A DNA stretch of 64,000 bases from [Eubacterium] hominis. GTDB taxonomy: Bacteria; Bacillota_I; Bacilli_A; Erysipelotrichales; Erysipelotrichaceae. A program made the translations under genes and the position numbers. Location of the stretch: contig CP060636.1 in assembly GCA_014337235.1 (NCBI GenBank), positions 1,327,385 through 1,391,384 of the forward strand, read 5' to 3'. The notes beneath the pieces are model-generated. The model saw nothing but the letters and a program-made list of their open reading frames with translations. It did not search any database and had not been told where the DNA came from. Positions 1-64,000 of the stretch are shown here, in pieces. How positions within the stretch are numbered: position 1 is the first letter of the stretch; each line of letters opens with the position of its first letter.

Positions 1-72
1 GTAAGTAAACCTGGAGAACAGGTATTCAAGTTGCCAAGTAAAAATACTGCAGAAACAGATAAGGATGAATAA
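1..72 (+). CDS. C-terminal end of an unidentified protein (partial)
   Basis: The frame beginning at the first base is open for 23 codons and stops at TAA 70-72. The visible tail is polar and ends in TDKDE. The gene is cut by the window edge, so no function can be given. A hairpin with a T run follows directly, which supports a real gene end here. Confidence 0.6.
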   Translation, partial: VSKPGEQVFKLPSKNTAETDKDE

Positions 73-74
73 AG

Positions 75-103
75 CTATACATAAATACATGTATAGTTTT
101 TTT
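75..103 (+). terminator. Rho-independent terminator
   Basis: Stem CTATACAT (75-82) pairs with ATGTATAG (89-96), followed by seven T (97-103). It ends the partial gene at 1-72. A weaker hairpin, TGCCTG (132-137) with CAGGCA (146-151) and a short T run, lies downstream and may be a second stop. Confidence 0.8.
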
Positions 104-200
104 ATGCTTTGATATCTTTATAAAACGATGATGCCTGATAGTATCCAGGCAGCTTTTTCAGTAAAAAAAATTATTTGATAATCAAACTTGCGAAAAGAAG

Positions 201-226
201 TGTTATAATTAAAAAATAGCAGGAGG
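201..226 (+). promoter_or_regulatory. Extended -10 promoter and RBS
   Basis: TGTTATAAT (201-209) is an extended -10 element. No good -35 is seen at the usual distance. AGGAGG (221-226) is a near-perfect ribosome site 7 bases before the ATG at 234. The same extended -10 form recurs in this window before the ATPase gene and before agrA. Confidence 0.55.
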
Positions 227-233
227 TATTCAT

Positions 234-896
234 ATGGCAGGATATATTACATTCTGGTCAAAAGAACATATCAAAGAGTTACAAAAAGCAAAAGATATTG
301 GACCATTATCTGTTATTTATGGAAGCCATCATTCAAAAATGCCTTCCATCAAGCGTTTAAAAGAAGGGGATGTGCTGTATCCTGTTGCTTTACTACAAGG
401 CACATTATGCGTTATGGCAAGAATGCCAGTAGAAAAGATAGTAAATGCATTTACATATCTTGTGACAAACACAGGGAACACATATGGCGCACTGATTCCA
501 AAAGATGTAGCAATATGTCGAAGGAAAGTAAATGGTGATATTTATTATGCCTGTGCAGATGCGAAATTTTATAATCAAAAAGATGAATTACCAGATACAA
601 TAAAAACAATCCTTTTAGAAGATGAACTTCAAGAGATACCACATAAAAAGCATCAAGAACCACAAACCTGTTGTGCAGAAATTGCGGCAGTAAGTATGCA
701 TGGCAGTGAGATTATGGCACGCCCTCTACCAAAAGATTGTTTAAAGGATTTACGTTTTGGCCCCACCAAAAGTACACAGAAACCTTTACGATTAAATAAA
801 GAGGGGATACCTACGGCGGTATCATTAAGTGGTTTTGTTAGAAAAATGAGCGAGCAAACACAAGTGATATTTGAAAGCGTGTTTGATGATGAATAA
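234..896 (+). CDS. Hypothetical protein, 220 aa
   Basis: I do not recognise this family with certainty. The protein is soluble, with no signal peptide or membrane segment. It opens with GYITFWSKE and has a KEGDVLYPV segment near residue 45, a wording that recalls PUA/EVE-like folds, but this is a weak impression. A HQEPQTCCAEIAA segment (about residues 140-152) holds a Cys pair. The start is set by AGGAGG at 221-226. It overlaps the next gene by 11 bases, so it probably heads an operon of small proteins that runs to about 2904. Confidence 0.8.
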   Translation: MAGYITFWSKEHIKELQKAKDIGPLSVIYGSHHSKMPSIKRLKEGDVLYPVALLQGTLCVMARMPVEKIVNAFTYLVTNTGNTYGALIPKDVAICRRKVNGDIYYACADAKFYNQKDELPDTIKTILLEDELQEIPHKKHQEPQTCCAEIAAVSMHGSEIMARPLPKDCLKDLRFGPTKSTQKPLRLNKEGIPTAVSLSGFVRKMSEQTQVIFESVFDDE

Positions 897-1381
897 GATG
901 AATTTGATAATAAGAAACATAAAAACAGAAGAATATCCACTATTGAAAGATTACCTTTATGATGCAATATTCATCCCTCAAGGTGTAAAACCACCAGATA
1001 AAAGTATTATAAATAATGAAGATTTACAGGTTTATATCAAAGATTTTGGGAATAAAAAGGATGATATATGCTTCTTGGCAGAAATGGATCATGATATTGT
1101 GGGTGCTGTATGGATTAGAATAATGAATGATTATGGGCATATTGATGATCAAACACCATCACTTGCGATATCTGTGAAAAAGGAATATCGAGGATTGGGA
1201 ATTGGCACAAAACTCATGGAAACAATGCTAGTAAGTGTGAAGCATCATGGATATCAAAGTGTTTCATTATCGGTTCAAAAAAGCAAATCCAGCTGTACAT
1301 TTGTATCAACAACTTGGATTTCAAATTATCAAAGAAAATGAAGAAGAATACCTTATGAAATACACCGAAAGGAGAGAATAA
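886..1381 (+). pseudogene. GNAT family N-acetyltransferase, frameshifted
   Basis: Residues from ATG 886 give a clear GNAT N-half: ...SLAISVKKEYRGLGIGTKLM has the acetyl-CoA binding motif (R-G-L-G-I-G). The frame then runs through six A (1277-1282) into a short wrong tail and stops at 1339-1341. Skipping one A restores the usual GNAT C-terminus, NPAVHLYQQLGFQII, and the frame continues to TAA 1379-1381. The restored protein would be 164 aa, a normal length for the family. The six-A run makes an indel or a sequencing error the simplest cause. Such enzymes transfer acetyl from acetyl-CoA to an amine; the substrate is unknown. The start may be ATG 886, 889 or 898, overlapping the end of the gene upstream. 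Confidence 0.8.
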
Positions 1382-1382
1382 T

Positions 1383-1712
1383 ATGCAAACGATTATTATT
1401 GTAGTAGACAGCAGAAAACTTGAAAACCCTGATTTAGACATCCTTTATAAACTATCGGATTGTTTAGATGAATACTCAAACCATCGTATTTCAGATAATG
1501 GATACGATTATTTATCTGACACTAAAATTGGTATATGGCTTTGTGCAGAAGATGTTGAAAAGGATTACCCAATGATGATGGATTACCTTTCCACGCATAA
1601 AGTATGTGGAAATGATTTATCAAAAACCGCTGAAATTTATATTTCAGAAAAAGATACTGCAGAGCTAAGTGAATGTAAAAAAATATATCCGAAAGATGAT
1701 GAAGCATGTTGA
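1383..1712 (+). CDS. Hypothetical small acidic protein, 109 aa
   Basis: Good AGGAG (1370-1374) eight bases before ATG 1383. The protein is soluble and acidic, with a hydrophobic first strand (TIIIVVDS) and no recognised motif. It overlaps the next gene by 7 bases (ATG 1706 before TGA 1710-1712), which indicates translational coupling. The row of small acidic soluble proteins here resembles clusters of toxin-immunity proteins, but no toxin is visible, so that is only a guess. Confidence 0.75.
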   Translation: MQTIIIVVDSRKLENPDLDILYKLSDCLDEYSNHRISDNGYDYLSDTKIGIWLCAEDVEKDYPMMMDYLSTHKVCGNDLSKTAEIYISEKDTAELSECKKIYPKDDEAC

Positions 1713-1972
1713 AACGGGAACAATTAGATGAAATCTTAAAGAGGCTTCCATATCATCAAGTCATTAAAGAAGATATTGATACCATTACCTATCATCAAGA
1801 TGTTTTTATGGCAGGAGATACACAAATAATGTTTCGTCATATAGATATTGATTTGTGTTATGGAGATTTTTTAGAAATTCAGGAAGAAGATGAGGTGTTT
1901 ACCTATATCACGACAATATGTCATAAAGATTTATCAAAAGGAGAATCGATTATACTATATCAAAAGGAATGA
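1706..1972 (+). CDS. Hypothetical protein, 88 aa
   Basis: A small soluble protein with no family that I recognise. It overlaps the genes on its left by 7 bases. Its last codons hold the ribosome site (AAAGGA 1963-1968) of the following interrupted gene. It is probably translated from the same message as its neighbours. Confidence 0.7.
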   Translation: MLKREQLDEILKRLPYHQVIKEDIDTITYHQDVFMAGDTQIMFRHIDIDLCYGDFLEIQEEDEVFTYITTICHKDLSKGESIILYQKE

Positions 1973-1978
1973 AGAAAA

Positions 1979-2341
1979 ATGTTAGAGGAAATAATAAAGA
2001 AATTAGAAGAAATGGATTTTTCACAGATGGATATTGAAAAGATACTGGAACAAAGGGATATGCCAGCATTTGACAAAGAATGGATGAAGGTTTATGAATA
2101 ACTGGAACAATTGAAAAAAGAGAAAGTTTATTCAGATGCAGATCGAGAAGATTGTAAAATATTAAGACAAGAAGTATTTGAATTTGTCTATGATCAAACA
2201 GAGGATGATGATCTTGCTGGATATATATCAGATGATTTTGGTTTGATTTATGATAGCTTAAAATTAGATTATCAAAGCGAGTGGATGGATAAGTTTCTTC
2301 ATCAATATTTAAATGGTCAAGTTCCAACAGGCGAATGTTAG
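1979..2341 (+). pseudogene. Small acidic hypothetical protein, split by an in-frame TAA
   Basis: From ATG 1979 the frame reads MLEEIIKKLEEMDF...WMKVYE and stops at TAA 2099-2101. The same frame then continues without a shift as LEQLKKEKVYSDADRED... to TAG 2339-2341. Both halves have the same acidic, helical character and together would make about 120 aa. One base change in the TAA would reopen the gene. The second half could restart at TTG 2111, but no ribosome site precedes it. Either two truncated proteins are made or the gene is dead. Confidence 0.65.
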
Positions 2342-2352
2342 AGGAGGTACTT

Positions 2353-2904
2353 ATGGACACAAAACAGCTACAGAAAGAATTTCACGAATGTATAAAAAAA
2401 GCATTGATTGCATTTAGTCAAACGGAAGAAAATAAAGATGTATATGCATTTGTATTTGATTGTGATTCTGATGTGGGAATGATTTCCTTTCGCTATAATA
2501 ACTTAACTAGATTTGAGAACACAAAACGAGAATACGCAGATGATGATATGGTGATATATGGTCTACATGGTTTAGAATACAGTGTGGGAGAATTTGGTTT
2601 TATTGATTATCAAAAAACTGATCTTGTAGCACATTTTACAGCTTCTTATTACTATCACCGTATTGGTGATTATTTTAGAGAAGATGAGCCAATCGAGGAA
2701 ATTAAAGATGATTTTGAGGATATATTCTGGCATATGATAGAAGATACGATTCAACAGCTACAAAGTGAAATACATACATTAGGAATCCATACTACAAAAG
2801 ATATTGTGATGTTCTATTGTGACCATGATCAAAGTCAAGAAGCTAGAGATGTCATGATAGCGAAAACAGTAGATGCAGCATTCATGAAAAAGTTAATTGA
2901 ATAA
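2353..2904 (+). CDS. Hypothetical protein, possibly DUF4303-like, 183 aa
   Basis: The start is set by AGGAGG (2342-2347), five bases before ATG 2353; an ATG at 2335 lies upstream of that site and is unlikely. The protein is soluble and acidic. Its opening (an amphipathic helix, then VYAFVFDCDSDVG) resembles the DUF4303 family, whose role is unknown; I hold this weakly. It is the last gene of the small-protein cluster and ends at a bidirectional hairpin. Confidence 0.75.
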   Translation: MDTKQLQKEFHECIKKALIAFSQTEENKDVYAFVFDCDSDVGMISFRYNNLTRFENTKREYADDDMVIYGLHGLEYSVGEFGFIDYQKTDLVAHFTASYYYHRIGDYFREDEPIEEIKDDFEDIFWHMIEDTIQQLQSEIHTLGIHTTKDIVMFYCDHDQSQEARDVMIAKTVDAAFMKKLIE

Positions 2905-2916
2905 ACAAAATAAAAG

Positions 2917-2940
2917 AGGCCTTCTATTCCAAGGCCTTTT
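2917..2940. terminator. Bidirectional terminator
   Basis: AGGCCTT (2917-2923) pairs with AAGGCCT (2931-2937). T residues follow on the right and A residues precede on the left, so it can serve both the gene ending at 2904 and the minus-strand nuclease gene ending at 2939, whose stop codon overlaps it. Confidence 0.85.
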
Positions 2941-3976
2941 ATCCTTTAAAAATATATTTCCTATGATATTGAAAAAATAAGACTCTATCTCTTGTCAGAT
3001 ATTCTTCTGGTAAACGATAATTTTTCTTCAAAGAAAACTTTTCCTGCCAATTTTCAATCTTTAACAATTCACCAGATAGAATAATATATCCATGATCATC
3101 AAAAGTAATATATCCCTGATCAAATAAATAATCATGATTACGACACAATAACAAACCATTATTATGATCGATTGCTTCATAAATATGAGCGCAGTCACGG
3201 AATGGCTTGATATGACTAGCGATTAACATATGAGGAATATTAATGGCACAAATGGGGCACGCATGATCAAATTCATGAAACAAAGTATCTTTATAGAATA
3301 CCTGTAAAGCTTTCGTTTCATCACGATCATGGGGAATCCCACGTCTTGGAATGATACTTAAAATCGCTTGTTTATATTTATAATCATTCATCTTTTCCAT
3401 TGTATTCTTATAATCAATTCGCATATCCTCATGAGCTACAATGGTTGACGTATACAGTGCAGTCAAAAAACATGATATTAAAGGAGAATCCTTTTGATAT
3501 TCATGCAGGATATCCCCAATGCCTTTAAGTAGTTTTGGGTGAAAACGCATCTTCTCTTGCTGAACTTCAAATAATGTAGTCTGTAACATATATTCCAGAC
3601 TTTCACGATCAATATACTCCAATACTTCACTTTTCAATAGAAAAGGATTATTACGTATTTGTGTGTTATAGAATTCATGTATTTCTTCGTTTAAGATAAA
3701 ACTTTCAAACATACTCAAAGCTTCAACACCAGAATTCTGATTGCTTTTCGCATAGATTGTCGCAGCAGGAGATAAATCAATGCCATTCTTATTCACTTTC
3801 AATAAATGCTTCGCTTTGAGAAAATCCATTAAATGTTTAATCTCGGAAAGCTTTAAATTATAATAATCATTTGCGATTTCTTCATACACACGAATGGCAG
3901 ACTGCTCAAAGGGAATCCCCTGCAATTCAATCGCATCAATCACAGACAGTATTTTTTTATATACCGACTTTCTCAT
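2939..3976 (-). CDS. HNH endonuclease family protein, 345 aa
   Basis: The C-terminal third holds an HNH nuclease: CPIC at residues 240-243, SHIKPF at 254-259, then NNGLLLCRNHDYLFD at about 272-286. These match the two-Cys zinc-knuckle type found in restriction-like HNH enzymes. The N-terminal 200 residues are helical and may recognise DNA. The start at 3976 is chosen because GTGGTGA precedes it at a normal distance; longer frames to 4063 have no ribosome site. A TATAAT lies at 3999-4004 on the minus strand. It is divergent from the AT-hook-like gene at 4104. Known relatives cut DNA; the target here is unknown. Confidence 0.85.
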   Translation of the reverse strand: MRKSVYKKILSVIDAIELQGIPFEQSAIRVYEEIANDYYNLKLSEIKHLMDFLKAKHLLKVNKNGIDLSPAATIYAKSNQNSGVEALSMFESFILNEEIHEFYNTQIRNNPFLLKSEVLEYIDRESLEYMLQTTLFEVQQEKMRFHPKLLKGIGDILHEYQKDSPLISCFLTALYTSTIVAHEDMRIDYKNTMEKMNDYKYKQAILSIIPRRGIPHDRDETKALQVFYKDTLFHEFDHACPICAINIPHMLIASHIKPFRDCAHIYEAIDHNNGLLLCRNHDYLFDQGYITFDDHGYIILSGELLKIENWQEKFSLKKNYRLPEEYLTRDRVLFFQYHRKYIFKG

Positions 3977-4103
3977 AAAATCACCACTTTCTAACTCTAT
4001 TATACATGAAAAATTTAATTTTTTTCGCTTTCCACCATAATATGCGTGTATTCGACAAAACAAAACATTTACAATGTAAGCAATTAAAAGGAGAGTGTTA
4101 AAT

Positions 4104-4790
4104 ATGAAAGGTCCAGGAATTAAAGATTACTTGGAAGTATTAAGCAGTAAAAAAATGGAAGCAGTGAAAAACAATAAGGAGTTTATTGAAGTCAATAGTA
4201 AGGCACTGCATGCATTGGTATCCCCTCAGCATGCGACAATGCCAACCTGTTGCCAGGCTATTTATAAATTGATGTTACAGGGAGATGAAATCTTACAACG
4301 TCCAAAAGGAAATACCGGTTTTGGTTCTCATTTAACTGTACGTTTCTATCTACATGATATGGACACAAGAGAACGTATGTTCCCAAATAAAAAAAGAGGT
4401 AGACCAGCTAAATCTGAAGAAGAAAAACTGGCGGCAAAGAAAGCCAAAATGAAGCGCAATACAGAAGATTTATGTAACCTGATCAAAGGCTGGTTATCAG
4501 AACATGGCTGGGAATATGAAGAAAATAAAGAATTTATCGAGGCACACGCAGATGATAAACGCTGGGTTATTAATGTACAGGGAATCAAACGTGGTAGAAA
4601 ACAAACACTACCAGTTAAATTAAGTGAAGTCATCAAACATATTGATGATGTGAATACACACTATAGTATCGCATTTAATGATTCTCTGGCTTATCGCAGA
4701 CAGTGGAACGAAATTCCTGAAGTTGTAAAGAATACGCTACATATGAGTGTTATTCTTGCGGATAAAAAAGGTAATATTGTAGAAATCTAG
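4104..4790 (+). CDS. Hypothetical protein with an AT-hook-like motif, 228 aa
   Basis: AAAGGAGAG (4087-4095) sets the start at ATG 4104 rather than GTG 4095. Residues 96-103 read KKRGRPAK, the core of an AT-hook, flanked by Lys-rich charged sequence, which suggests binding to the minor groove of AT-rich DNA. The C-terminal part (VINVQGIKRGRKQTLP...) is conserved in style but not a family I can name. It is single, followed by its own terminator, and divergent from the HNH nuclease. Confidence 0.75.
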   Translation: MKGPGIKDYLEVLSSKKMEAVKNNKEFIEVNSKALHALVSPQHATMPTCCQAIYKLMLQGDEILQRPKGNTGFGSHLTVRFYLHDMDTRERMFPNKKRGRPAKSEEEKLAAKKAKMKRNTEDLCNLIKGWLSEHGWEYEENKEFIEAHADDKRWVINVQGIKRGRKQTLPVKLSEVIKHIDDVNTHYSIAFNDSLAYRRQWNEIPEVVKNTLHMSVILADKKGNIVEI

Positions 4791-4816
4791 GAATCTGAGA
4801 AATTCAGATTCTTTTT
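4791..4816 (+). terminator. Rho-independent terminator
   Basis: GAATCTGA (4791-4798) pairs with TCAGATTC (4804-4811), followed by TTTTT. It starts at the base after the stop codon of the AT-hook-like gene. Confidence 0.9.
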
Positions 4817-4852
4817 CTATTCAGCAGATATCAAAAATAATTACGATAAGGA

Positions 4853-4881
4853 TTGTATTATTTTTTAAAGCATAGTATCCT
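4853..4881 (+). promoter_or_regulatory. Promoter of the nitroreductase gene
   Basis: TTGTAT (4853-4858), 17 bases, TATCCT (4876-4881). An outer dyad AAGGAT (4848-4853) / ATCCTT (4877-4882) brackets the promoter and could be an operator. Confidence 0.45.
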
Positions 4882-4902
4882 TGCCTTATATGGAGGAAAC
4901 TT

Positions 4903-5703
4903 ATGAAAACATCACTTTATGAAATGATATACAAACGCAAATCTTTTCACCTATTTAGAAATACAGGAAATGAAACATTAACAGCAAAAGAGTTAACACA
5001 AATACAAAAGATATTTGAAACATGTATCCCACTTGATGAAAATATCAAAGTAGATATGCAAATATTACCCGCAGATCAGACAACTTGTAAAAGAGGGCAG
5101 GAATACTGCATTTTACTTTATAGTGAAAAAAAGCTAAACTACTTACAGAACATAGGATATATTGGAGAACAATTGGATTTATATCTTGCATCTATGAATA
5201 TAGGCGCATTATGGTTTGGGATAGGTAAAGTAGAAGAAACAACGTATCATGGGTTGGATTTTGTGATTATGCTTGCGATAAAAAAAGTCAAAGAAGAAAA
5301 ATTTCGCAAAGATATGTTTAAAAGTAAAAGAAAACCAGAAGAAGAAATATGGAGTGGTACTACATTATCAGGTATCTCTGATATCGTACGTTTTGCGCCT
5401 AGTGCTTGTAACACACAACCTTGGATTGTAGAAAATCATCAAGACTATTTATCAGTTTATCGATATAAAAAGCCAGGTAAAAGAGGTATTATGCCTGCGG
5501 TAAAAGTATCGTATTATAATCAAATAGATATAGGAATATTTTTATTATTTTTAGAATTGTGTTTAGAACATAAGGAAATCGGTTATGAGCGTGAATTATT
5601 TCATGATGATGGCACGAATGAGAAAGCATTAAATGCGGTATATAAGTTGAAAAAAGTAATGAAAAAGAAGTGTTTTTCTAGCTATAAAACTGACATAATA
5701 TAA
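4903..5703 (+). CDS. Nitroreductase family protein (TM-nitroreductase type), 266 aa
   Basis: APSACNTQPW at residues 165-174 is the hallmark of the putative TM nitroreductase family, a flavin-dependent group that differs from classical NfsB in being a fused pair of half-domains. The first half carries IGEQLDLYLASMNIGALWFG, the usual second motif. It is expected to be a cytosolic FMN oxidoreductase using NAD(P)H; the natural substrate is not known. GGAGG (4892-4896) sets the start. It is a single gene with its own promoter; the next gene follows after 61 bases. Confidence 0.85.
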   Translation: MKTSLYEMIYKRKSFHLFRNTGNETLTAKELTQIQKIFETCIPLDENIKVDMQILPADQTTCKRGQEYCILLYSEKKLNYLQNIGYIGEQLDLYLASMNIGALWFGIGKVEETTYHGLDFVIMLAIKKVKEEKFRKDMFKSKRKPEEEIWSGTTLSGISDIVRFAPSACNTQPWIVENHQDYLSVYRYKKPGKRGIMPAVKVSYYNQIDIGIFLLFLELCLEHKEIGYERELFHDDGTNEKALNAVYKLKKVMKKKCFSSYKTDII

Positions 5704-5764
5704 TGAAATTGATATAGTATATCTTAATAATATGGTAAAATAAAGAAAAGAAAGAAGTGATGAT

Positions 5765-7405
5765 ATGAAGCAGATCGCCATAGGAATAGAAAACTTTAAG
5801 GAAGTAATTGATCATGATTATTTTTATATTGATAAAAGTGAATTAATTAGTACGATATTCAGTGATAAAGTATCTTTATTTACCAGACCAAGAAGATTTG
5901 GAAAAACATTAAACATGAGTATGTTATATTATTTCTTTTCTATCAAACAAAAAGAAAATGCTTATTTATTTAATGGCTTGCATATCGAGAAAAATACGGA
6001 TATCATGGAACATCAGAATCAATATCCTGTTATCTTCATAACTTTGAAAGATATGAAACAAAGGAATATGAATCTACAGAAACAAAAGTTTTTAAGCTTG
6101 ATCCAAATGCTCCTTGTACAGTGTGAAGAATTATTAACAAGTGAAAAAGTTCATCCTGTATATCGAAATTATTTAGAAAAATTATTAAAAGATCATGTAG
6201 ATGATATCACACTACAAAATTCTTTATACTATATATCTGTTGCTTTAAAACAATTTTATGAAAAAAATGTAATCATATTAATTGATGAATATGATGTTCC
6301 ATTACATAGTGCATACCAAAATGGATATTATGATGAAATGTCCAGTTTCATGGGAGATTTGTTTAGTACGGCTTTAAAAACCAATGACGCATTGGAAAAA
6401 GGTGTGTTAACGGGATGTTTAAGAATCGCAAAAGAAAGCATCTTTACAGGATTGAATAACTTTCATGTTTACTCAATCATGGATAGAGCAGCACAAGATT
6501 GCTTTGGTTTTACAAAAGATGAAGTGTATAATCTGCTATCATATTACGACTTCACAAGCTATCATGATAAAATGAAAGAATGGTATGATGGTTATTTATT
6601 CTGTGATCAGGAAATATATAATCCATGGAGCGTTTTAAATTATATTAAAGATTTACAATATGGCGTTGATGAGCCAAAATCATATTGGATTAATTCCAGT
6701 GGAAATGCAATCATCTATGATTTTATTTTACATGCAAATCAGGAATTAAGAGATGATATTGATAATCTAATACAAGAAAAAACTATCAAAAAAACAATAA
6801 AGCCAGAATTAACATATAGAGAAATGGATGATATCAAAAACATCTATAGTTTTTTACTTTTTACAGGGTATTTGAAAATCGTTAGAAAAATAAATGAAAA
6901 TGAATATGAATTAATGATTCCAAATAAGGAAATCAAATATATATATGAAACGATGTTTAAAGAATGGCTGGATACAAAAATTCAAGAAATATCTTCTCCT
7001 TTTATGAAAGCTTTATGCAGGGGAGATGAAGTTACAGCTCGTAAGATATTGAATGAAGCTTTAGCGTATACAATCAGTTATTTTGATTATCATGAGAACT
7101 ACTATCATGGCTTTTTAGCTGGTATGCTAAGAGAAGGACGAATTAAATCTAATCGTGAATCAGGCAATGGACGTTATGATTTAGCTTATATTCCTTTAGA
7201 TTTTGATGATCCTGGCTTCGTTATTGAGTGTAAAATCGCAGATTCTCTACAAAATCTGAAAGAGAAAAGTCAAGAAGCATGCCAACAAATATTTGACAGA
7301 AAATATCTTGAAGAATTTGAACATGATGGCTATACACAGATGAAAGGTTATGGCATCGCTTTCTATCATAAAATGTGTTACATATCAAAAGTTGATAGAA
7401 TGTGA
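5765..7405 (+). CDS. AAA-ATPase-like / PD-(D/E)XK nuclease superfamily protein, 546 aa
   Basis: The N-terminus (IGIENFKEVIDHDYFYIDKSE) and Walker A variant RPRRFGKTLN (residues 41-50), with Walker B VIILIDEYD (169-177), define the AAA-ATPase_like family. The C-terminus has GRYDL (469-473) and VIECK (486-490), the catalytic Asp and Glu-x-Lys of a PD-(D/E)XK nuclease fold. This two-domain family is heavily expanded in gut bacteria; its function is not established, and it may relate to mobile elements or defence. It is a single gene with no partner. No promoter array of the kind found before the ATPase at 28247 is present upstream. Confidence 0.9.
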   Translation: MKQIAIGIENFKEVIDHDYFYIDKSELISTIFSDKVSLFTRPRRFGKTLNMSMLYYFFSIKQKENAYLFNGLHIEKNTDIMEHQNQYPVIFITLKDMKQRNMNLQKQKFLSLIQMLLVQCEELLTSEKVHPVYRNYLEKLLKDHVDDITLQNSLYYISVALKQFYEKNVIILIDEYDVPLHSAYQNGYYDEMSSFMGDLFSTALKTNDALEKGVLTGCLRIAKESIFTGLNNFHVYSIMDRAAQDCFGFTKDEVYNLLSYYDFTSYHDKMKEWYDGYLFCDQEIYNPWSVLNYIKDLQYGVDEPKSYWINSSGNAIIYDFILHANQELRDDIDNLIQEKTIKKTIKPELTYREMDDIKNIYSFLLFTGYLKIVRKINENEYELMIPNKEIKYIYETMFKEWLDTKIQEISSPFMKALCRGDEVTARKILNEALAYTISYFDYHENYYHGFLAGMLREGRIKSNRESGNGRYDLAYIPLDFDDPGFVIECKIADSLQNLKEKSQEACQQIFDRKYLEEFEHDGYTQMKGYGIAFYHKMCYISKVDRM

Positions 7406-7425
7406 ATGAATTGAATGCGTTTACA

Positions 7426-7453
7426 TTGACTTTACTGTGTGACTTGATATAAT
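7426..7453 (+). promoter_or_regulatory. Promoter of the SDR gene
   Basis: TTGACT (7426-7431), 16 bases, TATAAT (7448-7453). The gene starts 43 bases downstream at 7497. Confidence 0.7.
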
Positions 7454-7496
7454 TAACTTACATAAAATCTTTAAGAAGATAGAAAGGAAAACTATA

Positions 7497-8258
7497 ATGA
7501 AACAATTGAATGAAAAGGTTGCGATTGTTACAGGTGCAGGCCAGGGAATTGGAAAAGGCATCGCACTTTGTCTGGCAAAACGTGGTGTTAAAGTCGTATG
7601 CACTGGACGTAGAATAGAACCAATTGAAGCAACTGTAAAAGAAATCAAAGAAGCAGGAGGAGAAGGCTTCGCCATGTCTTGCGATTCATCTAATCGAGAA
7701 CGAGTAAAAGAAGTTGTCGCAAAAACAGTAGAAACATATGGTACTGTAGATGTTGTGGTAAACAATGCGCAGGCGGTCGCAAAATCAGCACCTGTTGAAG
7801 AAACGACTTATGAATTAATGTACTTAGCATGGTCTACAGGTACGATAGGATCATTGAATTTTATGCAGGAATGCTTCCCATATTTTAAAGAACAAAAAGA
7901 AGGACGTGTTATCAATTTCGCATCCGCAACTGGTATGTTTGGATATGCTGGAAATCTTGCATATGGATCAAATAAGGAGGCTATTCGTGGTTTAACAAAA
8001 ATAGCTGCTAAGGAATGGGGACAATACGGTATTACCGTAAATTGTGTACTTCCAGGTGCTGAATCACCTGCCGCAAAAGAATGGGCAAAGAAATTCCCAG
8101 AGAAGTATGAAGCAATTCTTCAGCAACAGCCAATGCGACGTTTAGGTGATCCTGAAACAGATATTGCGCCAGTGATTGCATTCTTAGCTGGACCTGATTC
8201 AAGTTACTATTCAGGACAATGTTTATTATTAGATGGTGCTTATTCTATCGCACCATAA
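7497..8258 (+). CDS. Short-chain dehydrogenase/reductase (SDR), 253 aa
   Basis: A classical SDR: cofactor motif TGAGQGIG (residues 12-19), NNAQ (89-92), catalytic Ser143, and Tyr156-x3-Lys160 in YGSNK. Arg38-Arg39 after beta-2 favours NADP(H). NNAQ replaces the usual NNAG. The C-terminus (YYSGQCLLLDGAYSIAP) is like the FabG-like reductases. Related gut enzymes act on ketones, sugars or bile acids; the sequence alone does not decide. It is a single gene with its own promoter and terminator. Confidence 0.9.
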   Translation: MKQLNEKVAIVTGAGQGIGKGIALCLAKRGVKVVCTGRRIEPIEATVKEIKEAGGEGFAMSCDSSNRERVKEVVAKTVETYGTVDVVVNNAQAVAKSAPVEETTYELMYLAWSTGTIGSLNFMQECFPYFKEQKEGRVINFASATGMFGYAGNLAYGSNKEAIRGLTKIAAKEWGQYGITVNCVLPGAESPAAKEWAKKFPEKYEAILQQQPMRRLGDPETDIAPVIAFLAGPDSSYYSGQCLLLDGAYSIAP

Positions 8259-8267
8259 TCGATACGG

Positions 8268-8296
8268 AAAGGAAATCTTATGTATTTCCTTTTTTC
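8268..8296 (+). terminator. Rho-independent terminator
   Basis: AAAGGAAAT (8268-8276) pairs with ATTTCCTTT (8284-8292) and runs into further T. It lies 9 bases after the SDR stop codon. Confidence 0.85.
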
Positions 8297-8451
8297 GTAT
8301 GTATGATGCAATTAAATAGAATTGTATATTCATCATATATTATTGAAAACCAAAAATGTTCGTATCAAGTGCGTAAATTCCATCCCAAATTGCTAGACCT
8401 TGGCAGAAAAATACGATAAACTTAACATAAGATTTTAAGGGAGTGACGATT

Positions 8452-8829
8452 ATGGAAATTGGTAATATGATTAGTACAAAAAGAAAAGAAAAAGGTCTTT
8501 CGCAAGAACAGCTTGCACAAGAAATAAATGTCGCAAGACAAACAATCAGTAAGTGGGAACTGGATGAAACATTACCTGATTTAGAGAGTTTGAGAAAACT
8601 TGCGGTATTTCTGGGGTTTTCAATAGATTCAGCTTTAGACATTGACGTTGATGACGATGATGATATGGAATGGATGATTATCGGTTTTGCGATTGTTGGA
8701 AATGTAATTACAGTCTTTTTCGATCAGGCAATGATTGGAATCGCAATGCCTTTTATAGGTTTGGGTATTTATTTTATTTGGAAGGCATTTCGGGGAAATC
8801 AAAAAAATAGTAAATCCAACAAAGGATGA
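8452..8829 (+). CDS. XRE-family regulator with membrane tail, 125 aa
   Basis: Residues 1-60 form a Cro/CI helix-turn-helix (GLSQEQLAQEINVARQTISKWE). A run of Asp (DVDDDDD) follows and then two hydrophobic segments at about 75-115, so the protein is probably anchored in the membrane. AGGGAG before ATG 8452 sets the start; GTG 8443 lies on top of that site. The gene ends 32 bases before the next small gene, with which it may share a message. Confidence 0.85.
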   Translation: MEIGNMISTKRKEKGLSQEQLAQEINVARQTISKWELDETLPDLESLRKLAVFLGFSIDSALDIDVDDDDDMEWMIIGFAIVGNVITVFFDQAMIGIAMPFIGLGIYFIWKAFRGNQKNSKSNKG

Positions 8830-8861
8830 AACGGTGCTAACGTATGTGTGGAGGATACAAC

Positions 8862-9131
8862 ATGGAATTGATGTATAAAAATATTTTTCTTGGAAAAATT
8901 GAGATTACAGAAAGGGAAAGTTTTTGGATTTCTGGAAATTTTTATCCAAATCCTGAAGCATCAGAATTTAAAAGCTTTTTTGATGCTTTGGTATGTGAAG
9001 ATGGATTCGATGAATCACAGTTTGATGAAGATTTATTAGATGAGAATAGTTGGTATGTATGTGAAAATGGAAAAATCATAGGGATCTCATATCCAGCAAT
9101 ATATGATGATAGTGAAATTGGATTTAGATAA
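8862..9131 (+). CDS. Hypothetical small acidic protein, 89 aa
   Basis: GGAGG about 7 bases before ATG 8862 sets the start; the frame is open from 8844. The protein is soluble and rich in Asp and Glu (DESQFDEDLLDENSW). No family recognised. It sits downstream of the XRE regulator and is followed, about 100 bases on, by a terminator. Confidence 0.65.
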   Translation: MELMYKNIFLGKIEITERESFWISGNFYPNPEASEFKSFFDALVCEDGFDESQFDEDLLDENSWYVCENGKIIGISYPAIYDDSEIGFR

Positions 9132-9233
9132 AGATAATACATTCATGTTACAATGAGTATCATTATGAATATGTCCATATTTAAACGATAGAAAAGAAAT
9201 GTGTTCACAATATAAAGAAAAATCTGATAAACA

Positions 9234-9259
9234 AAATCTGATGAGCTTCAGATTTTTTT
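9234..9259 (+). terminator. Rho-independent terminator
   Basis: AAATCTGA (9234-9241) pairs with TCAGATTT (9248-9255), followed by more T. It ends the XRE/small-protein unit. Confidence 0.85.
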
Positions 9260-9281
9260 GTACTTACATTAAAAGCGGTAG

Positions 9282-9449
9282 GATAAAGCAGATTTGCCAA
9301 TTCCTATATATATCGTGACTGAAACTGCATTCGAGGATAAAAAAAGGCAAACACAGATATCACCGTTTGAGCTTTTGATTCATGAAGGTGATAATTACAA
9401 AATCATAGATAAAATTAATATAGGGCTTGCAGTTTTTACAACTTTATAA
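9282..9449 (+). pseudogene. Remnant C-terminus of a lost gene
   Basis: An open frame of 55 codons runs from the base after an in-frame TAG (9279-9281) to TAA 9447-9449. It reads LPIPIYIVTETAFEDKKR and ends NIGLAVFTTL, with the alternating pattern of a folded protein, but has no ATG and no ribosome site. The upstream part is missing; a terminator lies just before it. I cannot name the family. The rest of this gap, 9450-9600, is AT-rich with nothing recognisable. Confidence 0.55.
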
Positions 9450-9592
9450 TTATCTTGTGGTATCAAAGTTCTTTAGTTAATAGTAAATTCTATATTTTAA
9501 GTTATTACGAACACTGATATATGCAGTGTTTTAGAGCTAATCTTTAATTACTTTTTAAACATTATATAAATTAAAAATCAAAATGATAAAGA

Positions 9593-9637
9593 TTGTGTCA
9601 TTTCTTACAAGAATTTTATAATCAGTAATGATATAAT
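9593..9637 (+). promoter_or_regulatory. Promoter(s) of the AraC regulator operon
   Basis: TTGTGT (9593-9598), 18 bases, TATAAT (9617-9622). A second TATAAT sits at 9632-9637. The ATG at 9640 falls within a few bases of that second -10, which is one reason the start is placed at 9661. Confidence 0.45.
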
Positions 9638-9660
9638 CAATGCCAAGAGAGAGGTTTTAT

Positions 9661-10485
9661 ATGATAGAAAAACAAGAGCAACGCCATATTTTATTTGATG
9701 AGTCGCTGGGACTTGAGGCTTATCAATTAACGGGAGTCGTACAGAAATTCCCAAATCATTTTCATGAATTTTATGTTATTGGATTTATTGAGGGTGGAAA
9801 AAGACATTTGTGGTGCAAAGGTAAAGAATATGACACAACAAGTGGTGATTTGATTTTATTCAATCCTTATGATAACCATTTTTGTGCACCAGTCAATCAT
9901 GAACTACTAGATTATCGTGCAGTAAATATACCAATTGAATGTATGAAAAAAGCCGCGAAAGATATTACTGGAAAAGAATATCAGCCAGAGTTCATCTGTA
10001 ATGTGGTGCCACAAAGCGAATTGGCCAACTATGTCGCAACATTATATGATGCGATTGTAAATCATGCATGTTATATGGAACGACAAGAAGCATTTTATTT
10101 ATTACTGGAAGGTATTTTAAGAGAATATGCCAGAGATTTTAATGAAACGCCATCACAACCAAAGCCATTAGATCACTTATGTACTTATATGAAAGATCAC
10201 TTTATGGATAATATTAGCTTGGATGAATTAGCAGATATGGCCGCAATGTCACGTTCTTACTTATTGCGCAATTTCACAAAACAATATGGAATTTCACCAT
10301 ATCGTTATCTACAAAGCATACGTATAGAAAAAGCGAAACAACTTCTGGAAGAACAGGTTCCATTGATTGAAATCGCAGATATGTGTGGCTTTAGTGATCA
10401 AAGTCATTTCTCAAACTATTTTAAAGAATTTATTGGTGTAACACCAAAACAATATCAACGGATATTCCAGGAAAGTGAGGGCTAG
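9661..10485 (+). CDS. AraC-family transcriptional regulator, 274 aa
   Basis: The N-terminal half is an AraC-type sensing cupin (PNHFHEFYVIGFIEGG near residue 31, GDLILFNPYD). The C-terminal 100 residues hold two helix-turn-helix units: LDELADMAAMSRSYLLRNF and PLIEIADMCGFSDQSHFSNY, ending in the AraC signature (GVTPKQYQ). GAGAGG precedes ATG 9661. The EamA exporter begins two bases after the stop codon, so the regulator most likely controls its own operon of exporter and DUF2000 protein in response to an unknown small molecule. Confidence 0.92.
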   Translation: MIEKQEQRHILFDESLGLEAYQLTGVVQKFPNHFHEFYVIGFIEGGKRHLWCKGKEYDTTSGDLILFNPYDNHFCAPVNHELLDYRAVNIPIECMKKAAKDITGKEYQPEFICNVVPQSELANYVATLYDAIVNHACYMERQEAFYLLLEGILREYARDFNETPSQPKPLDHLCTYMKDHFMDNISLDELADMAAMSRSYLLRNFTKQYGISPYRYLQSIRIEKAKQLLEEQVPLIEIADMCGFSDQSHFSNYFKEFIGVTPKQYQRIFQESEG

Positions 10486-10486
10486 T

Positions 10487-11395
10487 ATGAAAGAAAAACA
10501 AGGACATTTCGCAGCGTTATTCACTATCTTTGTATGGGGCACAACGTTTATCGCTACTAAACTTTTACTAGGCTATTTTGCCCCTGTAGAAATACTATTC
10601 ATTCGCTTTTTTATGGGATATATTGCATTATGGCTTGCTTATCCTAAAGTATTTTCCATTGATCGTTCAAGAGAAAAATATTTTATCTTCGCAGGTATCT
10701 GTGGGGTTACTTTATATTTTTTATTAGAAAATATCGCATTGACATATACACTTGCGAGTAATGTTGGTGTTATTGTAGCCATTTCTCCATGTTTTACAGC
10801 TTTATTCTCATGGCTGCTTCATCAGGATGATAAACCAAATAAGCTATTCTTTATCGGATTTCTATTCGCAATCCTTGGTGTCTATCTCATAAGTACCAAT
10901 GGACAATCGATTTTAGAAATACATCCAACAGGAGATTTATTAGCACTTTTAGCCGCCATGGTATGGGCATTATATTCCATATGTACAAAGAAAATCAGTG
11001 AATTTGGATATGGGACCATTCCTATGACAAGAAGAATTTTCTTTTATGGCTTATTATTTATGATACCAGCCTTATTCCTATTTGGATTTGATGTGTCGAT
11101 GTCAGATTTTATGCATATAGAAGTTATCTTTAATCTGATTTTCCTTGGATTAGGTGCTTCTGCCATATGTTTTGTTTCTTGGAACTTTGCATTAAAAAAG
11201 CTTGGTTCTATCAAATGCTCCACATATATCTATCTGGTTCCAGTGATTACCGTTGTGACCTCTATGATCGTATTAAAAGAAAAGGTTACGATTATGACCT
11301 GGATCGGTATGATATTAACACTTGCAGGATTGATGTTGTCACAAAGAAAGAAGGGTATAGAAGATGGAAAACATGAAATGTGTTATGGTGATTGA
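10487..11395 (+). CDS. EamA-family (DMT) transporter, 302 aa
   Basis: A ten-helix membrane protein built from two EamA repeats; each starts with a hallmark (FVWGTTFIATKLLL near residue 14, and LLALLAAMVWALYSICTKK in the second half). Members export amino acids, metabolites or drugs by the drug/metabolite superfamily mechanism. The start at ATG 10487 follows GTGAGGG. It overlaps the DUF2000 gene by 32 bases. Placement behind an AraC regulator suggests inducible efflux. Confidence 0.9.
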   Translation: MKEKQGHFAALFTIFVWGTTFIATKLLLGYFAPVEILFIRFFMGYIALWLAYPKVFSIDRSREKYFIFAGICGVTLYFLLENIALTYTLASNVGVIVAISPCFTALFSWLLHQDDKPNKLFFIGFLFAILGVYLISTNGQSILEIHPTGDLLALLAAMVWALYSICTKKISEFGYGTIPMTRRIFFYGLLFMIPALFLFGFDVSMSDFMHIEVIFNLIFLGLGASAICFVSWNFALKKLGSIKCSTYIYLVPVITVVTSMIVLKEKVTIMTWIGMILTLAGLMLSQRKKGIEDGKHEMCYGD

Positions 11396-11774
11396 TGAGG
11401 CGTTGCCACTTGGTATCGCAATGAATACAGCAGCAGTATTGGGGATTTCTTTAGGTAAAAAGATACCAGATTGTGTTGGTGTTGATGTAAAAGATCAGGA
11501 TGGTATTATGCATGCAGGTACGATTCAGATACCTGTGCCAGTGCTGAAAATGAACAGCGAAGATTTAAAAGAATTGGTTGAAAAAGTAAAAAATGATGAA
11601 TTGATTACGATGTTAGATTTCACAGATGTTGCGCAAGGATGTAAAGTATATGAAGAATATATTGAACGTAGTGCAGCACACAAAACTAACGAATTTACTT
11701 ACTTTGGTATCGCATTATATGGTGATAAAAAACGTATGAATAAGTACACAGGCTCTTTACCATTATATCGTTAA
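11364..11774 (+). CDS. DUF2000 family protein, 136 aa
   Basis: The sequence matches DUF2000 throughout: CVMVIDEALPLGIAMNTAAV at the start, LGKKIPD, an AQGCKVYEEY segment, and the ending GIALYGDKKRMNKYTGSLPL. The family is cytosolic, of unknown function. It overlaps the end of the EamA gene by 32 bases, so the two are translationally coupled; an AraC/EamA/DUF2000 trio makes this protein a likely accessory of the exporter. ATG 11373 is an alternative start. Confidence 0.9.
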   Translation: MENMKCVMVIDEALPLGIAMNTAAVLGISLGKKIPDCVGVDVKDQDGIMHAGTIQIPVPVLKMNSEDLKELVEKVKNDELITMLDFTDVAQGCKVYEEYIERSAAHKTNEFTYFGIALYGDKKRMNKYTGSLPLYR

Positions 11775-11778
11775 GGAT

Positions 11779-11807
11779 AAGCTCTTTTGGATAAGGAGCT
11801 TTTTTTC
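11779..11807 (+). terminator. Rho-independent terminator
   Basis: AAGCTC (11779-11784) pairs with GAGCTT (11796-11801), followed by a T run to 11806. It closes the AraC/EamA/DUF2000 operon. Confidence 0.85.
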
Positions 11808-11858
11808 TTGATAATCACAGTTTTTGGATTTAAACTAAAAGAAGAAAGAAGGAATTTC

Positions 11859-12314
11859 ATGAATTGTCCAGAATGTTATAGTTCACAAAGTCGCATTACC
11901 CCATTATTACATCCAGAAGATTGTCTAATAAACCATACGCAATATATCTGTAGTACATGTGGTCGCTGTATCTGTATAGAACATGATGATAAAAGAGGTC
12001 TGCAACGATGGAATTTCCCATTTAAATCTTTAGAAATTGCGAAGCTTTATCTAAGAACTGCGGATGTTACCATGAAACAAGCTTGCGGTATTTATGAAAT
12101 CATAAGCAAAAATGGAAGAAAATCATATAAGATATATGCAAATGATATGGATTTAGAAATCTATTTATCAAAAAACAAGGATAAAAGCTGTGTTAGTAAA
12201 GCACCAGTATATCGCAGCGATGTATTCCATGAATATCCTGATTCACAGATCAGAAAACTGACAGCTGAGGAAGTAAAACAATATATGAATGAAAAAAACA
12301 CATCAGATTCCTAA
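11859..12314 (+). CDS. Zinc-ribbon-like hypothetical protein, 151 aa
   Basis: MNCPECYSS at the start and CSTCGRCICIEHDD at about residues 31-44 supply two Cys-x2-Cys pairs, enough for one zinc ribbon. The rest (LQRWNFPFKSLEIAKLYLRTADV) is soluble and not a family I can name. AGAAGG before ATG 11859 sets the start; the longer frame from TTG 11787 runs through the preceding terminator and is rejected. It is a single gene. Confidence 0.8.
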   Translation: MNCPECYSSQSRITPLLHPEDCLINHTQYICSTCGRCICIEHDDKRGLQRWNFPFKSLEIAKLYLRTADVTMKQACGIYEIISKNGRKSYKIYANDMDLEIYLSKNKDKSCVSKAPVYRSDVFHEYPDSQIRKLTAEEVKQYMNEKNTSDS

Positions 12315-12335
12315 TAAGGATAAGATGTGCTTTTT
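12299..12335 (+). terminator. Rho-independent terminator
   Basis: CACATC (12299-12304) pairs with GATGTG (12324-12329), then C and TTTTT. The left arm lies inside the last codons of the zinc-ribbon gene. Confidence 0.7.
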
Positions 12336-12359
12336 GTATAGAAATTGAATTATTGAATC

Positions 12360-12884
12360 TTAATTGTTTTCTTGATTAGATAACTTTCGTGTGAAGTAAA
12401 CTCCGGCAATTGCGCCAATCAAAAGAAGTGGTGCTACTCTGACAAAAAGCCATTCAAAGGCATGTAATACAACTCCCATCACTGAAGTTTCAGGATTGCT
12501 GTAATCCCAATTTAAATAGGGACTGTGAGATATAAATAGGATGATAAAAACAATCATAATCACTATTCCTAATGAAATAAATAACCAATGTAATAGTTTT
12601 TGTTTCGTCATTTTTCTATTTGCCAATTGCAGGTTTATAATTTCAAGTTTCTCAGAAATCACTTTTAAATCATCAGCTTTTGTTTCAATAATATTTTCTC
12701 CAAGCAATGTGCTGACAGGTGTTTCAAATATCTCTGATATGGAAATTAACATATCGGCATCTGGCACTGACAAACCCTGTTCCCATTTTGAAATAGTCTG
12801 TCTTACAACATTTAACTTGATTGCAAGTTCTTCTTGTGAAAGTCCTTTGGATTTTCTGATTGCTTTGATATTTTCATTTAGCAT
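12360..12884 (-). CDS. XRE-family regulator with two membrane segments, 174 aa
   Basis: Residues 1-60 are a Cro/CI helix-turn-helix (GLSQEELAIKLNVVRQTISKWE). Two hydrophobic segments follow at about 100-120 (LLHWLFISLGIVIMIVFIIL) and 145-165. An AAGGAGG site precedes the ATG, and TATAAT lies on the minus strand at 12908-12913. It is the first of three XRE/membrane proteins on this strand, which suggests an accessory block assembled from related modules. Confidence 0.88.
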   Translation of the reverse strand: MLNENIKAIRKSKGLSQEELAIKLNVVRQTISKWEQGLSVPDADMLISISEIFETPVSTLLGENIIETKADDLKVISEKLEIINLQLANRKMTKQKLLHWLFISLGIVIMIVFIILFISHSPYLNWDYSNPETSVMGVVLHAFEWLFVRVAPLLLIGAIAGVYFTRKLSNQENN

Positions 12885-12935
12885 CAGCGATACCTCCTTT
12901 CACTGTCATTATAAGGCAGGAAAGTTCGTTGCGGC

Positions 12936-13030
12936 AAGCAACTTGGATTAACATTCATATTATAGCTAACATAAGAAGCCAGTAGATTTTGTTTCTTGAT
13001 ATTCATCTAAAAACGGATCTACATCCCATG
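12936..13030. repeat. 95-bp direct repeat, copy 1
   Basis: This stretch matches 14433-14527 in the same orientation with only five differences over its best 76 bases (12955-13030). It covers the 3' end and downstream flank of the hypothetical gene family described at 14457, and here belongs to a decayed copy. Confidence 0.8.
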
Positions 13031-13070
13031 AAAGTTTTTCATTATGGTATCCTCTTGTATCATAGTACGT
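12966..13070 (-). pseudogene. Decayed C-terminal copy of the gene at 14457-15086
   Basis: On the minus strand this frame ends SWDVDPFLDEYQETKSTGF, then L-C and TAG, nearly the same as the WGVDPFLDDYQETKSTGF ending of the intact gene 1.4 kb away. Upstream the remnant keeps about 15 further codons (YYDTRGYHNEKL) that differ from the intact copy, then meets stop codons. It is therefore the tail of a paralog, not a simple copy of the neighbour, and has no start. Confidence 0.7.
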
Positions 13071-13113
13071 GTTTTATTACACAAGACAGAGCAATATATT
13101 CATTCTATTTTCA

Positions 13114-14097
13114 TCATTTGCGTTTACCAAGCGAATTAGAAATCGCAACAATAGCAGGGAATACTACAGCCGCAACTACCCAAATAATCCAACTATATCC
13201 CCAATTATTTGTAGAAAAGCTATATCCTAAATATACAGCAGTAACAATTGACCAATATACAACCGAAATAGCCGTTGTGGCTGATTGCTTTTCCTTTTTC
13301 TCCTTTGAATAATCGCCCTCTTGTAAAAGCTTTTCATAGCTTGCCCATATGATTCCGCTATGGATAAAGAAAACTACACCAATACCTACGATAACTAAAG
13401 AAGCAGAAAGCATAATTATTAGCAGTAATTCATTTTCATCATTGAAAATTGCTCCTCCAAAAAGAGGGATGAGTGCCATTATACAAAGACCAGTGCCAAT
13501 TATGTTATTTCTTGTATATACTTCATTGTATTGTGCTTTCCGTTCTGAAACCATTCCACGAACGCCATATGCAGTTTCAAAAGTTTCTTTTTCTAAATAA
13601 TCATATGCTGCGGTTTTTCTACCACTTGAAATAAACAAAGCAACTGCTATCGTGACAAGAAGAAGTAAAACAATCATTCCAATTCCTCCAGCCACATCAT
13701 CTCTCAAACTATATTTTGGAACTTCGCTAATCGTTCCTAATATTAACAGACATATAGGTGATATAATACACAAAAAAGTTGCCAATGCTATTGATTTTGA
13801 TGTTGTAGCTTTGACAGAAAGAAAGGCGTTTGCTTCTTCCATAGATACCCGCCTTAGTTTTGATACTTCATCAGTTGGTATGGTACATTCCTCATCTTCA
13901 ATTTCATCTTTAAGCAAATAGTCTGTACTTACGCCAAATAACTCTGAAAGTCTAATCATTTTCTCAAGGTCTGGAACAGATTGGGCACCTTCCCATTTTG
14001 AAACGGACTGTCTTGTAACATTCATTTGTTCAGCTAATTCCTCTTGTGACCAACCTGCTTTCTTGCGAAGCTGTGTTAATTTATCTGCAAAAATCAT
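13114..14097 (-). CDS. XRE-family regulator with multiple membrane segments, 327 aa
   Basis: Residues 1-65 form a helix-turn-helix (GWSQEELAEQMNVTRQSVSKWE). The remaining 260 residues contain about six hydrophobic segments in pairs (near 105-125, 140-155, 200-215, 225-250, 275-295 and 300-320). AAGGAGG precedes the ATG. This membrane-tailed type probably couples a membrane signal to DNA binding; targets are unknown. The gene lies between the two copies of the 95-bp repeat. Confidence 0.85.
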   Translation of the reverse strand: MIFADKLTQLRKKAGWSQEELAEQMNVTRQSVSKWEGAQSVPDLEKMIRLSELFGVSTDYLLKDEIEDEECTIPTDEVSKLRRVSMEEANAFLSVKATTSKSIALATFLCIISPICLLILGTISEVPKYSLRDDVAGGIGMIVLLLLVTIAVALFISSGRKTAAYDYLEKETFETAYGVRGMVSERKAQYNEVYTRNNIIGTGLCIMALIPLFGGAIFNDENELLLIIMLSASLVIVGIGVVFFIHSGIIWASYEKLLQEGDYSKEKKEKQSATTAISVVYWSIVTAVYLGYSFSTNNWGYSWIIWVVAAVVFPAIVAISNSLGKRK

Positions 14098-14456
14098 AAC
14101 GATATCCTCCTTGTGTGATTGTTATGCGTATATTTTACCTCTTTTTCAGGTTGCTCACTACCAATCAACACCATTCAATGTGTCAACTGTCAGTTGCATT
14201 CATCATATCATTGAAATTTTCACTTAGTTGTTACCTGTATATTTCCTTTTATAGTCATTTAAGTAACCCCATCATTTATTCAAAGGCGGCAGAGATTTCT
14301 CTCTGCCGCTTTCTGTACTTATACAAAGATGATTTCCTTTGCACTGTATATTATTTATACTATTCTAAGGTGTTTTCCGTCTTTAACTGTTCTGTTATGC
14401 TCGACTGGCACTGCTTTATTTTTTATAAGACTAAGCAATCTAGATGAACACTCATA
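14098..14456. other. Intergenic stretch with one strong hairpin
   Basis: No convincing gene lies in these 359 bases; the one long plus-strand frame has poor composition and no ribosome site. A 10-bp perfect hairpin, GCGGCAGAGA (14286-14295) with TCTCTGCCGC (14300-14309), is far more GC-rich than its surroundings. It lacks a clean T run on either strand, so it may be a weak terminator or an element relic. Confidence 0.6.
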
Positions 14457-14527
14457 TTATAGCTGACATAAGAAGCCAGTAGATTTCGTTTCTTGATAGT
14501 CATCTAAAAAAGGATCTACACCCCATG
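14433..14527. repeat. 95-bp direct repeat, copy 2
   Basis: Partner of 12936-13030. Here the repeat covers the intact 3' end of the hypothetical gene (stop at 14457) and about 24 bases beyond it. Similarity ends at the CCCATG at 14522-14527. Confidence 0.8.
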
Positions 14528-15086
14528 CTGCAGCTAGTTCATCAACGACTTCTTCATTTGGATATACGATATTTTCATCATATTCATCTAAGTCAAAAGA
14601 AGATGGAGTTAAGCCGATTTCTTTTTCTTCTTGTGTTAATTCGCCTTCATTCCAAATAATCTCGTTTTGTTCTCCAACATAATAAAAGCTTCGTATTAAT
14701 TTACCGTTTATATATTTCACCCAACACGATAATTCAACAATTCTATGTGTTGAGAAATATTGAACTTCTTCAAATTTTGAAGCTATGTCCTGTAAAAGCT
14801 CTTTGTTTTCTAAAGGCGCATTATAATTAAGAATTAAAACATACCCATTGAAACATGGTGTAACAAAAACTTTTTTCATCTTTTGCATGTGAGAAAAAGC
14901 ACTTTGCCAATTACTGATTTTGATATCGGTACAATTTAATTTTTCCATTACTGCTTTTGGATCTTTCTCTTTCACAACCAACCATGAAATTTTCATGCCA
15001 AATGGAATTGGTGTATCTGGTTCTTGAGATATACCATTACTTTGATCCATATTTTTTTCTTTTTTAAATAGATGAAACAAGCCCAT
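14457..15086 (-). CDS. Hypothetical protein, 209 aa
   Basis: TAGGAGG precedes the ATG. The protein is soluble and acidic, with an N-terminal FHLFKKEKN segment and a Trp-Gly-Val-Asp-Pro-Phe-Leu-Asp motif near the end (about 189-196). No family recognised. The same C-terminal motif appears in the decayed copy at 12966-13070, so at least two family members existed here. The next gene upstream on this strand is an XRE regulator 53 bases away. Confidence 0.75.
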   Translation of the reverse strand: MGLFHLFKKEKNMDQSNGISQEPDTPIPFGMKISWLVVKEKDPKAVMEKLNCTDIKISNWQSAFSHMQKMKKVFVTPCFNGYVLILNYNAPLENKELLQDIASKFEEVQYFSTHRIVELSCWVKYINGKLIRSFYYVGEQNEIIWNEGELTQEEKEIGLTPSSFDLDEYDENIVYPNEEVVDELAAAWGVDPFLDDYQETKSTGFLCQL

Positions 15087-15138
15087 AAAAAATCCTCCTA
15101 TATAAGATTAGCTTATATAGTAATTATACTATAAGCAT

Positions 15139-15609
15139 CTATTGTTTTTCTAACGCTATAATAGTTTTTCTAATCTTAACTCTTAGAACTAAACCAAACC
15201 CCCATACAAAACATCCACATAGCATTGTGATGAAGATTTGTAGAGGTGTTACCGCCAACATCTTTGTGAGTGTAATCGTAATTAGGATCCCAATTAAAAT
15301 CAAAAGTTCTGTTAAAATCCCAAATGTTTCAAGTTGTGATTTTGTCATAAAAACATTCCATGCAGATTTTTCACCTTGTTCTTTCTTTTCAGTATCACTC
15401 ATTTTCCTTGCATATAATAATTCTGATATTTGTATACCAAGCGTTTCACACAAAGGCTCATATAATGATAGATCTGGCATCGTTTTCCCATTTTCCCATC
15501 TTGAAATAGACTTATCACTGACACCTAATATTTCAGCAAGCTGCGTTTGTGTTAATCCTTTTTCTTTTCTACAATCTGATAGAAAGCTACCAATTTTTTC
15601 TTGATTCAT
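15139..15609 (-). CDS. XRE-family regulator with two membrane segments, 156 aa
   Basis: Residues 5-65 are a Cro/CI helix-turn-helix (GLTQTQLAEILGVSDKSISRWE). Two hydrophobic segments follow at about 98-115 and 123-145. AGGAAG at a normal distance sets the start at ATG 15609. Third member of the same design in 3.3 kb. It may be co-transcribed with the hypothetical gene downstream. Confidence 0.88.
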   Translation of the reverse strand: MNQEKIGSFLSDCRKEKGLTQTQLAEILGVSDKSISRWENGKTMPDLSLYEPLCETLGIQISELLYARKMSDTEKKEQGEKSAWNVFMTKSQLETFGILTELLILIGILITITLTKMLAVTPLQIFITMLCGCFVWGFGLVLRVKIRKTIIALEKQ

Positions 15610-15910
15610 AAAAGACACTTCCTTTCTTTTTCAGTTCTCATGTTAAACGAAATTATTATAAAAGAACAGGACAGAAACTGAGAATTGATACTAGAATTCA
15701 AATAAAAAAGATTTAAACCACTACTGTTATAAAATCAATAAGATGTTTTTCACAAAATTATTTTATACAGCATGTATTAAGATGCCTGTCGTAATGCTAT
15801 TTGTGAGCTTGTAAATTTCTCCTAAAATTTAGGTTAAAGTAAATAAAGTTAATATTGTGAAAGGATTTATTATCATTCCATTTTTTTATATCAATCATTC
15901 ATCCTTCAAA
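15610..15910. other. Intergenic region, 301 bases
   Basis: TATAAT on the minus strand at 15655-15660 probably serves the XRE gene. A 13-base palindrome, CCTAAAATTTAGG, sits at 15821-15833. No gene seen. Confidence 0.5.
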
Positions 15911-16486
15911 CTACCTAGTAACAAGACTTGAATTAATATTCGTTATCGAAAATATATGTGAAATAATAAACTGTACAAACTGCTCAATATCTAAATCCTT
16001 CTCTTCACAAAGCCAAATAGAGATCACTGACAATAAACCAGATAAATAAAATTCACATAGCAGTGAGGATTCCTTGTTTGTATCATCAATCTGCAGCCAA
16101 CAGGCAATTAATGGTTTTAATATTTCTTTCAACTGTGACGCAAATTTTGGATCCCCTTGATCACTCAATAAAACACCCATATAAGAAGAATATGTTTGCG
16201 CCAATTCCATCAAATGTTCCATATGATCTGGAAGGTTATGTAGGGCATCATTTTCTAGCCATTGTGTAATTAAGGCATCCACTACTTCCAACAATTCCTG
16301 TTCAATCTTGGCAAGTAAATCATAGGTATCTTTATAATATAGATAAAAGGTACCACGATTATATCCTGCAATATCTGTAATCTCTTTTACAGTGATTTTT
16401 TCAATCGGTTTTTGAATATATAATGACCAAAAAGCTTCCCTTAAATTTTGCTTCGTCTGCTGTGTCAATTCCTCACGTTTTTGCAT
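15911..16486 (-). CDS. TetR-family transcriptional regulator, 191 aa
   Basis: The N-terminus carries a TetR helix-turn-helix (KITVKEITDIAGYNRGTFYLYY at about residues 28-50), followed by an all-helical ligand/dimer domain ending near residue 190. AGAGAGG sets the start at ATG 16486. It is divergent from an ABC exporter operon, and three dyads occupy the space between them. The simplest reading is a local repressor of the exporter and of itself, released by a small hydrophobic ligand or peptide. Confidence 0.9.
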   Translation of the reverse strand: MQKREELTQQTKQNLREAFWSLYIQKPIEKITVKEITDIAGYNRGTFYLYYKDTYDLLAKIEQELLEVVDALITQWLENDALHNLPDHMEHLMELAQTYSSYMGVLLSDQGDPKFASQLKEILKPLIACWLQIDDTNKESSLLCEFYLSGLLSVISIWLCEEKDLDIEQFVQFIISHIFSITNINSSLVTR

Positions 16487-16504
16487 AATGAAAACCTCTC
16501 TTTT

Positions 16505-16618
16505 TGTTATGATAACACAGGAAATATATAGGAACAAGCTGTTTCAACACATAGAGAAAGATTGTTCATTGATGATGATTTTTGATTGCGTTATAATAAA
16601 TAAAACAACACGTTGTTG
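16505..16618. promoter_or_regulatory. TetR/ABC divergent control region with three dyads
   Basis: TGTTATGATAACA (16505-16517) is a perfect 6-1-6 palindrome near the expected transcription start of the TetR gene. AACA-N3-TGTT occurs twice: 16533-16543 and 16607-16617. The second copy sits 10 bases after the -10 of the ABC promoter, TTGATG (16569-16574), 17 bases, TATAAT (16592-16597), where a bound repressor would block transcription. Confidence 0.55.
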
Positions 16619-16634
16619 AGTAAGGGGCGTTTAT

Positions 16635-17336
16635 ATGGCATATATTGAATTTCGGGATGTAGTAAAAGAATATCATACAGAAGGGGCTTCCATTAAAGCA
16701 TTAGATGGCGCAAATTTTATAGTAGAGAAAGGGGAATTGGCAGTCATATTGGGCGCAAGTGGTGCTGGTAAAACAACAGCATTAAATATATTAGGTGGTA
16801 TGGATAGCGCAAGTAGTGGTCATGTGATTATTGATGGGAAAGATATCACATCATATAAGAAAAAAGAACTGGTATTATATCGTAGGAATGATATTGGATT
16901 TGTATTCCAATTTTATAATTTAGTACCTAATCTGACCGTGTTAGAAAATGTAGAACTTGCGGCGCATACATGTAAAGATTCCTTAAATGCAGTTGACACA
17001 TTAGAAAAAGTTGGTTTAAAAGAGCGCTTGAATAATTTTCCTTCTCAATTATCTGGTGGGGAACAACAACGTGTATCCATTGCACGGGCAATCGCAAAAA
17101 ATCCAAAGCTTTTGTTATGTGATGAACCAACTGGGGCCTTGGATTATGATACAGGAAAACAGATTTTACAGCTGCTACAGGATACTTGTCGAAAAGAAGG
17201 CATGACTGTGATTTTAATCACACATAATTCCGCATTAGCGCCAATGGCTGATCGATTAATAAGATTTAAAAATGGTAAAGTATTGGAAGAAAAGATACAA
17301 AAAAATCCAATACCAATTGCGAAAATTGAGTGGTGA
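16635..17336 (+). CDS. ABC transporter ATP-binding protein, 233 aa
   Basis: A MacB/LolD-type ATPase: Walker [10 protein letters not shown] (40-48), Q-loop FQFYN (91-95), signature LSGGEQQRV (139-147), Walker B LLLCDEP (159-165) and a switch His in LITHN. It energises the FtsX-type permease that starts six bases after its stop codon. Expression is probably under the divergent TetR regulator. Confidence 0.95.
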
Positions 17337-17342
17337 TTTTAA

Positions 17343-20300
17343 ATGAATAAAGCATATTGGCAAGATATTTGGCGGACAATCGTTAAAAGTAAAAAACGAT
17401 TTATTTCTATTCTGATTATCACGATGCTGGGAGTCACAATGCTCACAGGACTTCGTGCGGGCTGTGTGGATTTACGTAATTCAGCAGATGATTTTTATGA
17501 TAAGCAAAAACTTTATGATATTCAGGTGGTATCTACCTTGGGTTTAGAAGATGAAGATATTTCAGCACTTTCTAATATTGATGAAATTGATCAGATTGTG
17601 GGCAGCTATTCTGAAACACATATATTAGAGGTACAGGATAAAAAACAAAGTATTCAATTGAATGCCATCACAAAATCAGGAATCAATGAACCATATGTTT
17701 TGGATGGAAGTTTACCGCAAAATACGGAAGAAATTGCGGTTAGTGAAAAGTTTTTACGTAATTCAGGTAAAAAGATCGGTGATATCATCACTTTTTCGGA
17801 TGATGATTCTAAATTAAAGTACCAAACATTCACAATCAGTGGCGTGATCTTAGATGCAATGAATATCAGTGTTGATGAAGGAGCAACATCTTTTCGTTCT
17901 ACTTCCAATGTCGATGATACGTTTTATGTACAATTAGATGCATTTGATTATGATGTTTATACATCACTGTATATGACATTAAAAGGCAGCAGGGATTCAA
18001 GAAGTTATAGTGATACATATAAACAAATGGTTCATGAAGTGATGGAAAAGATTGAGAAAAGTATAAAAACAGATCGTGAAAACGCAAGATATCAAAAGGT
18101 TGTAGACGATGCATGGAAACAATATGATAAAAATAAAGATCAGATGGACAATGAATTTTCTAAAGGAGATGAAAAACTGGCATCTGCTCGTGAAGAACTG
18201 GAAAATGGGCGAATACAGTTACAAAAAGGATGGCAGGAGTTACAGGCTAATGAACAACTTCTTCAGGAACAATCCCAAACACTTGATGATGAAATGACAA
18301 ATGCTTACACAAAACTTCAGAATGGTTTCACACAGTTAGATATAGGGAAACAAAAGCTAGATGAGGCAATGAAGCAAGTGCAGGATGGGGAAGTTCAACT
18401 GACAAAGGCAAAAGATGATTTAAAAACACAACAGGATGATACATTGATAAAACTTGATCAAAAACAAAAGGAGATAAAAGCACAGATCATAGATTTGAAA
18501 AGCGCTTTACAAGCTTTATCTACGCAGGAAACTTCTTTATCTACTAGATTACAAAATTGGCCACAGTATGAATGGGAAACATATATTGATGCTGTTCAGC
18601 AAGCATATCAGAAAATAGCGCAACTACAGCTTCAAATACAAGCATTATCCCAACAACAAAGTGATGATGCAAAACAACAAATAGAAGCATTAACGATTAC
18701 CATACAGATGCTACAAGAAACATTATCACAACAATATGAACTTCAACAGCAGCAGTTACTATCTGCATTATCCATACAGATAGAACTAGTGAAGGAGCAA
18801 TTAGAAGCACAATTAAAGGCATTGGATATCACATCATCAGGTTATGAAACACAGAAACAAATAATCGAAAATCAGATACAAGTATTAGAAACATTACCAC
18901 AAGCAACACTTGCTTTAGGCATACAAAAAGGACAAATACAGGCGAATTTACAGGTGATATCAAATCTGGAAACACAGTTGCTTTCACAGAAGGAACAAGC
19001 AGTGGCAGGTTTTTCACAAGGTTTTTCCACAATACAGGAAAAAGAAAAACAGCTACAGGATGGCAAGGAAAAAACACTGGCAGGTTATCAGAAATTATAC
19101 GAAACGCAAAGTTTATTAGAAGATTCCCAGATGAACTTGAAACAGCAGCAGGCACTCGCTATTCAGAAATTAAATAACGCAAAACAACAATTAGAATCAG
19201 GGAAACAACAGCTATTAGAAAGTGAAATACAATTACAAGATGGCGAAAAAGAACTGTCTGTACAACAGCATAATTATGATAAACAAAAAGAAGAAGCACA
19301 GAAAAAGCTTGCGGAAGGAAAGGCCGATATTGAAAAAATAGATAAAGCAACATGGTATGTACAAGACCGTAATGCAATGGATTCTTATACCTCAGTAGAA
19401 AGTGATGCATCTTCTATTGAAACTGTAGGAACAGCTTTTCCTATCATCTTTTTAATCGTCGCAATTTTAATATCTTTAACCACTATTACCCGTATGGTTG
19501 AAGAAGAACGTGGCTTGATTGGAACTTACAAAGCACTCGGTTTTTCTGATATGTCGATTTACAGTAAGTATTTAATATATGCATTCTCTGCCTGTTTCAT
19601 AGGTGGAATTTTAGGAGATGTTTGCGGCTTTTGGCTATTGCCAAAGTTTCTGTTTACAATTTTTCAGGTTCTATATAAAATACCAGAATATCAGATAAGC
19701 TTTGATTTCATATATGGTGTAGGTGGGGTCTTGTTATTTGTTGTTGGTATTATGCTTGCGACAATTATCGCATGTCGATTAGAACTATCACAAATGCCCG
19801 CAGTATTGATGCGACCAAAAGCACCACGTGCTGGTTCAAGGGTGATTTTGGAATATATTCCAATGATATGGAAACGTTTATCTTTCCTGAATAAGGTCAC
19901 TATGCGTAATCTGTTTCGATTTAAAAAACGTATGTTTATGACAATTGGCGGTATTATGGGGTGCACTGCCTTGATTCTATGTGGCTTTGCGATTAAGGAC
20001 TCTGTAAATGAACTTATGCCAGAACAATATGAAAAAATCTATCAATATGATTTTATGAGTGTTGTAGCTAGTGAAGAATATGAATCCATGAAAAAAGAAC
20101 TTGTAGAAGATCAAAATATAAAAGATCTGATTGGTATACATATGGATAATGTGAAAGTAAAATCAAAACAGGATGGTCAGGAAGAAAGTGTTTCTATGAT
20201 GGTCATTCCTAATGGAGAAAGTATAGAAGGATATATTGGCTTAAAGGATACAAATGGTAAAGCTATAGCATTAAATGATGGAATATACATCACTGAAAAT

Positions 20301-21005
20301 GTTTCTACTGTACTTGGTTTTGATAAACATGACCATATTTTTATTCAAAATATGGATTTGATTGAACAGGACGTTGAGGTACAGAAAATCGTACAAAATT
20401 ACCTGGGAAATATGGTCTATATGAATCAGAAAACATATGAATCATTATTTGGAAAGTATGAAGGAAATGGCTATCTAGCACATTTTAAGGATGGATATGA
20501 GAAACAGACACAGTTTGTGGAAACATTCAGTAAGAAAGATCATGTTTTATCTGCTGTGAGTGTAAAAGCATTGCGTGATCAATTCTCTGATGCATTTACG
20601 TTGATCAATGCAGTGGTTTATCTGATTACGTTTATGGCTGCAGGACTTGCCTTTGTGGTATTATTCACACTATCCACAACCAATATATCTGAGCGTGAAA
20701 GAGAACTTGCGACAATTAAAGTACTAGGATTCTTTGATAAAGAAGTACATCTTTATGTTAATAAAGAAACAGTGATATTAACAGGTATTGGTATATTGTG
20801 TGGATTACCACTTGGACGAGTATTAAGTGGCATGTTAACAAGCGCATTAAAAATGCCTTCCATTCATTTCGCAGTAACTGTATATCCAGTGAGCTATTTA
20901 TATGCGGCACTATTATCCTTATGTTTTGCACTGATTGTGAACTTTATGACGAATCGTACCTTGAATCAAATTGACATGGTAGAGGCGTTAAAGAGTATAG
21001 AATAG
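17343..21005 (+). CDS. FtsX-type ABC permease with large extracytoplasmic coiled coil, 1220 aa
   Basis: One membrane segment near the N-terminus (about 18-38) is followed by a MacB-like extracytoplasmic domain and then some 420 residues of Gln-rich coiled coil (about 250-675). FtsX-type membrane segments follow at about 695-720, 745-770 and 800-825, a second extracytoplasmic domain at 880-1065, and three final segments. This is the long Gram-positive form with two FtsX cores in one chain. With the ATPase upstream it forms an exporter or a mechanotransmission pump, most likely for peptides, lipids or antimicrobials. Confidence 0.92.
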   Translation: MNKAYWQDIWRTIVKSKKRFISILIITMLGVTMLTGLRAGCVDLRNSADDFYDKQKLYDIQVVSTLGLEDEDISALSNIDEIDQIVGSYSETHILEVQDKKQSIQLNAITKSGINEPYVLDGSLPQNTEEIAVSEKFLRNSGKKIGDIITFSDDDSKLKYQTFTISGVILDAMNISVDEGATSFRSTSNVDDTFYVQLDAFDYDVYTSLYMTLKGSRDSRSYSDTYKQMVHEVMEKIEKSIKTDRENARYQKVVDDAWKQYDKNKDQMDNEFSKGDEKLASAREELENGRIQLQKGWQELQANEQLLQEQSQTLDDEMTNAYTKLQNGFTQLDIGKQKLDEAMKQVQDGEVQLTKAKDDLKTQQDDTLIKLDQKQKEIKAQIIDLKSALQALSTQETSLSTRLQNWPQYEWETYIDAVQQAYQKIAQLQLQIQALSQQQSDDAKQQIEALTITIQMLQETLSQQYELQQQQLLSALSIQIELVKEQLEAQLKALDITSSGYETQKQIIENQIQVLETLPQATLALGIQKGQIQANLQVISNLETQLLSQKEQAVAGFSQGFSTIQEKEKQLQDGKEKTLAGYQKLYETQSLLEDSQMNLKQQQALAIQKLNNAKQQLESGKQQLLESEIQLQDGEKELSVQQHNYDKQKEEAQKKLAEGKADIEKIDKATWYVQDRNAMDSYTSVESDASSIETVGTAFPIIFLIVAILISLTTITRMVEEERGLIGTYKALGFSDMSIYSKYLIYAFSACFIGGILGDVCGFWLLPKFLFTIFQVLYKIPEYQISFDFIYGVGGVLLFVVGIMLATIIACRLELSQMPAVLMRPKAPRAGSRVILEYIPMIWKRLSFLNKVTMRNLFRFKKRMFMTIGGIMGCTALILCGFAIKDSVNELMPEQYEKIYQYDFMSVVASEEYESMKKELVEDQNIKDLIGIHMDNVKVKSKQDGQEESVSMMVIPNGESIEGYIGLKDTNGKAIALNDGIYITENVSTVLGFDKHDHIFIQNMDLIEQDVEVQKIVQNYLGNMVYMNQKTYESLFGKYEGNGYLAHFKDGYEKQTQFVETFSKKDHVLSAVSVKALRDQFSDAFTLINAVVYLITFMAAGLAFVVLFTLSTTNISERERELATIKVLGFFDKEVHLYVNKETVILTGIGILCGLPLGRVLSGMLTSALKMPSIHFAVTVYPVSYLYAALLSLCFALIVNFMTNRTLNQIDMVEALKSIE

Positions 21006-21074
21006 TAAAAGCAATGCTAGAACTACCTCAAGAAATTCGTTCCGCTGTAATTGAAAAATAAAAAATAATCATAG

Positions 21075-21108
21075 AAAATGGTGTTTGCGAAAGTGAATGC
21101 CATTTTTT
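21075..21108 (+). terminator. Rho-independent terminator
   Basis: AAAATGG (21075-21081) pairs with CCATTTT (21100-21106), with further T after it. It ends the TetR-controlled ABC operon. Confidence 0.7.
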
Positions 21109-21135
21109 AATGCAGGTATGAATAGGATATCTTTG

Positions 21136-21825
21136 TTAATCCCAAAGCTCATGCTCTGCGATGGAACCAATTTGTTGGACAAAATCATCAAACTCTGGAT
21201 TATTTTCCTTTGTATAAATCTGGGATTTATAATTTAAAGGGATATTCTGTAAATAGTCTTTTAAAACATGAATTAATCTGACTTTTAATAAGGTATCCGT
21301 TTCTATTTTTACTTTTGCATATTGTTTGGATTTAACTGCAAGATACTTTTTTATATAATACATAAACTGTGCCATATATAACTTCTTGATTAAAGGATTA
21401 CCTTGAAAATCCACAATGGTTAATTCATCATCAGTATTTTCATCAGAAAGAGAAGAAGAAATGCTGGGAAGTGGTACGGATAGTACCATATTAAAGAAAG
21501 GATTATCAATTACATTCAATTCATCAAATAACCAAACTGCTTCATAAATTGCCGCATATTCACCAGGAAAGGTATAATATGGCTCTCTGTTTAATTCCTC
21601 AATATATTCTACAATGTAATCTATACCAAGATAATTCAATTTTTTAACATCATTTCGATAAACATAAGCAACATAATAATGATCGTTACCACATATAACA
21701 TCTTTTATATCATCTTTTTCACAATAGCCAAAATAAAATACATCTTGATCAGGAAATATAGAAATATCTGGTATTTTTTCCTTATCTAATAATGTTAATG
21801 AATGAAAAAAATCGAATAGATACAT
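21136..21825 (-). CDS. Hypothetical protein, 229 aa
   Basis: AAGGAG lies two bases before ATG 21831 but eight before ATG 21825, so the latter is preferred (MYLFDFFHS...). The protein is soluble, rich in Tyr and acidic residues, with no motif that I recognise. It is a single gene, convergent with the ABC operon. Confidence 0.7.
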   Translation of the reverse strand: MYLFDFFHSLTLLDKEKIPDISIFPDQDVFYFGYCEKDDIKDVICGNDHYYVAYVYRNDVKKLNYLGIDYIVEYIEELNREPYYTFPGEYAAIYEAVWLFDELNVIDNPFFNMVLSVPLPSISSSLSDENTDDELTIVDFQGNPLIKKLYMAQFMYYIKKYLAVKSKQYAKVKIETDTLLKVRLIHVLKDYLQNIPLNYKSQIYTKENNPEFDDFVQQIGSIAEHELWD

Positions 21826-21977
21826 GGTCATTTCTCCTTGCTTTTTTATAAAACTATACATATGATATCACAATACAGTTTGTAAGTATATAGGGTGGTT
21901 CTATTTAAATAGGTCTTGTATAACAAATTACGATTTCATATATTATAATGTATAATTACAAACAAGTAGGTGATACA

Positions 21978-22214
21978 ATGGACTATGGGAAAGTCACGCT
22001 TAACATTGAAAAAATACTAAAAGAAAAAAGTATTAGTAAAAACAGATTATGTAAGGATCTTGATATATTACGTCCTAATTTAAATAGATATTGTCGTAAC
22101 CAATTTCAAAGAATTGACGCTGGTTTGATTTGTAAGTTATGTTATTACTTAAATTGTTCAATTGATGAGTTGATTACATATGAATCACCTCGTAAAGAAA
22201 ATGAAGATAAATAA
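21978..22214 (+). CDS. Small XRE-type regulator, 78 aa
   Basis: A compact Cro/CI helix-turn-helix of the HTH_26 type (KSISKNRLCKDLDILRPNLN, then CKLCYYLNCSIDELITY). The start at ATG 21978 follows TAGGTGAT; the frame is open from 21948. It has its own terminator. No partner gene; the hypothetical gene at 21136 is divergent. Confidence 0.82.
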   Translation: MDYGKVTLNIEKILKEKSISKNRLCKDLDILRPNLNRYCRNQFQRIDAGLICKLCYYLNCSIDELITYESPRKENEDK

Positions 22215-22220
22215 TAAATG

Positions 22221-22245
22221 AGTTGTGTGTAAGCACAGCTTTTTC
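22221..22245 (+). terminator. Rho-independent terminator
   Basis: AGTTGTG (22221-22227) pairs with CACAGCT (22234-22240) with one G-T pair, followed by TTTT. Confidence 0.8.
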
Positions 22246-22303
22246 TTTTCATTAAATGAAACCTATAGTAAAATATAATAAAAGATAGAAGGAGATGTAT
22301 CCA

Positions 22304-23107
22304 ATGGCAATGCAGACACCCGTACTTTCATTATTATTACGTGAAATCAATGTGACAAACAAGAAAGGAAGCTCTTATGATATCGCAAAAGCTTTGATGC
22401 AGCATTATCATGAAATTCCAAGTCTGACAATTCATGAACTGGCAGATACATGTTTTATATCATCAGCTTCACTATCAAGATTTATCAGAATGCTTGGCTT
22501 TGATCATTATACAGAATTTAGAAATGCATGCCAAAAAGAAATTGGAATAGAAGTTGACTATTCAAAAGAAGTATCAAAAGCAAGTATTGATGATATGCGG
22601 CCTATTTTAAAACACTATACTGAGAATATAAAAAATAATATTGATTTTACATTTCAACAGCTTGATTTTAAACAGTTGGAGCGTATTACAAAAAAGATGT
22701 TTGAAGCAAAAGAAATGGCGTTTTTCGGATTAGAATTTGCGACATTGCTCGGTCAGCACTTTCAAGTAAAGATGGCAAGTATGAATAAACTTGTCAGACT
22801 TGGATTAACATATGAGGAACAAAAGGTGATTGCAGCTAATCTTCATGAAGGAGCACTGGTATTTGTGGCTTCATTAGAAGGCGGCTACTTCTATCGTAAT
22901 GATGAAGTCATGGAAATATTAAAGGAAAAACATGTGACGATTGTCGCAATGACAATGAATGAAAATACAAAGCTAATGAAAGATGTAGATGAAATCTTGA
23001 TTTGTAATAAAGAAAACAGCAATACAGAAGGTAGAATTACATTACTATATATGATTGAAATTTTATTAATGTATTATTTTGTAAATTATCAAATGTATAA
23101 TATCTAA
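22304..23107 (+). CDS. RpiR/MurR-family transcriptional regulator, 267 aa
   Basis: The N-terminus has the RpiR helix-turn-helix (SLTIHELADTCFISSASLSRFI at about residues 44-65). The remainder is a sugar-phosphate-binding SIS-like domain (FFGLEFATLLGQHFQVKMAS, VFVASLEGGYF). AAGGAG sets ATG 22304; ATG 22295 touches the site. It sits in front of a beta-glucoside operon and probably senses the phosphorylated sugar and controls it, perhaps through the dyad at 23153-23173. Confidence 0.9.
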   Translation: MAMQTPVLSLLLREINVTNKKGSSYDIAKALMQHYHEIPSLTIHELADTCFISSASLSRFIRMLGFDHYTEFRNACQKEIGIEVDYSKEVSKASIDDMRPILKHYTENIKNNIDFTFQQLDFKQLERITKKMFEAKEMAFFGLEFATLLGQHFQVKMASMNKLVRLGLTYEEQKVIAANLHEGALVFVASLEGGYFYRNDEVMEILKEKHVTIVAMTMNENTKLMKDVDEILICNKENSNTEGRITLLYMIEILLMYYFVNYQMYNI

Positions 23108-23148
23108 AGATGATTAGGCTTTAATAACGGATGCCATCATCTTTTTTT
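23106..23148 (+). terminator. Rho-independent terminator after the RpiR gene
   Basis: AAAGATGAT (23106-23114) pairs with ATCATCTTT (23136-23144), followed by more T. It overlaps the stop codon. Confidence 0.75.
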
Positions 23149-23152
23149 ATGT

Positions 23153-23173
23153 CAGTTTCATTTTTTGAAACTG
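23153..23173. promoter_or_regulatory. Perfect inverted repeat, likely RpiR operator
   Basis: CAGTTTCA (23153-23160) and TGAAACTG (23166-23173) form a perfect 8-bp dyad with five T between. It lies between the RpiR terminator and the 6-phospho-beta-glucosidase gene. RpiR regulators typically bind such TGAAA-type dyads. A hairpin role in RNA is also possible. Confidence 0.45.
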
Positions 23174-23211
23174 GCTGTGTTTTTTTGAAATTGCGCAGGC
23201 CTTTTTGATGA

Positions 23212-24642
<1,431 letters not shown>

Positions 24643-24655
24643 GGAGGAAAAAAAG

Positions 24656-25966
24656 ATGAATAAATTTATGAGTTTTATGGAGAAATACTTAGTACCTTTA
24701 GCCAATAAAGTATCTGGTAATCGTTATTTAAAAACAATCAGTAATGGTTCTATGTCCTTACTTGGCATCATTATGTTAGGATCTTTATTTACAGTTGTTT
24801 CTTCTATTACGTGGGAACCTTATCAAAGCTTCTTAACATCTACAGGGTTAGGAACCTTGTTTGGTTATGTGCCAGACTTCACTATTGATTTATTAGCATT
24901 ATACATGGCTTTTTCTATTGGATATCAGGGTGCAAAAGTATTTGATATCAAAGATAAAGCATTCAACGCAGGTGCTATTTCACTGGTTTGTTTCTTATTA
25001 TTAACACCAATTAACAGTACTGCAGTAGAAGGCTCTACATTCCTTGATATCAGTTATTTAGGCGCAAAAGGTGTATTTGTTGCGTTGATTACTGGTATTA
25101 TTACAGTAAAAATTCTTGCGTTTTTTGTGAAGAAAAATTTTACGATTAAAATGCCAAATGGTGTCCCTAGTATGGTCATGGAATCATTTTCTGCATTGAT
25201 ACCTGCAACTGTCATTGTATTAGTATTTGGATTAATCAAACTAGGCTTTGCGAATACTACATATGAAACAGCCAATAACTTTATTTATACAATGCTACAA
25301 ACACCTATTCAGTCTTTAACTGGAAGTCTACCAGCATTCTTGGTATTGATTTTTATAGCTCAATTGTTATGGTTCTTTGGAGTACATGGCTCCATGACTG
25401 TATTGCCAATTTTATTCCCTGTATTCTTAGGCTATCTTGCGGAAAATACAGCTGCAGTTGAAGCTGGACAGATTGCGCCAAACGCTATTAACTTTGGATT
25501 ATATGACTTAGCATGTCTTGGCGGATGTGGTGCAACAATTGGCTTGGTAATTGTCATGTTCTTTTTCTCAAAAAGTAAGCGATATAAAGCTTTCTCAAAA
25601 CTTGTATTGCCTTGTGGCTTATTCGGTGTCAATGAACCAGTCGTATTTGGTATGCCTTTAATGTTAAATGTCATGATGCTGATTCCATTCTTGATTACAC
25701 CAATTATTATTGTAATCTTAGGATATTTCTTAATTCAGATTCATGTAATTACACCAACCATCGGGGTATTAGGTGCTGGTTCTTTACCACCACTTGTACA
25801 TGGTATCGTACAAGGTAGTTTGTCCTTTGGTATCTATGAATTATTTGCGACTGTTATTTCAATGATGATTTATTTCCCATTCTTCAAGATATTGGATAAA
25901 CAAGCATTTGATGAAGAACAGAATGCTGTAGAAACCGCTGAAGAATCATTCGAGGATTTATTATGA
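24656..25966 (+). CDS. PTS lactose/cellobiose-family IIC permease, 436 aa
   Basis: About ten membrane segments and the family hallmarks WFFGVHG and FGVNEPVVFGMP mark a CelB-type IIC. GAGGAGG sets ATG 24656. It imports and helps phosphorylate a beta-linked sugar at the membrane. No IIA or IIB of the lactose/cellobiose class is encoded nearby, so it must borrow them from another locus. It overlaps the next gene by four bases (ATGA). Confidence 0.93.
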   Translation: MNKFMSFMEKYLVPLANKVSGNRYLKTISNGSMSLLGIIMLGSLFTVVSSITWEPYQSFLTSTGLGTLFGYVPDFTIDLLALYMAFSIGYQGAKVFDIKDKAFNAGAISLVCFLLLTPINSTAVEGSTFLDISYLGAKGVFVALITGIITVKILAFFVKKNFTIKMPNGVPSMVMESFSALIPATVIVLVFGLIKLGFANTTYETANNFIYTMLQTPIQSLTGSLPAFLVLIFIAQLLWFFGVHGSMTVLPILFPVFLGYLAENTAAVEAGQIAPNAINFGLYDLACLGGCGATIGLVIVMFFFSKSKRYKAFSKLVLPCGLFGVNEPVVFGMPLMLNVMMLIPFLITPIIIVILGYFLIQIHVITPTIGVLGAGSLPPLVHGIVQGSLSFGIYELFATVISMMIYFPFFKILDKQAFDEEQNAVETAEESFEDLL

Positions 25967-27252
25967 TAGATATATTTCAGTATCCAGATATCACGTTTCC
26001 AGAAGGTTTCTTATGGGGAGCCACAACAGCTGGACAACAGGTAGAAGGGAACAATTGTTCCTATCACGATGATAAACAATATGCGCCAAAGTTTGCTTAT
26101 GGTGGCGTTCCATATCAAATGGCTGGTAAAGCGTGTAACAGTTATGAACGTTTTGAAGATGATATTCAACTCTTAAAACAAATGCATTTAGGTATCTATC
26201 GTATGTCTATTGAGTGGTGTAGAATAGAACCACAAAAAGGAGTATTTAACGATGAAGCAATACAGCATTATCTGCATATTCTACAACGGTTAAAAGAAGA
26301 AAATATCAAAGTATGTTTAACACTTCATCACGTGTCCCATCCTGTATGGTTCCATGAACAAGAGGCTTTCCATACCATGGATAATATGCCGGATTGGGAA
26401 CGTTATATAGAAAAAGTTGTGCCAATATATAAAGATTATGTAGACTATTGGATTGTGATCAACGAAATGAATATCGTGTTTGAATACAGTGAAGAAGAAA
26501 GAATCAATATGTTGCAATATCATGCACGGGGTTATCATATTATAAAAAAATATAGTAACGCTCCTGTTAGTTCAACATTGTCTTATTCCATGAAAGAACC
26601 ATTTCGTGGAAGATATGATAAAGCAGATTGTGTTATGGCAGACTACATTGATTATGTAGAAAATGAATTCTTCATACATGCGATAAAAACTGGTGAAATC
26701 GTTATGCCATTTCATGATGCAGTCTATGTTCCAGAAGTAAAAGATACTTGTGATTTTTGGGCATTAAATACATATGTTCGCCAGTTTATCAATAGTCGTA
26801 AAAAGGCCTTTCGTTTTGATAATTATCAGGCAACACATTTTCATGCATTATCCAAACCGTTTTTCTCAGAAGAAATCTGTCCGGATATCATGATTGAGAT
26901 GTTGATGCGATTCAAAGATAAACCAATTATGATTACAGAAAATGGTATTGCAGTAGAAGATGATCATATTAGAATTGTATACCTTGCGGCAATGCTTCAG
27001 GCCATGAAACAGGGAATGGATTTAGGTGCGCAGGTGATTGGATATTTACATTGGTCCCTATTAGACAACTGGGAGTGGGGGACCTATCATCCTACATTTG
27101 GTTTAGCAACTGTAGATTCAGAAACATTCGATAGAAAGTTAAAACAAAGTGGTCAATTTTATGGAGATATCGCAAAAAATAATTGTCTTGATCAAAAAAT
27201 TATAAGAACGTACATGGATCATATGCCCACAATAAAAGATACAGTGAAATAA
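25963..27252 (+). CDS. Second GH1 family beta-glucosidase, 429 aa
   Basis: GH1 fold with acid/base Glu168 in INEMN and nucleophile Glu326 in ITENG, and the C-terminal substrate-site WSLLDNWEWG. It is shorter than the first GH1 enzyme (429 against 458), and about 60 residues are missing between the acid/base and nucleophile, so its pocket should differ. The WSLLDNWEWG loop is more typical of enzymes that act on unphosphorylated beta-glucosides than the [10 protein letters not shown] loop of the first GH1, which would let the pair handle different products. ATGA overlap with the IIC gene. Confidence 0.9.
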   Translation: MIDIFQYPDITFPEGFLWGATTAGQQVEGNNCSYHDDKQYAPKFAYGGVPYQMAGKACNSYERFEDDIQLLKQMHLGIYRMSIEWCRIEPQKGVFNDEAIQHYLHILQRLKEENIKVCLTLHHVSHPVWFHEQEAFHTMDNMPDWERYIEKVVPIYKDYVDYWIVINEMNIVFEYSEEERINMLQYHARGYHIIKKYSNAPVSSTLSYSMKEPFRGRYDKADCVMADYIDYVENEFFIHAIKTGEIVMPFHDAVYVPEVKDTCDFWALNTYVRQFINSRKKAFRFDNYQATHFHALSKPFFSEEICPDIMIEMLMRFKDKPIMITENGIAVEDDHIRIVYLAAMLQAMKQGMDLGAQVIGYLHWSLLDNWEWGTYHPTFGLATVDSETFDRKLKQSGQFYGDIAKNNCLDQKIIRTYMDHMPTIKDTVK

Positions 27253-27268
27253 ACTGTATCTTTTTCCT
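27235..27268 (+). terminator. Rho-independent terminator
   Basis: AAAGATACAGT (27235-27245) pairs with ACTGTATCTTT (27253-27263), then TT. An 11-bp stem that overlaps the stop codon and ends the beta-glucoside operon. Confidence 0.92.
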
Positions 27269-27452
27269 TATTAGAATTCAAGACTATTTGCATTCAAAAG
27301 AAAATCATAATATTGATAACAAAAATATTAAAGAAAAATCAATCCTATTGAAAAAAACGTTAATATTAACATAAATTTTCTATAAAACTGTAAAACATAT
27401 CGCTCACATAAAAATAAAATGACAATAGACTAATAAAGAGGAGCTGGTAAAT

Positions 27453-28070
27453 GTGTTGCATTCCTTCTTGTTAGTGACAGCTTTAAGCCTGGATAGTTTT
27501 CTTGCGGCTCTGGCTTATGGCACCAAACATATCAAAATACCTGTGAAAAGCGTAGTTCTGATATCATCCATTGGAGTATTATTTCTATCGGTATCATTGT
27601 ATGCCGCAAAATTTCTTCAACAGTTCATTCCGCATTGGCTGTGTTCTGGAATATCCTTTACAATCTTTTTATGTATTGGACTTAGTTCTATATTTCAGGG
27701 AACCATCAAAAGGATCCTTCGTAAATATAAAAGGAAACAATTAGAATTTGAATATAGTGGCATATCTTTTGTATTAGATGTATACCTTGATGAAACAAAA
27801 GCGGATAGCGATTGTAGTATGTATTTGTCATTAAAAGAAGCTGCCTATCTTGCAGTTGCATTATCAATAGATTCTTTAGTTAGTGGGTTTGCGATGGGAA
27901 TTAGTATTCTTCATCCATTACAAGTATTGATAATTAGTTTTCTGATGGGAGTCTTTGTGATATTACTTGGTTCCTTTTTGGGAAAGCGAATCTTTCATAA
28001 AGCTGATATTGATTTAAGCTGGATTAGTGGTATCTTATTCATTATATTAGCATTCACAAGAATATTATAG
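27453..28070 (+). CDS. YtaF/MntP-like membrane protein, 205 aa
   Basis: Six hydrophobic segments in two homologous halves, each with an acidic signature: LSLDSFLAALAYG (residues 11-23) and LSIDSLVSGFAMG in the second half. This is the design of the MntP manganese exporter and the sporulation protein YtaF. The length and the loop rich in Lys between halves fit YtaF. The start is GTG 27453, after GAGGAG; an ATG at 27451 is in another frame and stops quickly. A 12-base palindrome, GTTAATATTAAC, lies upstream at 27359-27370. Confidence 0.85.
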   Translation: MLHSFLLVTALSLDSFLAALAYGTKHIKIPVKSVVLISSIGVLFLSVSLYAAKFLQQFIPHWLCSGISFTIFLCIGLSSIFQGTIKRILRKYKRKQLEFEYSGISFVLDVYLDETKADSDCSMYLSLKEAAYLAVALSIDSLVSGFAMGISILHPLQVLIISFLMGVFVILLGSFLGKRIFHKADIDLSWISGILFIILAFTRIL

Positions 28071-28115
28071 GTTATGAGATATAGAGCAATCTGTATCTTT
28101 TTTTGATATTCATTG

Positions 28116-28227
28116 GAATAACGTCGCAGATTACGTGTGAAAAATGTAGAAAAACGTCGCAAAACTTGGATAAAAAATATAGAATAACGTCGCAAAAGTG
28201 TTATAATTTATATGGAAAAACGTCGCA
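28116..28227 (+). repeat. Four-unit direct repeat array, 33-bp period
   Basis: A 13-base core GAAWAACGTCGCA occurs at 28116, 28149, 28182 and 28215, each exactly 33 bases after the last. The only variable base alternates T, A, T, A, so units 1+2 and 3+4 look like a doubled 66-bp block. The 20-base spacers differ and are AT-rich. The extended -10 TGTTATAAT (28199-28207) lies in the third spacer, so units 3 and 4 flank the start of transcription of the ATPase gene. The layout is that of an operator array on one face of the helix. Confidence 0.85.
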
Positions 28228-28246
28228 GAGAAAGGATGTGATATAT

Positions 28247-29590
28247 ATGATGTATAGAAAATTTTATGAATATATGATGCAGTGGAAACAAGATAAGAAT
28301 AAAAAAGCATTATACATTAATGGAGCCAGGCAGATAGGGAAAACGACGTTAATACGTGAATTCGGTAAAAAAAATTATAAAAAGTTCTTAGAAATTAATT
28401 TTATAACTACACCTTCAGCTAAAACAATCTTTGAAGGAGATTTGTCTGCGGATTTGTTGATCACAAAACTCACAGCTTATTTTAAAACAGAATTGATACC
28501 CCATGATACATTGATTTTTTTCGACGAAATTCAGGAATGTATGGAAGTAAGAACAGCCATTAAATTTTTAGTGGAAGATCGAAGATTTGATTATATAGAA
28601 TCTGGATCATTATTGGGAGTAACCTATCAAAATGTTAAATCCTTACCAGTTGGTTATGAAGATCCGCATACGATGTATCCAATGGATTTTGAAGAATTTG
28701 CGATTGCAATGGGAATCCAACAAAGCACATTGAATATATTAAAGGAAGCATACATAAATAGGAAACCAGTGGATGATTTTATTCATAAAGAAATGATGAA
28801 ATTATTTAAATTTTACTGTGTTGTAGGGGGAATGCCAGCTGTTGTACAAGCATTTATTCAAACAAAAGATATGGGAAAAGTTATCAATGAACAGAAAGGT
28901 ATTTTAGAATTATACCGAAAAGATGTTCAAAAATACGCTGAAAAAGGGAAAGATAAAATACAAATGATATTTGATGCAATTCCCGCTGAATTGAATAATA
29001 AAAATAAACGATTCATCTTAAGTGATTTAAAAAAGAGCGCAAGAAGTGAGCGATATGAATCTTGCTTCAACTGGTTAAATGATGCTGGAGTAACACTGCC
29101 ATGTTATAACTTACAGGAATTAAAGCAACCAGTTGCGATAAATCTTTCTAGAAATTTATTTAAATTATTTTTAAATGATACAGGACTTCTATGTGCAATG
29201 TCCTCATCAAATATACAATATATGATTATATCTGATGATTTAGATGTCAATGAAGGCAGTATCATGGAAAATATGTTTGCGACTCAACTTGTAAGTAATG
29301 GTTATAAAATCTATTATTATGATAAGAAAAAATTTGGAGAGCTTGATTTTGTGATTGAATCAGAAAATAAATTACAGCCAATCGAAATTAAATCTGGGAA
29401 CAATTATAAAAAACATCCTGCACTAAATCATGTAATCGAAATGAAAGATGACCAGATGAAAAAGCCAATCGTATTTTGCATAGGGAATATCGAAGAAACA
29501 GAAGATTTGATATATATTCCTTTGTATATGGTTATGTTTTTGACAGAGCCTGTTTCTTTAGGCAAAATAGACTTCACGTTACATATTTAA
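28247..29590 (+). CDS. AAA ATPase with DUF4143 domain, 447 aa
   Basis: Walker A GARQIGKTT (residues 26-34), Walker B LIFFDEIQE (89-97) and an arginine-bearing AAA_14 core, followed by a DUF4143 tail with GELDFVIE and PIEIKSG (about 364-385), a PD-(D/E)XK-like nuclease fold. The start at ATG 28247 or 28250 follows AAAGGATG. The open frame extends upstream to TTG 28103 through the repeat array, but that extension has no ribosome site. Members are widespread in gut bacteria and archaea and have no settled function; ATP-driven DNA handling is likely. The promoter lies inside the repeat array. Confidence 0.9.
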   Translation: MMYRKFYEYMMQWKQDKNKKALYINGARQIGKTTLIREFGKKNYKKFLEINFITTPSAKTIFEGDLSADLLITKLTAYFKTELIPHDTLIFFDEIQECMEVRTAIKFLVEDRRFDYIESGSLLGVTYQNVKSLPVGYEDPHTMYPMDFEEFAIAMGIQQSTLNILKEAYINRKPVDDFIHKEMMKLFKFYCVVGGMPAVVQAFIQTKDMGKVINEQKGILELYRKDVQKYAEKGKDKIQMIFDAIPAELNNKNKRFILSDLKKSARSERYESCFNWLNDAGVTLPCYNLQELKQPVAINLSRNLFKLFLNDTGLLCAMSSSNIQYMIISDDLDVNEGSIMENMFATQLVSNGYKIYYYDKKKFGELDFVIESENKLQPIEIKSGNNYKKHPALNHVIEMKDDQMKKPIVFCIGNIEETEDLIYIPLYMVMFLTEPVSLGKIDFTLHI

Positions 29591-29614
29591 AAAAGTAGAA
29601 ATCATTCTACTTTT
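29591..29614. terminator. Bidirectional terminator
   Basis: AAAAGTAGAA (29591-29600) pairs perfectly with TTCTACTTTT (29605-29614) around ATCA. It serves the ATPase gene and the minus-strand XRE gene whose stop codon lies in its right arm. Confidence 0.9.
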
Positions 29615-29825
29615 CTTTTGGTTTATCAAATATAAAGATATCCTCAATAGGTACTTTCACAACTCTAGATATATCAATCGCAAGCTTTAAAGAAGGATTA
29701 TATTGTGCTTTTTCAAGGCGCATGATTGTTTCTCTTCTTACACCGACTTTATTTGCTAATTGCTCCTGCGTCAATCCTTGTGCGATTCGATATAGCTTTA
29801 ATTTACATTGAAACTGCTCATCCAT
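29607..29825 (-). CDS. XRE-family regulator, 72 aa
   Basis: A minimal Cro/CI helix-turn-helix (GLTQEQLANKVGVRRETIMRLE), ending in PIEDIFIF, typical of the YvaO/YozG class. AAGAGGAT lies in the end of the gene upstream. It starts three bases after the stop of the DUF3796 membrane gene; this pairing is common, and the two probably form one operon with the membrane protein controlling the regulator. Confidence 0.9.
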   Translation of the reverse strand: MDEQFQCKLKLYRIAQGLTQEQLANKVGVRRETIMRLEKAQYNPSLKLAIDISRVVKVPIEDIFIFDKPKEK

Positions 29826-29828
29826 AGC

Positions 29829-30467
29829 TTAATCCTCTTTTTCCAAGCGATATAAATAATATTTATCCAAAAATAATACAAGGGCATAAATTAAGGATAT
29901 AGATATTAACATAAAAATAGCACACCATTCCAGGTTCTTTGATAACATCCCCATACCAATACCCCATATTACAATAAATAAGAGCGCAAATCCTGTTTTA
30001 TAAGCTTTGATAGATGCAGTTTTTACGTTTTGTTCAAATAGTTCATCTCTTAATGTATTTGATAGTTTTCCATCATAATAAAACCCGAAAAAGCCAAAAA
30101 AGATAAAGAATATAAATGGATATATGATGCCTGCGCTGTTATAGGTCCAAAAACCTGCAAAGCCAAAGAATCCGAAAAATCCTAAGAAACCTAAATAAGG
30201 AGATAATTTCTTTGTGTGCGTGGTATCTACAGGTTTTCTCATATTGTATTTTATAATAAAGATGGTCATATAGATTATATAGATAATGAGCAAAATGCCA
30301 GATAATACCATTGGCGTGTCCTTTATATGAAAGGTATAGGTAGAAAAATCCATAGGCTCTACTAATCGACCATGATTATATAAAACTGCATATATAGACG
30401 ATAAAACCAACAGCAATAGACATACTATTCCCATATAGATGAGATGTTTTACTTTACGTTTATTCAT
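29829..30467 (-). CDS. DUF3796-like membrane protein, 212 aa
   Basis: Hydrophobic segments at about 8-28, 53-73, 88-105, 112-130, 155-175 and 180-200. The stretch LGFLGFFGFFGFAGFW followed by YDGKLSNTLRDE is the signature of DUF3796. The family is usually paired with a small XRE regulator, as here. Function unknown. Confidence 0.88.
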   Translation of the reverse strand: MNKRKVKHLIYMGIVCLLLLVLSSIYAVLYNHGRLVEPMDFSTYTFHIKDTPMVLSGILLIIYIIYMTIFIIKYNMRKPVDTTHTKKLSPYLGFLGFFGFFGFAGFWTYNSAGIIYPFIFFIFFGFFGFYYDGKLSNTLRDELFEQNVKTASIKAYKTGFALLFIVIWGIGMGMLSKNLEWCAIFMLISISLIYALVLFLDKYYLYRLEKED

Positions 30468-30965
30468 AATATTCCTCCAGTAGGTAGTGATGTATTTATC
30501 ACTTTATGATATAAATATATCACATTTTAAATTTTTAAACAATAAAAAAGTGACAAATATATCTCATTAATTTTATAACTATATTTAATTAGAAATACGT
30601 ATGAGTATTGTAAATATTTTAATACATTGTAATAATAATTTAAAAAGTAATAAATTAATAAAATATGGCTTAAATTTAACAATTCTAACAATAATCCATT
30701 TCTAATAGAAAATAATGAAAATCATTAAAAATCGTTGACGATAATTTCAGGTCTTGCTTTTATAATTTTAAACGCACTCTTAGTTAAAAAAAGTATCTAA
30801 AAATGATATCCTCAATATCATAAAATTGCGATAGTTTTTGAGATAAGGAAGAATTCTGTATAATTCTTGTGAAAATCTTATCAAAAAGTTAAAAACAGAG
30901 AACAAAACAGTTTCTAAAACTTGCAAATAGTGTTATATTATTAGGGTAAACAGGAGGTATATATT
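30468..30965 (+). promoter_or_regulatory. Long leader region upstream of gpmI
   Basis: No gene is seen in these 498 very AT-rich bases. Items present: a sequence AATAATGAAAATCATTAAA (30711-30729) that matches the Fur-box consensus at 15 of 19 positions by my count; TTGACG (30735-30740) with TATAAT (30761-30766) at a wide 20-base spacing; a hairpin ATGATAT (30803-30809) / ATATCAT (30815-30821); TTTTTG (30835-30840) with TATAAT (30859-30864) at 18 bases; and an extended -10 TGTTATATT (30931-30939) close to the gene. Which promoter drives gpmI cannot be told from sequence. Confidence 0.45.
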
Positions 30966-32540
30966 ATGAGTAAAAGACCAGTTGTATTGGTAGTCATGGA
31001 CGGAATTGGTATCAGTGATAACGAATTCGGTAACGCCGTGAAAGCTGCATACAAACCAACATTAGACGAATTATGGGGAACTTGCCCACACACAGAAATT
31101 AAAGCACACGGATTGGCTGTTGGACTTCCAACAGATGGAGATATGGGAAACAGTGAAGTAGGACACAACGCATTAGGATGTGGACAGATCTATTCTCAGG
31201 GCGCAAAACTGGTAAACGAAAATATTGAAACAGGCGAAATCTTCAATACAGATACTTGGAAAGATTTAGTCGCAAATTGTAAAGATGGAAAGATGCACTT
31301 CTTAGGATTATTATCTGATGGAAATGTACACTCTCACATCAATCATTTAAAAGCGCTAATCAAACGTGCAAAAGAAGATGGTGTTAAAGAAGTAAGAATC
31401 CATGCATTATTAGATGGACGTGATGTTCCAGAAACAAGTGCATTGACTTACGTAGATGATATCGAAGCTTATATGGCTGATTTAAATGATGATAACTTCC
31501 ACGCTTGTATCGCAAGTGGTGGTGGTCGTATGACAATCACAATGGATCGTTATGAAGCAAACTGGGCGATGGTAGAACAGGGATGGCATGTACATGTATT
31601 AGGTGAAGGTAGAGAATTCGCCAGTGCAAGAGAAGCTATCGAAACTTATCGTAATGAAACAGGTGTTGTTGACCAGGATCTTCCAGGATTTGTAATCGCA
31701 AAAGATGGCAAACCAGTTGGAACAATCGAAGATGGCGACAGTGTTATTCTGTTCAACTTCAGAGGCGACCGTGCACAGGAAATCTCATTGGCATTCGATA
31801 ATGAAAACTTTGATAAATTTGATCGTGTACGTGTACCAAACGTTATGTATGCTGGTATGTTACAGTACGATGCCGACTTATGCATTCCAAAGAATTTCTT
31901 AACACAGCCACCAAAGATCAAATATACATTGACAGAAGAACTTTGCAAACACAATATCCGTGAATATGCAATCAGTGAAACTCAGAAATACGGACACGTT
32001 ACTTATTTCTGGAACGGAAACCGTAGTGAAAAAGTAAATCCTGCTTTAGAAGACTATGTAGAAATCCAGTCAGATGTTGTACCATTTGAACAGCGTCCTT
32101 GGATGAAAGCAGCTGAAATTACTGATGTATTATGTGCTGCAATCGAATCAGGAAATTATGATTTCTTACGTACTAACTATCCAAATGGAGATATGGTTGG
32201 ACACACAGGAAACTTTGAAGCAACTGTCATTGGTGTAGAAGCAGTAGATTTACAGCTTGCTCGTGTAAAGAAAGCAGTTGATGCAGTCAATGGTATCTTA
32301 ATCGTAACTGCAGACCACGGTAACGCTGATGAAATGTATGAAAAGAAGAAAAAAGAAGATGCGCCTATCAAAGCAAAAACTTCTCATACATTAAATAAAG
32401 TTCCATTCATTATCTATGGTGCTGATGTAGAATTGAAACAGGATGAAAACTTAGGTTTATCAAATGTTGCTGCTACAGTAGCTGACTTATTAGAAGTTGC
32501 ACCAAATGAACACTGGAACGAAAGCATTATTAAGAAATAA
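30966..32540 (+). CDS. gpmI: 2,3-bisphosphoglycerate-independent phosphoglycerate mutase
   Basis: 524 aa, the usual length. The start VVLVVMDGIG supplies metal-binding Asp12, and GDMGNSEVGHN gives the catalytic Ser63 that forms the phosphoserine intermediate. TADHGNADEM near the C-terminus supplies further manganese ligands. It interconverts 3- and 2-phosphoglycerate in glycolysis in the cytosol. CAGGAGG sets ATG 30966. Codon choice is tidier than in neighbouring genes, as expected for high expression. It is a single gene, away from other glycolytic genes. Confidence 0.98.
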   Translation: MSKRPVVLVVMDGIGISDNEFGNAVKAAYKPTLDELWGTCPHTEIKAHGLAVGLPTDGDMGNSEVGHNALGCGQIYSQGAKLVNENIETGEIFNTDTWKDLVANCKDGKMHFLGLLSDGNVHSHINHLKALIKRAKEDGVKEVRIHALLDGRDVPETSALTYVDDIEAYMADLNDDNFHACIASGGGRMTITMDRYEANWAMVEQGWHVHVLGEGREFASAREAIETYRNETGVVDQDLPGFVIAKDGKPVGTIEDGDSVILFNFRGDRAQEISLAFDNENFDKFDRVRVPNVMYAGMLQYDADLCIPKNFLTQPPKIKYTLTEELCKHNIREYAISETQKYGHVTYFWNGNRSEKVNPALEDYVEIQSDVVPFEQRPWMKAAEITDVLCAAIESGNYDFLRTNYPNGDMVGHTGNFEATVIGVEAVDLQLARVKKAVDAVNGILIVTADHGNADEMYEKKKKEDAPIKAKTSHTLNKVPFIIYGADVELKQDENLGLSNVAATVADLLEVAPNEHWNESIIKK

Positions 32541-32551
32541 AAATACATTAA

Positions 32552-32582
32552 GGGTAACGTCTTATGATGTTACTCTTTTTTT
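32552..32582 (+). terminator. Rho-independent terminator
   Basis: GGGTAACGTC (32552-32561) pairs with GATGTTACTC (32566-32575) with two G-T pairs, followed by seven T. It ends gpmI. Confidence 0.9.
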
Positions 32583-32641
32583 ATCATGTTTTAATCATAT
32601 AATTAATAATTTATATATATGTTGCTTAATTTATTTAGATT

Positions 32642-32684
32642 GTTGCGCATGCAACTATTATTTTGTGAAAAATCGTGATATACT
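32642..32684 (+). promoter_or_regulatory. Promoter and dyad upstream of the FUSC exporter
   Basis: TGATATACT (32676-32684) is an extended -10. GTTGC (32642-32646) and GCAAC (32651-32655) form a short dyad just upstream that might bind a regulator. Confidence 0.4.
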
Positions 32685-32716
32685 TAAAAAACAATATGTG
32701 TATTGGAGGAGTTTTA

Positions 32717-34702
32717 TTGAAAAATCGTAAAAAGACAATAGATAAAATAAAAAAACAATTTATACAGGCAGTACCAACAATCGTGTTCTTTCTCTTTTTA
32801 TTCTATACGATTTTAATATTTTTTGGCGTACAATATATGACAATCGTATCTTTTATAACAATTATTTTTAAAATACAATATAACAAATCATTTACTATAA
32901 AAAAGATGCTGAGCATTACAGTACAGTTACTGGTTTTATCAATGCTCGCATTTTTTGCGACACTTCATCCTGCATTATCCGTACTATTAAACTGCATTGT
33001 ACCATTTATTCTGGTTTTTGTTCAGGCTTCCCAGTTTAATCAAAAAGGCTATATGGCAAATATGATGGCATTTGTACTACTACAGCTTCGTCCAGTGGGA
33101 TGGAGTGGCATCTGGCCATTAACAATAGTACTCTGTTATTCTATTCTTGTATTGGCAGTTGCTTTAATTATTGTAGCCTTTACCCATCGACATAAAGATA
33201 GTTATGTATTGATTAAAAAAGCAAATACACAGCTATATGATCTAACGCAGTTGATTCTTCATCATCAAGATCCTGCTCATCAGATACAGGCGATGATTTT
33301 AACACAACAGGCTTTATATAAGGAAGCATATCAAAGTCGTGGTTTAACTTATGTGATTACAAAATCAGGGAAACTGCATTATATGTTTGCCTTGTTGATG
33401 CAAAGAACCATATATTTCTTTGAAAGCCGTTATGAACAGGATATGTTGGAAAAAGAAAATGATTATTCATTATTTGCGACATTTTCTGCTTATACCAAGC
33501 ATCTGTCTAATATATTAAATGATAAAAAAACGTATCAGAAAGAAGGAGAAATACTTTTACAAGAAGCATCATCCAAAGAAGATAATGATATTTGTGCATT
33601 TATACAAAATTTTATGCGATTGTTTATGATTATCCTGGATATACGTGAGGAAGGGAAAGATAATCAGCCAATGAGAGAATGGCGTATGCCACAACATCTG
33701 CATCCTTTAGAACAATTAAAAGCTAAATTTCATCTTGACCGTTTTGAATTTCGTTTTGCTTGTCGTTTAAGCTGTGTTATGGTTATTGGATTTTTATTTT
33801 CCAACCTTACACAATGGAATCATTCTTACTGGCTCCCATTAAATGCGATTGTTTTACTTCAACCTATGTATGAAGAAAGTAACTATCGTTTAAAAACCCG
33901 TTTTATTGGTACGGTTGCTGGAAGTATTGGTGTATATATTTTGCTAAGTATCTTCCCTGGGATTAACGCTCATTTCATCATTGCGACAATCATGGTTACC
34001 TGTATGTATACAGCAACACCAGGTAGTTGGATGCAGGCGATGTTTTCAACCTGTTTTGCCTTGACAATGACCACTATGGCTCTACAACAGGAAATAGCAA
34101 TTGAGTTAAGAATTACTTATGTTGTACTTGCGATTATCCTTGTATTGATTGTGAATCGATTCCTGTTTCCAACCAGTATGACAACGCAGTTTCGTTATAA
34201 TTTACAACGGATGTTCCATATGCAGCACGCCTATCTTATGATTCTTCGTTCTGCACTAGAAAAACAAATTGACTATGGTGTGATCTGTGATGCCTTAACC
34301 AGCTATCATATGGTATATGCACAACTGCATCAGCATGTTTCTAAATTAGATGGTGAGGAAAAAGCTTTTTATCAAGATATCCTTTTAATCTTTTGGCGCA
34401 TGGCTGCGGAAATGGAACAGTTGTTGTTCCTTGTGAATCAACAACGTATCGGTGTTGATAATCAAAGAGAATTATGGAATTATATTAAAGTCAATCATTA
34501 TGTACTCCAGCATATCCAGATGATGATGAATTTAGGAGAGGTCAATTTGATTGATGTAAAAGATATAGTTTATAAACGAAAAATTGAGGGAGAACCTTCT
34601 TTATCTCTAGCAATGGAACAATATGCAAAACATATATCTAGGCTTTATTACAGGACTTTTACGTATTACAAAGATAAAAATAAACGAATTACTACAGAAT
34701 AA
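32717..34702 (+). CDS. FUSC-family membrane protein (aromatic acid/fusaric acid exporter type), 661 aa
   Basis: Two membrane blocks (about 10-165 and 370-490) separated by a long soluble helical region, the layout of the FUSC/AaeB/YccS superfamily. The second block starts FRFACRLSCVMVIGFLFSNL and contains YWLPLNAIVLLQP, a family hallmark. The start is TTG 32717, chosen because GGAGGA (32705-32710) precedes it; no ATG is suitable. Likely exports aromatic or other organic acids. It is a single gene. Confidence 0.85.
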   Translation: MKNRKKTIDKIKKQFIQAVPTIVFFLFLFYTILIFFGVQYMTIVSFITIIFKIQYNKSFTIKKMLSITVQLLVLSMLAFFATLHPALSVLLNCIVPFILVFVQASQFNQKGYMANMMAFVLLQLRPVGWSGIWPLTIVLCYSILVLAVALIIVAFTHRHKDSYVLIKKANTQLYDLTQLILHHQDPAHQIQAMILTQQALYKEAYQSRGLTYVITKSGKLHYMFALLMQRTIYFFESRYEQDMLEKENDYSLFATFSAYTKHLSNILNDKKTYQKEGEILLQEASSKEDNDICAFIQNFMRLFMIILDIREEGKDNQPMREWRMPQHLHPLEQLKAKFHLDRFEFRFACRLSCVMVIGFLFSNLTQWNHSYWLPLNAIVLLQPMYEESNYRLKTRFIGTVAGSIGVYILLSIFPGINAHFIIATIMVTCMYTATPGSWMQAMFSTCFALTMTTMALQQEIAIELRITYVVLAIILVLIVNRFLFPTSMTTQFRYNLQRMFHMQHAYLMILRSALEKQIDYGVICDALTSYHMVYAQLHQHVSKLDGEEKAFYQDILLIFWRMAAEMEQLLFLVNQQRIGVDNQRELWNYIKVNHYVLQHIQMMMNLGEVNLIDVKDIVYKRKIEGEPSLSLAMEQYAKHISRLYYRTFTYYKDKNKRITTE

Positions 34703-34792
34703 AAACATCTTTATTGGGAATACTTTAAAAAACATATGCAAGCATGTACGAAACATGTTAAACTAATATCAGAGGTTGAAAGGAGCATATTT

Positions 34793-35227
34793 ATGAAGTA
34801 TGAAATAAGGAGAGTTACAGAAAATGATTATTTGGATATTCATGCATTAAATCAACAGTTAGGCTACGAATATGATAAAGATAAAGTAAAAGAGCGCATA
34901 TCTAATCTGTTAGATGCAGGTACAGATATCATTACAGTTCTGGAAGTAGAGGGAAAAGTAGTTGGATATATTCATGGTATTCCATATAATACATTATACA
35001 CTGATAATCTGATTAATATGGTAGCGATTGTTTTCTCAAATTCAGTAGAAATAGACGCAAAGGCCAAAGGGGAATTATTCTTTGAGTTTGAAAAGCGTGT
35101 AAAGAAAAATGGATATCATGGTATTCGTTTAACAGCTGATGTGGAACGTGATTTATTACATGAATTCCTTGTATCAAATGGATTTGAAAACAAACGTGAT
35201 TTAAAACACTATATCAAATATTTCTAA
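34793..35227 (+). CDS. GNAT family N-acetyltransferase, 144 aa
   Basis: IRRVTENDYLDIHALNQQLG at the start, VVGYIHGI near residue 60 and a C-terminal DLLHEFLVSNGFENKRD are the usual GNAT elements. The acetyl-CoA loop is weak: the expected R/Q-x2-G-x-G/A is replaced by DAKAKGELFF, so binding may be altered. AAAGGAG sets ATG 34793. Substrate unknown; single gene with its own terminator. Confidence 0.82.
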   Translation: MKYEIRRVTENDYLDIHALNQQLGYEYDKDKVKERISNLLDAGTDIITVLEVEGKVVGYIHGIPYNTLYTDNLINMVAIVFSNSVEIDAKAKGELFFEFEKRVKKNGYHGIRLTADVERDLLHEFLVSNGFENKRDLKHYIKYF

Positions 35228-35246
35228 AAGATTAGTAATTAAGAAA

Positions 35247-35288
35247 ACCATCCTTCATGATTATTTACATAAATGGATGGTCTTTTTT
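35247..35288 (+). terminator. Rho-independent terminator
   Basis: ACCATCC (35247-35253) pairs with GGATGGT (35275-35281), then C and a T run. Ends the GNAT gene. Confidence 0.8.
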
Positions 35289-35340
35289 ATAGGATAAAGA
35301 TACGATGTGTTTTAATATATATCTCTATCCGTTATATACA

Positions 35341-35374
35341 CCAAAAAGATAGGCAATTTTGCCTATCTTTTTGG
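35341..35374. terminator. Strong palindromic terminator of the DUF2461 operon
   Basis: A 34-base palindromic hairpin: CCAAAAAGATAGGCAA (35341-35356) pairs with TTGCCTATCTTTTTGG (35359-35374). The T run lies inside the arm. It begins two bases after the stop codon of the minus-strand DUF2461 gene. Confidence 0.9.
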
Positions 35375-35376
35375 AA

Positions 35377-36060
35377 TCATCGTGTTGGCATTTTAAAATC
35401 AATTAGTGCCTTATTGATAAAATCATTAAATGGTTTGACAGCACGGTACATTTCGATAAGGTTATCAAACATATCTCCTTTTAATAAATCAACATCTTCT
35501 AAATGGTATTCAACAAACCAATTTTTATATTTTATATATTCAATATAAGGAAAATCAGGATCGTATCCCTTTGGTGGCCGTTTTAATTTTGCGCCAAGTA
35601 ATTGAAAGTAAGCTGAAAACCGATTATTTGAAAGAATATTTTCAAATTCTTTTGCATGTTGAATTAGATAATTACGCATCATGTTTGTTGCATCACGAAA
35701 CATATCCGCAAACAAGCCGCCGCCAATAATAGAGTTTCCATCAGGTTCTATATAAATGAAGAAGCCTACAGGAATGGGCAGTTTTCCTTTTTGGGATATG
35801 TGAGCACGAAAAGCTGGTCGATAAGGTGATTTATCATTTGAAAATCGTGTATCTCTGACCAATGAAAAAATCAAATCTTTTGGTTGAAATTGTAATATAT
35901 TTGGTTCATCTTTTGAAATGATAATCATCAAATCCTGTACAAGATTTTCAAATTCCTTCATTGCTTCCATTTTCTCTTTTTTATGCGCATGGTACCATTC
36001 TCGATTGTTATTTGCTTTTAAGTCAGATAGATAATGTAAGATTATTTGTAAATCAGCCAT
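35377..36060 (-). CDS. DUF2461 family protein, 227 aa
   Basis: NNREWYHAHKKE (about 17-28), LVRDTRFSNDKSPYRPAFRA (near 67-86) and GGGLFADM are the three signatures of DUF2461 (TIGR02453). The function of this soluble family is unknown. Its ATG overlaps the stop codon of the ECF sigma gene by one base (TAATG), so the two are translationally coupled. Confidence 0.93.
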   Translation of the reverse strand: MADLQIILHYLSDLKANNNREWYHAHKKEKMEAMKEFENLVQDLMIIISKDEPNILQFQPKDLIFSLVRDTRFSNDKSPYRPAFRAHISQKGKLPIPVGFFIYIEPDGNSIIGGGLFADMFRDATNMMRNYLIQHAKEFENILSNNRFSAYFQLLGAKLKRPPKGYDPDFPYIEYIKYKNWFVEYHLEDVDLLKGDMFDNLIEMYRAVKPFNDFINKALIDFKMPTR

Positions 36061-36923
36061 TAGGATATCACCTCATCTTTATCATAAGATTGTATTACTT
36101 TCATATCATCTGACTCAAGAAGATTTTTCATGAATGCCTCGACAGATATAGGGGGTTCATAATTAGGTAAATCTTCAAAGACAGGTACTTGTTTATCGAT
36201 CTCTACCATATGATTGGTAACATCTGTTAATAATTGTTCATTCAAAGGCTGAAGTGTATTAAATTCCAAATGATTAGGGTGTAATCGATGACTTGCAATA
36301 GCATAGCTGACTCTTTTTTTACAATCACAATAACCAGTTTTCGTTAGTCCACAGTTTTCACCTAAGAACTTGGTCATTTTTTTCTTAGCACGTGAAAGTT
36401 TCTGGCGATAGTTATCAGGACTCATATCCAATAACTCTCCAGCAATTTTACTATCTAAATGGAACATCGTTCCTAAGATAAAGATACATCTGGTCTGTGG
36501 ATCAAAGCATTGCAGCATGACATTTGTACATGACATACGAAGCTCCCATGCCAACTCATCTTCATCTATACCTTGCAACAAGGCTTCATTTTTTTCCATA
36601 AAACCATTTTTGGTATCCTGTTCATAAAATTCAAAAGATAATGAGTGCTGAGCAAAGATGGATTTTTTATAATTAATTAAATAATTCACAGATAAACGAT
36701 AAACCCAGGTAGTAAATGCTGATTCTTGGTGGAAACTGTCTAGTCGTGTCATAATACGTATTAGAATATCCTGTGTCGCATCTTGTGCATCGTGTACATT
36801 GCCAAGCATCCTCAATGACAAGTTAAATATAAAATTTTTTACCTCTATTAAAAGGGTTTCCAATGCCTGAGAATCACCTTCCAATGCAGCTTCTACATAC
36901 TTATTTTGTTCAATTTTATTCAT
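36060..36923 (-). CDS. ECF-type sigma-70 family factor with C-terminal extension, 287 aa
   Basis: Region 2 is seen at about residues 25-95 (RMLGNVHDAQDATQDILIRI, FTTWVYRLSVNYLINYKK) and region 4 at about 135-190 (FHLDSKIAGELLDMSPDNYRQKLSRAKKKM). A further 100 residues follow, with CDCKKR and a run of acidic sequence; ordinary ECF factors end after region 4, so this is an extended type. No anti-sigma gene is present; the extension may replace it. A 7-7-7 inverted repeat lies just upstream (36976-36996). It is co-translated with DUF2461 protein. Confidence 0.88.
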   Translation of the reverse strand: MNKIEQNKYVEAALEGDSQALETLLIEVKNFIFNLSLRMLGNVHDAQDATQDILIRIMTRLDSFHQESAFTTWVYRLSVNYLINYKKSIFAQHSLSFEFYEQDTKNGFMEKNEALLQGIDEDELAWELRMSCTNVMLQCFDPQTRCIFILGTMFHLDSKIAGELLDMSPDNYRQKLSRAKKKMTKFLGENCGLTKTGYCDCKKRVSYAIASHRLHPNHLEFNTLQPLNEQLLTDVTNHMVEIDKQVPVFEDLPNYEPPISVEAFMKNLLESDDMKVIQSYDKDEVIS

Positions 36924-36975
36924 AAAAACTATCCTCCTGTTTTTCTTTCTATAAATTAGACAATTCTTTTCCTTC

Positions 36976-36996
36976 TTTGTGACAGCATATCACAAA
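36976..36996. promoter_or_regulatory. Inverted repeat between divergent sigma factor and YhgE genes
   Basis: TTTGTGA (36976-36982) and TCACAAA (36990-36996) form a perfect dyad with a 7-base spacer, 53 bases upstream of the sigma-factor start. The half-site resembles a CRP site, but the spacing is one base too long. Confidence 0.5.
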
Positions 36997-37090
36997 AAAT
37001 TTTCTATGACATACAATATAAAGTATTTTTATAATTTCATCATCGATCGTTATGAAACCGCATACTTAGACAAAGCTAGCATTTTGTACA

Positions 37091-37118
37091 TTGTTTGTGA
37101 TGAATACAAGATTATAAT
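37091..37118 (+). promoter_or_regulatory. Promoter of the YhgE/Pip gene
   Basis: TTGTTT (37091-37096), 16 bases, TATAAT (37113-37118), 28 bases before the start codon. Confidence 0.55.
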
Positions 37119-37146
37119 GTATGTCATTGATAGAAAGAAGGATACG

Positions 37147-39687
37147 ATGAGAGAAGAATGGAAAGGTGTGCTGCACAGCACATGGCTGAAAATCGTTTTA
37201 GTAGCAATTATCACCATACCAATGTTATATGCGGGAATTTTCTTAGGATCTATGTGGGATCCATATGGGAAGGCAGAGGATATACCAGTTGCTGTTGTGA
37301 ATAACGATAAACAGGTTACTTACAACGATAAAACATTGGATGTAGGAAATGAACTGGTGAAGAATCTGAAAGATAACAAGTCAATGAAGTTTTCTTTTAT
37401 GGATGAAACACAGGCAATGAATGGATTAAAAGATGGAACATATTATATGGTAATCACCATTCCATCTGACTTTTCAAAGAATGCGACAACATTATTGGAT
37501 GAACATCCGGAAAAAATGAAACTAGAATATACAACCAATCCGGGTACCAATTATATCGCCACAAAAATGGATGACACAGCAGTGTCTAAGATTGAAGAAA
37601 GTGTATCAGCTTCTGTCACAAAGACGTACGCGGATACAATATTCTCACAGGTAAAGACGTTAAGCAGTGGTTTAAAAGACGCAAGCGATGGCAGTACGAA
37701 GTTATATGATGGTGTGAATGATGCACAGGATGGCAGTAAGTTGATTAACGACAATTTAAAGGTTCTGGCAAACAGCACATTGACCTTTGAAAATGGTACT
37801 TCCACCCTTGTGAAAGGTTTATCTGATTATACAAATGGTGTTACTTCATTACAAAAAGGTTCTATACAGCTTCAAGATGGTTTAACACAGTTAAATGGCA
37901 ATACGCCAGCACTTGCAAGTGGTATCGCTCAGTTAACAGATGGCAGCCAACAATTACAAAGTGGTGTGAATGAATACACTGGCGGTGTCAATCAATTATC
38001 AGACAGCAGTGCTTTATTAGTTGAGAATAATGCAACACTTGTTGGCGGTATCAAGCAGGTAGCACAAGGCAGTACAGCTTTATATCAGGGCAGTCAAAAT
38101 ATCACAAATGGATTAAAAACCATGTCTAATCAAATTGGAGATAACATGGAAAAAAGTAAAGCGGATATTCAAAAACTGATGCATGGCAATCAAGCAGGTG
38201 CTTCCAGTATGGATACCTTAAAAGTACAGGCACAACAGTTAAAAGATGCTTTAAATAGCGCAAGCGAAACACAAAAGACGACAATTGATACTTTAAAAAC
38301 AGTGCAAACAAGTGATGCAGTATCAGCCGCAAAATTGAATGCAGTCATTCAGGGCATGGAAGCATCAAATACTAATTATGAACAGCTGTCACAAGTATTA
38401 GATACGCTGGTTACACAAAGCGACCAGATGAAAACTGTATTAAACGGTAATAATCAGGCGATTACCACATTATCACAAAGTATGCAGGATATTAAAACAG
38501 CATTAGATGCCCAAGGCACAAGTGCTGAAGATATGGGACTTATACAAGGCATGGAAACTTTACAAAACAATCTTTCCGTTTTAAATCAAAGTCTAAACAG
38601 TGATCAGGGTCTTGTGAAAGGTGTAGAAACATATACCAATGGTGTGCGTGCTTTATCACAAGGTGCATCACAAATTCAGGCAAACAGTGATGCATTACGA
38701 AATGGTGCCAGTCAGGTTGCACAAGGCAGTCAGGCGTTAAACAATAATGTTCCTACTTTAACACAGGGAATTAGTGAACTTGCACAAGGCAGTAAATCTT
38801 TAACACAAGGTGCTAATACACTGGTGTCTAATAACCCTGAAATCTTAAATGGTGCACAGGCACTACAATCCGGAAGTACACAATTAAGTGATGGCGCAAA
38901 CCAACTGGCAACTGGTTCTGATAGTCTATACAATGGTTTATCTACCATTAAATCTGGTACGTCTACATTACAAACATCGCTTGCAGATGGAGCGAAAAAA
39001 AGCAATATGGATATCAGTAATCAAACCAAAGATATGATGGCAAGTCCTGTAACGCTGCAGCATCAGGAAATCAGTACGGTTGAAAACAATGGTCATGCCA
39101 TGGCACCATATATGATGTCTGTTGGTCTATATGTCGCATGTATGGCATTTACATTGATGTATCCATTATTGAAAAACAACATTCAAACAAAATCTGGATT
39201 CAAGCTATGGGCTAGCAAAGCAGGTGTGATGTATGTGATTTCAACCATTATGGCAATTGTAATGATCGGTGCATTAATGCTTGTGAATGGCTTATCTCCA
39301 TATCAGGTCGCAGGAACCTTTGGTATGGCAATATTAGTCGCAGCAGCATTCATGTCAATGATCGTGTTCTTTAGTATCACATGTGGCAAGATTGGAAGTT
39401 TTATCGTATTAATCTTCATGGTATTACAATTAGGTGGTGCAGCTGGTACGTATCCAATTGAAACATCCGGCGTATTCTATAATGTCATTCATCCATTCAT
39501 GCCATTCACGTATAGTGTAGAGGCATTCCGTCATACATTAGCAATGGGTGGTAATATCACACCAGATATTATGGTGTTTGTGGGAATGATCATTATATTC
39601 TCTGTATTATCTATTCTGTTTTATCGCTGGAAAGCAAACATCAGTGATGAAGCATATGAAAAAACAGCTTTAGCGAAATTTCATTAA
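37147..39687 (+). CDS. YhgE/Pip-domain membrane protein, 846 aa
   Basis: One membrane segment at about 15-38, then the YhgE N-terminal motif (IPVAVVNNDKQV, a little downstream), a long helical extracytoplasmic region (about 175-640) full of Gly-phased repeats of the form L-x2-G-x-x-x-L, and five or six membrane segments at the C-terminus (from about 655). This is the phage-infection-protein/ESX-associated family, related to ABC-2 permeases. GAAGGA precedes ATG 37147; the frame is open from 36979. A 43-residue small-protein gene follows 18 bases on, probably in the same message. Confidence 0.9.
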   Translation: MREEWKGVLHSTWLKIVLVAIITIPMLYAGIFLGSMWDPYGKAEDIPVAVVNNDKQVTYNDKTLDVGNELVKNLKDNKSMKFSFMDETQAMNGLKDGTYYMVITIPSDFSKNATTLLDEHPEKMKLEYTTNPGTNYIATKMDDTAVSKIEESVSASVTKTYADTIFSQVKTLSSGLKDASDGSTKLYDGVNDAQDGSKLINDNLKVLANSTLTFENGTSTLVKGLSDYTNGVTSLQKGSIQLQDGLTQLNGNTPALASGIAQLTDGSQQLQSGVNEYTGGVNQLSDSSALLVENNATLVGGIKQVAQGSTALYQGSQNITNGLKTMSNQIGDNMEKSKADIQKLMHGNQAGASSMDTLKVQAQQLKDALNSASETQKTTIDTLKTVQTSDAVSAAKLNAVIQGMEASNTNYEQLSQVLDTLVTQSDQMKTVLNGNNQAITTLSQSMQDIKTALDAQGTSAEDMGLIQGMETLQNNLSVLNQSLNSDQGLVKGVETYTNGVRALSQGASQIQANSDALRNGASQVAQGSQALNNNVPTLTQGISELAQGSKSLTQGANTLVSNNPEILNGAQALQSGSTQLSDGANQLATGSDSLYNGLSTIKSGTSTLQTSLADGAKKSNMDISNQTKDMMASPVTLQHQEISTVENNGHAMAPYMMSVGLYVACMAFTLMYPLLKNNIQTKSGFKLWASKAGVMYVISTIMAIVMIGALMLVNGLSPYQVAGTFGMAILVAAAFMSMIVFFSITCGKIGSFIVLIFMVLQLGGAAGTYPIETSGVFYNVIHPFMPFTYSVEAFRHTLAMGGNITPDIMVFVGMIIIFSVLSILFYRWKANISDEAYEKTALAKFH

Positions 39688-39705
39688 TTCAAGGAGGAGT
39701 CAAGC

Positions 39706-39837
39706 GTGCTGAATAATGCAAGATCATTCATGATCGAAGTGTTCGCAACATGTATTGGGGCGTTTAGAGGTATGAAATTATATCTGAAGGATAAACGTGA
39801 ACGAATGAGATTAAGAGAAAAAGAGCTATTTGGTTAA
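39706..39837 (+). CDS. Very small membrane protein, family member A, 43 aa
   Basis: AAGGAGGAG (about 39691-39699) precedes GTG 39706. The product has one hydrophobic segment, FMIEVFATCIGAFRGMKLYL, then a tail of charged residues (KDKRERMRLREKELFG). Its core AT-C-I-G-A-F-R-G-M-K-L-Y matches two other small proteins in this window (44445-44603 and 53983-54126). It is too short for routine gene calling. Location behind YhgE/Pip suggests an accessory of that protein, but the other two members have different neighbours. Confidence 0.75.
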   Translation: MLNNARSFMIEVFATCIGAFRGMKLYLKDKRERMRLREKELFG

Positions 39838-39846
39838 GAAGAAAAG

Positions 39847-39886
39847 AGGATTTTATACTGAAATATGTATGAGATCCTTTTTTTTA
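39847..39886 (+). terminator. Rho-independent terminator
   Basis: AGGAT-N3-ATAC (39847 onward) pairs with GTAT-N3-ATCCT (ending 39878), followed by eight T. Imperfect but clear; ends the YhgE/small-protein unit. Confidence 0.75.
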
Positions 39887-39948
39887 ACAGCTTGCCAGAA
39901 TTTAATATATCGTGTTTTAATTGCTTGGACTAAACCGGCAATAAAAGT

Positions 39949-39998
39949 GTGTTAGCTAACGCTCTTCTGTAGACTGCTTTTTTATAAAAGTGTATAAT
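39949..39998 (+). promoter_or_regulatory. Palindrome and promoter upstream of ABC/FtsX pair
   Basis: GTGTTAGCTAACGC (39949-39962) contains the perfect palindrome GTTAGCTAAC. It lies 8 bases upstream of a -35 TAGACT (39970-39975), 17 bases, TATAAT (39993-39998). A regulator bound there would touch the -35. Confidence 0.5.
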
Positions 39999-40019
39999 TA
40001 TAAAAAAGGAGGGTAAAAA

Positions 40020-40688
40020 ATGGCAATAAGATTAGAACATATTACAAAAATATATGGCAACAAACAAAATCAATGTGTTGCTTTAAATGACTTATCTTTA
40101 TCCATTCAAGATGGAGAATTTGTTGCTATTTGTGGAACAAGCGGCAGTGGAAAAACAACATTATTCAATATTATAAGTGGTATTGATCGTAAATATGAAG
40201 GTGATTGTTATATAGATGATGTGAATATACAAACATTATCTGAGGATGAAATGACCAAGAAAAGAAGGCAAAAAATTGGTGTAATTTTTCAATTTTTCAA
40301 TTTGATTTCATCCTTAACAGTAGAAGAAAATGTACGCTTAAGTAGAGAATTAGATGGCAAAAAAATATCAGAAGAACGTTTAGCTGAAGTTTTAAAAGAA
40401 CTTGATTTAATGAATAAAAGAAACTGTTTTATCAGTGAGCTTTCAGGAGGTCAACAACAGCGTGTTGGTATTGCCAGAGTGTTATTGAGTGGCGCAGAAA
40501 TCATTTTAGCGGATGAGCCAACAGGTAATTTAGATAGCAAAAATACACAGATTATACTAGATATATTTAAAAAATTGAAAGAAAAAAAGAAAACTATAAT
40601 CGTGATCACACATGATAAGCATGTCGCAAATACGGCAGATCGTATTGTATATATGAAAGATGGAAAGATTGCAGATGAAGAACTATAA
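40020..40688 (+). CDS. ABC transporter ATP-binding protein, 222 aa
   Basis: MacB/BceA-type ATPase: Walker A GTSGSGKTT (about 40-48), Q-loop FQFFN, signature LSGGQQQRV, Walker B IILADEP and switch His in VITHD. AAGGAGGG sets ATG 40020. It overlaps the permease gene downstream by 14 bases and works with it at the membrane. Confidence 0.95.
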   Translation: MAIRLEHITKIYGNKQNQCVALNDLSLSIQDGEFVAICGTSGSGKTTLFNIISGIDRKYEGDCYIDDVNIQTLSEDEMTKKRRQKIGVIFQFFNLISSLTVEENVRLSRELDGKKISEERLAEVLKELDLMNKRNCFISELSGGQQQRVGIARVLLSGAEIILADEPTGNLDSKNTQIILDIFKKLKEKKKTIIVITHDKHVANTADRIVYMKDGKIADEEL

Positions 40689-42903
40689 ATATTTATTGAA
40701 GATATCTAAAGCCTATTTGAAAAGCAATAAAAAATCTGTTATTCCCATGTTAGCTATCATTTTTTTGTCAATATTTATGTTATCTTCCACTGTGATTATC
40801 AAAGATTCTTATGATAAATATGATTTAAAACTAAGTGAAAAAATATTTGGTAACTGGGATGTTCACTATACGAAACAAAAGGAAGATTTAGATGATGAAT
40901 ATTCATCTTATTTGACCACAAAAAACTATCGCAAAAATTTAGCTTTATCCTATCAAAACAATCGTAATGACTATGCTTTTTTTGCGGTATCTTGCTTTGA
41001 TGATACCTATCCTATTACAGTTCTAGAAGGTACATATCCTAAAAATAATAAAGAAATTATAATAGATGAATCATTCGCCAAACAAAATAATTTTCATATT
41101 GGTGATTATATAACATTACTTGATGATGAGAATCAGGAAGTGAATTATAAAATATCTGGGGTTTTTAAAGAAAATACTTGGCGCCCGACACTTTCTTTCT
41201 GGACATTGATGGATTCTAAAGATAAAAATCTATTGACGGAAGTATATGCAACATTTAAACAAGATATTTCTATTCAAACCTTTTTGGAAAATAAGCCATT
41301 GACATTGGAAGTAAATGATGGATTAATTAATCAAAAATATCATTTAAATTATAGATTTGATTTCATATTTTATGCATTTACTTTATTAATTGGCATATGC
41401 TGTTTTCTCTTTATTTATAATGTTTCTGCCATGTATTTGAAAAAAAGAGGACATGAACTTAAACAATTATCTTATGCAGGCGCAACAAAAAAACAAATAC
41501 GTACTTTCATTTTTAATGAAATTATTTTGGTAAATGGATTATTTGGTTTACTTTGTTTAGGATGCAGTGTAGGTTTTTGGTTTATTGTTATGAATGCATT
41601 TGGCGAAAGTATAACGAAAATATTTGATTTATCTATTCACTTAACCTTTTGTGCTAATGTGAAACATTTAAGTATCATATCATGCGTTGTCACTTTAATG
41701 TTAATCATAACGTTTATACTTTTGTTGATAAAACACCAAAAGCCAAAATCAACAAAACTTCATTTTCGCAAGCTATATATAACAGCGGGTTCTATGAATT
41801 TTCGCATAGCAATAAGAGATACGTTAAGAACTAGCTATGGTATCCCAATTAGTTTTATTATGATACTTGTGACTTTATTTTGCATATCCACAAATTTAAT
41901 AGTAGGTGTATGGCAAGAAGCAAGTTTATCTTCTGTAGATTATGTTGCGGATGTATCTGCTAATTTTGATCTTTTTCAAAAGAGTGGTAGTGAAATCCAT
42001 AATCTTATACAGGATTTAGATAAAGTGTGCAAAGGAGAAGAGGGCACATACCAGTATTATTATGGTGTAAGGGCAGATGCAAAGGCAGGGAATGAGGAAA
42101 TAGATAAAGTCTATACAATAGATGATAAAACATATGAAAATTTATTGAAAAGACATCAAATAAAAGACAAAGAAAGTATCCTTGTCGTGAATGCAAGTAA
42201 TACAAATACAGAAGTTTCTATACATATAAATGAAAAATGGGGTGAAACTTTAGCTTATTTACAGTATCCTTGTGAAAGTATTCAAGATGATACACTGTCA
42301 TTTGATACACCTGTAGTGATTGTCCCTGCCACATTAACAGAACAATGGCAAGATGCATATCCGGAAACATATGTAGAAGGCAATTTAAAATTGAATGGTC
42401 CTCAAGCTTCACAAAAAGGTGCGTCATTACAAAGCTATTGGAATATTTCAGAAAATGATCATTTATATCTAATAGATAATAAAGAAAATATGGAACAAAA
42501 TAAAAGAGATATTAATGCTATAAAAATATTTATTTATGGGTTTTATTTCATAGCAATCATGGTTAGTATTTGTATTATTTACAATATATCCCTTCAATAT
42601 TTCCTAAGTAAAGCAAGAGATACTTATTTATTATATACATCAGGAATGACAAGAAAAGATATATCTAAGCAATATATTATACAAATAATGGTGATTTCTG
42701 TAATTTCTTTATGTATTTCGTTTATTCTTTTATTAGGATTAAACAAATTAGTAAGTTTATATTTAAATTTAAATATATCATTTGTCATGTTCCTGATTCA
42801 ATTAATAATATACTCTATATTTCTAATAGTTCTACTTATTCTTGTGATGAAATATATTATTAAAAAGTATCTTAATGATATCATAGAACAAAATATGAAT
42901 TAG
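40675..42903 (+). CDS. FtsX-type ABC permease, 742 aa
   Basis: One membrane segment near residue 22-40, an extracytoplasmic MacB-like domain (IDESFAKQNNFHIGDYITLL), three segments at about 230-355, one at about 395-415, a second extracytoplasmic region, and three final segments (from about 615). Two FtsX cores in one chain suggests a BceB-like or bacitracin/lantibiotic-type pump, but no two-component system adjoins it. ATG 40675 is chosen after GGAAAG; ATG 40660 is an alternative. Its stop overlaps the convergent regulator gene by four bases. Confidence 0.9.
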   Translation: MKNYKYLLKISKAYLKSNKKSVIPMLAIIFLSIFMLSSTVIIKDSYDKYDLKLSEKIFGNWDVHYTKQKEDLDDEYSSYLTTKNYRKNLALSYQNNRNDYAFFAVSCFDDTYPITVLEGTYPKNNKEIIIDESFAKQNNFHIGDYITLLDDENQEVNYKISGVFKENTWRPTLSFWTLMDSKDKNLLTEVYATFKQDISIQTFLENKPLTLEVNDGLINQKYHLNYRFDFIFYAFTLLIGICCFLFIYNVSAMYLKKRGHELKQLSYAGATKKQIRTFIFNEIILVNGLFGLLCLGCSVGFWFIVMNAFGESITKIFDLSIHLTFCANVKHLSIISCVVTLMLIITFILLLIKHQKPKSTKLHFRKLYITAGSMNFRIAIRDTLRTSYGIPISFIMILVTLFCISTNLIVGVWQEASLSSVDYVADVSANFDLFQKSGSEIHNLIQDLDKVCKGEEGTYQYYYGVRADAKAGNEEIDKVYTIDDKTYENLLKRHQIKDKESILVVNASNTNTEVSIHINEKWGETLAYLQYPCESIQDDTLSFDTPVVIVPATLTEQWQDAYPETYVEGNLKLNGPQASQKGASLQSYWNISENDHLYLIDNKENMEQNKRDINAIKIFIYGFYFIAIMVSICIIYNISLQYFLSKARDTYLLYTSGMTRKDISKQYIIQIMVISVISLCISFILLLGLNKLVSLYLNLNISFVMFLIQLIIYSIFLIVLLILVMKYIIKKYLNDIIEQNMN

Positions 42904-44153
42904 TATCCTTCATATGCATGAAGCAGCATATCCTGATATTCACAAAGTTCAGGATATGCTTTTAATTTGTTTAGCACGAAACAAATTTGTTTCAAAATAA
43001 CAATACGCATTTCATATTCCTTGCACAAGCTTAAACTTTTTTTCAAGGAATTCAAAGCTTGTATAAAATCATGATTCATCATAAATGTTAATGCTTCTAA
43101 TACATATTTATGATAATTTGTATCAGTATATGTACTTTGATATTTTTCTATACTAGCCTTGCACATATCAAAATCAGAAAGATAATAGTAAGAAATAGGA
43201 AGGTAAATAAAAATATCAATAAACTTAGAACTAAGTTGGATTGCTTGTTTCACATAAGTAACACATTTCTTGTAGTTTTCTTGTTTTAATGCATTCCATG
43301 AAAGATTGTTATAAATTGTGATTTGAATGTGCTTTAAAGAAGTAAGATTTGTTTTTTGTAATACAAAAAGGTATAATTCTTCTGCTTTGTCATAGCTGCG
43401 TAATCCTGAATAACAATTAGCTTCATATATTGCCAAATACAACATACGTTCAAAAGCAAATTGTTTGTTGAATAATTCTTGTGCTTTAAAACAATGAGAT
43501 AGTGCAATTGCTGCTTTATTTAAATATTGATGTATAGCGCATAAATGATAATGAACCATTGGTTCTGTTATGGAAGATTGACAAGCAAGGCTTTTATTTA
43601 ACAGCATAGCCGCTTCTAAATAATTTTCTTTACGAATATTTTCTTGCCCACATAAATCATAAAAGATACTTTGTTCATCTTCATTCAATAAATTTATATA
43701 CTTTTCTATACATTTTCTATAGTGATTTATTTTAGTTTGATTATGGTGGAATCTAAGCTCGTACATAAATTTCATGAGATAATATTGTAAAAATCCATAT
43801 GAATACTCGAAGTATGAATTCTCATTTAAAATGTCAAAACAACGAATTTCTTCTTGTTCATTTAAGTTACTATAATTTTCAAACAATTGTTTTAATAAGT
43901 TTTCTGATTGATAAAATAAGTCCATCTCTGGATAAAATTTGATTTCAAGAACTTTTAAAATTTGTTGAAGAGTATAAGGTTGAGGTGTTTTTTTACCATG
44001 TTCAATTTCACTTAAGTATGCTTTGGATATTTTGACTGTATTTGCCATAAAACTTAATGACATTTTTTCTTCCTCACGATGATAACGAATAAATGCACCT
44101 AATCGTTTACTTTTTTCTATATTTGTATTTAATATTTTTTCTTCAAATGGCAT
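42900..44153 (-). CDS. HTH-TPR transcriptional regulator (Rgg/PlcR-like), 417 aa
   Basis: A Cro/CI helix-turn-helix at about residues 16-75 (KMSLSFMANTVKISKAYLSEIE) is followed by about 330 residues of helical hairpins with tetratricopeptide character (NLSWNALKQENYKKCVTYVKQAI). This is the architecture of RRNPP-type peptide-responsive regulators. No candidate peptide gene is visible next to it. It is convergent with the ABC permease, with overlapping stop codons and no terminator between, so the two transcripts run into each other. Confidence 0.82.
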   Translation of the reverse strand: MPFEEKILNTNIEKSKRLGAFIRYHREEEKMSLSFMANTVKISKAYLSEIEHGKKTPQPYTLQQILKVLEIKFYPEMDLFYQSENLLKQLFENYSNLNEQEEIRCFDILNENSYFEYSYGFLQYYLMKFMYELRFHHNQTKINHYRKCIEKYINLLNEDEQSIFYDLCGQENIRKENYLEAAMLLNKSLACQSSITEPMVHYHLCAIHQYLNKAAIALSHCFKAQELFNKQFAFERMLYLAIYEANCYSGLRSYDKAEELYLFVLQKTNLTSLKHIQITIYNNLSWNALKQENYKKCVTYVKQAIQLSSKFIDIFIYLPISYYYLSDFDMCKASIEKYQSTYTDTNYHKYVLEALTFMMNHDFIQALNSLKKSLSLCKEYEMRIVILKQICFVLNKLKAYPELCEYQDMLLHAYEGY

Positions 44154-44338
44154 AAAATAGACTCCCTTTTTCTATATATAAGTATAATACAGTTATTCTA
44201 TTTTTTAAACGTTTTGTTTTAGCAAACATACCAATATTTAGTTTATAGATTGGAAATGAATTAATATCTTAAAAATAATTAAAGGAAATATGTTTATCTA
44301 AAGCTTGCAAAAGTTGTCATGCTTGTAAAATACGATTA

Positions 44339-44407
44339 AATTCTTAATAATTCTTAATAATTTTGCCATAAAATTTTGATACTTTTCACATGTAGTTGCT
44401 GTATAAT
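44339..44407 (+). promoter_or_regulatory. Control region of small protein B
   Basis: ATTCTTAATA is repeated in tandem (44340-44359) and begins again (ATT), a 10-bp period that suits an OmpR-type response regulator. TATAAT follows at 44402-44407 with no clear -35, as expected for an activated promoter. Confidence 0.4.
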
Positions 44408-44444
44408 AACCGTATAAATGAGTGTGTGTAAATGGAGGACAGTT

Positions 44445-44603
44445 ATGGGAAAAGGTAAAGTAAAAAAAGCAGTCATTGGCGGTATCGCAACATGTGTAGG
44501 TGTATTTGGTGGGGCTAAGATATATATGAATATGAAAAAAGAAAAAGCAGCAGCTAAACAAAAAGAGCGTGGACAGGTTGAAGAAGATGGTGCTGAAAAT
44601 TAA
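44445..44603 (+). CDS. Very small membrane protein, family member B, 52 aa
   Basis: GGAGGAC (44434-44440) sets ATG 44445. A basic start (MGKGKVKK) leads into one hydrophobic segment, AVIGGIATCVGVFGGAKIYM, and a charged tail (KKEKAAAKQKERGQ). The core IATCVGVFGGAKIY aligns without gaps to members A and C. The gene has its own promoter region and a strong terminator, so it is expressed alone. Confidence 0.82.
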   Translation: MGKGKVKKAVIGGIATCVGVFGGAKIYMNMKKEKAAAKQKERGQVEEDGAEN

Positions 44604-44612
44604 ATAATAAAC

Positions 44613-44645
44613 AAAAAAATCATCATAAATTTTGATGATTTTTTT
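44613..44645. terminator. Bidirectional terminator
   Basis: AAAAAATCATCA (44613-44624) pairs with TGATGATTTTTT (44633-44644). It serves small protein B and the convergent rpoN gene, whose stop codon lies in its right edge. Confidence 0.9.
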
Positions 44646-45876
44646 AATATTTCAATCGTCGTTCACGAGAACCGGGAATATCCAATAAAGAACGATATTT
44701 TGCTACACCTCTTCTGGAAACATATAAATCGATTTCGGCTAATAAATCAACAAGTTCTTCATCTTTATATGGGTGGGTTTTATCTTCTTCTTTTACAAAT
44801 TTTTGTATAGCTTTCAGGATAGAATCTTTACTACTGCCACTTTTTGTTGAAGATATAAATAATTGTTTTACAGGATAAATTTCATTCTCAAAGATATAAT
44901 ATTTATTTGATAATGTACGGGAAACAGTTGATTCATGAAATCCGGTTTTTAAGGCTATATCGGCTAATGTACAAGGCTGTAACTCGTCATGATAAAGAAA
45001 GTAATTCTTCTGTATATGGAATAATTCATTTGCCATTATCATAAGAGTTTTATTACGTTTATTAAGGTTATCGATAAAGTAATATGCTTCTTCAAAATAT
45101 TGTTTTATCTGTTCACTTTCTTCTTTCATAACAGCTAATTCATCTTCAATTGTAAAATGACCTGGCTGTTTTGGGATTAATTCAATCTCTTGTCCGATAA
45201 CTTTTACTTCAAAATCTGGAAGAACTACAGGATCTTTTGTATTTTGATAATTACTACAAGGAAACGGCGTACAGTTTTTAATATGATCCAAAGCTTCCAT
45301 GACTTCAGAAATACTAAGATGGCATGACTTAGCAATTTTAGAATAGTTTTTTTCTATGATATCATCTGGATAATTTGAAAAGATATATTCAGACACAAAC
45401 AGATGTTTATGTAGCAGTTGTAGACGAATACTGTCGACACTGTCAAATGCCGCAATACCACATGGTTCAAAAGACTGGAGGATCTCTAAATGATCTTCTA
45501 TTGTATCTTCACTAACTTGAAGGCATTGTGCATATTCTTTAATTGTGGAAGTCAGAAAGCCATGCTCATCTAGGGATTCTATTAAATAAGTGCAAATACG
45601 CTCATCATAGGCATATGGAAATGTATGTAATTGCATATATAAATCATCTTTTAACGTACGTGTTTGTGACAGTGTTTCATGCAGTAAAGTATGCATATCC
45701 GTAGATGGTTTATATGCGATAACAGGATTTTTTTCTACCAATGCCTCAATATAATCTAATAGCTCTTCCTGATTTAATTTTAGAATATCTAAAGAATTTT
45801 TCATTGACATGGAAAGCTGTAATGTTTGTGTTAATTTTTGTTGAAAAATCAAATCCTGTTTCATCATCATCATCAT
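44644..45876 (-). CDS. rpoN: RNA polymerase sigma-54 factor
   Basis: 410 aa. The Gln/Leu-rich region I (FQQKLTQTLQLSMSMKNSLDIL) that binds activators is at the N-terminus, the core-binding region follows (FEPCGIAAFD), and the RpoN box SRRGVAKYR is at residues 387-395. It directs core polymerase to -24/-12 promoters and depends on an AAA+ activator. Five Met codons run in tandem at the start after AAAGGA; the third to fifth are at the best distance. It is divergent from the LevR-like activator. Confidence 0.96.
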   Translation of the reverse strand: MMMMMKQDLIFQQKLTQTLQLSMSMKNSLDILKLNQEELLDYIEALVEKNPVIAYKPSTDMHTLLHETLSQTRTLKDDLYMQLHTFPYAYDERICTYLIESLDEHGFLTSTIKEYAQCLQVSEDTIEDHLEILQSFEPCGIAAFDSVDSIRLQLLHKHLFVSEYIFSNYPDDIIEKNYSKIAKSCHLSISEVMEALDHIKNCTPFPCSNYQNTKDPVVLPDFEVKVIGQEIELIPKQPGHFTIEDELAVMKEESEQIKQYFEEAYYFIDNLNKRNKTLMIMANELFHIQKNYFLYHDELQPCTLADIALKTGFHESTVSRTLSNKYYIFENEIYPVKQLFISSTKSGSSKDSILKAIQKFVKEEDKTHPYKDEELVDLLAEIDLYVSRRGVAKYRSLLDIPGSRERRLKY

Positions 45877-45988
45877 ATCCTTTCTATATCTATTCTAGCA
45901 AAAAACGTGCCATAAGCAGCACGATTACATAAAAAAAATAAAAATAATTATTTTTATTAAAATAGAATTTTTGGGTATAATTTCTTCC

Positions 45989-46021
45989 TTGACATTTATG
46001 ATTTTAGAATTTACCATTCTA
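45989..46021 (+). promoter_or_regulatory. Promoter and dyad upstream of the LevR-like gene
   Basis: TTGACA (45989-45994), 17 bases, TACCAT (46012-46017). TAGAAT (46005-46010) and ATTCTA (46016-46021) form a dyad over the -10 and could be an operator. Confidence 0.5.
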
Positions 46022-46039
46022 TATACAAGGAGTGATAAG

Positions 46040-48778
46040 ATGAATGAAGAAATTCTTACTATCATAAAAGAAAATTCTCAAAGTCATAAATATGAAAATA
46101 ATACTGCCACAAACATCAGTGAACTTGTACATGTTAGTCGTAATGAAGTAGCTACGATATTAAAGACGCTTGTGGCACGTCATGTTTTGATGAAGATAGA
46201 AGAACGCCCTGCTTATTACATTGATAAACAAGTGTTTGAAAATGAATATAATATGAAAATAGAACAAGACGTTTTTAAAAGTTTAGATTTATTGCTTAAC
46301 CAAAGTCGTCAAAGTGTACGTGATTTTGATAAATTGATTGGACATGATGGCAGTTTGTCTGATTTAATCAATCAGTGTAAAGCGACAATTGCTTATCCAC
46401 CTGATGGGCTTCCTATGATGCTATATGGGCCTACAGGAACAGGAAAAAGTTTTATTGCCAAGCTGGCATATGAGTATGCGAAAAATCAAAATTTATTAGA
46501 AGCACAAGGAAAATTTATTGCGGTAAACTGTAGTGAATATGCGAACAATCCAGAGTTATTGACTGCGAATTTATTTGGTTATGTAAAAGGTGCATTTACT
46601 GGAGCAGAGAAAGATAAAGCTGGGCTGATAGAACTTGCGAATGGTGGCGTATTGTTTTTGGATGAAGTTCATAATCTAAAAGCCGAATGCCAAGAAAAAC
46701 TATTTCAATTTATGGATCAATCTATTTATCATCGCGTTGGGGATAATGAAACGTGGTATACATCAAAAGTTCGATTGATTCTTGCGACAACAGAGAACCC
46801 GGAAAAAGTATTATTAAAAACATTACAGCGAAGAATTCCAATGACGATTACTGTACCATCTTTACAACAAAGAGGAATGCAGGAAAAGGTACAGTTGATA
46901 TATTCAATGTTCAAAGAGGAAGAAGAGCGTTTACATAAGAAAATCAGTATCAGCACGAAAGCGTATAACATCTTACTGTCACATGAATTTCCTGGTAACA
47001 TAGGGGGATTAAAAAGCTGTGTACAATCATGTTGTATCAATTCTTTATTTCAAGAAAATGATGAAGGCGATATGCTGATACAGTTAAAAAGTTTACCAAA
47101 TAGTATTTTAAATGATATTACTGAAAAAAGTGCGGTATATACATCTGCCAGTGAGTATATCAAGATTGATGATTTACAAAATTTTATACATAAAGAAAAG
47201 AATATAATACGATTAAATGAAGAATTGATGAAGCATTATAAAGAATGTGTTCAACGAATAATCAATGAAGAACAGTGTATAGAACGATGTAGAGATACTG
47301 TATGGAAATATTTTGATAGTACCTTGATTTATAAAGAACAAGAACAGCAAAAGGATTTCTATCAAAATGGTATCCAGCATATCCTTGATTTAGTTGCAGG
47401 ACAATATAAATTTGAAGTTACGAATAATGATATTTTATCTGTATGCAGCTATTTAAATGCATATACAAAGGATTATCATAGCTTTCGGAATTGGTCTGTT
47501 AAAAATAATGAAGTAGTAGAAACTTTTTATTCATTCATGAAACAGCATTATCATCGTGAGTATAGTATATCTGAAGAAATAGGGAAGTATTTATCATCTT
47601 ATTTAGATATGGATGTACTGCCTATGGCAATGATAACATTTATCTTTTATTTCCAAAGCTTAAAAAAGGATGATACTTATCAAAAACGTGCAGGTGTGAT
47701 TCTTGCACATGGGTTTTCTACAGCGAGTAGTATTGCTGATGCTGTAAATAAATTTTTAGGGAAATATGTATTTGATGCGATTGATATGCCGGTAAATGTG
47801 GATATGAATTCTGTTCTCCAGCAATTAAATTCTTATATGAAAAAGTTAGGAAAAACCGAAGAGTTATTTCTGCTTGTGGACATGGGAAGCTTGGAAGAAA
47901 TATATAAAGGACTTCATTTAGATAATGTAAATGTTGGAATTATTAATAACATCAGCACAAAAACAGCGTTGGAAATAGGAAATGGTATCTTACAAAATCG
48001 TGCAATGGAAGATATCTTCAAAGATGTTGTTGCATATAGTTCTACAAGTTATCATATTGAACGTAATCGTCAGAAAGAGAAAGTGATATTATGTTCATGT
48101 GCAAGTGGTGTAGGAACTGCAGAAAAATTGAAACAGATCATGGAAGATTCATTACCTTTACAATCAGAAATATCTGTCAGAGTTTATGATTATAATGAAT
48201 TGGTAGAGAAAGGAATGAACAGCACATTATTTGATGATTATCATGTATTATGTGTCATTGGAACATTAAATCCAAATATTGAACAAATGAATTTCGTACC
48301 CATTGAAGACTTAATCATTAACGATTGTTTAGGTGAGCTGGATAATTATCTTGAAGATTCTATGACAATAGAACAGCTACAGGACTTTAAGAAGAATATT
48401 TTAAAGAATTTCTCTTTATCAAATATTATGAACAGTTTGACTATCTTGAATCCAAATAAGCTTTTAGAACATGTCGCTGATGCCATTGATCGTTTACAGA
48501 TAGCACTGGATTTTAATTTTTCTAATAATACATGTTTTGGATTATATGTACATATCAGTTGTCTGATAGAACGACAAGTTATGCAGAAGGAAATAGAAAT
48601 CTATCCGGATATGAATATCTTTGAGAAAGAGCATGCACTTTTTATATCTTATATTAAGGAATCATTTAAAGATGTAGAGAATTTCTATAGAGTGACTATA
48701 CCAATTGCAGAAATAGGCTATATTTATGATTATGTACGCAATGATAAAAATTTTATTGAAAGAGGATTTTGTATATGA
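46040..48778 (+). CDS. LevR-type sigma-54 activator with PTS regulatory domains, 912 aa
   Basis: N-terminal helix-turn-helix (about 20-50), AAA+ domain with Walker A GPTGTGKS (130-137), the sigma-54 contact loop GAFTGA (184-189) and Walker B VLFLDE (204-209). Then a first PRD (about 430-535), a IIA-Man-like domain with VILAHGFSTASS (near 553), a IIB-like stretch with VILCSCASGVGTAEK (near 681), and a second PRD (about 790-905). PTS enzymes phosphorylate PRD and IIA sites to tie activity to sugar flow. AAGGAG sets ATG 46040. It should activate the PTS operon downstream from its sigma-54 promoters. Confidence 0.95.
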   Translation: MNEEILTIIKENSQSHKYENNTATNISELVHVSRNEVATILKTLVARHVLMKIEERPAYYIDKQVFENEYNMKIEQDVFKSLDLLLNQSRQSVRDFDKLIGHDGSLSDLINQCKATIAYPPDGLPMMLYGPTGTGKSFIAKLAYEYAKNQNLLEAQGKFIAVNCSEYANNPELLTANLFGYVKGAFTGAEKDKAGLIELANGGVLFLDEVHNLKAECQEKLFQFMDQSIYHRVGDNETWYTSKVRLILATTENPEKVLLKTLQRRIPMTITVPSLQQRGMQEKVQLIYSMFKEEEERLHKKISISTKAYNILLSHEFPGNIGGLKSCVQSCCINSLFQENDEGDMLIQLKSLPNSILNDITEKSAVYTSASEYIKIDDLQNFIHKEKNIIRLNEELMKHYKECVQRIINEEQCIERCRDTVWKYFDSTLIYKEQEQQKDFYQNGIQHILDLVAGQYKFEVTNNDILSVCSYLNAYTKDYHSFRNWSVKNNEVVETFYSFMKQHYHREYSISEEIGKYLSSYLDMDVLPMAMITFIFYFQSLKKDDTYQKRAGVILAHGFSTASSIADAVNKFLGKYVFDAIDMPVNVDMNSVLQQLNSYMKKLGKTEELFLLVDMGSLEEIYKGLHLDNVNVGIINNISTKTALEIGNGILQNRAMEDIFKDVVAYSSTSYHIERNRQKEKVILCSCASGVGTAEKLKQIMEDSLPLQSEISVRVYDYNELVEKGMNSTLFDDYHVLCVIGTLNPNIEQMNFVPIEDLIINDCLGELDNYLEDSMTIEQLQDFKKNILKNFSLSNIMNSLTILNPNKLLEHVADAIDRLQIALDFNFSNNTCFGLYVHISCLIERQVMQKEIEIYPDMNIFEKEHALFISYIKESFKDVENFYRVTIPIAEIGYIYDYVRNDKNFIERGFCI

Positions 48779-48779
48779 T

Positions 48780-48806
48780 GAGCAGAAAAAAGTTCTGCTC
48801 TTTTTT
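48780..48806 (+). terminator. Rho-independent terminator
   Basis: GAGCAGAA (48780-48787) pairs with TTCTGCTC (48793-48800), followed by seven T. Separates the activator from the PTS operon. Confidence 0.92.
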
Positions 48807-48810
48807 TGTA

Positions 48811-48826
48811 TGGCACAAAGTTTGCT
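48811..48826 (+). promoter_or_regulatory. Sigma-54 promoter sequence 1
   Basis: TGGCAC-N5-TTGCT fits the -24/-12 consensus (TGGCACN5TTGCW) exactly. It lies 165 bases before the first PTS gene. Confidence 0.85.
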
Positions 48827-48875
48827 TGTATACAAATGAGCAAGCGTAAAAGAATTTAAAAGAAAATAAATGCTG

Positions 48876-48891
48876 TGGCACAGATTTTGCT
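48876..48891 (+). promoter_or_regulatory. Sigma-54 promoter sequence 2
   Basis: TGGCAC-N5-TTGCT again, 65 bases after the first. Best placed for a normal leader: the expected start near 48902 leaves about 60 bases to the ribosome site. Confidence 0.85.
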
Positions 48892-48932
48892 TGTATGAAG
48901 ATGTAAAGATATTGGAAATAAAAAAGAAGTTA

Positions 48933-48948
48933 TGGCACATAACTTGCT
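48933..48948 (+). promoter_or_regulatory. Sigma-54 promoter sequence 3
   Basis: TGGCAC-N5-TTGCT a third time, 57 bases after the second. Its expected start near 48959 is only a few bases before the ribosome site (AAGGAG 48962-48967), so it would give an almost leaderless message. Confidence 0.75.
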
Positions 48949-48975
48949 TGGATACAAATGAAAGGAGATATGAAT

Positions 48976-49395
48976 TTGAGAAAGATTATCATCGCCTCAC
49001 ATGGTGAATTCGCAAAAGGTTTAAAAAATTCTATAACAATGATTGTGGGAGAAATGGCAGATGAAATAGATACATTTTGCCTTTACCCATCAGAAAGTCC
49101 TATGGATTTCAAAGAAACAATGGAAAAAGAAATTGGACAAAACGGAAATACGCAATATATATTTCTGTGTGATATCAAAGGAGGGAGCGTGCATACGGCA
49201 TTGAGCCAATTGTGTGTTTATTCAAATGTTCGTGTATTCAGTGGTACCAATATGAATCTTGTACTGGATTTATTACTTTCTTATCAAGAAGGTCTGGATG
49301 ATGAACAGGCAGAACAATTACTAACAAATGCGAAAAAAGGTTTAACACAAATGACAAGAAAAGATTTGATCATTGAAAATGATGAGGAATTTTAA
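48976..49395 (+). CDS. PTS mannose-family IIA component, 139 aa
   Basis: KIIIASHGEFAKGL at the N-terminus is the IIA-Man signature with the phosphorylated His9. The start is TTG 48976: AAGGAG (48962-48967) is eight bases away, whereas ATG 48970 is only two bases from it. The protein passes phosphate from HPr to IIB. First gene of a seven-gene operon driven by sigma-54. Confidence 0.93.
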   Translation: MRKIIIASHGEFAKGLKNSITMIVGEMADEIDTFCLYPSESPMDFKETMEKEIGQNGNTQYIFLCDIKGGSVHTALSQLCVYSNVRVFSGTNMNLVLDLLLSYQEGLDDEQAEQLLTNAKKGLTQMTRKDLIIENDEEF

Positions 49396-49409
49396 AGGAG
49401 GAATGAAAT

Positions 49410-49892
49410 ATGATCAAGTGTTTAAGAGTGGATCACAGATTATTACATGGACAGGTAGCATTTTCATGGACAACATCACTTGGCGCAGATTGTATATTAA
49501 TCGCAAATGATGATGTTGTACAAAATGAAATTCGTAAGACAACCATTAAGCTTGCTAAACCTAGTGGTGTAAAGCTGGTCATCAAAACAGTAGAAGATTC
49601 TATTAAAGCAATTAATAGTGGAGTTACTGATAAATATAAATTATTTATTGTTGTGGAATCTATTGAAGATGCATATCAGCTTGTAAAGAACTGTCCACAA
49701 ATCAAAGCTGTAAATCTGGGAGGAACCAAGGCAAGAGAAGGAACTAGAAATATCTCAAAAGCTGTGAATGTAACAAAGAAAGAAGAAGAAAGGATTAGAG
49801 AAATGCTGGATAGCGGTATTGATGTAGAAATTCGTATGATTCCTTTAGATACATCGATTGACGCACGACATGCGTTGAATAAGGAGGGTTAA
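49410..49892 (+). CDS. PTS mannose-family IIB component, 160 aa
   Basis: VDHRLLHGQVAFSW at residues 7-20 carries the phosphorylated His13 of the mannose/fructose/sorbose IIB class. AAAGGAGG precedes ATG 49410. It transfers phosphate to the incoming sugar at IIC/IID. The IIC gene starts two bases after its stop codon. Confidence 0.95.
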   Translation: MIKCLRVDHRLLHGQVAFSWTTSLGADCILIANDDVVQNEIRKTTIKLAKPSGVKLVIKTVEDSIKAINSGVTDKYKLFIVVESIEDAYQLVKNCPQIKAVNLGGTKAREGTRNISKAVNVTKKEEERIREMLDSGIDVEIRMIPLDTSIDARHALNKEG

Positions 49893-49893
49893 T

Positions 49894-50658
49894 ATGCTTC
49901 AGGCTATATTGTTGGGAATTATTGCATTTATAGGAAATTGTGATTATGCGTTAGGTACAAGTTTAATCAAAAATCCAATCGTATTAGGTCCGGTTGTTGG
50001 ATTGGTTATGGGTGATGTCACACAGGGGATTATTATTGGAGGTATTCTTGAATTAGCCTTTATCGGTGCACAATCTGTTGGGGCATTTGTGCCACCAAAC
50101 GTTGTTGTTGGGGGTGTACTAGGAACAGCATTTGCAATATCTACAGGAAAAGGTGCAGAGGTAGCAGTAACACTAGCTTATCCGATTGCTTTATTAGCAA
50201 GTATTTTTGAAAATCTGTTTATGTCCGCAATCTTCCCGTTAACTGGTACATGGGCAGATAAGTATGCGGAAAAAGGTAATGCACGTGCCATTGAAATGAT
50301 ACATATTGGCGATGGAATCGTTCAGAGTTTAACATTTGGCTTATTAGTAGTATTTGGATTCTTATTAGGAAGTAGTCAGGTTGAAACATTGGTAAATTCT
50401 ATTCCTTCTGTAATTACAGATGGATTTACAGTAGCAACTGGTTTATTACCTGGTATGGGGTTTGCAATGCTTGCGCAAATGACGTTAAACAAAAAAGTGG
50501 TACCATTCTTCTTCCTGGGATTCTTATTATCTGCATATATTGGTGTTCCAGTTTTAGGAATCGCATTGTTAGGTGTAATCGCCGCATTCTTAAAAGTTGA
50601 CTTTTTCTCAAATAAAACAGAGGTAGTTGTTGATGGAGGTGAAGATGATGACTTCTAA
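49894..50658 (+). CDS. PTS mannose-family IIC component, 254 aa
   Basis: Hydrophobic throughout, with GLVMGDVTQGIIIGGILELAF-type sequence (about residues 29-50) typical of the mannose-class IIC. It forms the membrane channel with IID. The IID gene starts inside its last codons. Confidence 0.94.
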   Translation: MLQAILLGIIAFIGNCDYALGTSLIKNPIVLGPVVGLVMGDVTQGIIIGGILELAFIGAQSVGAFVPPNVVVGGVLGTAFAISTGKGAEVAVTLAYPIALLASIFENLFMSAIFPLTGTWADKYAEKGNARAIEMIHIGDGIVQSLTFGLLVVFGFLLGSSQVETLVNSIPSVITDGFTVATGLLPGMGFAMLAQMTLNKKVVPFFFLGFLLSAYIGVPVLGIALLGVIAAFLKVDFFSNKTEVVVDGGEDDDF

Positions 50659-51466
50659 TAATGAATTAATCACAAAGAAAGATTTACGTAAAATATTCTG
50701 GCGATCATTACCAATGGAATTCTCATGGCATTATGAAAGACAGATGCATATGGGTTTTGAGTTTATGATGATTCCTGCATTGAAAAAAATATATAAAGAT
50801 GATCCAGAAAAATATAAAGAAGCATTACAAAGAAATTTGGAATTCTTTAACTGTTCTATGTATGTTACAACGTTTATTGGTAGTATTGTAGCTTCTATGG
50901 AAGAAATGAATGCGAAACAGGATGATTTTGATCCAACATCTATCAGTACGATGAAAGTCGCATTGATGGGGCCACTTGCAGGTATCGGGGACTCCTTATT
51001 CTTTGGTACGATAAGAATTATTGCAATTGGTATTGGTACATCTTTAGCTGCACAAGGAAATATTTTGGGAACACTTCTATTCTTACTTGTATTTAATGTT
51101 CCGGCATTCCTCGTACGTTATTTCGGAGCGATGAAAGGTTATGAACTAGGCGCAAATTATCTTGAAAAAATACAAAAATCAGGAATGATGGATAAATTTA
51201 TGATGGCTGCATCTATCGTTGGAGTCATGGTTATTGGAGGTATGACGAAAGAATTAATCACGGTAACAACACCACTTGCGATTGGAACAGGGGATGCTGC
51301 AGCAAGTATCCAGGAAATTCTTGATGGTATTATGCCTGGTATGATGAGCTTAGGTGTTATGGGTATATATTACTGGCTTTTGAAAAAGAAAGTGAATGTT
51401 ATCGCAATGATTGTGGGTACTGCACTATTTGGTATCTTATGTGTATGGTTAGGCATCCTTTGTTAA
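50645..51466 (+). CDS. PTS mannose-family IID component, 273 aa
   Basis: ITKKDLRKIFWRSLPMEFSW and QMHMGFEFMMIPALKKIY at the start, and LMGPLAGIGDSLFFGT in the middle, are the IID hallmarks. GGAGGTGA precedes ATG 50645 (50648 also possible). It overlaps IIC by 14 bases and completes the transporter. Confidence 0.95.
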   Translation: MMTSNNELITKKDLRKIFWRSLPMEFSWHYERQMHMGFEFMMIPALKKIYKDDPEKYKEALQRNLEFFNCSMYVTTFIGSIVASMEEMNAKQDDFDPTSISTMKVALMGPLAGIGDSLFFGTIRIIAIGIGTSLAAQGNILGTLLFLLVFNVPAFLVRYFGAMKGYELGANYLEKIQKSGMMDKFMMAASIVGVMVIGGMTKELITVTTPLAIGTGDAAASIQEILDGIMPGMMSLGVMGIYYWLLKKKVNVIAMIVGTALFGILCVWLGILC

Positions 51467-51503
51467 TGAATAAAGAAAAATCTTTTAGAAAAGGAGGTAT
51501 GAG

Positions 51504-52358
51504 ATGGTAATAGATATGAATGTTTCACCTGCATTTATAGAGGAACTGCAATCAAGCGATGAACAACTAGCTTTTTGTAGAAATCAAATGGGATTATATA
51601 AGACAGATGAAATATCTATACAGTCAATGAAAACCTTATGTAACGTTTCTGGTATAGATAAATTGTGCCTGCTTCCGTTAGATTTATTTCAAAAAGGCAA
51701 TTTAGGTACAAACGAGCAGGTATCAGAACTTGTTCATAAAGAACCAGAATTATTCATTGCTTTCGCCAGTGTAGATCCTCATCGTGAAGATGCATTAGAA
51801 TTAATAGAAACAGCCTTTACAGAATTAGGATTATCAGGTTTGTTCTTGCATCCATCCCAACAGAAATTCTATCCAGATGAAGAATGGATGTATCCAATCT
51901 ATGAGCTTTGTATACAGCATAATAAGCCGATTATTTTCCATAGTGGAATGTCGGTAAGACCAAATACAGTTAGTAAGTACTCACATCCTTTAAGATTTGA
52001 GGAAGTCGCATGCAAATATCCAGATTTAAGAATTTGTCTACAGCATTTTGGTTGGCCATGGATAAGAGAAGTATGTATGCTGTTATTGAAATATAAAAAT
52101 GTTTATACAGATACATCCTTACTCTATTTTGATAATCCTAAAGAATTTTATCACCAGTCATTTGGCATAGATATTGGTGAACACTGGATTGATCGAAGCT
52201 TACGTCATCAGGTAATGTTTGCTTCAGAAGAACCACGTTTAGAACAACATCGCATGATAGAAGCGATTCGACAAATGAACTGGCGCGAGTCCACAAAGAA
52301 AATGGTGCTAGGGGAAAATGCCATCACGTTCTTAAAAGGAGGATGTATCCATGATTGA
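51504..52358 (+). CDS. Amidohydrolase-like protein (amidohydrolase_2 fold), 284 aa
   Basis: IIFHSGM (about 145-151), ICLQHFGWPW (near 175) and YTDTSLLYF (near 196) match the metal-dependent amidohydrolase_2 group. The usual N-terminal Asp-x-His-x-His metal motif is replaced by IDMNVSP (residues 3-9), so both metal-binding His are missing and the site may be altered or use one metal. AAAGGAGG sets the start. It lies in the PTS operon and overlaps the YjbQ gene by 8 bases, so a role in catabolism of the imported compound is likely. Confidence 0.8.
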   Translation: MVIDMNVSPAFIEELQSSDEQLAFCRNQMGLYKTDEISIQSMKTLCNVSGIDKLCLLPLDLFQKGNLGTNEQVSELVHKEPELFIAFASVDPHREDALELIETAFTELGLSGLFLHPSQQKFYPDEEWMYPIYELCIQHNKPIIFHSGMSVRPNTVSKYSHPLRFEEVACKYPDLRICLQHFGWPWIREVCMLLLKYKNVYTDTSLLYFDNPKEFYHQSFGIDIGEHWIDRSLRHQVMFASEEPRLEQHRMIEAIRQMNWRESTKKMVLGENAITFLKGGCIHD

Positions 52359-52782
52359 TTATAAAGAAATAACGTTTGATACAACAGCCTATAATGAACT
52401 TGTGCCAATCAGTAAAGAAATAAAAGAATGTATAGAAAATAGTCAGGTAAAAAATGGGATTATTTACATCATCACAAAGCATACAACAACAGGGATTACT
52501 GTAAATGAAAATTTAGAATGTTTGAGTGATGATATATTAAAACAGCTTTCTATGATGTTTCCTGAAGATGGTGAGTATTATCACGCAAGATTTCTTCAAA
52601 GCTATGGAGCAATGGCAGGAAATCCAACAGGGCATTTGAAAGCAATGGTAACAGGGAATCATGCAGTATTTCCAATCATCAATGGTGAAATAAAACTGGG
52701 AAAGGCACAAGAAATTTATTTAGGAGAATTTGATGGGCCTCAATCCAGAACAGTAATGATCATGATGATGGGTGAAAAATAA
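52351..52782 (+). CDS. YjbQ/UPF0047 family protein, 143 aa
   Basis: KHTTTGITVNEN (about 48-59), GHLKAMVTG (near 96) and EIYLGEFDGPQSR near the end are the UPF0047 signatures. The family is small, trimeric and reported to have weak thiamine-phosphate synthase activity; its natural role is open. AAAAGGAGG precedes ATG 52351. Its presence in a sigma-54 PTS operon is unusual. Confidence 0.92.
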   Translation: MIDYKEITFDTTAYNELVPISKEIKECIENSQVKNGIIYIITKHTTTGITVNENLECLSDDILKQLSMMFPEDGEYYHARFLQSYGAMAGNPTGHLKAMVTGNHAVFPIINGEIKLGKAQEIYLGEFDGPQSRTVMIMMMGEK

Positions 52783-52819
52783 ATGTCGTATATAATTTAA
52801 GAAAGGTAGGTAAAACGAT

Positions 52820-53830
52820 ATGTATAACTTTGATTTAGACGCATACTATACAGATGCAAAATTAACTTATGAAACAAGAGCAGAAATTGAAAGAGTGGCT
52901 GATGAAGTCACAAAAGAAGGATTTAAAAATATTTTCTTCATTTCTTCAGGCGGATCTTTGGCGGTTATGCGACCAATCCAATATCTATTACGTTCAAAAA
53001 CAAAAATTCCAACATACTGTGAAATCGCATCAGAAGTAATTTTGACAGGAAACTCACAGTTAAATGAGGATTCTATCGTCATTACATCTAGTAAATCAGG
53101 AACAACAAAAGAAACAGTAGAAGCTATTCAATATTGTAATGAAAGAAATATCCGTGTTATTGCTTTCTGCGGGAAACCAGATACACCAGTTGATCAGCTT
53201 GCGACATATTCCATTATTGGGAAAGCGAAAGATGCTGTTGAATTTGAATATATTCAGCATTACTTATTAGCATTCCGTTTATTATACAACAATGGAGAAT
53301 TTGATGCATATGAAAGATTAGCTGCACAATTAGAAAAATTACCAGAAGATTTAATCGCAATTAAGGAACAATTTGAACCAACAGCAGCTGCTATCGCAGA
53401 GAAATATCATAACTCTAATATTCAATATTGGATTGGTGGTGGATCATTAGCACCAGAAATTTATTTACATGCAATGTGTATTTTAGAAGAAATGCAATGG
53501 ATTCGCACAAAATCAATTCAAAGTGCAGAGTTCTTCCATGGAACATTGGAAGTAATTGAAAAAGATACACCAGTATTCCTTGTGAAAGGCGTAGATGCTA
53601 CTAGACCAATTGATGATCGTGTAGAAAACTTAATTAAAAAGTTATCAGATGAAGCAGTCATTATTGATGTAGCAGATTTTAAAACCCCTCATGTGGATGA
53701 TGAATTTAAAGAAATCATTGCGAGTTCCATTGTGACGACGATCTTAGATGAACGTCTTGCGATTCACTATGAACGTGTTACAGGACATGACTTAACAATT
53801 CGCCGTTACTATCGTCAGTTTGAATACTAG
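52820..53830 (+). CDS. SIS-domain sugar-amine deglycase (FrlB-like), 336 aa
   Basis: Two SIS domains: FFISSGGSLAVMRPIQYLL and SSKSGTTKETVEAIQYC in the first; IGGGSLAPEIYLHAMCILEE and SAEFFHGTLEVIEKDTPVFL in the second. This pattern is that of fructoselysine/glucoselysine-6-phosphate deglycases, which release the amine and glucose-6-phosphate. As the last gene of a mannose-class PTS operon under sigma-54 control it mirrors the gfr system of Salmonella. The exact substrate cannot be read from the sequence; an isomerase role is the alternative. Confidence 0.83.
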   Translation: MYNFDLDAYYTDAKLTYETRAEIERVADEVTKEGFKNIFFISSGGSLAVMRPIQYLLRSKTKIPTYCEIASEVILTGNSQLNEDSIVITSSKSGTTKETVEAIQYCNERNIRVIAFCGKPDTPVDQLATYSIIGKAKDAVEFEYIQHYLLAFRLLYNNGEFDAYERLAAQLEKLPEDLIAIKEQFEPTAAAIAEKYHNSNIQYWIGGGSLAPEIYLHAMCILEEMQWIRTKSIQSAEFFHGTLEVIEKDTPVFLVKGVDATRPIDDRVENLIKKLSDEAVIIDVADFKTPHVDDEFKEIIASSIVTTILDERLAIHYERVTGHDLTIRRYYRQFEY

Positions 53831-53837
53831 AATTTCA

Positions 53838-53877
53838 GAAAGAATCTTTTGTGAATAAGCATGAGATTCTTTCTTTT
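53838..53877 (+). terminator. Rho-independent terminator
   Basis: GAAAGAATCT (53838-53847) pairs perfectly with AGATTCTTTC (53864-53873), then TTTT. Ends the sigma-54 PTS operon. Confidence 0.88.
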
Positions 53878-53982
53878 CTTATATAATCTTAAGAAATTCT
53901 TTTGTTTTTCTTCAACTTTTTATTGATAATTATTATTTATAATATAAGTAACTTAAATAAAACAGTAAAGGAGAACAAAATT

Positions 53983-54126
53983 ATGGCACAATTAAAGAAG
54001 AAAAGTATATTAGGTATTGCCACCATCATTGGAATATTCAAAGGCATGCAGATTTATCGTCAGCAGAAAAGACAGATGTTAGAGGAAAAGGAACAACAAA
54101 GAGCAAAACAGTGGGCGAATTTATAA
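53983..54126 (+). CDS. Very small membrane protein, family member C, 47 aa
   Basis: AAAGGAGA sets ATG 53983; TATAAT lies at 53938-53943. A basic start (MAQLKKKS) leads into ILGIATIIGIFKGMQIY and a charged tail (QQKRQMLEEKEQQRAKQ). The core aligns with members A and B at the Ala-Thr, Gly-x-Phe-x-Gly and Tyr positions. It is a single gene with its own strong terminator. Confidence 0.8.
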   Translation: MAQLKKKSILGIATIIGIFKGMQIYRQQKRQMLEEKEQQRAKQWANL

Positions 54127-54134
54127 TTGAAAAA

Positions 54135-54188
54135 AAACAGGAAGCTAAAAGAATTAAAATGATAGCTTCCTGTTTTTATTATGGAATT
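54135..54188 (+). terminator. Rho-independent terminator
   Basis: CAGGAAGCTA (54138-54147) pairs with TAGCTTCCTG (54173-54182), flanked by A and T runs. Ends small protein C. Confidence 0.92.
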
Positions 54189-54273
54189 ATGAGTTTTTGA
54201 TATTTAAGCTTGTAAAGTTTTATAATAATGATTTTTATATTGTTTAGTAATAAGGTGTTTATTTATATCGCTT

Positions 54274-54381
54274 GACACGAAACCAAGCCTTTCATAACAC
54301 TGATTTGACACGAAACTCAATTTTATATATGGTTATTTATACACGAAACCGCGTTTTATATATAGCTATTTGGCACGAAAC
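54274..54381. repeat. Orphan four-unit repeat array, 33-bp period
   Basis: CACGAAAC occurs at 54276, 54309, 54342 and 54374 (steps of 33, 33 and 32). Units 1 and 3 continue with CC-type sequence, units 2 and 4 with CACGAAACTCAATTT, so two subtypes alternate. A TATATA sits 14 bases into units 2 and 3, the position at which the -10 occurs in the array at 28116. No gene follows on the plus strand; the stretch from 54188 to 54478 otherwise holds only the rarA terminator. Confidence 0.8.
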
Positions 54382-54446
54382 TCAATTTAATGGGCATATT
54401 TACCGTTTCATATAGCTAAAATGATGGTTATATAGAAATAAAAAAA

Positions 54447-54474
54447 TCCAGTAAATAATATTACATCTACTGGA
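54447..54474 (-). terminator. Terminator of rarA
   Basis: TCCAGTA (54447-54453) and TACTGGA (54468-54474) pair; on the minus strand the hairpin is followed by seven T. It starts four bases after the rarA stop codon. Confidence 0.85.
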
Positions 54475-54478
54475 CTCT

Positions 54479-55741
54479 TTATTTTGTGTTTTTCTTCAAC
54501 GATGCCAATTTGTTTGTACGTTTTACACTACGTAATTTCTCTAAATTCTGTGCAAGAACTTTTTCATAAGAAGAATTCATTTGTGGCATATAGAATTTTT
54601 CATTTTTTAACTTATCTGGAAGATATTGAATCTTTGCCCATAGATCAGCACGACCATAATCATATTTATCTTCTTCTTTCATATTTACAGGAGTGAACCG
54701 TAAATAATCTGGCACACTGTAGGAAGTATTTCTGATTGTCTGCATAACGGCATCAATTGCGTTTTCTGCACTTTTTGATTTAGGGGATAATGTTAAATCA
54801 ATGACTGCCATAGCAAGAGGAATTCTTCCTTCAGGGAAACCAACTCGTTTTGCGGCATCAATTGCCTGAACACAACGAGCCACTGCGGCAGGATTGCCTA
54901 ATCCAATATCTTCATAAGCAGTCACCAATAATCTGCGTTCAATACTATCCATGTCATTTGCTTCAATCATGATACCAAGATAATATAAAGCAGCATCTAC
55001 ATCACTGCCACGTATAGATTTTTGAAAACCGCTTAATACATCATAATAGCCATCTCCATCACTATCCATGCTCATATTAGGAATTTGAGAATATTGAGAA
55101 ACAAGATCTTTTGTGATCACACCATCACTTGCGATTGCGACAATTTCAAGAATATTTAATGCATAACGAATATCTCCATTGCTGTGTCTTGCGATGATAT
55201 GTAATGCTTCATCTTCAATGCTGACTTCATTATTTAAACCATCTGGATGTTGTATAGCTTTCAATAAAGCCTTTTCTATATCTTCCTGCTGGGCTTGTTT
55301 TATTTCAAATAAATGACAACGGGAACGAATAGCAGGATTGATTGCATGTAAAGGATTACTTGTGGTAGCGCCGATTAGCGTGATATTGCCATTTTCCACG
55401 TGTGGTAATAATAAATCCTGTTTATCTTTATTTAAACGGTGAACCTCATCAATGATTACGACCAGCCCTTCATAGAACTTTGCTTCTTGAAAGATAGTTT
55501 CTAAATCTTTTTTGTTGCCAGTCACTGCATTAAATAAACGATAAGGCATACCTAATTCATTTGCCAAAACCATTGCCAACGTTGTTTTGCCTGTTCCTGG
55601 AGGACCATAAAAAATCATTGAAAATAAACGCTTTGCTTCTAAACATTTTCTAAGTACTTTACCTTCACCAATCAAATGTTGTTGACCAATGATATCATCT
55701 AAATGCTGTGGGCGCATACGAAATGCCAAGGGTTGTTTCAT
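54479..55741 (-). CDS. rarA: Replication-associated recombination protein A
   Basis: 420 aa, full length for RarA/MgsA/WRNIP1. FRMRPQHLDDIIGQQHLIG at the start, Walker A GPPGTGKTT (about 46-54), Walker B VVIIDEVHR, sensor GATTSNP and the C-terminal AYEDIGLGNP and GFPEGRIPLA motifs are all present. It acts as an AAA+ clamp-loader-like ATPase at stalled replication forks. It is a single gene with its own terminator. Confidence 0.97.
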   Translation of the reverse strand: MKQPLAFRMRPQHLDDIIGQQHLIGEGKVLRKCLEAKRLFSMIFYGPPGTGKTTLAMVLANELGMPYRLFNAVTGNKKDLETIFQEAKFYEGLVVIIDEVHRLNKDKQDLLLPHVENGNITLIGATTSNPLHAINPAIRSRCHLFEIKQAQQEDIEKALLKAIQHPDGLNNEVSIEDEALHIIARHSNGDIRYALNILEIVAIASDGVITKDLVSQYSQIPNMSMDSDGDGYYDVLSGFQKSIRGSDVDAALYYLGIMIEANDMDSIERRLLVTAYEDIGLGNPAAVARCVQAIDAAKRVGFPEGRIPLAMAVIDLTLSPKSKSAENAIDAVMQTIRNTSYSVPDYLRFTPVNMKEEDKYDYGRADLWAKIQYLPDKLKNEKFYMPQMNSSYEKVLAQNLEKLRSVKRTNKLASLKKNTK

Positions 55742-55832
55742 ATCATCACTTCCTGGGTATTATTTTACCATAAATTATTGACATGGTATACGTTTGAACG
55801 CTATACTAATCAAAAAGAAAAGGGGTTATCGA

Positions 55833-56297
55833 ATGTATCCTACAATGAGAAGAATAAAGCAGCAAATGCCTTTGGATGAGGCAAAAGAAATACTAAAACA
55901 GGGGAAAACAGGAATTCTGGCAATTACCTATCAAGATGAACCAACAATGGTTCCATTGAACTTTGTATATGAGAATGATACAATTTGGTTTCATTGCGCA
56001 AAGAGCGGGCATAAGCTAGATGTGATACAAAAGAATCCGAAAGTAAGCTTTTGTGTGATTGCGGAAGATGAAATCGTTCCAGAAAAATATTCTACGAAAT
56101 ATCAAAGTGTGCTGGCATATGGAAAAGCTTCTATAATTGAAGAGGAAAAGGAAAAGTTTCATGCATTAACCTTGTTGATTGCGAAATATTGTCCTATGCA
56201 GGGACCATCAGGGAAAGCATATATTGAACAGGGAATTGAAAATACAGGTATTGTAAAAATAGAAATTGACCATATCAGTGGAAAGTTTCATGAATAG
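55833..56297 (+). CDS. Pyridoxamine 5'-phosphate oxidase-related flavoprotein, 154 aa
   Basis: MRRIKQQMPLDEAKEILKQG followed by PLNFVYENDTIWFHCAKSGHKLD and NPKVSFCVI are typical of the small FMN-binding NimA-like/5-nitroimidazole-resistance group of the PNPOx-like family. AAAAGGGG sets ATG 55833; the frame is open from 55794. Enzymes of this type reduce or bind small molecules; substrate unknown. Single gene. Confidence 0.88.
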   Translation: MYPTMRRIKQQMPLDEAKEILKQGKTGILAITYQDEPTMVPLNFVYENDTIWFHCAKSGHKLDVIQKNPKVSFCVIAEDEIVPEKYSTKYQSVLAYGKASIIEEEKEKFHALTLLIAKYCPMQGPSGKAYIEQGIENTGIVKIEIDHISGKFHE

Positions 56298-56298
56298 G

Positions 56299-56318
56299 GC
56301 AGCCTTATGGCTGCTTTT
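56299..56318 (+). terminator. Rho-independent terminator
   Basis: GCAGCC (56299-56304), TTAT loop, GGCTGC (56309-56314), TTTT. Confidence 0.88.
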
Positions 56319-56461
56319 GTAATGATTGCATAAATAAATTAAAACAGTATAACGCTTATCTTTTATAATAATTAAATATTAATATCTAGCAAGTTTTTAT
56401 ATAAATTTCACGCAAATCACGTTATAATAAAGATACCATGTAAAATAGGAAGTGGTATGGT

Positions 56462-57013
56462 ATGTTATTGGTGTTAGGATGCTTTGCATTTTTATTAATG
56501 ATGTTTAATGATATGAATCAGGTAAAATTTCATTTGCGATGGGGAAAATATACATTTATGGCTGGGTGTTTTCTACTTTTGATTGTGACAGGGTTATTGA
56601 TCAGTCGACATCTATATGATGAAAAAACCTTCCATATTGGGCATTTGGCTGCGGCAGTTTTGTGTATGATTAATACACTCCTATTAATTTATACACTGTT
56701 CTTTGCACTGCCATTTGAGGGAACCTATGTTGAACAAGACCACTTAAAGGTCTATGATCAGGGTGTTTATGCCTTATGCCGTCATCCGGGTATCCTTTGG
56801 TTTTTCTTTGCCTATTCGTTTCTTGCGATGACACTATCTTCAATTGAAATAGGAATTGCGGCTGTTTTATTCTCTTTAATGAATCTTATATACGCCTATA
56901 TGCAAGATCGCATGATTTTTCCAATCACTTTGGAAGGATATGAAGATTATCAAAAGCATGTTCCATTCCTGATACCAACCATTGCATCAATTAAAAGAAG
57001 TCTACAATCATGA
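56462..57013 (+). CDS. Isoprenylcysteine methyltransferase-like membrane protein, 183 aa
   Basis: Five hydrophobic segments. The C-terminal part has GVYALCRHPGILWFF (Arg-His-Pro, about 102-116) and a closing YEDYQKHVPFLIP, the SAM-binding and substrate elements of the ICMT/phospholipid methyltransferase family. Its target in bacteria is usually unknown. It heads a three-gene operon with a GH3-type enzyme and an HD-GYP protein, overlapping or abutting at each junction. Confidence 0.78.
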   Translation: MLLVLGCFAFLLMMFNDMNQVKFHLRWGKYTFMAGCFLLLIVTGLLISRHLYDEKTFHIGHLAAAVLCMINTLLLIYTLFFALPFEGTYVEQDHLKVYDQGVYALCRHPGILWFFFAYSFLAMTLSSIEIGIAAVLFSLMNLIYAYMQDRMIFPITLEGYEDYQKHVPFLIPTIASIKRSLQS

Positions 57014-57027
57014 AAGGGATGGACCAT

Positions 57028-58653
57028 ATGCATTTTGAGGAATTATTGAGGAAAAAGAAGTATGAGGATATCTGGGAAGAATACTGTGGCTTTTTAGATT
57101 TATCAATACAGGAATATATGCATATACAATACCGGTTATTAGAGGAACAGATGCTTAATTGGCTTGTTTCACCATTAGGGCAAAGTATTATGCAAGGGAA
57201 AAACCTGAAGAATATTCAGGATTTTCGTTATCTTGTGCCACTTACCACTTATGAAGATTATGCTGATATCCTATTAAATAGAAAAGAAGAAGATTTGCCG
57301 GGAAAACCAGTCACATGGATAGAAACCACATGGGAAGCAGGCAGACATCCAGTGAAATGTGCACCCTATACCCAGGAAATGCTTCAGGTATTTAAAAATA
57401 ATATGATGGCTTGTTTAATTCTTGCGGGAAGTGAAACAAGAAATGATGTCGTATTGCGACCACATGATAAAGCGTTGTATGGTGTAGCATCTTTGCCATA
57501 TGCAACAGGACTTTTACCAGTTCTGGTAGAAGAAGAATTAACTCTGGATATCTTGCCGCCAGTGGAGCAAGCAGAAAAACTTGGCTTTAAAGAACGTAAT
57601 GTACTAGGTTTTAAAATGGGTGCGAAGCAGGGAATTGATATCTTCTTTGCCTTAAGCTCTGTGGCATATTATGTCAGTATGGCATTTTCCTCTTTACAAA
57701 GTCAAACCAGTTCTTCCTCTTCTCATTCAAGTGGAAAGATAAAACCTAAAATGGCATATCGCTTGTTAAAAGGCAGTTATCAGGCTAAAAAAGAAAACCG
57801 CAGTATGCTCCCAAAAGATGTATTTCATATGAAATGTTTCTTATGTGCTGGAACAGACAGTCAAATGTATAAGCCGGTTTTAGAGAAGCTTTGGGGTAAA
57901 CGACCACATGAAATCTTTGCGGGTACTGAACCTACCTGTATCGCAAGTGAAAACTGGAGTCGTAATGGAATGTATTTCTTCCCCGATGCGTGTTTCTATG
58001 AATTTATGCCGATTGAAGAAGCGAAACATTTCTCAAAAGATCATACCTATCAACCTAGAACCTACCTGATGGATGAAGTCATACCACATGAAGAATATGA
58101 ACTGGTTGTGACAGTATTCAAAGGTGGTGCTTTTGCCCGATATATGACAAAAGACCGTTATCGCTGCATTGCCACACATGATAGTGAAGACCATATCCAG
58201 CTGCCTCGTTTTACGTATGTTGATCGTTCTTTGGATATCATTGATATAGCAGGCTTTACTAGAATTAGTGAAAAAACAATAGAAGATGTCATCAAAATGA
58301 GTAAACTGGATATCATAGAATGGGTAGCGTTAAAAGAGTACGATGACTTCCGTCCCTATATGCATTTAATTATAGAAATGAGTGAATCCAGCATTTGTCA
58401 GGATGCAGTCTTAAAGAAGATATTAAAAGAACACTTACAGATTTATTTTACATACTTTGATAGTGACTATGAAGATCTACAGACGATGCTGGGAATTGAT
58501 CCATTGAAAATCACAGTTGTGCGCTGTCATACCTTCCATTTATATCATCAGCTGCATAATGAAAAATTACCTAAAATGAATCCTTCCAAACACCATATAC
58601 AGGATTTATTGGCACTTAGCCAGGCAAAGCGGGGTGAAGCATCATGCATCTGA
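57028..58653 (+). CDS. GH3-family acyl-adenylating enzyme, 541 aa
   Basis: The order QSIMQGKNLKNIQDFRYLVP, TYEDY, then FAGTEPTCIASENW and TYLMDEVIPHEEYELVVTVF matches the GH3 auxin-responsive-promoter family, adenylating enzymes related to the ANL superfamily that join a carboxylic acid to an amine. The phosphate-binding loop is unusual: the common S/T-rich loop is not obvious before residue 120 (TTWEAGRHPVKC). A Ser-rich linker (SQTSSSSSHSSG) sits near residue 232. AAAGGGA is eight bases before ATG 57028; ATG 57010 overlaps the previous stop and is an alternative. Substrates unknown. Confidence 0.78.
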   Translation: MHFEELLRKKKYEDIWEEYCGFLDLSIQEYMHIQYRLLEEQMLNWLVSPLGQSIMQGKNLKNIQDFRYLVPLTTYEDYADILLNRKEEDLPGKPVTWIETTWEAGRHPVKCAPYTQEMLQVFKNNMMACLILAGSETRNDVVLRPHDKALYGVASLPYATGLLPVLVEEELTLDILPPVEQAEKLGFKERNVLGFKMGAKQGIDIFFALSSVAYYVSMAFSSLQSQTSSSSSHSSGKIKPKMAYRLLKGSYQAKKENRSMLPKDVFHMKCFLCAGTDSQMYKPVLEKLWGKRPHEIFAGTEPTCIASENWSRNGMYFFPDACFYEFMPIEEAKHFSKDHTYQPRTYLMDEVIPHEEYELVVTVFKGGAFARYMTKDRYRCIATHDSEDHIQLPRFTYVDRSLDIIDIAGFTRISEKTIEDVIKMSKLDIIEWVALKEYDDFRPYMHLIIEMSESSICQDAVLKKILKEHLQIYFTYFDSDYEDLQTMLGIDPLKITVVRCHTFHLYHQLHNEKLPKMNPSKHHIQDLLALSQAKRGEASCI

Positions 58654-61145
58654 TTATCGTTCCGGGAATCGCTTTGTTTTTCTACACCATTCTGTTTCTG
58701 GCATTAACAGCAGCTAAAAAAGATCGTTTGATATATAACTTCATGGCAATGATCATCTATTTCATACTATGGACAGCTGGTTCTGTCATGATGCGTGCGC
58801 AATTATATCCAGGCGTAATCTTCTGGTGTAAATTATCCATCTTTGGCATGTTTGGAATTCCAATTGCTTATTATGAATTTATTCGTACATATCTGGGTGA
58901 TAAAGGAAAATTTCGTCAACGGATATTTGTTGTATTGGTGATCATATGCTGGATTTTATTATTATCTGATCAATTATTATCTGATCCTAAGGTGATTCAT
59001 ATTAATAATATGGCAACCTTTGACTTTAACACTACGTTTTGGATGATTATACCTATTGGTTATGTTATCTTTGTGGCGATTACAGTTGTCCAAAAGCTTA
59101 TACACAGCATTAAACAAAAAGGACACACAATCAATGATTATATCCCTATGATGATAGGAATCGTTGTATTGACGTTTGGTACATTAGCATCTACGATACC
59201 TGCGATTGGAAAATATCCAATCGATACATGCAGTGGAATTGTAAATGCATTATGCTTACTATATACCCTGTATAAACAACGATTATTTAATATGACGTTA
59301 GTGATATCCAGAGGGGCAGCTTATTTATTAACAGGTGGTGTGCTGTTACTATTTTCTGCGAATGTGATTCAGCCAGTGGTAGATGTATTAAGTGTTACAT
59401 TTCCATTCTTACAGGATTATATCACAACCATTGTTGTATTATTATTCTCCTTATTAACCTGTGCTATTTTCTTCTTCCTAAAATGGTTTATTGACCTGTT
59501 ATTTATCAAAGAAGATCAAAAGCAGGCACAGTTGTTGAGAAACTATAGCGCAAATATCGCTAGTTGTTTAGAACTGAAAGAAATCTGTAAAGAACTGGTT
59601 GATGTCATTAAAGAAGCTATGGAAACAACACAAATCATGTTATGTTTGAAAACAGAAAGAGAATATCAGACTGTTTACTGCTCCAGTACACTGACAAGGA
59701 AAAACTTCACAATGATTGAAAGCAATCCATGTATTCAATACCTGAAACAAACAAAGCGAAGCTCTGTTATGAAGGCTTTTCGTCAAAGTGTCTGGTATAA
59801 ATCCATGTGGGAAAATGAAAAACATGCTTTAGAGATGATGCAGATTGATTGCATGGTGCCATTATTAAGTGAAAATGAACTTATTGGTATCCTGTTTTTA
59901 TCCCATAAAACAAAACCATATTCCACAAGTGAACTGACGTTCTTAGATAGTCTTGCAAGTATCAGTGCAATCGCCATTAACAATGCTTATTTATATCAAA
60001 GCGTATATGAAAAAGCCAGCAGTGATCATCTGACAGGCTTGTTAAATCGTGAATTCTTTTTCCGTGAAGTTGAAAAAGTATTTTTATTGCCACATGAATC
60101 AATCATCATGGCAATTTTAAACATTGATGATTTCTCATTATACAATGAACTATATGGTAGAACACAAGGAGATCATGCTTTACAGAGTATTGCACAGATA
60201 TTAAAAGCTGCATTTAAAAACAATCAAGTTTTAATGGCACGATATAGTGGAAAAGAATTTGCGATATTGTTTTATGATATTGATTTATTAAGCGTCAAAC
60301 GTAAAATCAAGATGGTCATTGATCAGATTCATAAACAAAACGAATTAGATAGCGCCAAGTGGAAAAAAATCATGACACTTAGTGTAGGTATCGGTATATA
60401 TCCATTCGCATCTTCTAGTATGCAGGAACTAATCACAAATACAGAGATGGCTGTATTTACCGCAAAACAAAATGGAAAAAACCGAACAGTTGTTTACACA
60501 ATGGAAGAAATTGTGAATCGACAGGAAGAAATCAAAGAAGATACAAGAAATGTATATGCCCAATATGCACCAACGATATCTGCATTAACGGCAGCGATTG
60601 ATGTAAAAGATCATTATACATTCCATCACAGTGCCAATGTAGCACAATATGCGACAATCCTTGCCAAAGCTCTTGGCTTAAATAAGGAACATATCGAATT
60701 GATTCGTCAAGCTGCTTTGCTTCATGATATCGGTAAAATAGGCATCCCGGAAGATCTCTTAAATAAAAAAGGAAAACTAACAGATGATGAATATCGTTTA
60801 ATTCAAACACATGTAGAAAACTCAATTTCTATCATTCGTCATTTGCCTAGTCTGGACTATGTAATCCCTGCCGTCTTAGGTCATCACGAACGATGGGATG
60901 GAAAGGGTTATCCAAGAGGACTACGAGGTGACGAAAATCCTATTGCGGCCCGTTGTATCTGTGTAGCAGATACCTTTGATGCAATGACTACAAAACGCAG
61001 TTATCGTGATCCTTTGCCACTATCTACAGCGATTGATGAAATCAAAAAAGGTGCAAATACACAATTTGATCCCAAATTGGCCAATTTATTTGTACAATTA
61101 ATTGAAGAAGGTAAAATACAGGTGTTGCAGGAGTATGATGAGTAA
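58644..61145 (+). CDS. 7TM-GAF-GGDEF-like-HD-GYP signalling protein, 833 aa
   Basis: Seven or eight membrane segments (about 1-300) of the 7TM histidine-kinase sensor type, a GAF-like domain (about 310-455), a GGDEF-like domain (about 465-625) and an HD-GYP domain (about 640-825). The GGDEF signature reads SGKEF (535-539), so cyclase activity is doubtful. The HD-GYP part keeps HDIGK (694-698) and HHERWDGKGYP (747-757), the set needed to degrade cyclic di-GMP. The gene starts within the last codons of the GH3 gene, after GGGGTGA. Likely a membrane sensor that lowers cyclic di-GMP. Confidence 0.93.
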   Translation: MHLIIVPGIALFFYTILFLALTAAKKDRLIYNFMAMIIYFILWTAGSVMMRAQLYPGVIFWCKLSIFGMFGIPIAYYEFIRTYLGDKGKFRQRIFVVLVIICWILLLSDQLLSDPKVIHINNMATFDFNTTFWMIIPIGYVIFVAITVVQKLIHSIKQKGHTINDYIPMMIGIVVLTFGTLASTIPAIGKYPIDTCSGIVNALCLLYTLYKQRLFNMTLVISRGAAYLLTGGVLLLFSANVIQPVVDVLSVTFPFLQDYITTIVVLLFSLLTCAIFFFLKWFIDLLFIKEDQKQAQLLRNYSANIASCLELKEICKELVDVIKEAMETTQIMLCLKTEREYQTVYCSSTLTRKNFTMIESNPCIQYLKQTKRSSVMKAFRQSVWYKSMWENEKHALEMMQIDCMVPLLSENELIGILFLSHKTKPYSTSELTFLDSLASISAIAINNAYLYQSVYEKASSDHLTGLLNREFFFREVEKVFLLPHESIIMAILNIDDFSLYNELYGRTQGDHALQSIAQILKAAFKNNQVLMARYSGKEFAILFYDIDLLSVKRKIKMVIDQIHKQNELDSAKWKKIMTLSVGIGIYPFASSSMQELITNTEMAVFTAKQNGKNRTVVYTMEEIVNRQEEIKEDTRNVYAQYAPTISALTAAIDVKDHYTFHHSANVAQYATILAKALGLNKEHIELIRQAALLHDIGKIGIPEDLLNKKGKLTDDEYRLIQTHVENSISIIRHLPSLDYVIPAVLGHHERWDGKGYPRGLRGDENPIAARCICVADTFDAMTTKRSYRDPLPLSTAIDEIKKGANTQFDPKLANLFVQLIEEGKIQVLQEYDE

Positions 61146-61154
61146 ATTTTTCTA

Positions 61155-61201
61155 AATCTATAAAAGTACCAACATTTTAAACAAGTGGAGGTGCTTTTTT
61201 T
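61155..61201 (+). terminator. Probable terminator
   Basis: AAAGTACC near 61163-61170 pairs with GGTGCTTT near 61189-61197 with one G-T pair, followed by more T. The loop is long. Ends the HD-GYP operon. Confidence 0.55.
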
Positions 61202-61253
61202 AAATATATTTCACCAGCTTAGGAAAACATCTATCAATAAAAAAGGAATAAAC

Positions 61254-61262
61254 TGTTATAAT
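61254..61262 (+). promoter_or_regulatory. Extended -10 promoter of agrA
   Basis: TGTTATAAT at 61254-61262, 38 bases before agrA. No clear -35. Ribosome site AAGGAGG follows. Confidence 0.55.
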
Positions 61263-61299
61263 ATCTTATATAAAAGATTTTTTAACAAGGAGGCATATT

Positions 61300-61995
61300 A
61301 TGAAGTTAATATTAATTGATGATTCTATAAATGATATAAAAATGATGCTTTCCTATATCTGTAAAAATGAAAAAATTATAGTTGATTATTATACTGATTG
61401 CTCTAAGGTGCCATTCAATGATATAAATTGTTATGATGCTATCTTATTAGACATTGATATGCCAAATGAGAATGGAATATCATATGCGAAACGCTTGAGA
61501 AAAACATATCATGATATACCAATTGTTTTTATATCATGGCACTCTTCTTATGAACATGAAAGTTTTCAGGTACATCCTTTCATGTTTATTTATAAAGAGA
61601 ATTTTCAAAAAGAAATAATCATATGCATGAATGAATTAAAGATCAGACAAGAAAAAATGGATAAAATTTTTGAATATAAAGATATTAAACTTCGATTAAA
61701 TGATATTCTATACTTCAGGGCTGAAAAAAACGATTGTAATATTGTAATGAATAATAAAAAAAATATTTGTATTCGGATACCTTTAGAAAAGATTGAGAAA
61801 ATGCAGTTATCTGGGTTTGTGAGAATCAATAAATCTATGATTATCAATATGTATAAAATTGTAAAATGGTGTAAGTATCAAGAAATAGAAATAATAAATG
61901 GCGAGTTCTTGAAAATTAGCAGAGGAAGAAAAGATTATGTAAAATCAGAATATGAAAACTTTCTATTAGAGGATAGTTTATATGAATGCATTTGA
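61300..61995 (+). CDS. agrA: AgrA-type LytTR response regulator, 231 aa
   Basis: A receiver domain with phospho-acceptor Asp51 (DAILLDIDMPN) and acidic Asp7-Asp8, followed by a LytTR DNA-binding domain (about 125-225) with the usual FRAEKNDCNIV start and SGFVRINKSMIIN. It should bind direct repeats of the AGTT-type, such as those at 63261-63294. It overlaps agrC by 14 bases. The symbol reflects role and gene order; the same design occurs in other peptide systems. Confidence 0.9.
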   Translation: MKLILIDDSINDIKMMLSYICKNEKIIVDYYTDCSKVPFNDINCYDAILLDIDMPNENGISYAKRLRKTYHDIPIVFISWHSSYEHESFQVHPFMFIYKENFQKEIIICMNELKIRQEKMDKIFEYKDIKLRLNDILYFRAEKNDCNIVMNNKKNICIRIPLEKIEKMQLSGFVRINKSMIINMYKIVKWCKYQEIEIINGEFLKISRGRKDYVKSEYENFLLEDSLYECI

Positions 61996-63277
61996 TTTTA
62001 TAAATGATTTGGTTGAAACTTTTTTATTAAGTTTTATGGCATTTACATTAACTTATTCAATAACTAAAAAGAAATCGAATTTTGTTCTCTTATGGTGTAT
62101 TTTAAGCATATTTACCATTCTTTCAGAAGTCATTAATTTCAATTACATCAGTTTGAATTTTATATGTATAGGGGTGATATTTTTATTACTCAAGTTATGC
62201 TCAAAGCAATCAGTATATTATCTTGCTTCAGTAAGTATGTTAACTTTATTATTTCTTGATATGACCAATAGCCTTTCATTGATACTCTCTTCAATTATTT
62301 TTGATATAGAAATAAATCAAATTTATTTAAATATTTCTGTTTTTCATTTAACAATAATTTTATCAAAGGTGATGTATTGTTTGTTTATTTTTTTCATGTA
62401 TAAAACAAAAAAGAAATACATGGAGATATTAAACAATTCTAATAATCTTTGGAAACCATTCTGTTTTAGTATTTTTATTATTAATGTTCTATCGGATCTA
62501 ATTTTTCCAATGGTTTATGCACCATATATCGATAAAAAGTTAGTTATACAAATAATTACTGCTTTATCCTTACTGATTTTTTGCTTTTGCTATCTTTTTC
62601 TTGAAGTGCAGAGGAAAAATCAAGAATACTTTAGTTTGCAATTGTCTAATAATCTTTACGCAAATCAATTATCTAACTATCAAAAAGAAAAAGAAATTCA
62701 CCAGCAATTAAGAGAAATGCGTCATAATCAAAAGCAGGTCAATATGTATTTGATCAATTTATTACAGCATAATGAAATAGAAAAAACCATTCAAGAATTA
62801 CAAAATCAAGATGAAATACTAAATCAGACAAGTCTTTATAAATATTGTGAAAATCAATTAATTGATATGGTTGTAAAAGATAAAATATCAATTGCTAAAT
62901 CTAAAAATATTAAGATAAGCTGTAGTTTGAAAATACCAGAAACAATGCCATTTGAAAATATTGATATCTATATTTTACTTGGAAATTTACTAGATAATTC
63001 CATCGAACATTGTGGTGGTGATAAACAAATCAAATTTATAGGTTATTTAAAAGAGAATGATTTACATTTTTATATTAATAATACGATAGATAAATCTATT
63101 CTAACAGACAATCCTGATTTAAATACATCAAAAAAGGATAAGCAATCACATGGTTTAGGAATTCTTAGCTGTCAAAAGATAGTTTCTAAATATCATGGTG
63201 CAATTCGCTTCACAGAAAACGATGCATGGTTTATTTGCCATATAGTTTTTGATATAAATGTTGTAGTTCGTCACTAA
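61982..63277 (+). CDS. agrC: AgrC-type membrane histidine kinase, 431 aa
   Basis: Six hydrophobic segments in residues 1-210, a linker helix, the phospho-accepting His248 in REMRHNQ, the N box NLLDNSIEHC (near 334-343) and a short HGLGI G box. This is the GHKL kinase type (HPK10) that senses autoinducing peptides. A ribosome site lies in the end of agrA. Its last codons (VVVRH) also encode the first copy of the LytTR repeat. Confidence 0.92.
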   Translation: MNAFDFINDLVETFLLSFMAFTLTYSITKKKSNFVLLWCILSIFTILSEVINFNYISLNFICIGVIFLLLKLCSKQSVYYLASVSMLTLLFLDMTNSLSLILSSIIFDIEINQIYLNISVFHLTIILSKVMYCLFIFFMYKTKKKYMEILNNSNNLWKPFCFSIFIINVLSDLIFPMVYAPYIDKKLVIQIITALSLLIFCFCYLFLEVQRKNQEYFSLQLSNNLYANQLSNYQKEKEIHQQLREMRHNQKQVNMYLINLLQHNEIEKTIQELQNQDEILNQTSLYKYCENQLIDMVVKDKISIAKSKNIKISCSLKIPETMPFENIDIYILLGNLLDNSIEHCGGDKQIKFIGYLKENDLHFYINNTIDKSILTDNPDLNTSKKDKQSHGLGILSCQKIVSKYHGAIRFTENDAWFICHIVFDINVVVRH

Positions 63278-63294
63278 ATATTGCAGTTCGTCAC
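63261..63294 (+). promoter_or_regulatory. LytTR direct repeat (AgrA/VirR box pair)
   Basis: TTGTAGTTCGTCAC (63261-63274) and TTGCAGTTCGTCAC (63281-63294), 20 bases apart and differing at one position. The core CAGTTCGTCAC is one base from the VirR box consensus CAGTTNTNCAC. It lies 8 bases upstream of the -35 of the agrBD promoter, the usual place for an AgrA-type activator. Confidence 0.85.
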
Positions 63295-63301
63295 AAACCA
63301 C

Positions 63302-63330
63302 TTGAAATGTAAGCGTTTGTAATATATGAT
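63302..63330 (+). promoter_or_regulatory. agrBD promoter
   Basis: TTGAAA-like -35 (CTTGAAA, 63301-63307), 17 bases, TATGAT (63325-63330). Expected start near 63337, followed by AAAGGAGAT and agrB. Confidence 0.7.
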
Positions 63331-63371
63331 TTCTTCGTAAATAAAATATATAAAGGAGATTAAAGAGTAGC

Positions 63372-63932
63372 GTGATATTGAGGATAGCTGATAAACTTAC
63401 AGAAAGTATGTTCAGAAATGATATTATATCTGACGATAAAGAAATTTATAAATTTGGAATAGCATTATGTCTGTCGACAGGAATAAGTTTTGCAACAGTG
63501 TTGTTAATATCTTTACTGACAAACCATCTATTCTACGCTATGATATATTTATTCATTTTCACTAGATTAAGAACAATTATGGGTGGGTATCATTGTAAAA
63601 CATATTTCACCTGTAATGTTGCTTATATTTCAATATATTTGATATTTGAGTTCCTTATAGGTTTAGAATGGGAATTTCAAAATATTTTCCTAATGGAATT
63701 GTTTTCAAGCGTACTTATTTGGTGTTATGCACCTAGTGAGCATAAAAATAAACCTTTATCAAATGATGAATATAGGCAATTCAGATTAAAGTCAAGGATT
63801 ATGGTTATTATGATGGTGATAGGAAGTTTTCTTATCTCTAAAATAAACCTGTTAATATGTTTTGAATTTGTTTATATTTTGTCTGTAAACGCAATTTTAG
63901 TTTTAATAGGAGAAAGGAGGCGAAGTATATGA
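63372..63932 (+). CDS. agrB: AgrB-type peptide-processing membrane protease, 186 aa
   Basis: Hydrophobic, with about five membrane segments. GGYHCKTYFTC holds the catalytic pair His74 and Cys81, at the same spacing as in staphylococcal AgrB. It cleaves the AgrD precursor and forms the thiolactone ring. The start is taken as GTG 63372, 12 bases after AAAGGAG; TTG 63378 is an alternative. Its stop codon overlaps the agrD start (ATGA). Confidence 0.93.
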   Translation: MILRIADKLTESMFRNDIISDDKEIYKFGIALCLSTGISFATVLLISLLTNHLFYAMIYLFIFTRLRTIMGGYHCKTYFTCNVAYISIYLIFEFLIGLEWEFQNIFLMELFSSVLIWCYAPSEHKNKPLSNDEYRQFRLKSRIMVIMMVIGSFLISKINLLICFEFVYILSVNAILVLIGERRRSI

Positions 63933-64000
63933 ATTCACCAATTAAAAAGGTAATGCAAATGTTTGCAAAAATTGCGTATAAAGAGGCCTTGAGTGCAGCA
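63929..64000 (+). CDS. agrD: AgrD-type autoinducing peptide precursor (partial, cut by window end)
   Basis: AGGAGG sets ATG 63929, overlapping the agrB stop. The visible 24 codons, MNSPIKKVMQMFAKIAYKEA and four more, make the short amphipathic leader typical of AgrD. The peptide core and C-terminal recognition tail lie beyond the window. Its position directly after agrB is the main evidence. Confidence 0.85.
   Translation, partial: MNSPIKKVMQMFAKIAYKEALSAA

Follow-up and report, generated by a model that had tools for sequence, protein, structure and literature searches.

A promoter array of 33-bp direct repeats with a gene-specific core in PDC-S01 candidate defence genes: a probable self-operator

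Introduction

PDC-S01, an ATPase fused to a PD-(D/E)XK domain, was ranked in a 2026 survey as fourth in frequency among the defence systems of prokaryotes, with its protection against phage described as unvalidated in print; the available portion of the article mentions no array, operator, DNA target, trigger or control for the system (PMC12988326). Direct repeats at a defence promoter have been described for RptR, which, according to the accessible part of the report, binds three of them overlapping the -10 element and represses its own operon (PMC12255303). As described there, RptR is a small separate homodimer, and its target is one conserved site of 9-bp repeats with a 6-bp palindrome.

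Evenly spaced repeats are also the binding sites of AAA+ or winged-helix proteins such as iteron-bound plasmid initiators, DnaA and archaeal Orc1/Cdc6, often beside their own gene. Iteron-bound initiators and controller proteins are analogies for a self-operator at PDC-S01 genes. Unlike the initiators, PDC-S01 genes occur in many genomes and phyla, often several per genome, and encode a nuclease-like domain.

Here we describe an array of direct repeats at the promoter of a PDC-S01 gene in a 64,000-nt stretch of the [Eubacterium] hominis genome (contig CP060636.1), hereafter the window, and its counterparts in homologous genes. An array with a private core at the promoter is what the present analysis adds to PDC-S01. 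The arrays resemble the RptR site in being direct repeats at a defence promoter and, by our reading, in serving self-repression; they differ in a period of 33 (or 23) bp, in a core private to each gene, and in that the likely binder is the effector itself. A self-operator of direct repeats is a known arrangement. Arrays with private cores across a cross-domain family of candidate immune ATPase-nucleases appear to be new as far as our literature search tells: within its scope, which left out preprints and most subscription journals, it gave no description of promoter arrays for DUF4143/PDC-S01 genes, in line with an earlier note on this DNA whose author knew of none.

Results

A four-unit array at the window promoter

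Four perfect copies of the 13-mer GAAWAACGTCGCA lie on the forward strand at window positions 28116–28227 in steps of exactly 33 bp, with W alternating as T, A, T, A. Copy 1 (GAATAACGTCGCA) occupies 28116–28128, copy 2 (GAAAAACGTCGCA) 28149–28161, copy 3 (GAATAACGTCGCA) 28182–28194, where it spans the -35 zone, and copy 4 (GAAAAACGTCGCA) 28215–28227. A putative extended -10 element, TGTTATAAT (28199–28207, forward strand, with TATAAT at 28202–28207), sits in the third spacer, 3' of copy 3. Copy 4 lies at or just past the predicted transcript start (about 28214) and 5' of AAGGA (28232–28236, forward strand), which resembles a ribosome-binding site. The arrangement is that given in the earlier note, with no mismatch in any copy, the -10 in the third spacer and copy 4 between promoter and ribosome site. 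A promoter scan listed no forward-strand promoter at the array, which indicates that there is no good -35.

The core is specific to this site. Its only mismatch-free occurrences in the window are these four; tolerating up to three mismatches raises the count to 41, for an expectation of 23.2 (sd 4.3; maximum of 100 shuffles 35). The 12-mer AAWAACGTCGCA occurs four times in the 3.88-Mb genome, each time at the window array; scatter of the core over the genome, named in the earlier note as a finding that would count against an operator, is therefore not seen. Paired AACGTCGCA at steps of 27–33 bp was found in one of 60 genomes searched, namely its own. A scan of 464 kb of this genome (the window and twenty 20-kb stretches; period 18–60, score at least 9) returned three three-copy arrays of exact period, two with period 33, both in the window, and one with period 48.

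The downstream gene encodes a PDC-S01 protein

The gene behind the array (28247–29590, forward strand) encodes a 447-aa protein, its start being taken as the ATG at 28247 (MMYRKF), which agrees with the family. The protein matches Pfam PF13173 and PF13635 and, among the PADLOC PDC-S01 profiles, PDLC04792 over aa 1–435 of 447 with an E value of 5.9e-167. In profile match and in its ATPase plus PD-(D/E)XK architecture it agrees with PDC-S01 as described in the available part of the survey, and is thus a member of a widespread candidate phage-defence family.

The AlphaFold2 model (pLDDT 93.3), from whose secondary structure the domain limits were taken, comprises an AAA_14 ATPase domain (aa 19–151), a lid, a winged helix (about aa 235–310) and a PD-(D/E)XK-like domain (about aa 336–430). 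Walker A (G26..GK32), Walker B (D93E94) and the nuclease-motif residues E365/D367/E380/K382 are present; across 103 aligned sequences G26, G31, K32, D93 and E94 are invariant, and E365, E380 and K382 are conserved in at least 90%. Structural alignment of the model ranked 2qen, 2fna, CED-4 and NLR chains at the top, with Orc1 also among the best fold matches; the Orc1/Cdc6 chains there are DNA-bound. The top matches we take to be STAND proteins, and an EfAvs5 match is titled SIR2-STAND. The matches to PABY2304 (2qen) and SSO1545 (2fna), both STAND-like archaeal ATPases, omit the C-terminal nuclease-like domain. In the model ATPase, lid and winged helix follow in STAND order, and both the PD-(D/E)XK fold and the (D/E)-xn-ExK residues are found. 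The protein is accordingly predicted to consist of a STAND ATPase, a winged helix and a PD-(D/E)XK-like nuclease. A sequence search for a solved homologue gave none up to E 10. The genome as a whole holds 21 DUF4143 matches, 20 of them above cut-off and several in short frames.

Arrays of 33-bp period precede most close homologues

The earlier note had proposed scanning about 200 bp upstream of related genes for direct repeats with a period of 30–36 bp and a core of their own, and expected most genes to have them. The homologue set comprised the best 80 genome loci among the matches listed, and 34 viral loci, from a family-profile search. Three of these 114 loci were excluded, L087 and L169 lacking the N-terminus and L085 having a run of N; several viral contigs are near-identical, and the 111 usable loci are not all independent. 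With a period of 31–35 and a T score of at least 20, a threshold picked while viewing the data, arrays were detected at 85 of the 111 loci against 2 of 428 non-family control upstreams from the same loci, the other 26 loci falling below the threshold. Moving the threshold from 18 to 24 gave 75–92 of 111 loci against 2–5 of 428 controls. The same upstreams searched at periods 15–30 and 36–61 reached a T score of 20 in 2 of 111 cases. A strict three-copy test was positive for 64/111 loci and 1/440 controls, the lone control being the upstream of a neighbouring family gene. Mean upstream autocorrelation peaked at 33 among the lags printed (0.397 vs 0.284). The arrays have a period of 32–34 bp, lie directly upstream of the gene and carry a core that differs from gene to gene; period 32 or 34 accounts for 13 of the 66 loci with a strict three-copy repeat. 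The array-bearing AAA_14/DUF4143 homologues span Bacillota, Bacteroidota, Fibrobacter, Treponema and one archaeal bin. A weaker excess of autocorrelation was also noticed at 11, 22, 44 and 55 bp, which would fit an 11-bp sub-period within the unit.

A sample not picked by likeness to the window protein gave a similar picture. It consisted of 40 stretches picked, among DUF4143 matches listed for ten genomes, by frame length (mostly about 420–485 aa) and room upstream; four had no hit, two had a short upstream, and six duplicate earlier loci (L258, L266, L272, L279, L282 and L289). The best period was 31–35 or 63–68 in 16 of its 21 subfamily genes (profile score at least 300), 14 of which reached a T score of at least 24, and in none of its 13 non-subfamily genes. 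Another 51 loci, 30 from among the listed matches and 21 from the window's own genome, some repeating loci of the homologue set, yielded 47 that could be scored. Arrays were present in 9 of 18 with a profile score of at least 250 (three of these N-terminally truncated), and in 1 of 29 below that score.

The search was also run from array to gene. Paired GAAAAGTGTA at 30–35 bp occurred at 22 places in 8 of 10 genomes, eight of the ten having been chosen for holding such a gene or a similar one, and the reversed control pattern at none. These places make up 14 arrays, of which 11 lie directly 5' of a family gene (five of these genes previously unseen), one at a contig end and two elsewhere. Paired AACGGACAA gave 16 places in 8 of 26 genomes against 0 for its control, corresponding to 12 arrays: eight before a family gene (three of them new), one without a gene, one probably due to chance, one preceding the gene of a distant AAA ATPase (E 1.5e-6 by tblastn) and one before apparent relic codons (L360, below). 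The presence of an array thus predicts a family gene downstream. A ACGGACAAA array was noted at 1501–1613 of L363, 5' of a gene for a 399-aa distant AAA ATPase.

Apart from family members themselves (14/112) and the neighbours in five alike viral contigs, each neighbour family is confined to at most 3 of 112 loci, and no small repressor gene of the RptR type recurs beside the arrays there. No likely partner gene emerges from these loci.

Distant DUF4143 genes carry 23-bp arrays or none

The expectation that homologues carry arrays held for most of the close subfamily but did not extend to distant DUF4143 genes, some of which have arrays of 23 bp and many of which have none. At a period of 22–24 and a T score of at least 18, arrays were counted at 11 of 36 distant genes (profile score below 100) drawn from the 40-stretch and 51-locus samples, against 4 of 428 controls, having been spotted by eye before this comparison; the 33-bp set gave 1 of 111 under the same settings. 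Nine of the 11 genes encode proteins of 420–435 aa. Plain 23-bp units stand directly upstream of the start in L012, L251, L256, L257, L275, L277, L278 and L281, whose products measure about 425–435 aa. L012 best matches PDLC04790, as does L008, which is without an array; the PDLC04787 loci L021–L023 have none.

Placement of the arrays relative to promoters

Over 65 loci, the median distance from the end of the last core to the start codon is 42 nt (IQR 25–58). Of 25 hand-picked Bacteroidota-like loci, 24 contain the promoter motif TAnnTTTG. The copy nearest the start is found within the array in 7 loci, 3' of it in 14 and 5' of it in 3; in the first two groups, 21 of 24, it lies at most about 40 nt beyond the array. 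The entire array is downstream of the motif in L078, L079 and L080. Because the motif precedes all cores in 3 of the 24 loci, promoter occlusion would not be universal.

The core co-varies with the protein

Across 92 genes, likeness of cores correlated with protein identity (r 0.51; 0 of 1000 permutations), and shared 7-mers gave the same trend (r 0.28; 0 of 2000 permutations). The protein of L059, on a contig binned as Methanocorpusculum, is 58% identical to the window protein, and its array carries GAAAAACGTCGCA together with near forms. Ranked by core likeness to the window among the 91 other genes, L059 comes first, L060 third, L062 fourth and L061 tenth. In 164 pairs selected for alike cores, the cores are 79% identical, a figure inflated by the selection, and the far spacers 35%.

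Within one clade, seven genes with a CGGACAAA core and ten with other cores, assigned to these groups by eye, have disjoint residues at 2 of 447 columns, 218 and 265. Residue 265 is F, L or I in all seven and A or S in all ten, and the two columns remain the sole disjoint ones when the comparison is widened to 21 rows. Three more members of the clade, L064, L069 and L073, all with A265, had no clear array and were not included; by eye their upstreams contain GTGYA, ATGYR or GTACA-like pieces. In genes outside the comparison, residue 265 is I, L or M in three of three new CGGACAA genes and A or D in five of five new GTGTA genes, one or two of which belong to the same clade. In the window protein, A265 and R266 (codons at 29039–29044, forward strand) lie just N-terminal of a predicted helix, 267–279, which on the evidence of the model and the column comparison is likely the recognition helix. 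The residue-265 pattern entails three to four changes on the tree with one independent pair on well-supported branches, so that a sign test cannot reach significance, and residue 218, in the lid, separates the cores as well as 265 does. A family-wide column scan placed residues 362 and 364 of the nuclease-like domain at the top and R266 third; the winged helix, with 7 of the top 30 columns against 80 of 408 overall, is not clearly enriched. Both the winged helix and the nuclease-like domain may possibly contact the core.

Both cores searched exactly, those of the window and of L020, are private within their own genome. Allowing up to two mismatches, the L009 core was found at its own two copies and two other places (control 3). 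A wider regulon was considered and set aside: the window and L020 cores are confined to their own promoters in the genome of the window, and the one exception, elsewhere, is L255, with its array in front of an RM operon.

Flanking, duplicated and gene-less arrays

The second 33-bp array of the window is solitary. It consists of ACACGAAAC at 54275, 54308 and 54341 and CACGAAAC at 54374 (54275–54382, forward strand), has no ATPase gene nearby, and shows a core pattern found nowhere else in the genome. It adjoins the end of a gene that we take to be rarA-like, and is perhaps the relic of a lost unit. Gene-less arrays occur also at L358 and L360. In L360 a three-copy CGGACAAA array (1338–1450) is followed, by eye, by 13 initial codons of a family gene and a stop; tblastn of the region behind this array gave no match at E 1e-3, and array and codons are probably a relic. 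Arrays thus seem to outlast genes.

Other arrays are repeated around the gene. In L254 the ATPase gene stands between the two copies of a perfect 71-bp direct repeat (2407–2477 and 3937–4007), which comprises the gene's final 17 nt and two array cores; if the copies recombined, the gene would be deleted and one array left. Directly 3' of the L132 gene the array region recurs (82% over 96 columns), and L104 has a second array downstream. In L255 the array at 1799–1867 recurs at 3697–3766 (70 bp, 87%), about 0.45 kb 3' of the gene, where it precedes a GIY-YIG-like gene and type I RM (hsdR/hsdM-like) genes. This locus gave the only sign of an operator common to the ATPase and another defence system.

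Discussion

We consider it probable that the array is a private self-operator, at which the PDC-S01 protein binds to repress the promoter of its own gene. The homologue survey supports the earlier note's proposal of an operator array for the ATPase gene, and because the core co-varies with the protein, we infer that the binder is the ATPase itself. Repression rather than activation, cooperativity, an inducing signal and a defence role are likewise parts of the model that we infer. The winged helix of the STAND-type ATPase-nuclease would read the core, and several protomers would line up along roughly one face of the DNA, with each 33-bp unit (about three helical turns) occupied by a single protomer. 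Occupied sites over the -35/-10 and the transcription start would shut the gene's own promoter, and loss of protein from the array, by dilution or capture elsewhere, would raise expression of the ATPase gene. With a private core for each gene, the 21 DUF4143 matches of the window's own genome would not cross-regulate.

The flanking and gene-less arrays also allow for a role in gene turnover or in keeping an immune nuclease inactive. An array that is primarily a recombination or landing site, so that array-flanked units are gained and lost via the repeats and regulation is secondary, would account for the flanking repeat of L254, the second arrays of L132, L104 and L255, the arrays without a gene at window position 54275, L358 and L360, and homologues up to 59% identical in other phyla among the best 80 genome loci. 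We regard this as unlikely: 11 of 14 GTGTA arrays lie immediately 5' of a family gene; mobility need not yield a fixed promoter placement or a match between core and protein; core matches elsewhere within 86 loci are few (39 vs 29 in the control); and tandem duplication followed by deletion would leave flanking repeats too. A similarly low probability attaches to storage, in which the array would hold protomers inactive and separated, displacement would free them to assemble and cut, and gene regulation would be one consequence. The STAND-like fold, whose best matches include CED-4, NLR and Orc1, the PD-(D/E)XK-like fold and the PDC-S01 identity fit it, as do a spacing that, by gene group, comes near three helical turns (33 bp) or two (23 bp) and the strongest co-variation with the core at residues 362/364 of the nuclease-like domain, but the activity of the protein is itself a prediction. 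In a broader and equally speculative form, PDC-S01 would be a DNA-tethered immune nuclease whose private array both silences the gene and parks the protein inactive in a row, spaced by about whole helical turns (33 or 23 bp); phage attack or replication would strip the row, at once lifting repression of the gene and freeing the protein to assemble and cut, and arrays that outlived their genes would be traces of units turning over rapidly between bacteria and archaea.

The self-operator has a further competitor in a separate host regulator that binds the arrays, with the ATPase merely its target gene. There is a precedent in RptR, a small separate repressor whose binding site, according to the accessible text, is a set of three direct repeats in the promoter of an RM/DarTG2 island (PMC12255303), and the L255 array with the ATPase's core before GIY-YIG-like and type I RM genes would suit it. 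That the core shifts with the ATPase sequence even within one clade, that the window core recurs with a close homologue in an archaeal bin and that no regulator gene recurs beside the ATPase in 112 loci make this reading improbable, somewhat more so than storage or mobility. Because 33 is a multiple of 3, the repeats could also work at the RNA level or code for a peptide with an 11-residue repeat, and an open TTG frame does pass through the window array, while the arrays of L078, L079 and L080 lie 3' of the promoter motif. We think this very improbable: the period is 32 or 34 in a part of the strict three-copy loci, an in-frame stop cuts the L020 array off from its gene, the RNA fold of the window array is not unusual (z +0.9), and three of the four window copies lie upstream of the predicted transcript start. 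The TTG frame is probably not a gene start, since other arrays have a period of 32 or 34 or are out of frame.

A private-core array in most close PDC-S01 members offers a concrete candidate DNA ligand for binding and repression tests, and genes and arrays could be paired from sequence alone. The arrays suggest that each PDC-S01 system brings its own switch along and can do without a partner; this would help to explain the spread of a single gene across phyla and domains. The PDC-S01 identity, the 23-bp or absent arrays of distant genes and the gene-less arrays had not been foreseen in the earlier note.

Phage-borne decoys of the arrays were considered and are unsupported. Viral stretches with paired GAAAAGTGTA numbered 13 at a spacing of 30–35 bp and 2 at a control spacing of 36–41 bp; the 13 include no family gene in the DNA available, some of the stretches being short. 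The core AAAATCTGCA gave 16 occurrences against 14 in the control, its periods being for the most part multiples of 3, like those of coding repeats, and no family gene; window-like and CGGACAAA patterns were found in 10 and 4 viral stretches, respectively, none beside a family gene. In the viral loci L177, L183 and L184, two copies of GAAAAGTGTA at 32–33 bp stand upstream of phage genes, without a family gene.
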